From contig PHEL01000003.1 of assembly GCA_002842925.1 (NCBI GenBank), forward strand, positions 1 to 43,550: a stretch of 43,550 nt of DNA, read 5' to 3'. Origin of the DNA: Alphaproteobacteria bacterium HGW-Alphaproteobacteria-14. Its GTDB lineage: Bacteria; Pseudomonadota; Alphaproteobacteria; Sphingomonadales; Sphingomonadaceae. The notes under the pieces were generated by a model. That model was not told where the DNA came from, ran no database searches, and saw only the letters and a program-made list of their open reading frames with translations. The translations under genes were made by a program, and so were the position numbers. Shown here piece by piece: positions 1-43,550 of the stretch. The stretch's first letter is position 1. Each line of letters begins with the position of its first letter.

Positions 1-477
1 CAGGCTCCAGCCGATCAACACCACCTTGCGCCCGTGGCGCGCGTGCAGATCAAGCAGCCGCGCCTCCAACAGTTCAAATCGCTGTTGATCCGGCCCCCAA
101 TTGCGGCCCTGCCCCCAGCGTTTGGCAACGTGGCCTGCCGCCTCAAGCTGCCGCGCGAGATAGCGCATCCGGCCCGGACGCGTGCCGAAACCGGGTAGGA
201 TCATCGCCGTCTGCGGGTTGGCGCTGGGCGCGATTTCCAGTGTGCGCCGGGGGCGGCGCAGCGGTTCAAGCAGGATGTCAGCCTCTGCCAGCATCCGCAC
301 CAGCCGCGGCTTGCCCGCTTCGTGTTCTTCCGGAATGACTTCACGCGCCAGCGCCACGCGCCGTGCAAAGGCGCTGGCCGCATAGGCCTCCCGCGCTTCA
401 GCCCGGACAGCAACGGCGGCTGCCACCCACGGGCCGGGAAGGCGAGGCATTTCAGGAACGAAGCGCAAAGGAGCCAT
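1..477 (-). CDS. Partial alpha/beta-hydrolase-like protein (3' end runs off the window)
   Basis: Own translation of the minus strand from ATG at 477: MAPLRFVPEMPRLPGPWVAAAV...TAMILPGFGTRPGRMRYLARQLEAAGHVAKRWGQGRNWGPDQ...RKVVLIGWSL. Oxyanion-type 'PGFG' and the start of a nucleophile elbow 'GWSL'. Absent from the ORF track because it is open at the edge. Confidence 0.6.
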   Translation of the reverse strand, partial: MAPLRFVPEMPRLPGPWVAAAVAVRAEAREAYAASAFARRVALAREVIPEEHEAGKPRLVRMLAEADILLEPLRRPRRTLEIAPSANPQTAMILPGFGTRPGRMRYLARQLEAAGHVAKRWGQGRNWGPDQQRFELLEARLLDLHARHGRKVVLIGWSL

Positions 478-517
478 AAGCGCGGTAAAGCCACGCGGCG
501 GATGAACCTTCGCTGAA

Positions 518-2836
<2,319 letters not shown>

Positions 2837-2888
2837 GCTGTCGTCATCTTGATTGACGCAACTTCAATTTGATGATACTTCCTTCAGA

Positions 2889-3410
2889 ATGAAGTGGACC
2901 CCCAAACACGCCGAGACGTTGCCATTCAGTCGGACAAACGTCGCCGCCGCCATTGGCATGCCAAAAACGAAGGTTGCAAACTGGATTGATCGCAATCGGC
3001 TCTGGCAGACCCAACGACACAGCTACTATCGTCTCAGCGATATTTTCGACCTTGCCGGTTTTGCCGCGCTGCGTGTCGTCGGAATCGCTGAAAGAGATTG
3101 TGCGCGCTACGTCTACAACTTCGGTTTCTTTAGAGCCTTTCTTCACGGTCAGCAAATCGCTCAATTCTCCTTTCGGGACGGTCAATTAGAATTTGGTTCA
3201 TACAATCAATCCGCTGCAATATCGATCGTCCTCAATATGCGAACGATTGGCCATGAAGTCTTCCAACGGATTGGCGAAGGCGCACTGCGCCAACCATTAG
3301 ACTGGCCTGACGGAACCTTCGAAAGCTTCAAGAAACTTTACATCAAGGCAGTCGAGATTGATCGACTCGATTGTGGGTCAATTAAGGTTTTCGAAGAGTC
3401 AGAGCCATGA
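2889..3410 (+). CDS. Putative MerR-like helix-turn-helix protein, upstream of and overlapping a toxin-antitoxin pair
   Basis: ORF with 'PFSRTNVAAAIGMPKTKVANWIDRNRLW...YYRLSDIFDLAGFAALR', resembling a MerR-type winged HTH. ATG at 2889 preferred over TTG at 2853. Stop overlaps the next gene's ATG (ATGA). Confidence 0.6.
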   Translation: MKWTPKHAETLPFSRTNVAAAIGMPKTKVANWIDRNRLWQTQRHSYYRLSDIFDLAGFAALRVVGIAERDCARYVYNFGFFRAFLHGQQIAQFSFRDGQLEFGSYNQSAAISIVLNMRTIGHEVFQRIGEGALRQPLDWPDGTFESFKKLYIKAVEIDRLDCGSIKVFEESEP

Positions 3411-3688
3411 TCAACTCCTTCGCCGACACCGAAACCGAATGCATCTGGCAGGGCAAACGCAGCCGCAAACTGCCTGCCGACATTCAACAGCGCGCGCTGG
3501 CGAAGCTCAACATGATTGACGCCGCCGAGACCCTCGACGATCTCAAGCTGCCGCACAGCAACCGTCTGCATGATCTGAAAGACGACCGCGCCGGTCAGCA
3601 TTCCATTTCAATTACCATGAAATGGCGTATATGTTTCCGCTGGAACAACGGAAATGCTTACGATGTCGAAATCGTCGACTACCACTGA
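3407..3688 (+). CDS. higB: HigB/RelE-family toxin
   Basis: 93 aa, 'IWQGKRSRKLPADIQQRALAKLNMIDAAETLDDLKLPHSNRLHDLKDDRAGQHSISITMKWRICFRWNNGNAYDVEIVDYH' matches the HigB (plasmid maintenance killer) pattern. Confidence 0.9.
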   Translation: MINSFADTETECIWQGKRSRKLPADIQQRALAKLNMIDAAETLDDLKLPHSNRLHDLKDDRAGQHSISITMKWRICFRWNNGNAYDVEIVDYH

Positions 3689-3983
3689 CACCTCGGATTG
3701 GCTGCACATCCCGCACGCGGGCGAGATGCTGGTTACGGAGTTCATGGAGCCTCTGAAGCTCGATACTCTCGCCTTGGCCAGCGCCATCGCGGTTGAGCCT
3801 GCGCGCCTGCAAGCGATGATCGACGGCAAGGCGCGGGTCGACGGCGAACTCGACCTGCGCCTGTCGCGTTATTTCCGCATGTCAGAGGGTTTTTTCCTGC
3901 GGCTTCAGACCAGCGCAGAACTGCGCACCGCCAAACGCGCTCTCAATGGCGAGTTGGACCGCATCCAACCCCGCGCCGCCTAA
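3663..3983 (+). CDS. higA: HigA-family antitoxin (Xre-type HTH)
   Basis: Overlaps the higB 3' end; 'IPHAGEMLVTEFMEPLKLDTLALASAIAVEPARLQAMIDGKARVDGELDLRLSRYFRMSEGFFLRLQ' is HigA-like. Confidence 0.9.
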   Translation: MSKSSTTTDTSDWLHIPHAGEMLVTEFMEPLKLDTLALASAIAVEPARLQAMIDGKARVDGELDLRLSRYFRMSEGFFLRLQTSAELRTAKRALNGELDRIQPRAA

Positions 3984-4032
3984 CCGCCCCCGCACTTGAA
4001 CCGCGCGGCCAAGCCTGCCACTCATTGCGGCC

Positions 4033-5541
4033 ATGAAACATTCGCTCCCATTGCGCCTTGCTGCGCTCTCGCTCGCCGCAATTGCCTTGCCCGCCGCTGC
4101 GCAGGATGCGCCTGCTGCCAAGCCCGCCGCGTCCACCCCGACACTGGCGCCGCAGGTCAAAACCCGCGATCTTTCGGGCACCTTCGGCGGGCAGCGCGTG
4201 GCCTATCGCGCTACTATTGCCGACACGATCCTCAGCGACGACGATGGCAAACCCGAAGCTGTCATCGTCACCACGTCCTACGTCAAAACCCCCGCTGATC
4301 CGTCGCGCCCTGTGTTCTTCATCTATAATGGCGGGCCGGGGTCGGGATCGGTGTGGTTGCAGATGGGGGCCTTCGGGCCGAAGCGGGTGGCGATCCCGTC
4401 TGACGCGCGCGATGATGGCGCGCCGCCCTATCCGTTGCTTGATAACCCCGACAGCCTGCTCGATGTCGCTGATCTGGTGTTCATCGATCCGCCGGGCACG
4501 GGCTTCAGCTATCTGACGCAGGGCACCGATCCCAAGAAATACTACGGGTTGAAACAGGATGGCCGCGCGGTGGCCGAGGTTATCCGCCTCTGGCTCAATG
4601 ATAATGGCCGCTGGAACAGCCCCAAATATATCGGCGGAGAAAGTTATGGTACCAGCCGCACCGCTATGGTGGTGGACGAGCTGGAAGGCGGCACCTTCAA
4701 CGACGTCGGCCTCAACGGATTGATCCTGATCTCCACCATCCTCGATTTTGCCGGGCGTGAACCGACACCAGGCAACGAAATGGCCTATATCGTCACCCTG
4801 CCCAGCATGGCGACGGCGGCCTGGTTTCACGGCAAGGTGCAGGCGCCATCGGCAGAAGCCATCGCCGAAGAAGCGCGCCGGTTCGCGATCGGGCCGTTCG
4901 CCTCGGCGCTGCTCAAAGGGCAGGATCTGCCCGCAGACGAACGCGCCGCCGTGCGCCGGGAACTGGCGCGGCTTACGGGCCTTTCCGAAACCTATCTGGA
5001 ACAGGCCAACCTGCGCGTCACCGATCAGCGGTTCTACAAGGAACTGCTGCGCGACCGGGGGCAGACCATCGGGCGACTGGATTCGCGCTATACTGGCATG
5101 GATTACGACAGCGCCGGGGAAACGCCCGATAATGATCCCAGCTTTTACGGGATCGACGCCGGCTACACCGCCGCGATCAATGTCTGGGCGCGCGAAAGTC
5201 TCGGCTATCAGACGACCCGCGAATACCAGTCGATCGGTCGCGAACCGGGGCAGAACTGGGACTGGAGCCTGGGCGGACGGGGGCGCAGTGCATACCTCAA
5301 CGTTGCGCCGCTGATCGGGCAGGCGATGCGGCAGAACAGCGGACTGCGATTGTTCAATGCGCAAGGATACTACGATTTCGCCACGCCGTTCTTTGGCGCG
5401 GAATATTCGCTGAAACGCACCGGCATTCCGCAGGATCGGATCACCTGGGCCTATTATGATGCGGGTCACATGATGTATATTCGCGATGAAGACCGCGCGA
5501 AGCTGTCCGCCGATATCCGCGCCTTTATCCGGGCGCGGTGA
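4033..5541 (+). CDS. Secreted serine carboxypeptidase, peptidase S10 family
   Basis: Signal peptide 'MKHSLPLRLAALSLAAIALPAAAQ'; 'FFIYNGGPGSGSVWLQMGAFGP', 'GGESYGTSRT' nucleophile motif, 'DAGHMMYI' C-terminal His. Confidence 0.9.
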   Translation: MKHSLPLRLAALSLAAIALPAAAQDAPAAKPAASTPTLAPQVKTRDLSGTFGGQRVAYRATIADTILSDDDGKPEAVIVTTSYVKTPADPSRPVFFIYNGGPGSGSVWLQMGAFGPKRVAIPSDARDDGAPPYPLLDNPDSLLDVADLVFIDPPGTGFSYLTQGTDPKKYYGLKQDGRAVAEVIRLWLNDNGRWNSPKYIGGESYGTSRTAMVVDELEGGTFNDVGLNGLILISTILDFAGREPTPGNEMAYIVTLPSMATAAWFHGKVQAPSAEAIAEEARRFAIGPFASALLKGQDLPADERAAVRRELARLTGLSETYLEQANLRVTDQRFYKELLRDRGQTIGRLDSRYTGMDYDSAGETPDNDPSFYGIDAGYTAAINVWARESLGYQTTREYQSIGREPGQNWDWSLGGRGRSAYLNVAPLIGQAMRQNSGLRLFNAQGYYDFATPFFGAEYSLKRTGIPQDRITWAYYDAGHMMYIRDEDRAKLSADIRAFIRAR

Positions 5542-6107
5542 TGGGGGTGCGCAAACCCGCCTTGGCCGCTGCGCTGATAGCTGCACTGGCACTGCCCGCG
5601 TGCAAGCCGCCGCCGACCGATGCGGCGGTGGCGCGCGCGGCGATCATGCCGGATGCTGGTGGGCCATCCACCCCGCTGCCTTCCCCCGATACCACCGATG
5701 CGGTTTGGGCGCAGAGCAGTGACCCCATGCGGCTGGTTTACGGCGTGCCGGGGGAGCCGGTGCTGCTGGCGCTGGAATGCATCGGGGCCGAAACGCCCGC
5801 TGCCAAGCTGCGGATCACCCGCCATGCTCCGGCTGATAGCGGTGCGGGGGCGCTGCTGGCGCTGATCGGCAATGGCCGGATCGGGCGCTTCCCGGTCGAT
5901 GCGACACCGCGCGGGGACAGGCTGATTTGGCAGGGCGATGTTCCCGCAAGCGCGCCCGGCTGGGATGCCTTCAAGGGGCCGCGTGAAGCCACCGCCACCG
6001 TTCCCGGCGCGGGGCTGGTGCGGCTTAATCCAAGCCTGCTGCCGCTGGCGCTGGTAAAGGCGTGCCGGGGGATTGATCGGCCAGATCAATCAGCAGATCC
6101 TGCGTGA
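5541..6107 (+). CDS. Hypothetical lipoprotein
   Basis: 'MGVRKPALAAALIAALALPACKPPP': lipobox-like LPAC. Overlaps the S10 stop (GTGATG) and overlaps the convergent dsbD 3' end. Confidence 0.6.
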   Translation: MGVRKPALAAALIAALALPACKPPPTDAAVARAAIMPDAGGPSTPLPSPDTTDAVWAQSSDPMRLVYGVPGEPVLLALECIGAETPAAKLRITRHAPADSGAGALLALIGNGRIGRFPVDATPRGDRLIWQGDVPASAPGWDAFKGPREATATVPGAGLVRLNPSLLPLALVKACRGIDRPDQSADPA

Positions 6108-8148
6108 ATACCTGCGGCAATTGCTGCGGCGCTGAAGCTCCCGGCGCATACCACAGGTAAAGCGGGACGCCTGCCACGCCCTGCTGCGTCAGGAACGCGG
6201 TGATCGCTTCGTCGCGCACTGTCCAATCGCCCACCATCGTCACCACGCCCGCCGCTGCAAAGGCATCGCGCACCGCTTCGCGTTCGATCGCGACGCTTTC
6301 ATTGACCTTGCAGGTCACGCACCAATCGGCGGTGAACCACACGAATACCGGCTTGCCCGATGCGCGCGCCTGTGCCAGCGCCGCGCGGCTGAAAGGGGCG
6401 GGATTGTGGATGCTTTCCGCAACCTCCTTGCCCTTGGCCGCGTAGGTCGATGGCAGGGCAATCGCGGCCACCACAAGAAACGGCGCGGCGATCAGGCCGA
6501 ATGCAGGCCAAGCCATCTTGCCGCTACGCTGGAGCCGCCCGACCACCGACAGCGCGATCATCACGCCCAGCACCAGCAGCAGCGCGATCAGCGCAAACGG
6601 CCGCCCGCCGACCTGCGCGGTCAGCCACACCAGCGCCAGCGCGGTCAGCCCCATCGGGATCGCCATGATCCGCCGGAACCGCTCCATCCACGGCCCCGGC
6701 CTCGGCAGCATCCGCCGCAGCGCCGGAATGAAGCCGAGCAACAGGAACGGCAGCGCCAGCCCCAGCCCCAGCAATGCAAACAGCAGCAGCGCCTGGCCCA
6801 CCGGTAACAACAGCGCCGCGCCCAAAGCGGCCGCCATGAACGGGCCGGTGCAGGGCGTGGCGACAAAAGCGGCGAGCAACCCGGTGGCAAACGCGCCCGA
6901 TGGCTCACCGCCGCCGGTAACAGGCAATGCGGGCAGTTCGAACACCCCGGCGAAGTTCGCCGTGATCACCGCCGCCAGCACCAACAGCGCGACCACCACG
7001 CCCGGTTCCTGCAATTGGAACGCCCAGCCAACCTGCTCGCCCGCCGCGCGCAAGGCCAGCATCACGCCGCCCAAGGCAAGGCTGGCAAGCACCACGCCTG
7101 CGGTATAGGCCAGCCCTTCGGCGCGCGCGTGCGCCTCACTGCCACCTGCACGCACGAGGCTCAGCGCCTTGAGGCTCAGGATCGGGAACACGCAAGGCAT
7201 GATGTTGAGGAGCAGGCCGCCCGCCAGCGCGCCCAGCACCAGCGTCCACAACGGCGGGATCAGCGCGCCTTGCGGCCCGGCGACCAGATCGCCGCCGCTC
7301 GGCACGTCGCCGGGGATCGCGCCAAACTCCACCCCCGCACCCGCGTCAAACGCCAGAATGCCGCCGACCGCGCTCGGCGTATCGGGGCGGTAATCGGCCA
7401 GCGGAATCTCCACCGTCAGCATATCGCCCGCGCGGCGGAAGGTCTGCGAGGCGGCGTAATCGACCAGATTGGCGTTGCTGATGAACACGTGCGGATCATT
7501 GAGCGCTACGCTCGCGGGCAAGGGGATTGCCAGCCGCAAGGCGCTGCGCGTGATCGCGAAATCCACTCCGGCGGCCAGCGGCGGCGTCACCTGCGTCCGC
7601 CACCGCGCGAAATCACCGCCAAGGCGCGTATCAAGCAGTGCGTCCTGCGGCACGCAGATCTTGTCGGTGCAGGCGAGGTATTCGACATGACCAGTAATTG
7701 GGCCGGTGATGCGCGGCAGGGCGCCGACATCCGCGCCCGGCGGCACAATCACCGGCACCAGCACGGCATAAGTGCCTTCATATATGTGGTTCATCAGCCC
7801 GCTGATCGTCAGCCGCAGCGGCACCGGATAGCGCGCCTCTCCCACCTGCCAGCCGGCGGGCAGATCAAGCGTCAGCTTCATCCCCTGCCCCGCATCACCG
7901 GGGTTTGACCAATATCCGTGCCATTCGTGCGCTCTGGGCGTGAAGCGCAGCGCCAGCATCCATTCCTTGCCCGCTACAGGCGCACCATCGGCAAACAGCG
8001 TCACCGCGATATTCTGATCGCCATAGAGCGCCCGGCGCTCCGGTTGCTGCGCATGGGCCACCCCCGCCAGCATCACACTTGCGATCAGCGCAAGCGCCCA
8101 TGCAGCGAATTGACGAACGGAAAGCAGGAAGGTTCTTGCGCGGGACAC
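6025..8148 (-). CDS. dsbD: Thiol:disulfide interchange protein DsbD family (protein-disulfide reductase)
   Basis: N-terminal signal 'VSRARTFLLSVRQFAAWALALIASVMLAGVAHAQ' (GTG at 8148), DsbD-like periplasmic domain, multi-TM core, C-terminal thioredoxin 'VFVWFTADWCVTCKVNE'. The track ORF extends to 8448 but the signal peptide places the start near 8148. Confidence 0.9.
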   Translation of the reverse strand: MSRARTFLLSVRQFAAWALALIASVMLAGVAHAQQPERRALYGDQNIAVTLFADGAPVAGKEWMLALRFTPRAHEWHGYWSNPGDAGQGMKLTLDLPAGWQVGEARYPVPLRLTISGLMNHIYEGTYAVLVPVIVPPGADVGALPRITGPITGHVEYLACTDKICVPQDALLDTRLGGDFARWRTQVTPPLAAGVDFAITRSALRLAIPLPASVALNDPHVFISNANLVDYAASQTFRRAGDMLTVEIPLADYRPDTPSAVGGILAFDAGAGVEFGAIPGDVPSGGDLVAGPQGALIPPLWTLVLGALAGGLLLNIMPCVFPILSLKALSLVRAGGSEAHARAEGLAYTAGVVLASLALGGVMLALRAAGEQVGWAFQLQEPGVVVALLVLAAVITANFAGVFELPALPVTGGGEPSGAFATGLLAAFVATPCTGPFMAAALGAALLLPVGQALLLFALLGLGLALPFLLLGFIPALRRMLPRPGPWMERFRRIMAIPMGLTALALVWLTAQVGGRPFALIALLLVLGVMIALSVVGRLQRSGKMAWPAFGLIAAPFLVVAAIALPSTYAAKGKEVAESIHNPAPFSRAALAQARASGKPVFVWFTADWCVTCKVNESVAIEREAVRDAFAAAGVVTMVGDWTVRDEAITAFLTQQGVAGVPLYLWYAPGASAPQQLPQVFTQDLLIDLADQSPGTPLPAPAAAGLD

Positions 8149-8197
8149 AGCCAACCCTCTAGGCTGCGCGCGCAATCTTCGCAATCGGAGCGAACCT

Positions 8198-9424
8198 GTG
8201 ACCAAGCCTGAAAATGAAACCCGCGACCTCGTGATCCTTGGGGGAGGCTTGGGCGGGATGACGATGGCGCTCGCCGCCGCGACAAAGGGCTTGTCGAGCC
8301 ACGTGATCGACCGCGCCGACCCGGCGGAACTGACCGCCGAAGGGTTTGACGACCGCGCCACCGCGATTTCCACCGCCAGTTGGCATCTGTTCGAAAATAT
8401 CGGGATCGCCGATGGCCTTGACCAATTCGCCTGCGACATCGCCAGCATTGCAGTGACCGATCAGAACAAGCCCGGCAGGCTGGATTTCGAACCCGGCCCC
8501 GACGGTGGCACGTTGGGGCGGATGCTGCCCAACCGGCGGCTGAGGCTCGCGCTGTTCGAAGCCGCCGCGAAGGAACCGCTGATCCACTGGACCGCCAAGG
8601 CCAACGTCACTCAACGCCAGCGCGGCGAATATGGCGTCGCCGCCGTGCTGGCTGACGGCACCGGATTGAAGGGCCGGTTGATGATCGCTGCCGAGGGCCG
8701 CCAATCGCCGACGCGCGATTCTGCGGGCATCACCATCGCCAAGTGGGATTACAACCATCGCGCGATCATCGCCGGGCTGACCCATGAACAGCCGCATGAC
8801 AATGTCGCGTGGGAAATCTTCTACCCCGCCGGGCCGTTTGCGCTGTTGCCGATGAATGATGACGCCGACGGCACCCACCGATCATCGCTGGTGTGGACCG
8901 TATCCGAGGCCGATGGCGCGGGCGTGATGAAGCTGGGCGACCGGGCGTTTCTGGCCGAGGTGGAAAAACGGATGGGAGGAGTGCTGGGCAAGGTGCTCAG
9001 CGTCGGAGCGCGATCATCCTACCCGCTCGGCTTCCACCACACGGCCAAGATCACGGCACAGCGGCTCGCGCTGATTGGCGATGCGGCGCATGGCATTCAC
9101 CCGATTGCCGGGCAGGGATTGAACCTTGGCCTGAGAGACGTGGGCGCGCTGGCCGAAGTGCTGGGCGAAGGCGCGCGGCTCGGCCTTGATCCGGGCGATC
9201 CCGAATTGCTCAAACGGTATGAAAACTGGCGCGGGCTTGATAGCTTCATGGTGGCGCTGGCAACCGATGGGCTGACGCGGCTGTTCGGAGTGCCGGGCAA
9301 GACCGCATCGGCGGTGCGGCGGCTGGGCATGGCAGCGGTGCAGCGCAGCCCGATGCTCAAAGGCTTTTTCATGGACGAAGCGCGGGGTGTTTCCGGGAAT
9401 TTGCCAAAAATGTTGAGGGGTTAA
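8198..9424 (+). CDS. UbiH/UbiF/COQ6-family FAD-dependent monooxygenase
   Basis: 'LVILGGGLGGMTMALAAATKG' FAD-binding, 'DDRATAIS', 'LALIGDAAHGIHPIAGQGLNLGLRDVGALAEVL'. Confidence 0.92.
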   Translation: MTKPENETRDLVILGGGLGGMTMALAAATKGLSSHVIDRADPAELTAEGFDDRATAISTASWHLFENIGIADGLDQFACDIASIAVTDQNKPGRLDFEPGPDGGTLGRMLPNRRLRLALFEAAAKEPLIHWTAKANVTQRQRGEYGVAAVLADGTGLKGRLMIAAEGRQSPTRDSAGITIAKWDYNHRAIIAGLTHEQPHDNVAWEIFYPAGPFALLPMNDDADGTHRSSLVWTVSEADGAGVMKLGDRAFLAEVEKRMGGVLGKVLSVGARSSYPLGFHHTAKITAQRLALIGDAAHGIHPIAGQGLNLGLRDVGALAEVLGEGARLGLDPGDPELLKRYENWRGLDSFMVALATDGLTRLFGVPGKTASAVRRLGMAAVQRSPMLKGFFMDEARGVSGNLPKMLRG

Positions 9425-9436
9425 TAGGCCCTGCCC

Positions 9437-10369
9437 CTAGGGCATAACAAACGGGCTATTCAACTGCCGCACCGGATTGCCCGCCCCATCGCGCAGGCCG
9501 CGCTGATCGAGCACGGCGGCGGTTTCGATCACTTCCAGCGCTTCCATCGCCTTGCGAAAGCGTTCGGCATCGGCAATCCATGTCTCGGCCTTGTCCGCGC
9601 CGGGCATGCCCTTCACTTCATCGATCGCGTTCTGATAACGGCCCTGCTCCAGCGCCCAGCGCGCACGTTCCAGCCGCCTTTTCGGCTCTGGTGAAGGGGT
9701 GCTTTCGCGCCGGAACACGAATAACTGACTCAATTCGCGCTGGAACGAGGCCCAGGATGGCCCATCGTTGCTTTCACGCAGCTGCGGCCCCAACCCTTCA
9801 AGCCGCGCAACCAGCCCATCAAGCCGGATCGGATTACGCGAAAATTCGATGATGGTGGCCACCGCATTGGGCCATTGATCGCCAAAGCGCAGCCGCAGCT
9901 GATCGGCAAGGTATCCCAGTTCCGCTCCGCGTTCGACCGCGCGGCGGGTGGCAAAGGCGATCAGCAGGCTTTCGGCGCGCGCGGCGTTGCCTGCGGCGGC
10001 TTGCGCCTGCAGATCAAGTTGGGTCAGGCGCTGTTCGGCAGCGGCGAGGCGTTGATCCAGCCCGCCTTGCTGTTCGGCCACGCGCTCCACCGCCTGTTCG
10101 GCCTTGGTTGCATCCTCCAGCGCGGCAAGCCTGCCCGGTAACTCAGCGCTTGGGCCAGAACTTGGGCCAGTTGTGGGTGCCGGATCTGCGGCAATCTGGG
10201 TCGCCGCGTCAGGCGCATCGGCGCGTTCCGGCTGGAAATGGCGCCACATGACCCACCCGACCAGTGCTCCACCCAGAATGAACGCGAACAACGCGGCAAG
10301 CATGATGCCGCGCCCGGACGAAGGCTTCCGGTGGTTTCCATATTGTGATGCGACAGGTTGTGATGCCAT
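9437..10369 (-). CDS. Mitofilin/Mic60-like inner-membrane protein next to hemD
   Basis: N-terminal TM 'IMLAALFAFILGGALVGWVMW', coiled-coil middle, C-terminal helical domain 'ERARWALEQGRYQNAIDEVKGMPGADKAETWIADAERFRKAMEALEVIE'; position beside hemD/hemC as in alphaproteobacterial Mic60 genes. Confidence 0.7.
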   Translation of the reverse strand: MASQPVASQYGNHRKPSSGRGIMLAALFAFILGGALVGWVMWRHFQPERADAPDAATQIAADPAPTTGPSSGPSAELPGRLAALEDATKAEQAVERVAEQQGGLDQRLAAAEQRLTQLDLQAQAAAGNAARAESLLIAFATRRAVERGAELGYLADQLRLRFGDQWPNAVATIIEFSRNPIRLDGLVARLEGLGPQLRESNDGPSWASFQRELSQLFVFRRESTPSPEPKRRLERARWALEQGRYQNAIDEVKGMPGADKAETWIADAERFRKAMEALEVIETAAVLDQRGLRDGAGNPVRQLNSPFVMP

Positions 10370-10402
10370 TATGATCCGCTTCTTGCGACCCTGCTTGCCC
10401 GC

Positions 10403-11074
10403 CTATTTGCACAGTTCGTGCGACATTGCCAACAAGGCGGCCTCATCAGGGCGGGCGGCGGTGTGGACAGCGGCCCAGCCCTCCCCTGCTGCCGCCGCAA
10501 TCCGGGGGCCGAGCGCGGCGAGACTTATGCCGGAACGGTCAAGGGCCAACCGGTCGCATTCCGCAGCGAAATGGCGCGCCGTGGCGGCCGAATGGAGCAG
10601 CACCAGCGCTTTGCCGCCTGCCAGCAAGCGCGCAGCGGGATCAAGCGGCAGGGGAATGACGCGATAGGCGATCACTTCGGTAAAGGACACGCCATCGGGC
10701 GCGGTGAGAGGAATATGCTCCTCCCCCGCGATCCGCAGCAGGTGGGCGGGCGCGGAAATCACATTCAGTACGCCTTGCAACCCGCCGCTGCCGGCCATCG
10801 CGACGCGCAAGCCCGCAGCGCGCGCAGTATCGGCCGTCGCCTCGCCCACCGCATAGACGGGCTTGTCCGCCAGCAGCGCAAGGTTCGACCCACCATGCAG
10901 GAAGGCGTTGGCGCTGCCGATCAGCAGGCCATCGAAAGCGGCGGGATCGGGACAGTCCCAGTCAACCGCGCGGATTTCCGACAAGGCATGGCCGGTGATG
11001 GCAAGGCCGATGGCGCGGGCCTTCTCCAGCGTCGCGGACAGCCCCGGTTCGGGGCGCAGCGCGAGGCAGTGCAT
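10403..11074 (-). CDS. hemD: Uroporphyrinogen-III synthase
   Basis: 'LALRPEPGLSATLEKARAIGLAITGHALSEIRAVDWD...FDGLLIGSANAFLHGG...PVYAVGEATADTARAAGL'; follows hemC. Confidence 0.88.
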   Translation of the reverse strand: MHCLALRPEPGLSATLEKARAIGLAITGHALSEIRAVDWDCPDPAAFDGLLIGSANAFLHGGSNLALLADKPVYAVGEATADTARAAGLRVAMAGSGGLQGVLNVISAPAHLLRIAGEEHIPLTAPDGVSFTEVIAYRVIPLPLDPAARLLAGGKALVLLHSAATARHFAAECDRLALDRSGISLAALGPRIAAAAGEGWAAVHTAARPDEAALLAMSHELCK

Positions 11075-11076
11075 GC

Positions 11077-12018
11077 CTATTGCGCGCCCCTGAAATGCGG
11101 GGCGATCCCCGGCGTGGCGCGGGTCAGCAGGTCTGCTGCGAGTGCCTTTACCGGCGCATGATCGCCGGGAGCAAAGGTTGCCGTGCCCTCGATCCGCTCG
11201 GCCCCGTCGGGGCTGAACAGTGCGGCACGCATCGAAAGCTTGCGACCAGCAGTCTCGCACAGCACCGCTACCGGCGAATGGCAGGTGCCGCCGAGTTCCG
11301 CGAGCAGCGCGCGCTCGGCCTCAAGCTCGGCCCGCGTCGGCGCATCATCAATCGCGGCGAGCAGCGCAGTGGTGGCCGCATCATCGGCGCGGCATTCAAT
11401 CGCGATCACGCCTTGGGCTGCTGCGGGGATCCATTCGTTTTGGCCAAGCGGGTGGCCGACAGCGCTCTGCCCCAGCCGTTCCAGCCCGGCGGCGGCAAGG
11501 AAGGTCACATCCGCCTCCCCGGCCTGCAATTTCGCCAGCCGGGTGGCAACGTTCCCCCGGAAGGTCACGACCTTGCAATCGGGCCGCAGGTTCAAAAGCT
11601 GTGAAGCGCGGCGCGGCGCGCTGGTGCCGACCACAGCGCCTTGCGCGATCGCGGCAATGCTGACCGCGCCCACCAGACTATCGCGTCGGTCGGCGCGCGG
11701 CAGGAAGGCGGCGAAATGGAACGCCTCGGGCCGGATCGTTTCGACATCCTTGGCCGAATGCACCGCAAGGTCGATCCGCCCTTCGCCAAGCCACTGATCC
11801 AGTTCCTTGGTCCACAACGCCTTGCCGCCGATTTCGGCCAGGGGTCGGTCGAGCACCTTGTCGCCGCTGGCCAGCACGGGGACGAGTTCGATCGCGTCCT
11901 CTGCCCAGCCGTGGGCAGCGCAAAGACGCGCGCGGGTTTCGACCGCCTGCGCCATCGCGAGGGGGGAATTGCGGGTGCCCAGACGCAGGCGCGGGGCGCT
12001 TTGGGGTGCTTCAGTCAT
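11077..12018 (-). CDS. hemC: Hydroxymethylbilane synthase (porphobilinogen deaminase)
   Basis: 'RLRLGTRNSPLAMAQAVETR', 'DKVLDRPLAEIGGKALWTKELDQWLGEGRIDLAVHSAKDVET', 'LGGTCHSPVAV' dipyrromethane Cys. Confidence 0.96.
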   Translation of the reverse strand: MTEAPQSAPRLRLGTRNSPLAMAQAVETRARLCAAHGWAEDAIELVPVLASGDKVLDRPLAEIGGKALWTKELDQWLGEGRIDLAVHSAKDVETIRPEAFHFAAFLPRADRRDSLVGAVSIAAIAQGAVVGTSAPRRASQLLNLRPDCKVVTFRGNVATRLAKLQAGEADVTFLAAAGLERLGQSAVGHPLGQNEWIPAAAQGVIAIECRADDAATTALLAAIDDAPTRAELEAERALLAELGGTCHSPVAVLCETAGRKLSMRAALFSPDGAERIEGTATFAPGDHAPVKALAADLLTRATPGIAPHFRGAQ

Positions 12019-12062
12019 GGCTATGCTTGCCCTAGCGATCATACCGACTAGATGGAAGCGGG

Positions 12063-13148
12063 ATGGGATCGGCAACGCACACCTTGGAAGCCCCGCTCGT
12101 ATTGGGCATCGAATCGAGCTGCGATGAAACCGCCGTGGCAATAGTGCGCGGTGATCGCACGATCATTGCGCAAGCCATCGCCAGCCAGGAAGCCGAACAC
12201 GCGCCCTATGGCGGGGTCGTTCCCGAAATCGCTGCCCGCGCGCATGCCGAACGGGTTGCGCCGATGGTCGCGAGCGTGATGGCGGAAGCTGGCCTGACGC
12301 TTGACGATGTTGACGCCATTGCCGCGACCGCCGGGCCGGGGTTGATCGGCGGGGTGATGGTTGGCCTGGTCAGCGCCAAGGCACTGGCGATGGCGGCGGA
12401 AAAGCCTTTGCTGGCGATCAACCATCTGGAAGGCCACGCGCTGTCCCCCCGGCTGGCAGATGCGGGTCTGGCGTTCCCCTACCTGTTGCTGCTGGTTTCG
12501 GGCGGGCATTGCCAGATCCTTGGCGTTGACGGCGTGGGGCAATACCGGCGGCTGGCGACCACCATTGACGATGCGCTGGGCGAGGCGTTTGACAAGACCG
12601 CCAAACTGCTGCGGCTGGGCTATCCCGGCGGGCCTGCGGTCGAACGGCTGGCGATGCAGGGCAACCCCAAAGCGGTGCCCCTGCCGCGCCCGCTCAAAGG
12701 ATCAGCCGAACCGCATTTTTCATTCGCGGGCCTGAAAAGCGCGGTGCTGCGCGCGGTCGATAGCGGCACGCACACGCCTGCCGATATCGCCGCGAGTTTC
12801 CAGCAGGCGGCGGTCGATTGCCTGCTTGATCGCCTCGAACTCGCGCTTGACCGCGCCGGGCCGTTCCCCGCGCTGGTGGTGGCCGGCGGGGTGGCAGCGA
12901 ACCACACCGTGCGCGCCGCGCTGGAAGCCTTCGCAGCCCGGCACGCGATGCGCTTTACTGCGCCGCCGCTGGCGCTATGCACCGATAACGCCGCGATGAT
13001 CGCCTGGGCGGGGTGTGAGCGGCTGATGACCGAGGGATGGCGAATGGGGGCCGACTTTACCGGCGACAGCCTCGATTTTGTCGCGCGCCCGCGCTGGCCG
13101 CTTGATCCGGAGGCCACGGCAGTGCGCGGCGCGGGAGTAAAGGCATGA
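12063..13148 (+). CDS. tsaD: tRNA N6-adenosine threonylcarbamoyltransferase TsaD
   Basis: '[16 protein letters not shown]', '[19 protein letters not shown]', '[12 protein letters not shown]', '[12 protein letters not shown]', '[13 protein letters not shown]'. Confidence 0.97.
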
Positions 13149-14179
13149 TCCTTCGACAAGCTCAGGACAGGCCGGACACCATCGGCGTCATCGGCGCAGG
13201 CGCATGGGGCACGGCGCTGGCGCAGATGCTGGCGAGTGACGGGCGCGATGTGCTGGTGTGGGCATTCGAGCCCGAAGTGGTCACCGCGATCAATTCGCAG
13301 CGCTGCAACCCGCTCTATCTGCCATCCGCCACCCTCGCGCCGACCATCCGTGCGACCGGCGACCTTACCGATTTCTCCGCAATTGACACCGCTTTGGTCG
13401 TCACCCCGGCGCAGGTGCTTGGCCGCGTGCTGGCGGGCCTTGCCACCCCGCCCCGCGACCTGGTGCTGTGTTCCAAGGGGATCGAGGCGGGCAGCGGGCG
13501 GTTGATGAATGATGTCGCGCGCGAGGCATCTCCCGGCAGCGCCATCGCCGTGCTGTCCGGGCCAACCTTCGCGCACGAAGTCGCCGCTGGCCTGCCTACC
13601 GCCGTCACGCTGGCGTGCAGCGGCGGCGGAGAACAGTGGGAACGGATCGCCCCCGCGATCGCACGGCCCGCGTTCCGCCCCTATTACAGCGACGATGTAA
13701 CCGGCGCGGAGATTGGCGGTGCGGTCAAGAATGTGCTCGCCATCGCCTGCGGGGTGGTTGACGGGCTGGCGCTGGGTCAGAACGCGCGCGCGGCGTTGAT
13801 CGCGCGCGGCTATGCCGAAATGCTGCGCTTTGGCGAGGCGCTGGGCGCGCAAGGCGAAACGCTGGCCGGTCTGTGCGGGCTGGGCGATCTGGTGCTGACC
13901 TGTTCGAGCACCGCCAGCCGCAATTTCTCGCTGGGCAAGGCGCTTGGCGAAGGGGCCAGCCCTGCGGCCCTGATGGCCGATCGCCGCACCGTGGCCGAAG
14001 GCGCGCACACCGCCCCCGTCCTCGCCGCACTCGCGGCCGAACGCGGGATCGCGATGCCGATTGTCGCGGCGGTTGATGCGATCCTGACCGGGGCGAGCGC
14101 GCGCGCAGTGGTGGCCGAGCTGCTCGCCCGGCCCTTGCGCGCTGAACTGGAAAGCGACGCGAAGGATATCAAGGCGTGA
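13145..14179 (+). CDS. gpsA: Glycerol-3-phosphate dehydrogenase [NAD(P)+]
   Basis: '[22 protein letters not shown]', '[22 protein letters not shown]', '[47 protein letters not shown]', '[11 protein letters not shown]'. ATGA overlap with tsaD. Confidence 0.96.
13149..13171. repeat. Sphingomonad-type dispersed repeat core (TCCTTCGACAAGCTCAGGACAGG) inside the gpsA 5' end
   Basis: Literal string at 13149-13171. The opposite frame reads '...PVLSLSKD...', a recognisable translation of this repeat. Confidence 0.75.
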
Positions 14180-15705
14180 ACCAGCCGCCCGCAGCTTCCG
14201 CCGAAAACACCGATGATCTGGCCACTCTGGCCAAGGGCGGACGCACCAATACCATGGGTTTTGTGATCCGGCTGGTGGCGCGCATCCCGTTTCTGGTGAT
14301 CGCCACACGCCTTTATGGGGCCGAGGCGCTGGGCCGCTTTGCATCGGCATTGGTGCTGATCGAAATCATCGCGCTGATCTGTTCGCTGGGCGAAAAGCGC
14401 GGGCTGGCGCAGCGGCTTTCGGTTGGCGCGGGCGATAACCGCGCGGGTGAAACCAATCTGGTCTATGATGGCATTGTGCTGGCGCTGGCCTATTCGGTGG
14501 TGGCCGCGCTGCTGCTGCTGGCGTTTCCCGAACCGATGTTCCCCAACGGGATGAACAGCCCGCTGGATATCTGGCTGATCGCCGCCATCCCCGCCTTTGC
14601 GGTGACCGAGATTTTGCTGGCCGCGCAGGCTTACCGGTTCGATATCGCCACCACGGTGCGCGCGCGCGCGATTGTCGAACCGTGGACGATTTCGATCGGT
14701 GCCGGGGTGTTCTTCTTCATCCCCGCCACCCGCGATGCGGGTCTGGCGCTGGCGTTCATCGCGTCAATCTATGCCGGATTGCTGACCGCATTGTGGCCAT
14801 TCCTGCGCAGCTATGGCCTGCCCAAAGGCTGGCAGCCGCAGGGCCGCGCGATGCTGGCGATGTCGAGCCGTGCCTTCCCGCTGGTTGGGGCCGATACTAT
14901 TGAGCGCGGCACACGGCTGCTCGATATCTTCATCCTCGGCCTGTTTGCCCCGCCATCGGCGGTCGGCATCTATTACGCCGCGCAACAGATCGCCAGCCTG
15001 CCGCAAAAGCTGAAAACGTCGTTTGAACCGATCCTGTCGCCGGTCATCACCAAAAACCTGCGGATCGGCAACATGGGCGCGATTGCCGCGCAGGTGCGGC
15101 AGGTGGGGTTCTGGATCATCGCAGTGCAATTGGGCATCGCGCTGGTGCTGGGCGTTCCGGGCGAAGCGGTAATGGGCCTGTGGGGGCCGGATTATGTCGC
15201 AGGCACGGCGGCACTGTCGTTGCTGCTGGCGGCTGAGGTCGCGGCATCAATGGCGGTCGTTTCGGAAAGCGTGCTGGTCTATATCGCGCGCAAACGCAAT
15301 CTGGCGATTTCGGTCGGGATCATCGCGTTGCAAGCCGGGTTGACCATCGTGCTGATCCAACTGGCCGGGCGTTACGGGCTGGGCGCGGGATACCAAGCGG
15401 CCAGCGCGGCGGGCGCATTGCTGATTGCGCTGGCGCTATCCAGCCTGATCAAGGCATTGATGCTCAAATATCTGCTCAAAGCCCCGGTTTCGAACTGGCG
15501 CTGGGCACTGGTCTATGCCGCTGCGCCTGCGGTGGTGGTGGGCTATGTCTTCACTTTCGTGCCCGAATGGATCGAACTGCTGATCGGCGTGCCGGCGGTG
15601 CTTGCCACCTATGCCTTCGTCATCTGGCGGCGCGGCTTTGCTGAGGAGGACAAGGTGCTGTTCCGCAAGCAGGTTGTGCCCGATCCCGTCAACGACCTGC
15701 CGTAA
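14176..15705 (+). CDS. Lipopolysaccharide/oligosaccharide flippase family membrane protein
   Basis: 'GGRTNTMGFVIRLVARIPFLVIATRLYGAEALGRFASALVLIEI' plus about 12 hydrophobic segments; GTG start overlapping the gpsA stop. Confidence 0.82.
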   Translation: MNQPPAASAENTDDLATLAKGGRTNTMGFVIRLVARIPFLVIATRLYGAEALGRFASALVLIEIIALICSLGEKRGLAQRLSVGAGDNRAGETNLVYDGIVLALAYSVVAALLLLAFPEPMFPNGMNSPLDIWLIAAIPAFAVTEILLAAQAYRFDIATTVRARAIVEPWTISIGAGVFFFIPATRDAGLALAFIASIYAGLLTALWPFLRSYGLPKGWQPQGRAMLAMSSRAFPLVGADTIERGTRLLDIFILGLFAPPSAVGIYYAAQQIASLPQKLKTSFEPILSPVITKNLRIGNMGAIAAQVRQVGFWIIAVQLGIALVLGVPGEAVMGLWGPDYVAGTAALSLLLAAEVAASMAVVSESVLVYIARKRNLAISVGIIALQAGLTIVLIQLAGRYGLGAGYQAASAAGALLIALALSSLIKALMLKYLLKAPVSNWRWALVYAAAPAVVVGYVFTFVPEWIELLIGVPAVLATYAFVIWRRGFAEEDKVLFRKQVVPDPVNDLP

Positions 15706-15780
15706 CCTGCGCACGTTCAGTCGCTATTCACGGCTGCGAATCGATTTTCGGGCTTCGCACAGGATGTGGGGAGAAAATTG

Positions 15781-17406
15781 ATGCGCGCAGTTCGGTTGGT
15801 GGGAATGGGGGCGCTGTGCGCCGTAATTGCAGGCTGCGCGAACAACGCGCCCGAAGAACTGGCAAAGGCTCCGCCGCCGCCGCCCGCGCCGACCGCAGCC
15901 TATGCGCCGCAGCAAATGGTGGTGGTCACAGGTTCGCGGGTGCGCGGCGATGCAATTGCCGCAGAGCGCGGCTATTTTGTCCCGCCGGTAATGGTCGCCA
16001 CCGATCCGGGGCGTGAGAAATATGACGGCAAGGAAGTCTCCCCGGTCAAACTGACTGCGGTTGAACCCGTCTCCACCTTTTCGGTCGATGTCGATACCGG
16101 GGCCTATGCCAATGCCCGGCGGTTCCTGACACAGGGCACGATGCCACCCAGGGACGCGGTGCGCACCGAAGAGATGATCAACTATTTCCGCTATGATTAT
16201 GCCAGGCCGCAAGATCGCAGCCAGCCATTTACCGTCACCACCGATGTGGCGAAAAGCCCATGGAACCAAGGCACCTATCTGATGCGGATCGGGCTGCGCG
16301 GGTATGATATCGACAGCGATGAACGCCCGCCTGCCAACCTCGTATTCCTGATGGATGTGTCGGGATCGATGAACAGCCCTGACAAGCTGCCGCTGGTCAA
16401 GACTGCGCTGGCAGGCCTTGCGGGGGAACTGTCGCCGCAGGACAAGGTTTCGATCGTGGTCTATGCAGGCGCGGCGGGCCTTGTGCTCGAACCCACCAAT
16501 GACACCGCCAAAATCCGCCGCGCGCTCGACAGCCTCGAAGCGGGCGGATCGACCGCCGGGGGCGCGGGGATTGAACTCGCCTACCGCATTGCCGAGGACA
16601 GTTTCATCAAGGGCGGGGTCAACCGCGTGATCCTGGCCACTGACGGCGATTTCAATGTCGGCGTGTCCGACACCAAGGCGCTGATCGAACTGATCGAGAA
16701 AAAGCGCGATAGCGGCATCACGCTGACCACGCTCGGCTTTGGTCAGGGCAATTACAACGAAGCGCTGATGGAGCAGGTGGCGAACAAGGGCAACGGCAAC
16801 TACGCCTATATCGATTCCGCGCTGGAAGCGAAAAAGGTGCTGGGCGAGGAAATGGCGAGCACGCTGTTCACCATCGCCAAGGATGTGAAAATCCAGGTCG
16901 AATTCAACCCCGCCGTGATCGCGCAATACCGCCTTGTCGGGTATGAAAACCGCGCGCTGCGGGAGGAAGATTTCGACAATGACCGGGTCGATGCGGGCGA
17001 TATTGGCGCGGGCCATCAGGTGACCGCGATTTACGAAGTCGTCCCGGTGGGCAGCAAGGGCTGGATCGCGCCGCGCCGTTATGAAGACAAGCCGGATAAA
17101 GCCGCAACCGCGAAGCTGGCCGAGGCCGCCAACGTCAAGCTGCGCTACAAATTGCCCGATGGCGACACATCGAAGCTGATCGAACAGGTTGTGGCGTCCA
17201 GCGCATTTCAGAGCGCCGCCGCGCCCAAGGGCGATTTCGCCTTCGCCGCAGCGGTGGCCGCCTATGGGCAGGTGCTGCGCGGGGACGAGTTGATGAACGG
17301 CTTTGGCTTTGGCGATATCGGCACGCTGGCGGGCGGGCAGGACAATTTCTGGCGGCAGGAATTCCTGCGGTTGAATGCACTCGCCGGAAGCATGAAGGGC
17401 GGCTGA
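15781..17406 (+). CDS. von Willebrand factor type A domain lipoprotein (YfbK-like)
   Basis: Lipobox 'VIAGCANNAP'; 'VSTFSVDVDTGAYANARRFLTQGTMPPRDAVRTEEMINYF', MIDAS 'LMDVSGSM', 'VILATDGDFNVG', C-terminal 'KLRYKLPDGDTSKLIEQ'. Confidence 0.92.
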   Translation: MRAVRLVGMGALCAVIAGCANNAPEELAKAPPPPPAPTAAYAPQQMVVVTGSRVRGDAIAAERGYFVPPVMVATDPGREKYDGKEVSPVKLTAVEPVSTFSVDVDTGAYANARRFLTQGTMPPRDAVRTEEMINYFRYDYARPQDRSQPFTVTTDVAKSPWNQGTYLMRIGLRGYDIDSDERPPANLVFLMDVSGSMNSPDKLPLVKTALAGLAGELSPQDKVSIVVYAGAAGLVLEPTNDTAKIRRALDSLEAGGSTAGGAGIELAYRIAEDSFIKGGVNRVILATDGDFNVGVSDTKALIELIEKKRDSGITLTTLGFGQGNYNEALMEQVANKGNGNYAYIDSALEAKKVLGEEMASTLFTIAKDVKIQVEFNPAVIAQYRLVGYENRALREEDFDNDRVDAGDIGAGHQVTAIYEVVPVGSKGWIAPRRYEDKPDKAATAKLAEAANVKLRYKLPDGDTSKLIEQVVASSAFQSAAAPKGDFAFAAAVAAYGQVLRGDELMNGFGFGDIGTLAGGQDNFWRQEFLRLNALAGSMKGG

Positions 17407-17493
17407 GCCACCGCGTCAAGGGGCTTGGGCGCAAGCAGGTGCGCCTGCTAAGGTGGCGGCGATTGATTCCCTTTTGCCGGAGATTGCCGCGCC

Positions 17494-18003
17494 ATGTCCC
17501 TTGATTTTTCCGCCGCCCTGCCGCTGATCCTGGTGGGCCTTGCGCTGCTCGCCGTAGCGTTGTGGCTGCTTGCCCGCCGCAACCGCAAGGCGAAGGTGGT
17601 CGAAGATGGCAGCGCCCCCGCCCTCGCCCGCGACGTGCTTGACGAAGGCGCTGAAAAAGCGCGCCGCAATCAGGCGCTGATCGATGCGGCTCCGGCAGCT
17701 GTAAATGTGATGGCGGAGCCTGTCCCGGTTCCCGTGCCGATGCCCGCCCCCGTGCCTGCCGCCGCCGATGATCTCACCCGCATCAAAGGCCTCGGCCCAA
17801 AGCTGGTCACGCTGCTGGGCGAGCTTGGGGTCACTTCCTACGCCCAGATCGCCGCGTGGAGCGATGCTGATGTCGAACGCATCGATGCCGAGCTCGGCCG
17901 GTTCAAGGGACGCATCACCCGCGATCAGTGGGTCGCACAGGCCAAACTCCTCACAGCGGGCGACGAAGCGGCCTTCGCTGACACATTCGGCAGGAATGGA
18001 TAA
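17494..18003 (+). CDS. Membrane-anchored helix-hairpin-helix protein
   Basis: N-terminal TM 'LPLILVGLALLAVALWLLARRNRK', C-terminal HhH 'DDLTRIKGLGPKLVTLLGELGVTSYAQIAAWSDADVERIDAELGRFKGRITRDQWVAQA'. Confidence 0.75.
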   Translation: MSLDFSAALPLILVGLALLAVALWLLARRNRKAKVVEDGSAPALARDVLDEGAEKARRNQALIDAAPAAVNVMAEPVPVPVPMPAPVPAAADDLTRIKGLGPKLVTLLGELGVTSYAQIAAWSDADVERIDAELGRFKGRITRDQWVAQAKLLTAGDEAAFADTFGRNG

Positions 18004-18065
18004 TATTCCGCAAGCCTGATGCGCAAACCGTGTTACCTTGGCGCTCTGGCACGGGGAGAGGGGTG

Positions 18066-18446
18066 ATGGGTTTGCGCATTCTGGTGGCCGAGGATGAATT
18101 CATCACCGGCGTTGACCTGTGCGATACTTTCAAAGAAGCGGGCTACGAGGTCGAAGGGCCTTATGCCGGGATATCCTCAGCGATACTCGCCTGCCAGAAG
18201 CACAAGCCCGATCTCGCCATCCTCGATATCGAGCTGACCGACGGGCTGACCTACGAATTGGCGCAGACACTGATTGACGATGATGTTCCGGTTATCCTGC
18301 ATTTCGAACATGATGAAATGCGCGAACTTGCCGCCCGTTTCCCCCGCGCGCTAACCGTCCACAAACCCTGCCCCCCGGCCGATCTGCTCAATGCCGTCAA
18401 CCGCCTGATCGCCCCCTTGCCCCGCCCCCCTTGCCCCGTAACGTGA
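18066..18446 (+). CDS. Orphan single-domain response regulator (atypical receiver)
   Basis: 'LRILVAEDEFITGVDLCDTFKEAGYEV', phospho-acceptor 'LAILDIELTDG', conserved Lys 'TVHKPCPP'; beta4 end reads 'VPVILHFEHDE'. Confidence 0.82.
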   Translation: MGLRILVAEDEFITGVDLCDTFKEAGYEVEGPYAGISSAILACQKHKPDLAILDIELTDGLTYELAQTLIDDDVPVILHFEHDEMRELAARFPRALTVHKPCPPADLLNAVNRLIAPLPRPPCPVT

Positions 18447-18467
18447 AGCCTGCAATGGCTGTGGCGC

Positions 18468-19709
18468 ATGAACAGCAGGAACATCCCCGTGCACGGCACA
18501 TCGCCATCCTCAGCGCACCCGCCCACTTCGCGCCTTCCCGCGTTCAACTGGCAAGATCCCTTCGACCTTGAAAGCCAGCTGACCGAGGAAGAGCGGATGA
18601 TCCGCGATGCCGCCCACGGCTTTGCGCAAAGCCAGCTGCAACCGCGCGTGATCGACGCCTTCCGCGAGGAAGCAGACGCCCCCGAACTGTTCCCGCTGAT
18701 GGGCAAGGCCGGGCTGCTGGGCGCGACCCTGCCCGAAGAATATGGCGGCGCGGGCGCAAGCTATGTCGCCTACGGATTGATCGCGCGCGAGATCGAGCGG
18801 GTGGACAGCGGATACCGTTCGATGGCGAGCGTGCAGTCCAGCCTCGTGATGCATCCGATTTATGCCTACGGATCGGACGAACAGCGCCGCCAATATCTGC
18901 CCGGATTGGCGAGTGGCGAGTTGATCGGCTGCTTTGGTCTGACCGAACCCGATGCCGGTTCCGACCCCGGCGGCATGAAAACCTTCGCCAGGAAAGACGG
19001 CGATGATTACGTCATTTCCGGCAGCAAGACGTGGATTTCCAACGCGCCATTTGCCGATGTGTTCGTGGTCTGGGCCAAGTCCGAAGCCCACGGCGGCGCG
19101 ATCCGCGGGTTTGTGCTGGAAAAAGGCATGGCGGGCCTTTCCGCGCCCAGGATCAAGGGCAAGATTTCGCTGCGCGCCTCCACCACCGGGATGATCGTGA
19201 TGGACGATGTGCGCGTGCCAGCATCTGCGCTGCTGCCCAATGTCGAAGGGTTGAAAGGCCCGTTCGGCTGCCTCAACCGCGCGCGTTACGGCATTTCGTG
19301 GGGCGCGATGGGGGCGGCGGAGTTCTGCCTTGCCGCCGCACGCCAATACGGGCTGGATCGCCAGCAGTTCGGTCGCCCGCTGGCGGCCACGCAGTTGTTC
19401 CAGAAGAAACTCGCCGACATGATGACCGACATTGCGCTGGGCCTTCAGGCCAGCCTGCGCGTTGGCCGCTTGATCGACGAAGGCCGGTTTGCCCCCGACA
19501 TGATTTCAATCGTGAAACGCAACAATGTCGGCAAGGCGCTGGAAATCGCGCGGGCTGCGCGTGATATGCACGGCGGCAACGGGATTTCCGAGGAATATCA
19601 GGTGATCCGCCACATGGTGAACCTCGAAACGGTCAACACCTACGAAGGCACACATGATGTCCACGCGCTGATTCTGGGCCGCGCGATTACCGGGATTGCG
19701 GCGTTTTGA
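18468..19709 (+). CDS. gcdH: Glutaryl-CoA dehydrogenase-type acyl-CoA dehydrogenase
   Basis: '[24 protein letters not shown]', '[23 protein letters not shown]', '[20 protein letters not shown]'. Confidence 0.92.
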
Positions 19710-20359
19710 TGCGCTTGTTCGGCTATTTCCGCTCGTCGACCTCATACCGCCTGAGGATCGCGCTGAACCTCAAAGGGTTGGCGTTCGAGAATATTCCGGT
19801 CAACCTCGTCACTGGCGAGAACAAGGACGCCGCCTTCACGGCGCGCAACCCGTTCGGATCGCTTCCCATGCTCGAAGCGGGCGGGCGTGACCGGGCGCAG
19901 TCGATGGCGCTGCTCGAATGGCTCGACGAAGCCTATCCGGAGCCTGCGCTGCTGCCCCGCGATATCGAGGCCCGCTACACGGTCCGCGAACTGACCTACG
20001 GCATCGCGACCGAGATTCATGCGATCAACAACCTGCCGGTGCTAAGGTATCTCAAAGACCCGCTCGGCCACACGCAGGATGAAATCGATACGTGGTATCG
20101 CCACTGGCTGGCGCGCACGCTCAAGCCAGTGGAGGCGCGGCTGGCGCAGCTCAAGACCGGCGATTTCCTCCACGGCGATGCGCCCGGCCTGTTTGAAGTG
20201 GTGCTGATCCCGCAACTCGCCAATGCGCGGCGGTTCGATTACGACCTGTCAGATAGCCCGCACCTGACCCGGATCGAGACCGCCTGCCTTGCCCTGCCCG
20301 CGTTCATCAACGCGCATCCCGATAACCAGATCGATTCCCCGGAAAGAGGCCAGACATGA
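19709..20359 (+). CDS. maiA: Maleylacetoacetate isomerase (GST zeta)
   Basis: '[33 protein letters not shown]', 'NPFGSLPMLE'; TGATG overlap with gcdH. Confidence 0.92.
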   Translation: MRLFGYFRSSTSYRLRIALNLKGLAFENIPVNLVTGENKDAAFTARNPFGSLPMLEAGGRDRAQSMALLEWLDEAYPEPALLPRDIEARYTVRELTYGIATEIHAINNLPVLRYLKDPLGHTQDEIDTWYRHWLARTLKPVEARLAQLKTGDFLHGDAPGLFEVVLIPQLANARRFDYDLSDSPHLTRIETACLALPAFINAHPDNQIDSPERGQT

Positions 20360-21366
20360 AACTCGCAACGTTGAACAACGGCACCCGCGACGGCAAGTTG
20401 GTGGTGGTATCCAAAGACCTCACCCGCTGCTGTGCAGCGGGCTATATCGCCCCCACCCTGCAAGCCGCGCTGGATGATTGGGCGCGGATCGCGCCGCAAC
20501 TCGAAGTGCTCGCCCGCGATGTCGAATATGAAACAGTGCCGTGCGAACGCTTCCACGAAAGGCAGGCGCATTCGCCGCTGCCGCGCGCCTACCAATGGGC
20601 AGATGGCAGCGCCTATATCAACCATGTCGAACTCGTCCGGAAGGCACGCGGGAGCAAGGTTCCCGACAGTTTCTACACCGATCCGCTGATGTATCAGGGC
20701 GGATCGGACGCTTTCCTTGCCCCGCGCAGCAGCATACCCTTGGGCGATCCCGCTTGGGGCTGCGACATGGAGGGTGAAATTGCCTGCATCACCGATGATG
20801 TGCCGATGGGCGTTTCGGCGGACGCCGCCGCAGGGCACATCAAGCTGCTGATGCTGGTGAATGACGTATCCTTGCGCGGGTTGATCCCGGCGGAACTGGA
20901 AAAGGGTTTCGGCTTCTTCCAGTCCAAGCCCGCCAGCGCATTTTCTCCGGTGGCGGTGACGCCTGATGAATTGGGCGAAGCATGGGCCGACAATCTGATC
21001 CACCTGCCGTTGATGGTGGATTATAATGGTGCACCATTCGGGCGCGCAAACGCTGGGCAGGATGCGACCTTCAATCTGGCGCAATTGGTTGCTCACGCGG
21101 CGAAAACCCGCAACCTTGGCGCTGGCACGGTGATCGGCAGCGGCACGGTATCGAACAAGGGCGCCGATGGCGGCGCGGGCACCCCGGTTTCGGCAGGCGG
21201 AGCGGGCTATTCGTGCATTGCCGAAATCCGCATGATCGAAACAATTGCCAGCGGCGCGGCGACCACGCCGTTCATGCAGGCTGGCGACACTGTGCGGATC
21301 GAGATGCGCGATCAACACAACCATTCGATCTTTGGCGCGATTGAACAGGAAGTGGTCGCGGTCTGA
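20356..21366 (+). CDS. Fumarylacetoacetate hydrolase family protein
   Basis: 'MKLATLNNGTRDGKLVVVSKDL', 'DPLMYQGGSDAFLAPRSSIPLGDPAWGCDMEGEIACITDDVPMG', 'GAGTVIGSGTVSNK'; ATGA overlap with maiA. Confidence 0.92.
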   Translation: MKLATLNNGTRDGKLVVVSKDLTRCCAAGYIAPTLQAALDDWARIAPQLEVLARDVEYETVPCERFHERQAHSPLPRAYQWADGSAYINHVELVRKARGSKVPDSFYTDPLMYQGGSDAFLAPRSSIPLGDPAWGCDMEGEIACITDDVPMGVSADAAAGHIKLLMLVNDVSLRGLIPAELEKGFGFFQSKPASAFSPVAVTPDELGEAWADNLIHLPLMVDYNGAPFGRANAGQDATFNLAQLVAHAAKTRNLGAGTVIGSGTVSNKGADGGAGTPVSAGGAGYSCIAEIRMIETIASGAATTPFMQAGDTVRIEMRDQHNHSIFGAIEQEVVAV

Positions 21367-21433
21367 AGCCGACCTGGGGGCCTTGAGGTGGTTTAGACCT
21401 CCTCCAGGGTGCCTTTAGGCTGCCCTTGGCCAA

Positions 21434-21449
21434 TGTTTCACATGAAACA
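21434..21449. promoter_or_regulatory. parS-like ParB-binding site (TGTTTCACATGAAACA), one mismatch to the TGTTTCACGTGAAACA consensus
   Basis: Literal string in the convergent intergenic region between the FAH-family gene and ald. Confidence 0.6.
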
Positions 21450-21450
21450 T

Positions 21451-22539
21451 TCAGGCGGCAAACCCCAGACTCTCCGCCACCGCCGCATTGACGATCCGGC
21501 CCTTGTGGACATTGAGGCCGGGGGCGAGATGCGGGTCGTCTTCGCAGGCTGCGATGCCCTTGTTCGCCAGCGCCAGCCCAAACGGCAGGGTGGCATTATT
21601 GAGCGCATAGGAACTCGTCAGCGGCACCGCGCCGGGCATATTGGCAACGCAATAGTGGATGATCCCGTCAACCTCGTAGGTCGGATTTTCATGGGTCGTG
21701 GGGTGCGATGTTTCAAAGCAGCCGCCCTGATCAATCGCAACATCAACCAGCACCGCGCGGCGCTTCATATCGGGCAGCATCGCGCGGGTGACAAGATGCG
21801 GTGCGCTCGCCCCCGGAATCAGCACCGCGCCGATAACCACGTCGGCCTGTGTGACCGCCTGTTCGATTGTTCCGGCAGTGGAAAAGCGGGTGATGGCGCG
21901 GCCTTGGAACATCTCGTCAAGCTGGCGCAGGCGCGGCAGCGAACGGTCGAAAATCTCCACCGTCGCCCCCAGCCCCACCGCCATGCGCGCCGCCTGTGTG
22001 CCGACCACCCCGCCGCCCAGCACCACCACGCGCGCAGGCAGCACGCCGGGCACCCCGCCCATCAAAGTGCCGCGTCCGCCAGTATTGGCCCGCAAGGCGA
22101 GCGCCCCCGCCTCGATCGCCAGCCGTCCCGCGACCTCGCTCATCGGAGCGAGCAAGGGCAGCCCGCCGCCGGGGCCGGTCACGGTTTCATATGCAACCGC
22201 CGAAACGCCTGATTGCATCAGGCCGCGCGCCTGATCGGGATCGGGGGCCAGGTGCAGGTAAGTGAACAGGATCTGCCCTTCGCGCAGTTGCGCCCATTCG
22301 CCGGGCTGCGGTTCCTTGACCTTCACCACCATATCGGCGCGGGCGAAGACTTCGGCGGCGCTGTCCACCACCTCGGCCCCGGCCTTGCGGTAGGTGTCGT
22401 CGTCCTTGTCGATGCCCAGCCCAGCGCCGGTTTCAACGACAACGCGGTGTCCGGCGGACGCATATTCGCGCACGGCTTCGGGGGTGAGGCCGACGCGGAA
22501 CTCGCTCGGCTTGATTTCCTTGGGAACGCCGACCAGCAT
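21451..22539 (-). CDS. ald: Alanine dehydrogenase
   Basis: 'MLVGVPKEIKPSEFRVGLTPEAVREY', 'RVVVLGGGVVGTQAARMAVGLGATVEIFDRSLPRLRQLDEMF', 'DVAIDQGGCFETSHPTTHENPTYEVDGIIHYCVANMPGAVPLTSSYALNNATLPFGLALA'. Confidence 0.97.
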   Translation of the reverse strand: MLVGVPKEIKPSEFRVGLTPEAVREYASAGHRVVVETGAGLGIDKDDDTYRKAGAEVVDSAAEVFARADMVVKVKEPQPGEWAQLREGQILFTYLHLAPDPDQARGLMQSGVSAVAYETVTGPGGGLPLLAPMSEVAGRLAIEAGALALRANTGGRGTLMGGVPGVLPARVVVLGGGVVGTQAARMAVGLGATVEIFDRSLPRLRQLDEMFQGRAITRFSTAGTIEQAVTQADVVIGAVLIPGASAPHLVTRAMLPDMKRRAVLVDVAIDQGGCFETSHPTTHENPTYEVDGIIHYCVANMPGAVPLTSSYALNNATLPFGLALANKGIAACEDDPHLAPGLNVHKGRIVNAAVAESLGFAA

Positions 22540-22634
22540 GATTCTCTCCTCGCGATGCAGCCGAAACGGCGCTAGTGTAGGCGTAATAAAATTACAAGTT
22601 CGCGCAAGGTCGATTGCAAGCCAGGAGCCACCTC

Positions 22635-24098
22635 ATGACCGCCTACCCCACCGTCAAAATGTTGATCAACGGTGAATGGATCGCCGCCGGAGAGGCCGGT
22701 GCGATGGATGTGGTGAACCCGGCCACCGGGCAGGTGATCGGGCAGTGCCCCAAAGCATCGCCCGCACAACTCGATGCCGCACTCGCCGCCGCCGACGAAG
22801 CCTTCGTCACGTGGAGCAAGACACCCGGCGCACAGCGTTACGCCATCCTGCGCCGCGCCGCCGAACTGCTGCGCGAACGCGCCCCTGCAATTGCCCATAC
22901 CGTCACCGCCGAAATGGGTAAACCGCGCGCGCAGGCGGTGGGCGAAATCGCCGCTTCGGGTGACATGATCGACTTCCTTGGCGAAGAAGCCAAGCGGCGC
23001 GGCGGGCGGTTGATCCCGGCTCGTAGCGATAGCGTGATCGCCCAGACCGTGACCCACGAACCGGTCGGCCCCTGCGTGTTGCTGACCCCGTGGAACTTCC
23101 CCGTTAACTTGCCCGCCAAGAAGATTGCAGGCGCGCTGGCAGCGGGGTGCACTGCGATCCTGAAGCCTGCCGAAAACACCCCTGCATCGGCGCAATTGCT
23201 GGTCGAATGCTTTGTCGATGCGGGCCTGCCCAAGGGGGTGCTGAACCTCGTTTACGGTGATCCCGGCCCGGTGTCCGAACACCTGATCGCCGCGCCTGCG
23301 GTGCGCAAAGTCAGCTTCACCGGATCGACTGCGGTGGGCAAGCAGCTGGGCGCGCTGGCTGCTTCGTATATGAAGCGTTTTACCCCCGAACTCGGCGGCC
23401 ATGCCCCGGTGATCGTCAGCAAACACGCCGATCTTGACCGCGCGGTAGCGGCCTGCGCGGCGACCAAGTTCCGCAATGCCGGACAGGTCTGCGTTTCGCC
23501 CACGCGGTTTCTGGTGGCGCGCGAGGTCTATGACCGCTTCGTTGCCGAATTCGCCGCGCGCGCGAGTAACATGAAAGTCGGCGATCCGGGGGCGGATGAC
23601 AGCGTCGACATGGGGCCGCTCGCCCACGCCCGCCGGATTGCGGCGATGGAAGCGGTGGTTGCCGATGTTAGCAGCTTGGGGGCAGGCAATCGCGGTGAGG
23701 TTGTCACCGGAGGATCAGTCATCGCAGGCAGCGGGTTCTTTTTCCAGCCCACCGTGATCGCCAACCCCGCCCCCGACAGCCGTTTCATGACCGAGGAACC
23801 GTTCGGCCCGATTGCCGGGATCGTCCCGTTTGACGCGATCGAGGATGCGGTGCGGATCGCCAATAGCCTGCGTTATGGGTTGGCCGCCTATGCCTTTTCG
23901 GGCGACCTCGATGAAGCGCACTATCTTGGGCGGGCCTTGCGCGCGGGCATGGTGGGGATCAACCAATTGATCGTATCATCGCCCGAAACCCCGTTCGGCG
24001 GGGTGGGGGATAGCGGTTTTGGATCGGAAGGGGGCGAAGAAGGCTATCTCGCCTTCACCGACACCAAGCTGGTGGTCATGGCGAAAGCGGGCGGGTAG
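22635..24098 (+). CDS. NAD(P)-dependent aldehyde dehydrogenase, succinate-semialdehyde dehydrogenase-like
   Basis: 'LINGEWIAAGEAGAMDVVNPATG', 'TPWNFPVNLPAKKIAGALAAGCTAILKPAE', 'VSFTGSTAVGKQLGALAA', 'FRNAGQVCVSPTRFLV'. Confidence 0.9.
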   Translation: MTAYPTVKMLINGEWIAAGEAGAMDVVNPATGQVIGQCPKASPAQLDAALAAADEAFVTWSKTPGAQRYAILRRAAELLRERAPAIAHTVTAEMGKPRAQAVGEIAASGDMIDFLGEEAKRRGGRLIPARSDSVIAQTVTHEPVGPCVLLTPWNFPVNLPAKKIAGALAAGCTAILKPAENTPASAQLLVECFVDAGLPKGVLNLVYGDPGPVSEHLIAAPAVRKVSFTGSTAVGKQLGALAASYMKRFTPELGGHAPVIVSKHADLDRAVAACAATKFRNAGQVCVSPTRFLVAREVYDRFVAEFAARASNMKVGDPGADDSVDMGPLAHARRIAAMEAVVADVSSLGAGNRGEVVTGGSVIAGSGFFFQPTVIANPAPDSRFMTEEPFGPIAGIVPFDAIEDAVRIANSLRYGLAAYAFSGDLDEAHYLGRALRAGMVGINQLIVSSPETPFGGVGDSGFGSEGGEEGYLAFTDTKLVVMAKAGG

Positions 24099-24115
24099 GG
24101 CCGCGCCGTTCCGGT

Positions 24116-24271
24116 TTACGCGATCAGGTGGACAATCCGCGAAAGCAGCGATTGGCGGGTTTGCATCGGCTGAATCCGGCCATAGCGCGCGCGGCGCGAA
24201 TATTCGTCCTGAATGCAGACAGTGCGGTGCATGGGATCTGGCCCGCTGGACCAGATTGTTGGTCTTGCCAT
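24116..24271 (-). CDS. Candidate small protein (51 aa), unverified
   Basis: ATG at 24271: MARPTIWSSGPDPMHRTVCIQDEYSRRARYGRIQPMQTRQSLLSRIVHLIA, with an AT-rich upstream region 24280-24350. Confidence 0.3.
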   Translation of the reverse strand: MARPTIWSSGPDPMHRTVCIQDEYSRRARYGRIQPMQTRQSLLSRIVHLIA

Positions 24272-24372
24272 TGATCGCTTCCCGATTCGTTTATTTGGTA
24301 TTGAGCAAGTTAACAGCAAATCTGTGGAAAACACAAACCAAACATAGTTAACGGGCTTGCCTCTGCCACACT

Positions 24373-25539
24373 TCACCGATTCGTGCGCGTCACCCCGGCA
24401 GAACGCACATCGGCAAGGGTCGGATATCCGTTAACGGCCATCAAAAGATCAGCTTCGGCAAGGATGGATCGTAACACCCACGCCGCACCCTCGGCCCCGC
24501 CTAGTGCAAGCCCATAGGTATAGGGCCGCCCCACGCCAACCGCGCGGGCACCCATCGCCAGCGCCTTGACCACATCGGTGCCGGATCGGATTCCGCTGTC
24601 AAACAGCACCGGGGTATCGCCCGCCGCCTGCACCACATCGCCCAGCAGATCGATCGTGGCGATCCCGCCATTGGCCTGCCGCCCGCCGTGGTTCGAACAA
24701 TAGACCGCATCCACCCCGCTATCGACCGCACGGCGCACATCGTCGGGGTGGCAGATGCCTTTGAGGACAATCGGCAGCTTGGTCACCGATTTGAACCAGG
24801 CCATGTCATCCCATGTCAGCACCTGCCCGAATGTCGCTGCCCAGGTAAAAATCGCCGCGCCAAGGTCTTCTTCGGGCGGCTTGGCCAGCAGCGCGCGGAA
24901 CACCGGATCGGTGAAGTAATTCTGCAAGACCTTGCCGCGCAGCTGCGGGAAGTTTGACGCGTTGAGATCGCGCGGGCGCCACCCTGTCACCCACGTATCC
25001 AGCGTCACCACCAGCGCCGTATATCCCGCATCCTCGGCGCGGCGGATCAGGCTGGTCGCCAGTTCCTTGTTCTTGGGCGTGTAAAGCTGGAACCACGCAG
25101 GCGTATCCCCGCAGGCCGCCTTCACGTCCTCCAGCGGATCATTGGCGAGGGTCGAGGCACAGAACGGCACCCCTGTCAGCGCCGATGCGCGCGCGGCTGC
25201 CATGTCGCCGTGGCGGTCTTGCGATGCCTCTCCGTTCACGCCAATCGGGGCCATGAACAGCGGGGTGGGATAGGTGTGGCCGAACAGTTCGATCGACAGA
25301 TCACGCGTCGCGCAATCGACCATCATGCGCGGCACCATGCCCCAGTGGTGGAACGCGGCGGCGTTCTGATCCTGCGTGTGTTCATCCCCGCACCCGCCCG
25401 CGACATAATTGGTCAGGCTTGGCCCCAGCGCTTCGTGCGCGCGCTTTTCCAGCGTGGCGAAATCGACCGGCCAGGTGGGCAGGACGCCGCTTAACCCGGC
25501 ATTGTAGATTTCATTCTGCATCGCGCCGAAATTGGTCAT
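24373..25539 (-). CDS. FMN-dependent alpha-hydroxy-acid oxidase family, lactate 2-monooxygenase-like
   Basis: 'NEIYNAGLSGVLPTWPVDFATLEKRAHEALGPSLTNYVAGGCGDEHTQDQNAAAFHHWGMVPRMM', 'GVDAVYCSNHGGRQANGG', 'DTPVLFDSGIRSGTDVVKALAMGARAVGVGRPY'. Confidence 0.92.
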   Translation of the reverse strand: MTNFGAMQNEIYNAGLSGVLPTWPVDFATLEKRAHEALGPSLTNYVAGGCGDEHTQDQNAAAFHHWGMVPRMMVDCATRDLSIELFGHTYPTPLFMAPIGVNGEASQDRHGDMAAARASALTGVPFCASTLANDPLEDVKAACGDTPAWFQLYTPKNKELATSLIRRAEDAGYTALVVTLDTWVTGWRPRDLNASNFPQLRGKVLQNYFTDPVFRALLAKPPEEDLGAAIFTWAATFGQVLTWDDMAWFKSVTKLPIVLKGICHPDDVRRAVDSGVDAVYCSNHGGRQANGGIATIDLLGDVVQAAGDTPVLFDSGIRSGTDVVKALAMGARAVGVGRPYTYGLALGGAEGAAWVLRSILAEADLLMAVNGYPTLADVRSAGVTRTNR

Positions 25540-25648
25540 GGCCCTGGTCTCTCCTGTTTCTCTATGAGAAGGGATTCAGACCATGCAGCGGCATGGGGCA
25601 AGCGATTTTTTGGCGCTCGGTTGCTGGGGTGAGGGGCATTAGGAGGCT

Positions 25649-28021
25649 TTATTCCGGCAGGAAGCCGAGTTCATACACCATCGGCCGCAGTTTTGTGGTG
25701 AGCGCGGCGAAGGCGGCTTTGAAGGGGTCGAAGTCGGTGAGTTCGTTGTCGCTGTAAGCTTCGAGCGCGCGGCGCACCTGATACCAGCCTGCATCGGCGC
25801 GATTGAGTTTGTATTCTTCCCTGATCTTGTTGGGGAACTGCGTGGCGTGGAAGCGCTGGAACAGCTTGCGGCCTTCATCAAGCACGGCGCGGGCTTCGGG
25901 CGAGAAGGCCATGCCCGCCATGTAGCGCACGAGAAAATCACTCTCGAACCGCGCCTTCGCGCCGACTTCGGCTTCGGTGAAGGGGATGAAGTGGTTGGTG
26001 AGGCTCCAGTCGCGATCATTCCACCGCAGCCCGTCCGCGCCTGCGGTGAGGTTGCTGCCGTTGAACAGCATCCAGACGAGGCAATCGGATTTGAACTCGT
26101 CCGAGAGCGGCTGCGAGGGCTGCAGGAACTGGTCGCGATCATTGAGCCATGTCGGCTTGATAAGGCGGCGGACAGCGAACACGATGGCGGCTTGCCAGAG
26201 GTTTTCGGGCGTGATGTAGTAGCCATTGCCCTGACTGCAAACCGACGAATACATCGCCGTGAGCGTGCTCGCGTGTTGAAGATCATTTGCGTTTGCGAGC
26301 ATGTGCCCGATTGCGCCCTCGTGCCATGTGCTAACCTTGGCATGGCCAGTCTTTGCAGCGACCGCATTGGTTAGCGGGACGATCTGACCGGATGCAGGCA
26401 GCCGGACAATCCATTTGCTTAGCATTCGGTCATTTGGGACGTTGAAGAATGACTTTTCGCCAATCGCATTCCCATTCCGATCAAGCGCCGTGGTGGTTAC
26501 TGCGTCTGACGGTGCCTTTATGCCCATGTCCCAAATCAGAAAGCCAATTGGGTAGTTCCCCTTCAATCCATCAAAGACCTTGCTCGGAACCACGAACCCA
26601 TCGAGGTATTTCGCCGTCCAACGATCTCGAAATTTGTCGAAATTCGGAGCGTTCACGTATTTGAGCTTGGCGAACATCGCGAGTTTTGCGGTTGGAAGTT
26701 CGACCATCATGCGATGCATGAATTGAGCGAACAACTCTCGCGCGGCATAACCTAAATCGTCCATTCCGTGGCTAACGCGGGTGGTTGCGATTCCGGTTTT
26801 TCCAGCGTTGCCTTGAGCGTTCGCCGCTTCACCATAAGGCGGATTGATCAGCACGAGTATCGGCTTTGCGCCCTTCTTGCCTTCTCGTGCATCGGCAATG
26901 GCCTGTCGCAGTGCCTGCGGCACCTTGCCCGACAGCGAATAATCAATCTCGCCAAAATCGGTCACATCGTCGTTGAGGTAGTCGTATTGAAAAATCTCCG
27001 CCCCGGCGAAGGCCGGGTTGCTGCGCATGATCGTCACGTCTTCCTGATCCAGCGTGGACATGAACACGTTGCGCAAGTTGCTATGCTTGGCCTCCAGATT
27101 GCCGACGCCTGCGCACATATCCCACACGATATATTTCTGCTGCCAGTCCGCGCCCAGCGTGGCGTTGAGCTGATCATAGGCTTTATCGACGATGTGCAGC
27201 GGGGTGTAGAACGCGCCCTTGAACTTCTGGTCGTCCAGCGGCAGCAGGCTGTCGCGCCGTTCGAGCAGATAGTGCCGGTGTTTCTGTTCGGGCGGGCGGT
27301 GGTAGATGTTCCAGAAATTGCGATAGCCGCGCTCGCTCGCCAGTTCGTATTGCTCGGCCCCGATGATGAACACCGGCTTGTCCCCGCTGAACAGCAGGCG
27401 CGCGGGCAGGTTGCGCATCGCTTCGTTGGTGCCATCGTGCATGATGTCGGCAAAGAACAGCACGGCGTAATCCGCCTCGCGCTTCACGCCCAGTTCCACA
27501 CCGACCATCGCCACCCATTTATCGAACACCTGCCGCAGATTGTTGGGCGTGATCGGGGTGCGGATAATCCGGCCTTCGCGCACCGCATCGCTGGCGGCCT
27601 TGATGAATTCAGCTTCGTAACCGTCAATCTGGTAAAGGATGAAATGGGTTTCGATGGTGGGCGCAATCTGCGCGGCCAGCGCCTTGTCCGCAGCAGAGCC
27701 GGATTTGGGCCAGACAATCGTCTTGTCATCCAGCAACGGCAGCGCGTGCTCGGTCGCCATCAGCGCGGCTTTTTCGCGGTCGATCACGCACAGGAAACCG
27801 GGGATCGCCTCACCCCGTTTGCGCGCGGCGCGGACATAGGTCAGCAGTTGCGCGAACATCAAAAGCGGCGGGGTGGCGGATTCCTTGGCCTCGAACCAGA
27901 TTTCGGGGGTCTGGATATCGACCAGGCCCTTGAACACACCTTTGAGGCCAAGCGCCGCGATATAGGCGTCCTTGACGTCTTCTTCGGTGCGGGCGCGGGC
28001 GAGCGTTTCGGATAGCGTCAT
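25649..28021 (-). CDS. N6-adenine DNA methyltransferase with putative N-terminal PD-(D/E)xK nuclease region (type IIG-like stand-alone RM candidate)
   Basis: Motif I 'IVWDMCAGVGNLEA' preceded by 'FKGAFYTPLHIVDKAYDQL'; motif IV 'LVLINPPYGEA'; N-terminal 'GLVDIQTPEIWFEAKES' fits D-x8-ExK. ATG at 28021 gives 790 aa. Confidence 0.82.
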   Translation of the reverse strand: MTLSETLARARTEEDVKDAYIAALGLKGVFKGLVDIQTPEIWFEAKESATPPLLMFAQLLTYVRAARKRGEAIPGFLCVIDREKAALMATEHALPLLDDKTIVWPKSGSAADKALAAQIAPTIETHFILYQIDGYEAEFIKAASDAVREGRIIRTPITPNNLRQVFDKWVAMVGVELGVKREADYAVLFFADIMHDGTNEAMRNLPARLLFSGDKPVFIIGAEQYELASERGYRNFWNIYHRPPEQKHRHYLLERRDSLLPLDDQKFKGAFYTPLHIVDKAYDQLNATLGADWQQKYIVWDMCAGVGNLEAKHSNLRNVFMSTLDQEDVTIMRSNPAFAGAEIFQYDYLNDDVTDFGEIDYSLSGKVPQALRQAIADAREGKKGAKPILVLINPPYGEAANAQGNAGKTGIATTRVSHGMDDLGYAARELFAQFMHRMMVELPTAKLAMFAKLKYVNAPNFDKFRDRWTAKYLDGFVVPSKVFDGLKGNYPIGFLIWDMGIKAPSDAVTTTALDRNGNAIGEKSFFNVPNDRMLSKWIVRLPASGQIVPLTNAVAAKTGHAKVSTWHEGAIGHMLANANDLQHASTLTAMYSSVCSQGNGYYITPENLWQAAIVFAVRRLIKPTWLNDRDQFLQPSQPLSDEFKSDCLVWMLFNGSNLTAGADGLRWNDRDWSLTNHFIPFTEAEVGAKARFESDFLVRYMAGMAFSPEARAVLDEGRKLFQRFHATQFPNKIREEYKLNRADAGWYQVRRALEAYSDNELTDFDPFKAAFAALTTKLRPMVYELGFLPE

Positions 28022-28315
28022 CGGGCAATTGTCTTGGCGGATGTGATCATCTGATCCCCTTTGCCGCACCATTCCAACAATCCCAACGCTCTGCCAAGCC
28101 GCAATCGGTCTTAAGCCACATCCAGAACTGCGAGATAGCTTGCCAGCCCGATTGAAAACGCCGGGAAGAAGAAATGAAAACTCACCGTGAACGCAAATTG
28201 AATCCGGGCGAGCAGCAGAGCGTCGAGGGTTTCAAACATGGTCAGGAACTAGTCCTTTGGAAGCGGCAATCAATTGCGATCACTGCACCTGATATACGGT
28301 TTTGGCGCATAAGGT

Positions 28316-28350
28316 TGCACCGCCGGACGGGGGGATTGTCCGGCGGTGCA
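28316..28350 (-). terminator. Strong hairpin 3' of the 1-Cys peroxiredoxin gene
   Basis: Perfect 13-bp inverted repeat TGCACCGCCGGAC-(GGGGGGATT)-GTCCGGCGGTGCA, 18 nt past the stop at 28368. No strong U-tract. Confidence 0.5.
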
Positions 28351-28367
28351 GGTTGTGGCGGGGCCGC

Positions 28368-28997
28368 CTACGCGACGTCCACCAACCTCAGGTAAGGCTT
28401 GATGGTTTCAAAGCCCTGCGGGAACATTTCGTTCGCCTTGGCATCGGGGATTGACGGAGGGATGATGACCTTGTCGCCCGGACGCCAATCGGCCGGGGTG
28501 GCGATGGTCATGCGGTCGGCCAGCTGCAAGCTGTCGATCACGCGCAGAATTTCATCAAAATTGCGTCCCACGCTCATCGGATAGGTCATGGTCAGGCGAA
28601 TTTTCATTTTCGGGTCGATGATGAACACCGAACGCACCGCCGCCGTCTCGCTCTGATCGGGGTGGATCATGTCATAGAGCCTGGCGATTTCCAGATCAGG
28701 GTCGGCCACGATCGGGAATGTCAGTGTCACGCCTTGTGTTTCATCGACATCCTTGACCCAGGTGAGGTGTTCTTCAACCGTATCGGTCGACAGGCCGAGC
28801 GGCTTGGTGTTGCGCTTGTCAAAGTCAGCAGCAAGGCGCGCGGTCATGCCCATTTCGGTGGTGCAGACAGGAGTGAAATCGGCCGGGTGGCTGAAAAAGA
28901 ACACCCAGCTATCGCCTGCCCAATCGTGCAGGCTGATTTCGCCGGTCGTGGTGGCGACGGTAAAGTCAGGGGCGGTATCGCCGATGTGCAGGCTCAT
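28368..28997 (-). CDS. Peroxiredoxin (1-Cys/Prx6-type AhpC/TSA)
   Basis: 'LHIGDTAPDFTVATTTGEISLHDWAGDSWVFFFSHPADFTPVCTTEMG', 'RSVFIIDPKMKIRLTMTYPMSVGRNFDEILRVIDSLQL'. Confidence 0.94.
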   Translation of the reverse strand: MSLHIGDTAPDFTVATTTGEISLHDWAGDSWVFFFSHPADFTPVCTTEMGMTARLAADFDKRNTKPLGLSTDTVEEHLTWVKDVDETQGVTLTFPIVADPDLEIARLYDMIHPDQSETAAVRSVFIIDPKMKIRLTMTYPMSVGRNFDEILRVIDSLQLADRMTIATPADWRPGDKVIIPPSIPDAKANEMFPQGFETIKPYLRLVDVA

Positions 28998-29172
28998 TAC
29001 GGATACTCCTTTGCGTTGATGCAACCGCTTTAGCAGGAGATGCGATTCTGGTATAATTCAATTACTCGATTTATGAAACCGATTTTTCAATTCTTCACGA
29101 ATGAGCTGCATTTGAGCAGATTTTGCGGACTATGGCGTGAATCGCATACAGATTTTTTATATTAAGCACCCG

Positions 29173-30930
29173 TCAGATCATCCCACGCGCGTCGAATGGA
29201 TCGGCAGGCCCCGGCGCCTCACCAGTATCGAGCGCTAATTCGGCAAAGGCGCTGTCCTGCGACAGGAACACCCGGCCTGACAGATCATCAAGGAAGTGCG
29301 CGCGCTCCAGACGGTCCATCACCGGGCCTTTCACTTCCGACAGGTGCAGCTTCACACCCCCGTCGACCAGCCTGTGGTTGATCGCCTCAAGGCTTTCCAG
29401 TCCCGAGGCATCGATCGCATTGACCGCACTGCACATCAGCACCACGTGCCGCAGCGGCGGGCGATCCGCGACCTGTTCCAGCACATATTCCTCCAGCCAG
29501 CGGGCATTGAGATAGGTCAGGCTTTCATCGATCCGGATCGACAGCAGGTGCGGCAGGGTCAGCACCTTTTGGCGTTCGACATTGCGGAAATGCTCGGTGC
29601 CCGGCACCCGCCCAACGATCGCCGCGTGGGGTCGGCTGGCGCGCCACAGATACAGCAGCAGGCCCACTGCCACCCCGGCGATCACCCCCAACTCCACCCC
29701 GGCCAGCAGCGTGATGGCGATGGTCGCGGCGTGAGCGGCGAAATCACCCTTGGAATAGGCCCAAAGCAGCCGGGGTGTCTTGAAATCGACGAGGCTCAGC
29801 ACCGCCACGATGATGGTTGCTGCGAGCGTCGCGTTGGGCAAGTGAAACAATAGCGGGGTGAGGAACAGGCTGGCGAGCGCAATGCCCACCGCCGTGAAGG
29901 CGCCCGCCGCCGGGGTCTGCGCGCCCGCATCAAAATTCACCACCGAACGCGCAAAGCCGCCGGTCACCGGATAGCCGCCCGACAGCGCCGAAGCGATATT
30001 CGATGCGCCCAATCCGATCAATTCCTGATCGGGCGCGATCCGCTGGCGCCGCTTGGCCGCGAGCGTCTGCGCAACCGAGACGCTTTCGACAAAGCCAATC
30101 ACCGAAATCAGCAGCGCTGGCACCCACAATGCCTTGATCAGGGCATATTCAGTCGAAGGCAGCGCGAACGGCGGCAGGCCCTGCGGGATTGCGCCCACTA
30201 CGGATACGCCATGTTCCTCCAGCCCAAATCCGATCACGGCGAGGATCGTCACCGCCACCGCCGCCACCGGCCCGGCCTTGGCTGTCATTTCGGCAACGCG
30301 CGCGGGCATGCCGATGCGCTGCAATGCGGGCTTCAACCCCTTGCGCACCCAGAACAGGAACAGCGTCGCTGGAACACCGATGGCGAGGGTCGCAAGGTTG
30401 GTGCCGTCCAGCGCACCTGCCAGCCCGGACAGCATCTCCGGCCAGGTCTCGCCCCCGGCCTTCACACCCAGAATGTGTTTCAACTGGCTGGTGGCAATCA
30501 GTATGCCGGAGGCCGAAATAAACCCGCTGATCACCGGGTGCGACAGCAGGTTGGCAAGGAACCCGAGCCGCAGCAGGCCCAAGACTGCCAGCATCACCCC
30601 TGACAGCGCGGCGAGCGTCACCGCCGCCTCCCAATATTCAGCCGTTCCCGGTGCAGCGACCGCGCCCACCGCGCTCGCCGTCATCAACGAAACCACCGCT
30701 ACCGGGCCAACTGCCAACGTTCGGCTGGTGCCGAACACGGCATAGGCGAACAGCGGCAGGATCGAGGCATAAAGACCGACAACAGGCGGCAATCCCGCCA
30801 GCATCGCATAGGCAAGGCTTTGCGGGATCAGCATGATGGTGACGATCACCGCCGCCATCAGATCACTGGTCAGGATACCGCGATCATAGCTGCGCGCCCA
30901 CGTCAGGATCGGGAAATAGCGTTGCAACAT
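29173..30930 (-). CDS. SulP-family anion/sulfate permease with C-terminal STAS domain
   Basis: 'YFPILTWARSYDRGILTSDLMAAVIVTIMLIPQSLAYAMLAGLPPVVGLYASILPLFAYAVFGTSRTLAVGPVAVVSLMT'; STAS 'VVLMCSAVNAIDASGLESLEAI'. Confidence 0.95.
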   Translation of the reverse strand: MLQRYFPILTWARSYDRGILTSDLMAAVIVTIMLIPQSLAYAMLAGLPPVVGLYASILPLFAYAVFGTSRTLAVGPVAVVSLMTASAVGAVAAPGTAEYWEAAVTLAALSGVMLAVLGLLRLGFLANLLSHPVISGFISASGILIATSQLKHILGVKAGGETWPEMLSGLAGALDGTNLATLAIGVPATLFLFWVRKGLKPALQRIGMPARVAEMTAKAGPVAAVAVTILAVIGFGLEEHGVSVVGAIPQGLPPFALPSTEYALIKALWVPALLISVIGFVESVSVAQTLAAKRRQRIAPDQELIGLGASNIASALSGGYPVTGGFARSVVNFDAGAQTPAAGAFTAVGIALASLFLTPLLFHLPNATLAATIIVAVLSLVDFKTPRLLWAYSKGDFAAHAATIAITLLAGVELGVIAGVAVGLLLYLWRASRPHAAIVGRVPGTEHFRNVERQKVLTLPHLLSIRIDESLTYLNARWLEEYVLEQVADRPPLRHVVLMCSAVNAIDASGLESLEAINHRLVDGGVKLHLSEVKGPVMDRLERAHFLDDLSGRVFLSQDSAFAELALDTGEAPGPADPFDARGMI

Positions 30931-30937
30931 GGCGGGT

Positions 30938-32164
30938 CTATTGTGCGATCAGACCGCCGGGGCCAGCCAGCCACTCGCGCCCCTTGAGCATCCCGTTCCA
31001 GTAAATCCACGGAAGCAGATCAGCCTTGAGCATCCATGACAGGCGGTTGGCTTTGGTGCCATCAATCAACCAGGTCGGGAAGCTCGGCGCCAGCTTGCCT
31101 CCGTATGCAAATTCGGCGAGCACGATCTTGCCGCGCTCCACCGTCAGCGGGCACGAACCATAACCGTCATACCCCGCGGTCGGCCCTTTGCAATCGAGCT
31201 GCCGCAGCGCGTTGACCGCCACCACGGGTGCCTGCTTGCGCGCGGCTGCGGCGGTCTTGGCATTGGGCATCGACCCTGCATCCCCAAGGCCAAACACGTT
31301 GGGGAAACGCACGTGCTGCAAGGTGTGCTGATCGACATCGGTAAACCCGCTTGCCGCCGCCAAGGGGCTGTCAGCAAGAAATTGCGGCGCGACCTGCGGG
31401 GGCACGACGTGGAGCATATCGAAATCGACTGTCACCTCGCCGTCCGCCCCAGCAAAAGTCGCCTTCCGTGCGGGGCCATCAACCGCAACGAGATTATTGT
31501 TGAGTTCAAGATCAATGCCGTATTTCCCGACATATTCCATCAGCGCGGGCACATAATCGGCCACCCCGAACAGCACGCCGCCTGCATTGCGAAACTCGAC
31601 CGCGATATCGCCCAAAACGCCTGCCCGCCGCCAGTGATCGCAGGCGAGATACATCACCTTTTGCGGCGCGCCCGCGCATTTGATCGGCATCGGCGGCTGA
31701 CTGAAAATCGCGCGGCCCGCCTTCAGGCCCTGCACCAGTTCCCAAGTATAAGGCGAAAGATCGCCGCGGTAATTGGACGTAACACCGTTCTGGCCAAGCG
31801 TCTGGTCAAGCCCTGCTATCTTCTCCCACGCAAGGCGAATGCCGGGGGCGACGATCAGCACGTCGTAGGTCAAGGTGCTGCCATCGGCGAGTGTCACCTG
31901 ATTATCGTCTGGCTGGAAACTGGCCGCTGCCTGTTTGATCCAGACCGCACCCTTTGGAATTACGCTTTTCATCGGACGCAGCGTTGATGCCAGATCGAAA
32001 ACCCCGCCGCCAACCATCGTCCAACCGGGCTGGTAGGTATGGGTATCAGTCGGCTCGACAATCGCAATATCGAGCCCCGGCCTGCGCTTCAGTATCGAAG
32101 CCGCAGCAGCAATCCCTGCCGCGCCGCCGCCGATGACAACGACCGTGTGTGATGACGTGTTCAT
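30938..32164 (-). CDS. sqr: Sulfide:quinone oxidoreductase-like FAD protein
   Basis: 'TVVVIGGGAAGIAAAASILKRRPGLDIAIVEPTDTHTYQPGWTMVGGGVF', 'MPIKCAGAPQKVMYLACDHWRR', 'DCKGPTAGYDGYGSCPLTVERGKIVLAEFAYGG'. ATG at 32164. Confidence 0.92.
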   Translation of the reverse strand: MNTSSHTVVVIGGGAAGIAAAASILKRRPGLDIAIVEPTDTHTYQPGWTMVGGGVFDLASTLRPMKSVIPKGAVWIKQAAASFQPDDNQVTLADGSTLTYDVLIVAPGIRLAWEKIAGLDQTLGQNGVTSNYRGDLSPYTWELVQGLKAGRAIFSQPPMPIKCAGAPQKVMYLACDHWRRAGVLGDIAVEFRNAGGVLFGVADYVPALMEYVGKYGIDLELNNNLVAVDGPARKATFAGADGEVTVDFDMLHVVPPQVAPQFLADSPLAAASGFTDVDQHTLQHVRFPNVFGLGDAGSMPNAKTAAAARKQAPVVAVNALRQLDCKGPTAGYDGYGSCPLTVERGKIVLAEFAYGGKLAPSFPTWLIDGTKANRLSWMLKADLLPWIYWNGMLKGREWLAGPGGLIAQ

Positions 32165-32189
32165 TGTGATCCCTATCCCTCGTCCGGCC

Positions 32190-32609
32190 TTATGCGCCAG
32201 CTTCCATCCGTTCGCTAAGCGCCGACAAGTCGTAGCCAGCGGCCTTCGCGCGCGTGATGCGTTCTTGGGTTGAAAGGCCACTGGTATTGGCGAGCGCATC
32301 AAGCGTGATTGAACGCGTGCCAGTGCGGCAATAGGCGAGCACCTTGCCGAATGTGCCACGCCGCACCGCAGCAAAGGCCGCGATGGCAGCTGCCGGGAAC
32401 AGGCCACCGGCAACGGGAATGTGGTGGAAGGCCAGCCCGGCGACCTGCGCGGCGCGGCGCATATCATCCAGCGCGGGCTGTCCCGGTTCTTCGCCATCGG
32501 GGCGGTTGCAGATCACGGCGGCGAAGCCTTCGGCAGCCAGCGCCGCCAGTTCGCAAGGCTGCATCTGCGGCGCGACCGCGAAACTATCATCAAGCTTGCG
32601 AATTTCCAT
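32190..32609 (-). CDS. DUF442/TIGR01244-type (Blh N-terminal-like) phosphatase-fold protein
   Basis: 'MEIRKLDDSFAVAPQMQPCELAALAAEGFAAVICNRPDGEEPGQP', 'GKVLAYCRTGTRS'. Confidence 0.85.
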   Translation of the reverse strand: MEIRKLDDSFAVAPQMQPCELAALAAEGFAAVICNRPDGEEPGQPALDDMRRAAQVAGLAFHHIPVAGGLFPAAAIAAFAAVRRGTFGKVLAYCRTGTRSITLDALANTSGLSTQERITRAKAAGYDLSALSERMEAGA

Positions 32610-33028
32610 CACGCCTGTCCTTCAATAACGCGCACCACAACCATCCCGGCGAGCATCGCAGCCACAAACACGGCGGCCGATACAGGTTCAATCGCCAAAG
32701 CGGCAAAGCCCGGCCCCGGACACAGCCCAGCGATCCCCCAGCCGACCCCGAACAAGGCCGATCCGCCGACAAGGCGCGGCGTAATGTCGCTGCGGTCGGG
32801 TAGTGAAAAGCCTTCAGCGAACCAGGGACGCAGCAACTTGCCCTGCACCAGCCACGCCGCCGCCATCACCAGCACCGCGCCGCCCATCACAAAGGCAAGC
32901 GTCGGATCCCAGGCTCCGAACAGATCGAGGAATCCGCGCACCCGCGCCGGATCGGTCATCCCGCCCAGCGCCAGTCCGGCGCCGAAGATCGTGCCCGAAG
33001 CGAGTGGAATGAGAATGCCTCTGATCAC
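32609..33028 (-). CDS. YeeE/YedE-family (DUF395) transporter protein, second half-module
   Basis: 'IRGILIPLASGTIFGAGLALGGMTDPARVRGFLDLFGAWDPTLAFVMGGAV', 'FGVGWGIAGLCPGPGFAALA'; GTG at 33028. Confidence 0.88.
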   Translation of the reverse strand: MIRGILIPLASGTIFGAGLALGGMTDPARVRGFLDLFGAWDPTLAFVMGGAVLVMAAAWLVQGKLLRPWFAEGFSLPDRSDITPRLVGGSALFGVGWGIAGLCPGPGFAALAIEPVSAAVFVAAMLAGMVVVRVIEGQA

Positions 33029-33489
33029 AGCAATACCTCGATTCCCAGTCCGTTCATAATAGCCACCGTGGCAATGCCCGTGGCGATAAAGGTCGCGGTT
33101 GCCACCAGTGACCGCTGCGACAGGCGGCTCATCCCGCACACCCCGTGGCCGCTGGTGCAGCCACCGCCGAGACGGGTTCCGATACCGACGATCAACCCGG
33201 CAATGATCAGCGGCGCTGGCCCGGCAAAGCTTGGTTCTGCCGCGCCAGTCATTCCCGTCACAATCAGCGCGCCCAATGGAAGGCCGATCAGAAACGCCCA
33301 TGCTCCGCGCCGCGGCATCGATCCCGCGCCGATCCCGAAAGCCCGCGCAGCAATGCCGGAAACCCCGGCAATCCGCCCTGCCCCCAGCAGCATCAGCGCC
33401 GCTGCGAGCCCGATCAACACCCCGCCCGCAAGGCCTGCGACCGGAGTGGAATCGGGGAAACCCGGCAGACTGATAGCCAGCACGCTCAT
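33025..33489 (-). CDS. YeeE/YedE-family (DUF395) transporter protein, first half-module
   Basis: 'GVLIGLAAALMLLGAGRIAGVSGIAARAF', 'IVGIGTRLGGGCTSGHGVCGMSRLSQRS'. Confidence 0.9.
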   Translation of the reverse strand: MSVLAISLPGFPDSTPVAGLAGGVLIGLAAALMLLGAGRIAGVSGIAARAFGIGAGSMPRRGAWAFLIGLPLGALIVTGMTGAAEPSFAGPAPLIIAGLIVGIGTRLGGGCTSGHGVCGMSRLSQRSLVATATFIATGIATVAIMNGLGIEVLL

Positions 33490-34424
33490 ACCGCGTTGAT
33501 CGGCAGTTGGAGGTAGGTGATGCCGTTGTCATCGGGCGGCGGCAGATGTCCGGCGCGCATATTGACCTGCACCGAAGGCAGGATCAACCGCGGCATGTCG
33601 AGCGTCGCATCGCGCGCCTCGCGCATGGCGACAAATTCATCTTCGGTGATCCCGTCATGGGCGTGGATATTGCCCTCACGCTCAGCGGCGACGGTGGTTT
33701 CCCAGACATATTCACTGCGCCCCTTGGGCAGATAATCGTGGCACATGAACAGCCGGGTTTCGAGGGGGAGCGCCAGAATGCGCCGTAGCGAGCGGAACAG
33801 ATTGCGCGCATCACCGCCGGGAAAATCAGCACGCGCGGTGCCGTAATCGGGCATGAACATCGTATCGCCGACAAACACTGCCTCACCAACTACATAGGCC
33901 AGACAAGCCGGCGTATGCCCAGGAACGTGCATTACTGTAACCGGCACGTTGCCGATCGTGAACGTGTCGCCATCCTTGAACAAGGCATCGAACTGCGATC
34001 CGTCGCGTTCAAATTCGGCCCCGGCATTGAACAGCTTGCCAAACACCTGCTGCACCTTGGTGATATGTTCGCCAATCGCGATCTTCCCGCCAAGCTTCTG
34101 CTGGAGGTAAGGCGCGGCTGAAAGGTGATCGGCATGGGCGTGGGTTTCAAGCAGCCATATCACTTTAAGATTATGCGAAGTGATGTAATCAATCACAGCA
34201 TCGGCAGAAGTCGTAGCAGTGCGCCCGGAGCTGAAATCAAAATCCAACACCGAATCGACAATCGCCGCCTCGCCCGTCGCGGGATCGTGAACCACGTAGG
34301 TGACCGTGAATGTCGCGGCATCGAAGAAGCCGGCGATTACAGGACGTAGCGCGATGTCGCTTCCTGTGCGAAGCACCTGTTCTGTCGCCATCTGCAGCAC
34401 CGAATCGTCGCTGGGCATATCCAT
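33486..34424 (-). CDS. MBL-fold hydrolase, persulfide dioxygenase/Blh C-terminal-like
   Basis: 'AIVDSVLDFDFSSGRTATTSADAVIDYITSHNLKVIWLLETHAHADHLSAAPYLQQKLGGKIAIGEHI', 'VMHVPGHTPACLAYVVGEAVFVGDTMFMPDYGTARADFPGGDARNLFRSL'. Confidence 0.93.
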   Translation of the reverse strand: MDMPSDDSVLQMATEQVLRTGSDIALRPVIAGFFDAATFTVTYVVHDPATGEAAIVDSVLDFDFSSGRTATTSADAVIDYITSHNLKVIWLLETHAHADHLSAAPYLQQKLGGKIAIGEHITKVQQVFGKLFNAGAEFERDGSQFDALFKDGDTFTIGNVPVTVMHVPGHTPACLAYVVGEAVFVGDTMFMPDYGTARADFPGGDARNLFRSLRRILALPLETRLFMCHDYLPKGRSEYVWETTVAAEREGNIHAHDGITEDEFVAMREARDATLDMPRLILPSVQVNMRAGHLPPPDDNGITYLQLPINAV

Positions 34425-34436
34425 TCTCCAATTCAA

Positions 34437-34457
34437 TTTCATAAATTATGTATATGA
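34437..34457. promoter_or_regulatory. Candidate operator in the divergent MBL/peroxiredoxin promoter
   Basis: AT-rich palindrome CATAA-A-TTATG (34440-34450), with a second inverted repeat TCATA (34439-34443)/TATGA (34453-34457). Confidence 0.45.
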
Positions 34458-34492
34458 CTTGCAATGACCGTGTCAAGTGCTATAGGGGTGCC

Positions 34493-35143
34493 ATGAATGA
34501 TCACACCCATACTCCTCCGCCTTGCGCGGGCCTGCGGATTGGTGACGTCGCCCCGGATTTCGAGGCACGCAGCACAATCGGCCCGGTCCGGTTGTCGAAC
34601 TTTAGAAAACGCTGGCTGGTGCTGTTTTCACATCCGGCGGACTTCACCCCTGTCTGCACTACCGAATTCGTTGCGCTCGCCCGCGAAGCTGCTGCCTTCG
34701 AAACGCGCGACTGTGCATTGATGGCACTATCGGTCGACAGCCTGTTTTCGCATTTCGCATGGCTGCGCATGATCCGCGACCGCTTCGGCATCGAAGTGCG
34801 GTTCCCGATCGTCGAAGATCCCACTCTGGTGATCGGACGGGCGTTCGGCATGGTGTCCGCGCAGGATAATGACAGCGCGACAGTGCGCACCACCTTCTTC
34901 ATCGATCCGCGTGGTGTCATCCGGGCGATGACATGTTATCCGGCTAATCTTGGCCGTTCGGTGCCCGAAATGCTGCGCATCCTTGACGGGCTTCAGGCCA
35001 TTGATGCGAACACGGCATTGGCGCCGGCCAACTGGCAGCCGGGCGAGCCGCTGCTCAGTCCGCCAACCAATGACCTGGATGAGGTCTTCGCGGCCGAAGA
35101 TCCGACCAGTTGGTTCCTGCGCAATCCCGGGGAACAGCGTTGA
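34493..35143 (+). CDS. Peroxiredoxin (AhpC/TSA, 1-Cys-like)
   Basis: 'LRIGDVAPDFEARSTIGPVRLSNFRKRWLVLFSHPADFTPVCTTEFVALARE', 'TTFFIDPRGVIRAMTCYPANLGRSVPEMLRILDGLQ'. Confidence 0.93.
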   Translation: MNDHTHTPPPCAGLRIGDVAPDFEARSTIGPVRLSNFRKRWLVLFSHPADFTPVCTTEFVALAREAAAFETRDCALMALSVDSLFSHFAWLRMIRDRFGIEVRFPIVEDPTLVIGRAFGMVSAQDNDSATVRTTFFIDPRGVIRAMTCYPANLGRSVPEMLRILDGLQAIDANTALAPANWQPGEPLLSPPTNDLDEVFAAEDPTSWFLRNPGEQR

Positions 35144-35499
35144 TGGCCGAAGATGATCTGATCGAGGCGCTTAAAGCCCTTGCCCATCCGCTGCGCTGGC
35201 GCATTCTTGTGACGCTCGCAGCGGGCGAACGCAATGTCGGTGAGGTCGAACACGCGACCGGGATCGGTCAACCGGGCCTGTCTCAACAACTCGGCGTGCT
35301 GCGCAAGGCTGGTCTGGTCAATACCCGCAAGGATGCAAAGCTGGTGTTCTATTCTCTGGCAGAAAGCGCGCTGGCGGGCGTAACTGCTGCAATGGCCGCA
35401 CTCGTATCGGCAGAAAGCCGCCCCGCGCCAGAACCTGAAGCGCCACACACCCCCGCCCCCGGCGTCGCCAATTTCGCCCGGTTGTCCAAAATCACATAG
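35143..35499 (+). CDS. ArsR/SmtB-family winged-helix repressor, BigR/SqrR-like but cysteine-free
   Basis: 'LIEALKALAHPLRWRILVTLAAGERNVGEVEHATGIGQPGLSQQLGVLRKAGLVNTRKDAKLVFYSL'; TGATG overlap with the peroxiredoxin; no Cys in the translation. Confidence 0.92.
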   Translation: MAEDDLIEALKALAHPLRWRILVTLAAGERNVGEVEHATGIGQPGLSQQLGVLRKAGLVNTRKDAKLVFYSLAESALAGVTAAMAALVSAESRPAPEPEAPHTPAPGVANFARLSKIT

Positions 35500-35530
35500 T
35501 AAGGGCTAGCATTCGGACAAAATTATCGAC

Positions 35531-35574
35531 AATCCCGAATACCTTCAGGTGCTTCGCTGACTTTCGGGATTTTG
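35531..35574 (+). terminator. Intrinsic-terminator-like hairpin after the arsR operon
   Basis: AATCCCGAA (35531-35539)/TTCGGGATT (35563-35571) perfect 9-bp stem with an inner TCAG/CTGA stem, followed by TTTT. Confidence 0.55.
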
Positions 35575-35581
35575 GAGGCCT

Positions 35582-35658
35582 TGGCGCGCCCGGCAGGACT
35601 CGAACCTGCTACCTCAAGATTAGAAGTCTCGCGCTCTATCCAGATGAGCTACGGGCGC
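35582..35658 (-). tRNA. tRNA-Arg (anticodon TCT), CCA encoded
   Basis: Minus strand GCGCCCGTAGCTCATCTGGATAGAGCGCGAGACTTCTAATCTTGAGGTAGCAGGTTCGAGTCCTGCCGGGCGCGCCA folds as a cloverleaf: acceptor GCGCCCG/CGGGCGC, anticodon loop CTTCTAA, T-loop TTCGAGT. Confidence 0.96.
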
Positions 35659-35719
35659 GCGCCGCCAAGCCCAATAGCGCGCTTTGCGGCCGATGGGAAT
35701 CGCGCTAACCGGTCAAGCG

Positions 35720-36484
35720 ATGGAAAACACCTCCCCCACGGATCCCGCCGCGGCATTTGACCGTGATCCCACCGACGGGATCATCGCCACATCGCGCGCA
35801 CCCGGAAGCTTTCGCTATTACGACATCGTCATGGCTGCCTTCGTGGCGATCCTGCTGCTGTCGAACCTGATCGGCGCGGCCAAACTATCCACCGTGGCGG
35901 GATATACCTTTGGCGCGGGCATCCTGTTCTTCCCGGTCAGCTACGTCATCGGCGATGTGCTGACCGAGGTCTATGGCTATGCCAAGGCGCGTCGGGTGAT
36001 CTGGACCGGGTTCGGCGCGCTCACTTTCATGGCGTTCATGAGCTTCGTCGTGGTCGCCATGCCGCCCGCCGATAGCTGGGCGGGACAGGCCGCCTACGAA
36101 GAAGTGTTCGGCAGCACCTGGCGGATCGTGCTAGCTTCGATCACCGCGTTCTGGGCCGGGGAATTCGTCAATTCCTTCGTCATGGCCAAGATGAAAGTGC
36201 TGACCAAAGGCCGGATGTTGTGGAGCCGAACCATTGGTTCGACCTTTGTGGGGCAAGGCGTGGACAGCCTGATCTTTTACCCGATCGCCTTCCTCGGTAT
36301 CTGGACGACGCAGGATGTGCTTACCGTGATCGTCACCAACTGGGCTCTGAAAGTGGCGTGGGAAGCCGTGCTGACCCCGGTAACCTATGTTGTGGTGAAC
36401 AAGCTGAAGGCGGCAGAGGGTGTTGACCTGTTCGATCTCGATACAGACTTTTCGCCCTTCGCACGCAGCGCGAAAGCGGGTTAA
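35720..36484 (+). CDS. yhhQ: Queuosine precursor transporter (YhhQ/VUT family)
   Basis: 'LLLSNLIGAAKLS', 'FPVSYVIGDVLTEVYGYAKARRVIW', 'FWAGEFVNSFVMAKMKVLTKGRMLWSRTIGSTFVGQGVDSLIFYPIAFLG'. Confidence 0.94.
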   Translation: MENTSPTDPAAAFDRDPTDGIIATSRAPGSFRYYDIVMAAFVAILLLSNLIGAAKLSTVAGYTFGAGILFFPVSYVIGDVLTEVYGYAKARRVIWTGFGALTFMAFMSFVVVAMPPADSWAGQAAYEEVFGSTWRIVLASITAFWAGEFVNSFVMAKMKVLTKGRMLWSRTIGSTFVGQGVDSLIFYPIAFLGIWTTQDVLTVIVTNWALKVAWEAVLTPVTYVVVNKLKAAEGVDLFDLDTDFSPFARSAKAG

Positions 36485-38013
36485 ACCAGCTCTGCGTCGG
36501 GCACGATGTCGACCCGCCAGCCAAGTCCCAACCGCCCGGCCAGCAGCTTTATGTCCTTTTCGGTCGACTGGCCGCACAGCGCGGCGTGGCTGTGCGCCAG
36601 TTTCAAAACCAGCGCGGTGTCTTCCACCACCAGTCGGCTGACTTCGAGCGAGCGGCGCGACTGCGCACCCAGCCGCCGTGCGATCCGCAGCGCCAGACCC
36701 CAGCGCACCGCTTCTTCCAGCGCCTCTTCGCTTGCAAGTGCGCGCACCCGGGCCGGCAAATTCAGCTGGTTGCCATTGGCGGAAATCGCCGCGGCGAGCA
36801 TAGCGCGCTCCATGCCATTGATCCCGACCCAGCGTTTGTGCAGCGCCCAGTTGATGGCTTGCGGCTGGCGGATGTTCGGTTCGATCTGCATCGCGGCGAG
36901 CGCCAGCATGGTTGCCGCCAGCCGCAGCCGTTCGCTGCCATATTCGCGCGCGGGCGCGGCGTCGAGCGTCCAGGCTGCCAGTCGCGTCGCCAGCGTTGGA
37001 GCCGATCCGCGCTGACTGGCAAACACCGCGATCCCGGCGAGCAGCGGATCTTGCGCCTTGGTATGGGCTGGCAGGCGATCATAAATCAGCCCTTCGCGCA
37101 GGCCCCATGATGAAAACACCACCTTCGCGGGTGCCAACCGCGCCAGCAACGCCTGTAGCAGCACCGCAGCATCGGGCAGCTTTTCAGCGCGCATCGCAGA
37201 AATCCGTTCGCGGCCTTTGATCACCTGGCTTTCAGTCGAGGCAAGGCTCTTTGCCAGATCATTCGCGGAATCGGTGTCGAGTTCGAACCCGTGCGGATCG
37301 CTGAGCGGGTAACCGCGCGCCGCCATCGCATAGACCGCCATCGCCCGCCACGTTCCGCCGACCAGATAGAGCGCGCCGTTCGCATCAGGGGCATTGCCTG
37401 ATAGATCCCACCCGGCCTTGCGGATCGCCTTGTCGAGCGACTTGTCCATCTCTGCCCGCCCGCCCTTGCGGTGATCGGGCAGGCGCAGAGTGCCCAGCGG
37501 CAGCGTGCTGGCGCTGTCGGTCTGGCCGCCAGAAACGCGCACCAATTCAAGGCTGCCCCCGCCAAGATCCGCCACGATCCCGCGAGCTTGCGGAAACGCG
37601 CCGATCACCCCGTGGGCGCTGAGCAAGGCTTCCTGCTCGCCCGTGATGACGCGCGGTTGAAGCCCGATGGCGTGCAACTGCGCGACGAATTCAGGGCCAT
37701 TGGCTGCATCGCGCACCGCAGCGGTGGCCACTGTTTCAATATCAGTGATGCCAAGATCGGACAGCAGCAATGCAAACCGCCGCAACCCACGCAGCGCCAA
37801 CGCCATGGCTTCGTCTGCCAGCCGTCCGGTGCTGGCGATGTCTCGTCCCAGCTTGGCGGTCACCTTTTCATTGAGCAGCACGGTGGGCGCGCGCATCGTT
37901 CCGCCATAGACGACCAGACGCACGGTGTTCGATCCGATGTCGATGATCGCACGTTCGGGCCTGCTTCCGGCAATCACGCCGCCAAGCTCACCCCGCCGTT
38001 TTGGATAAGTCAC
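36481..38013 (-). CDS. ppx: Ppx/GppA-family exopolyphosphatase
   Basis: 'AIIDIGSNTVRLVVYGG', 'ATAAVRDAANGPEFV', 'GIVADLGGGSLELVRV', 'SSWGLREGLIYDRL'. Confidence 0.94.
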   Translation of the reverse strand: MTYPKRRGELGGVIAGSRPERAIIDIGSNTVRLVVYGGTMRAPTVLLNEKVTAKLGRDIASTGRLADEAMALALRGLRRFALLLSDLGITDIETVATAAVRDAANGPEFVAQLHAIGLQPRVITGEQEALLSAHGVIGAFPQARGIVADLGGGSLELVRVSGGQTDSASTLPLGTLRLPDHRKGGRAEMDKSLDKAIRKAGWDLSGNAPDANGALYLVGGTWRAMAVYAMAARGYPLSDPHGFELDTDSANDLAKSLASTESQVIKGRERISAMRAEKLPDAAVLLQALLARLAPAKVVFSSWGLREGLIYDRLPAHTKAQDPLLAGIAVFASQRGSAPTLATRLAAWTLDAAPAREYGSERLRLAATMLALAAMQIEPNIRQPQAINWALHKRWVGINGMERAMLAAAISANGNQLNLPARVRALASEEALEEAVRWGLALRIARRLGAQSRRSLEVSRLVVEDTALVLKLAHSHAALCGQSTEKDIKLLAGRLGLGWRVDIVPDAELV

Positions 38014-40204
38014 TAGGCCGCCCCCCGGCGCATGGTCAGCTTGGGCACCGCGCCCGCTTCAAGCGCCCCGCCGCGCCCCGATAGCGACGGATTGGTCATG
38101 AAATAGCGGTGGCAGTTGAACGGCTTGGCCCCATCTTCCCTGGCTGCCACAACCCGCGAATAATTGCCATCGGGGTGCAGCCACCAGCTTTGTTCGGTAT
38201 CAAGCATATTGGCCAGCAACACCTGTTGCAGCACCTGATCGTGCACCGTGCGGTTAAGGATCGGGATCAGCGCTTCAACCCGGCGATCCAGATTGCGGCT
38301 CATCATGTCCGCCGATGAGATGAACACTGCCGCCTGCGCGCTCGGCAGGGCGTGACCATTGGCAAAGGCGTAGATGCGGCTGTGCTCAAGGAAGCGGCCG
38401 ATGATCGATTTGACCCGGATATTTTCCGAAAGGCCCGCCACCCCAGGGCGCAGACAACAGATGCCGCGCGTGATCAATTCCACCTGCACCCCGGCATTGC
38501 TGGCGGCATACAACCGGTCGATCACACCTTCATCGGTCAGCTGGTTGCACTTGAACCAGATCGCCGCTGGCTTGCCTGCCTGCGCATGGGCGATCTCGAT
38601 ATCGATCCGGCGATAGATTTCGGCGCGTAGATCGATTGGAGCAATATGGATGCGTTCAAGCGCATGGGGTTCGACATAGCCGGTGACGAAGTTGAACATC
38701 TTGGCCGCATCGCGCCCCAATTTGGGGTCGGCGGTGAAGAAGCTGAGATCGGTATACACCTTGGCAGTGACAGGGTGATAATTTCCGGTGCCGAAATGGC
38801 AGTAAGTGCGGAAACTTTCCCCTTCGCGGCGCACCACCATCGCCACCTTGGCGTGGGTTTTCCAATCGGTGAAACCGTAGATCACCTGCACCCCGGCGCG
38901 TTCCAGCTTGCTCGCCCATTTGAGGTTCTGTTCTTCGTCAAACCGCGCCTTCAATTCGACCACCGCGGTAACAGATTTACCCGCCTCTGCCGCTTCGATC
39001 AGGGCATTGATCACCGCGCTTTGCGATCCCGCGCGGTAAAGCGTCTGCTTGATCGCCACCACGTCGGGATCGGCGGCGGCCTGCCGGATGAAATCAACCA
39101 CCACCTCGAAACTTTCGTAGGGGTGGTGGATGATGATGTCCTTTTCGCGGATCGCGGAAAAAGCATCGCCGTCATGTTCGCGGATGCGTTCTGGAAAGCG
39201 CGGCGAATAGGCGTCAAACTTCAGATCGGGCCGGTCTTCGCGGACGATTTCGGCCAGCCCGTCAATCCCGATCATCCCATCGGTCTTGATCACCGCGGCT
39301 TCGTTGATGCCAAGCTGCTCGAGCAGCAGGGCTTCGGCGGCGGGATCGAAATCCTCCTCCAGTTCAAGCTGGATCACCTGCCCCCGGCGGCGGCGCTGGA
39401 TTGCGCTGCGGAAGGTGCGCACCAGATCTTCGGCCTCTTCCTCGATTTCGATATCGCTGTCGCGCAACACCCGGAACAAGCCGTCGCCCTCAATCGTGAA
39501 GCCGGGGAACAGCGCGGCGGCATAGCGCTGGATCAGCCGTGCGATCGAAATATAAAGCACCCCGCTTTCGTCTGTTACCCGATGCGGCACCCGCACAAAC
39601 CGCGGCAGCGCACTCGGGATCAGCACCATTTCGATCAATTGTTCATTTGTCTCGTCGCGGGTCAGCGTGAAAAGCAGGCCCATGCCTTCATTCTGGACGA
39701 ACGGGAAAGGATGCGCCGGGTCAAGCGCCTGCGGGGTGATGATCGGCAGAATTTCTTCAAGGAAGAACGCTTTCAGCCACTTGTAGGCGGCGGGGCTGAT
39801 GCGCTGTTCATCGGCAATGTGGATATCGGCACCGGCCAGTCCATCGCGCACCGAACGCCAGATCGCCTGCTGGCGCTGAGACAATTCAGCCAGCTTGTGC
39901 CGGATTGCGGTAAGTTGCTGCGAGGGACTGCGCCCGTCGAGCGACGGCGTTTCCAGCCCGCGCTGCACCTGCCCGACCAGCCCTGCGACGCGGATCATCA
40001 TGAATTCATCAAGATTGCTGCCCGAAATCGACAGGAACCGCAGGCGTTCCAGCAGCGGATATTGTTCGTTGCAGGCCTCTGCCAGCACGCGAACCACGAT
40101 AGTTCGCGGTTGAAATAGGGCGATTCGTCAGGGCCGAGTTCTACCATCTGCACAGCGCCTGCGCTGGCTGAAACGTCCTCTGTGGCAATCGGTGACGTGC
40201 TCAT
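38013..40204 (-). pseudogene. ppk1: Polyphosphate kinase 1, reading frame broken near 40085-40097 (may instead initiate at GTG 40097 as an N-terminally truncated CDS 38013-40097)
   Basis: 3' frame from GTG 40097: 'VRVLAEACNEQYPLLERLRFLSISGSNLDEFMMIRVAGLVGQ...'. 5' part in another frame (ORF 39998-40204): 'MSTSPIATEDVSASAGAVQMVELGPDESPYFNRELSWF'. The family motif ELSWLxFNxRVL is split across frames. Confidence 0.75.
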
Positions 40205-40346
40205 CGCTTCCCTGTTCTGCCTCGCGCCGGTTCATTGATCACGACACTCGCAACCCCATGTTCGCTAGGCTGCAAGGTGTAAATCAGGAAGATGTGCTTG
40301 TCACACCAATGTCAATTTGGTCCGTCCGCATTCGCTCCGGTGCAAG

Positions 40347-41360
40347 TCAAACCAGGTCCCGGCTATCCGCGATCTGCGTGATCCCGCGTTTGCCATTGGC
40401 ATCGCGGCCCAGTTGCACGATCACGTCGATCACGCTGGCGGCATAGGCGATGGTGTCTGACCGCGTCAGGCCGATCCCGGTCTGCATCACCATCAGCGAC
40501 AATTGTTCGAGCGCGCCGCGCAGGGAATTGGCGTGGATGGTGGAAAAACTGCCCGGATGCCCAGTGTTGATTGCACGCAGGAAACTGACGCTTTCCGCCC
40601 CGCGCAATTCTCCCAGCACGATCCGGTCGGGCCGCAGGCGCAAGGCGGCTTGCAGCAATTCATTGGCGGTGACTTTGGCCTCGCCCAGCTCACCCTTGAT
40701 CGCGACCAGACCGACCGCGTTTTCGCCCGGAAATTTCAGTTCAGGCGTGTCTTCGACCATGACCACGCGTTCGGCACGCGGGATTTCGCCGAGCATGGCG
40801 TTGAGAAAGGTGGTCTTGCCGGTGCTGGTGCCGCCCGAAATCAGGATCGTGCGCCGCGCCCGGATCGCTGCACGCAGAAAAGCGATTGGCTGTGATTGCG
40901 GGTCAGGCAGGTCGACATGGCCTTCGCCCACCAGCGGGCCGGTGTCGTAGGCATCAAGCGGCAGGTCTAGCCTGCGATGGCGGCGGATCGCCATTACCCA
41001 ATGCTTGCGGCTGGCAGGCGGGCCGCAAAACTGCACCCGCGCGCCATCTGGCAGGGTTGCGCCCAGCAGCGGGTGTTCGCGGTTGATCCCCTGATGCGAC
41101 ACGCGTGCGACCTGTTCGGCCAGGCGTTGCACCAGCCGGTCGTCAATTTCCGGCGTATCGATTCGTTGCATCCCCGGATTCGACGCATCCTCGATCCATA
41201 CTTCGCCGGGGCGGTTGACCATGATTTCGGTCACGGTGTCACGATCAAGCCAGCGGCGGAACGGCGCAAGATAGGCATCAAGATAGACGCTGCGTTCGGC
41301 GGACAACGCGGCGCTTTCAGGCTCATCACCCGTGCCCAGCCGGTGAATATCCGCGCTCAT
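40347..41360 (-). CDS. virB11: VirB11-type T4SS ATPase
   Basis: 'WLDRDTVTEIMVNRPGEVWIE', Walker A 'ILISGGTSTGKTTFLNAML', 'VMVEDTPELKF', 'LRPDRIVLGELRGAESVSFLRAINTGHPGSFSTIHAN'. Confidence 0.96.
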   Translation of the reverse strand: MSADIHRLGTGDEPESAALSAERSVYLDAYLAPFRRWLDRDTVTEIMVNRPGEVWIEDASNPGMQRIDTPEIDDRLVQRLAEQVARVSHQGINREHPLLGATLPDGARVQFCGPPASRKHWVMAIRRHRRLDLPLDAYDTGPLVGEGHVDLPDPQSQPIAFLRAAIRARRTILISGGTSTGKTTFLNAMLGEIPRAERVVMVEDTPELKFPGENAVGLVAIKGELGEAKVTANELLQAALRLRPDRIVLGELRGAESVSFLRAINTGHPGSFSTIHANSLRGALEQLSLMVMQTGIGLTRSDTIAYAASVIDVIVQLGRDANGKRGITQIADSRDLV

Positions 41361-41368
41361 GCCTGCGC

Positions 41369-42502
41369 TCAGTTCCCGACCGTGCTGAAATCGAGATCGC
41401 GTGCGGTGAACACCCGGATCGGCTCGCCCATGCGCACGCGGATGGTGGGGCTGATTTCGCCGTTGGCCTGCACCGCCGAACTCGCCGCGCCTTGCGCTCC
41501 GCCTGCAACGATCACGCCGCCGACGCCGCCTGTCGCAACCGCGCCCAGACCGCCGATTACTGACAGCAACAGGCCCGATCCAAAGCGTTTGAAGAAGTGG
41601 CTGTTGACGTCACCTTCCAGCCCGGTCGTCCCGTCAAATCCGATCGCAGGCGAGGCAAGATTGACCGACGCGCCATCGGGCCGGATCAACCGCGTCCAGA
41701 TCACATAGGCGCGCCGCTGCCCCTGCTGCACGCCCGCCTGATACTGCCCGATCAGCCGCGACGAACGCGGCACCAGCACACGCTTGCCATCGAAACTGCG
41801 CACATCCTGGCTCACCACCGCGCGGACAAAGCCCGGCACATCGGTGTTGATCGCGGTTTCGAGGATCGCGGGGATCAGCGTGCCTTCGGTTACCGTAGTC
41901 GAAGGATTGGTCATCGGCCGCGCCTGTGCAGGCGCACCGCCCACCCCGCCGATACGGCTGGCAAAGGCGGCCGCACCGCCGGTGCCCGCGACATCGCCTG
42001 CCGCACTGCCTGCCGGTGCACCCAATGGAGCCTCGGCAAGGCGCGGGGTGCCTGCGGCACGGCTGGCATCGAACACCAGTTGCGGGCTGGCATAGGGATT
42101 GATCGCCGCGCCCGGCATCATCGCCGGGTTATTGGCCAGAACGGGCGCTGGCGCGGGATCGGGCTGCGGTTGAACCGGTTGCAGCGCCGTATCGGCTACT
42201 GGCAGCATTGACGCAGGCCCGGCGGCCTGCGGCGGCGCGGCGGCAGAATTGCTGATCCCCTGCGGTTCGGGCTGGCCGGCCGAATTCATCGCCCAGAACG
42301 TGGTCGCTCCCAGCAGGCCGACAATCACCACCCCGGCGGCAAGGCCCAGCCCATCGCCCTTGGCCTTGCGGTCGGTAACGGCGGGGAACGCCGCACGGCT
42401 GGCAAGATCGATGATTTCCGCGGATTCGCGCTCCCGCGGATCCACCGCTTCGCTACCTGCTCCATCACCCTTCTTCGGCGGTAAACGCATGGCCAGACGC
42501 AT
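41369..42502 (-). CDS. virB10: VirB10/TrbI-family T4SS protein
   Basis: TM 'GLAAGVVIVGLLGATTFWAMN', Pro-rich linker, 'EGTLIPAILETAINTDVPGFVRAVVSQDVRSFDGKRVLVPRSSRLIGQYQAGVQQGQRRAYVIWTRLIRPDG'. Confidence 0.95.
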   Translation of the reverse strand: MRLAMRLPPKKGDGAGSEAVDPRERESAEIIDLASRAAFPAVTDRKAKGDGLGLAAGVVIVGLLGATTFWAMNSAGQPEPQGISNSAAAPPQAAGPASMLPVADTALQPVQPQPDPAPAPVLANNPAMMPGAAINPYASPQLVFDASRAAGTPRLAEAPLGAPAGSAAGDVAGTGGAAAFASRIGGVGGAPAQARPMTNPSTTVTEGTLIPAILETAINTDVPGFVRAVVSQDVRSFDGKRVLVPRSSRLIGQYQAGVQQGQRRAYVIWTRLIRPDGASVNLASPAIGFDGTTGLEGDVNSHFFKRFGSGLLLSVIGGLGAVATGGVGGVIVAGGAQGAASSAVQANGEISPTIRVRMGEPIRVFTARDLDFSTVGN

Positions 42503-42542
42503 TATTCGGTCTCCTTGGCGAAGTGAATGTTGTTCGAAATCA

Positions 42543-43343
42543 TCACGATCCCCGCCTGCCCGACAGCCCGGCGCTGCGCGCCGACGGCGCGGCGGGGCCG
42601 GTATTGGTCAGCGTTGCGGTATCACGGCCCGAACGCAGGATGATCTGCGGCGGCACCCCGTCAACCACCACAGTGTCCCCGCGCACGGTGAAGTTGACCG
42701 GGCCTTCATCGCCGTCATCATTGGTCACCAGAATGGCCGGGATTGCGGTGCCAGTGGGCCAGCTCAGGAACACCGCATCGCCATCGTCAAAGGCGCGGCT
42801 GGGCAGCAGTTCGGCCGCGCCAGCGATGGCCCATGCAAAGTTCAGGATGGCCGGATCCAGCACCGCATAGGGATCGCTCGCGGCAGCCATTTCGGCGGGA
42901 TTGGCTGCCGCGCGCAAGGCCAGTGCCTCAGCTTCTGCCGCCATTGCAAGCCGTGCTTCTTCCTCGGCCTTTTCCAGATCGGGATAGCGGAATCGCAGCA
43001 CATAAAGCGGGGCATTGCGCGGGGACGCGACCAGATCGAACAGGTAGGTGCGCCGGTCGGTCACCACCGTCATATTGGTGCGCGCGGCCGGTTCGAGCGG
43101 TTTGACAAACAGGATCGTCTGCGCCTTGTTGGGCTGCACCTGCCACGCCGCGCTGTCCCCGATCGCGACGTTTTCAATCACTTCATCGGGAGCGAATTTG
43201 ATGGTGGTCTGCACCTTCACCTTGCCATCGATGCGCACCACGGCGGCTTCGTCATAGACCAGCGTTTGCAACCGGGCATCCTGCGCCGCAGCAGGGGCAG
43301 TCAGCGCGAAGGCAAGCGCGGGAAGGATCACGGCGCGGATCAT
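42543..43343 (-). CDS. virB9: VirB9/CagX-family T4SS protein
   Basis: Signal peptide 'MIRAVILPALAFALTAPAAAQ'; 'TTIKFAPDEVIENVAIGDSAAWQVQPNKAQTILFVKPLEPAARTNMTVVTDRRTYLFDL'. Confidence 0.94.
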   Translation of the reverse strand: MIRAVILPALAFALTAPAAAQDARLQTLVYDEAAVVRIDGKVKVQTTIKFAPDEVIENVAIGDSAAWQVQPNKAQTILFVKPLEPAARTNMTVVTDRRTYLFDLVASPRNAPLYVLRFRYPDLEKAEEEARLAMAAEAEALALRAAANPAEMAAASDPYAVLDPAILNFAWAIAGAAELLPSRAFDDGDAVFLSWPTGTAIPAILVTNDDGDEGPVNFTVRGDTVVVDGVPPQIILRSGRDTATLTNTGPAAPSARSAGLSGRRGS

Positions 43344-43550
43344 TGGTAGGTCTCCGGGGATTTGATCTTGGGAGCAGGCGCAGCCGCGCCCGAAACCGAA
43401 CGGAACCGGTTGCCGATGCCACGGGTGCGCGAAGTGGCGGGGTTCAGGGGTACCGCCTGTCCGCCGCGAGACGTGGCATAGACGCGTGTTTCACGTGAAA
43501 CATTGCCCGCAGGCCCGGCATCATTGGCGGCCATCGCGGGCAAAGACGTG
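43340..43550 (-). CDS. Partial CDS upstream of virB9 (VirB8 position; identity uncertain)
   Basis: Open to the window edge in the frame ending '...NDAGPAGNVSRETRVYATSRGGQAVPLNPATSRTRGIGNRFRSVSGAAAPAPKIKSPETYQ'; overlaps the virB9 start. Confidence 0.5.
   Translation of the reverse strand, partial: TSLPAMAANDAGPAGNVSRETRVYATSRGGQAVPLNPATSRTRGIGNRFRSVSGAAAPAPKIKSPETYQ
43487..43502. promoter_or_regulatory. Perfect consensus parS site TGTTTCACGTGAAACA
   Basis: Literal 16-bp palindrome in the coding sequence upstream of virB9 (codes N-V-S-R-E-T-R). Confidence 0.85.

Follow-up and report, generated by a model that had tools for sequence, protein, structure and literature searches.

How a sulfide-oxidation module can be regulated by a repressor that contains no cysteine is the question raised by the locus described here, which lies in a stretch of 43,550 nucleotides (the window) from an alphaproteobacterium of the family Sphingomonadaceae. 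Persulfide sensors of the SqrR/BigR type (SSN cluster 4) are defined by a pair of Cys residues, in helices alpha2 and alpha5, that forms a polysulfide bridge (PMC10509353), and according to a review of the family every known persulfide-sensing ArsR makes use of a Cys pair in the repressor. The initial annotation of the window held that an ArsR protein without any Cys, translationally coupled to a peroxiredoxin (Prx) and divergent from an MBL-YeeE-YeeE-DUF442-SQR operon, occupies the position of BigR/SqrR, that its helix-turn-helix (HTH) is close to this family, and that the canonical Cys switch cannot operate in it. Our analyses agree on each of these points: the translation of 35143-35499 contains 0 Cys in 118 amino acids (aa), the TGA stop codon of the Prx gene (35141-35143) overlaps the ATG start codon of ArsR (35143-35145) by 1 base, and the divergent operon is present as described, except that the second "YeeE" is DUF6691. 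The features under discussion are summarized in Table 1.

Table 1. Features of the ArsR locus and of the divergent sulfur module (positions are those of the window).
Feature	Position	Strand	Evidence
Cys-free ArsR/SmtB-type repressor, 118 aa	35143..35499	+	PF01022 and NF033788 matches; BigR equivalog NF040642 below cut-off
Val23 codon, equivalent of the first (alpha2) BigR/SqrR sensor Cys	35209..35211	+	Alignments; context RILVTL
Ser89 codon, corresponding to the second sensor Cys (alpha5)	35407..35409	+	Alignments; context ALVSAES
C-terminal conserved tail, residues 106-114 (PGVANFARL), a proposed docking peptide for Prx	35458..35484	+	Alignment
Co-operonic Prx, 216 aa, AhpC/TSA with 1-cysPrx_C; Cp = Cys55; also Cys11, Cys74, Cys148	34493..35143	+	
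Proposed operator, inverted repeat CATAAA-TTATG-TATATG, divergent MBL/Prx promoter	34440..34456	.	Family conservation
MBL-fold protein, homologous to Blh dioxygenase domain (persulfide dioxygenase type)	33486..34442	-	NF040641 residues 138-422, 393 bits
YeeE/YedE sulfur transporter half	33025..33489	-	PF04143
DUF6691, second YeeE-like transporter half	32609..33028	-	PF20398
DUF442/TIGR01244 sulfur transferase, the N-terminal Blh domain as its own gene	32190..32612	-	PF04273, TIGR01244
SQR-like flavoprotein (sulfide:quinone oxidoreductase)	30938..32161	-	NF049943 (SQR III) 201 bits, cut-off 525 not reached
SulP-type permease, 7 bp after SQR	29173..30930	-	ORF; annotation of Blastomonas fulva relative

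The ArsR protein is recognized by the winged-helix model PF01022 (HTH_5; 37.4 bits, cut-off 22) and by NF033788 (78.6 bits, cut-off 55), and it falls short of the BigR equivalog NF040642 (78 bits, cut-off 155). Its closest solved structure is Xylella BigR (3pqj; E 1.2e-20), and its HTH (GIGQPGLSQQLGVLR) differs from that of BigR (GIGQPTLSQQLGVLR) at 1 residue, such that both the nearest characterized sequence (XfBigR) and the recognition helix place it with SqrR/BigR, as do neighboring genes for a sulfurtransferase, a dioxygenase and an inorganic sulfur transporter. The Cys pair is lacking; the BigR alignment gives Val23 and Ser89 in its place, the very residues named in the initial annotation, and the dithiol/tetrasulfide switch cannot work in this protein. 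Lacking the Cys pair by which the BigR/SqrR persulfide sensors are defined, the protein cannot be filed among them and represents a variant of the SqrR/BigR type. Sequence comparisons support its description as SqrR/BigR-like, with BigR-like proteins as its nearest relatives, and not its placement in a non-sulfur ArsR subfamily, which would have contradicted the earlier reading. It is also a member of a group that we define here, the Prx-linked tailed ArsRs, by an AxFA[RK] tail and a Prx gene directly upstream. The AlphaFold2 model of ArsR alone (mean pLDDT 54) was left unused.

Two other readings of the protein could be dismissed from its sequence relatives. A degenerating pseudogene is ruled out by the purifying selection acting on the gene, and a metal sensor was rejected for lack of ligands, the protein having no Cys and no alpha3 CxC, and no conserved alpha5 His/Asp/Glu ligand set of the SmtB/ArsR metalloregulators being found in 65 Cys-free relatives. 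The latter result bears equally on the more general idea that a non-thiol ligand (metal, heme or small metabolite) is sensed directly at the dimer interface, with the C-terminal tail as a lid. The ArsR fold often binds ligands at alpha3 or alpha5 and a flexible tail could shut such a pocket; against this, there is no known metal site in the absence of conserved alpha5 His/Asp/Glu/Cys residues and of an alpha3 CxC, and alpha5 is the least conserved helix of the protein, which makes direct sensing of this kind quite unlikely.

The sulfide operon divergent from the Prx and ArsR genes is probably longer than first described, continuing into the SulP gene and perhaps into a second Prx gene. In the Blastomonas fulva module, sulP likewise adjoins SQR. 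The second Prx (28368-29024), which comes after SulP, is a different protein, 41% identical to the first. On the other side, a tRNA-Arg gene (anticodon tct; 35582-35658, minus strand) lies directly 3' of the ArsR gene, and the Rfam matches were to tRNA only. The true start of the MBL gene is probably the ATG at 34424, since it is preceded by GGAG; the longest ORF start, 34442, lies within the proposed operator. The Prx start at 34493 was likewise chosen, from family alignments, over a longer ORF start (34448) that falls within the operator.

Dozens of genomes in the family show the gene order of the module, and therefore the arrangement is not due to chance. ArsR relatives were found in 160 of the 401 genomes searched (Sphingomonadaceae in the broad sense), and in 80 loci viewed in their 14-kb context the Prx gene is directly upstream in nearly all and the divergent sulfur operon is present in most; the module is thus common in the Sphingomonadaceae/Erythrobacteraceae. 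Named relatives are encoded on plasmids of Blastomonas fulva (WP_117353798.1) and Qipengyuania citrea (WP_301643166.1) and on pISP1 of Sphingomonas sp. MM-1 (WP_015460555.1, adjoining trxC and two Prx genes). At this last locus (L282, 1759-3348) the tailed ArsR with its Prx lies next to the thioredoxin gene trxC and another Prx gene, in divergent arrangement, a context that suggests a redox rather than a purely sulfide setting in some members.

The absence of the sensor Cys residues is not peculiar to this ArsR. Neither Cys is present in 66 of the 109 distinct Prx-linked ArsRs; 21 have one (alpha5 only in 16, alpha2 only in 5) and 22 have both, whereas both are present in 37 of the 43 unlinked relatives from the first batch; stated otherwise, at least one Cys is missing from 87/109 Prx-linked but from only 6/43 unlinked proteins. 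The Cys residues of tailed ArsRs were scored by helix rather than by exact column, their positions being shifted in several two-Cys members. Five of these (L112, L114, L116, L118 and L192) carry the alpha2 Cys 1 residue later and the alpha5 Cys about 2 turns earlier than BigR, a shifted dithiol without counterpart among the characterized members compared. Three Prx-linked ArsRs of another family (L177, L217 and L220) similarly have no Cys pair, and the loss has therefore occurred more than once. Because the loss is widespread and patchy among Prx-linked ArsRs, it is, as judged from these alignments, a family-level lineage trait of the Sphingomonadaceae/Erythrobacteraceae. Many sHdrR-like regulators encoded near shdr genes also have no Cys pair and may have other modes of action, and the accessible portion of their description does not include a tail, a Prx pairing or a mechanism (PMC12423496).

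Overall, the initial interpretation stands in regard to position, SqrR/BigR likeness and the inoperative switch, but it overlooked this family-level loss as well as a conserved C-terminal tail. The tail motif, A-x-F-A-[RK]-[LIMV], follows a variable linker at the C-terminus of ArsR, and in the aligned homologs A109 is present in 81/81 and F111 and A112 in 80/81. Within the Cys-free group the tail (3.37 bits per column) is conserved nearly as strongly as the HTH (3.51), whereas alpha5 (1.63) and the linker (1.37) are nearly free to vary. The codons for the tail Ala and Phe show synonymous variation, from which it follows that selection acts on the peptide. By comparison, most BigR-like proteins without a neighboring Prx end shortly past the second Cys and are tailless.

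The tail or a close variant of it is found in 112 of 113 Prx-linked ArsRs and in 0 of 98 unlinked ones. When sulfur genes (MBL/YeeE/SQR within 2.5 kb) are also considered, it is present in 94/94 linked proteins with such genes and 18/19 linked proteins without them, as against 0/31 and 0/67 for the corresponding unlinked proteins. The tail, hence, tracks the Prx gene and not the sulfur genes. The motif was defined after the first batch, in which its strict form occurs in 105/109 Prx-linked proteins, 3 more having the variant AAxFPT[VI] and L138 being ambiguous, and it was then widened slightly to admit these FP variants. As the profile used for searching derives from tailed proteins, it favors tailed hits, but it cannot render unlinked ones tailless; among 60 loci sampled later without regard to tail or Prx, the tail or its variant is present in 3/3 linked and 0/57 unlinked proteins. 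One apparent case of a tail without Prx (L115) was rejected, the Prx gene being adjacent once a wrongly placed start codon was recognized, and another tailed protein (L207) sits at a contig end with its upstream gene beyond the sequence. In L127, L130, L133 and L256, which are from other families, FP replaces FA in the tail (AAxFPT[VI], ATVFPAV), and this variant could be the sign of a different Prx groove. Neither the tail nor the Prx pairing was found described in the open literature, a search that covered few subscription papers.

Taken at the gene level, these comparisons support a functional tie between the tail and Prx. It could be argued that the tail recruits some other partner (a protease adaptor, RNA polymerase or another redox protein), Prx being an operon bystander, as short conserved C-terminal peptides often have such roles and the exact C-terminus varies. 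However, a housekeeping partner fails to explain why the tail is absent from all 98 Prx-unlinked relatives, and a C-degron is at odds with several members in which the motif stops short of the very C-terminus; we accordingly regard recruitment of another partner as very improbable.

Phylogenetic analysis of 136 proteins together with XfBigR, based on 77 columns, gave a weakly supported tree with approximately 8 changes in Prx linkage and, with the motif coded more strictly, 6 in the tail. Of 5 independent pairs with support, an average of 3.8 have the tail changing in step with Prx and none has it changing in the opposite direction, although fewer than 6 pairs are too few for significance in a sign test. 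Inside the tailed clade, L119 (6974-7246, minus strand) has neither tail nor Prx and retains one Cys at a BigR position; this paralog lies divergent from cydAB-like (cytochrome bd) genes. The tree is of relevance to the view that the protein is a ligand-independent autorepressor, which holds its own operon at a low basal level, the tail serving structure or solubility and the Prx link reflecting shared ancestry. The small number of supported changes is compatible with this view, as is the lack of any conserved sensor residue in alpha2 or alpha5. On the other hand, the tail is gained and lost with Prx and not with sulfur genes, and a structural tail would need no adjacent Prx, while L119 is without both; such an autorepressor is, in our estimation, rather unlikely. 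Of the three options originally offered (constitutive, responsive to another ligand, or dependent on Prx), the last has gained comparative support, and the first is less likely because the HTH, the tail and an operator-like repeat are all conserved.

This repeat, CATAWA-N5-TWTATG, occurs in the intergenic regions between MBL and Prx in exact form in 27/61 cases and with at most 1 mismatch in 41/61, and in none of the shuffled sequences, but, in regions that are related to one another and include promoter sequence, conservation is not in itself proof of an operator. Two-Cys members have similar, weaker sites. A sigma70 scan of the divergent promoter returned no match. In the host genome (2.75 Mb, 95%-complete) the only exact copy is the one at this promoter, an observation that speaks against control of the module by a separate thiol regulator encoded elsewhere, to which this ArsR would be secondary. 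A sigma54-type FisR is conceivable in that role, and a single CsoR-family gene is present; however, the CsoR-family protein scores best against the copper-sensor family, below its cut-off, and its gene lies beside a DUF305-like gene, for which reason a CstR-like regulator was rejected. A second BigR was rejected as well: no two-Cys BigR/SqrR was found elsewhere in this genome, which is 95%-complete, and none is among the BigR-like matches next in score (48, 46, 23 and 12 bits). The finding that the initial annotation had named as fatal to its interpretation did not materialize. We consider a separate regulator extremely improbable.

The partner Prx is a 1-Cys/Prx6-like AhpC/TSA protein in which Cys55 is invariant, and its gene overlaps that of ArsR in 79/109 distinct cases. 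Peroxidatic Cys residues can be persulfidated (PMC9995734). Because the conserved tail occurs only beside a Prx gene, our results suggest that the partner Prx now senses in place of ArsR. We propose, as the most parsimonious account and with about an even chance of being correct, that the protein is a SqrR/BigR-derived autoregulatory repressor whose AxFAR tail docks the translationally coupled Prx as a thiol/persulfide sensor. ArsR would repress its own divergent sulfide-oxidation module by binding the conserved repeat between MBL and Prx, and, both sensor Cys being gone, persulfide would no longer be sensed by ArsR itself. The tail, on its flexible linker, would dock the stoichiometric, co-translated Prx, the reactive Cys of which may read persulfide or peroxide, and the oxidation or persulfidation state of Prx would then alter, in one direction or the other, the occupancy of the operator. 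Docking of Prx may have rendered the repressor's own Cys dispensable; the tail itself did not arise to replace Cys, since two-Cys tailed ArsRs exist. Besides the tail and its link to Prx, the proposal is favored by the overlap of the two genes, the concentration of Cys loss in Prx-linked ArsRs, the single exact operator copy in the genome and the distribution of Cys148 in the partner Prx (55/66 for Cys-free versus 3/22 for two-Cys ArsRs), although this last correlation is confounded by clade and may reflect clade history. Counted against it are the two-Cys tailed proteins, the short alignment with its weakly supported tree, and the Rhodobacter capsulatus result described below.

The proposed arrangement can be compared with known systems. 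In yeast, the thiol peroxidase Orp1/Gpx3 serves as the receptor for the transcription factor Yap1, to which a disulfide is relayed. The peroxidase would similarly be the receptor here, but a Cys-free ArsR cannot accept a relayed disulfide and therefore its coupling to Prx must be by binding. BigR of Xylella fastidiosa and Acinetobacter baumannii (3pqj) shares the ArsR fold, a nearly identical recognition helix and neighbors encoding YeeE/YedE, a Blh-type dioxygenase and a sulfur transferase, whereas the present protein is without both sensor Cys, has an added C-terminal linker and AxFAR tail and follows a Prx gene, the Blh domains here being split over two genes in a divergent SQR operon. SqrR of R. 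capsulatus (6o8l) is also a SqrR/BigR-like ArsR with SQR as its likely target and a peroxiredoxin, rcc00528, in its regulon; unlike the present ArsR, it has both Cys and works via a Cys41-Cys107 tetrasulfide, and its Prx is dispensable, deletion of rcc00528 having left sulfide induction unaltered (PMC9995734).

More tentatively, and with somewhat more doubt than confidence, the locus may exemplify a two-protein redox/persulfide sensor of several alphaproteobacterial families, in which Prx would be the receptor for a thiol-free ArsR through reversible docking of the tail, without disulfide relay, the repressor thiols having been lost secondarily in the Sphingomonadaceae. An ArsR cannot be called a dithiol persulfide sensor just because its gene lies beside SQR or a dioxygenase, and the AxFA[RK] tail provides a sequence signature by which the Prx-linked group can be annotated. 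With a large natural group of Cys-free repressors that is under selection and is tied by a peptide to Prx, the transfer of sensing from a repressor to its partner enzyme becomes directly testable.
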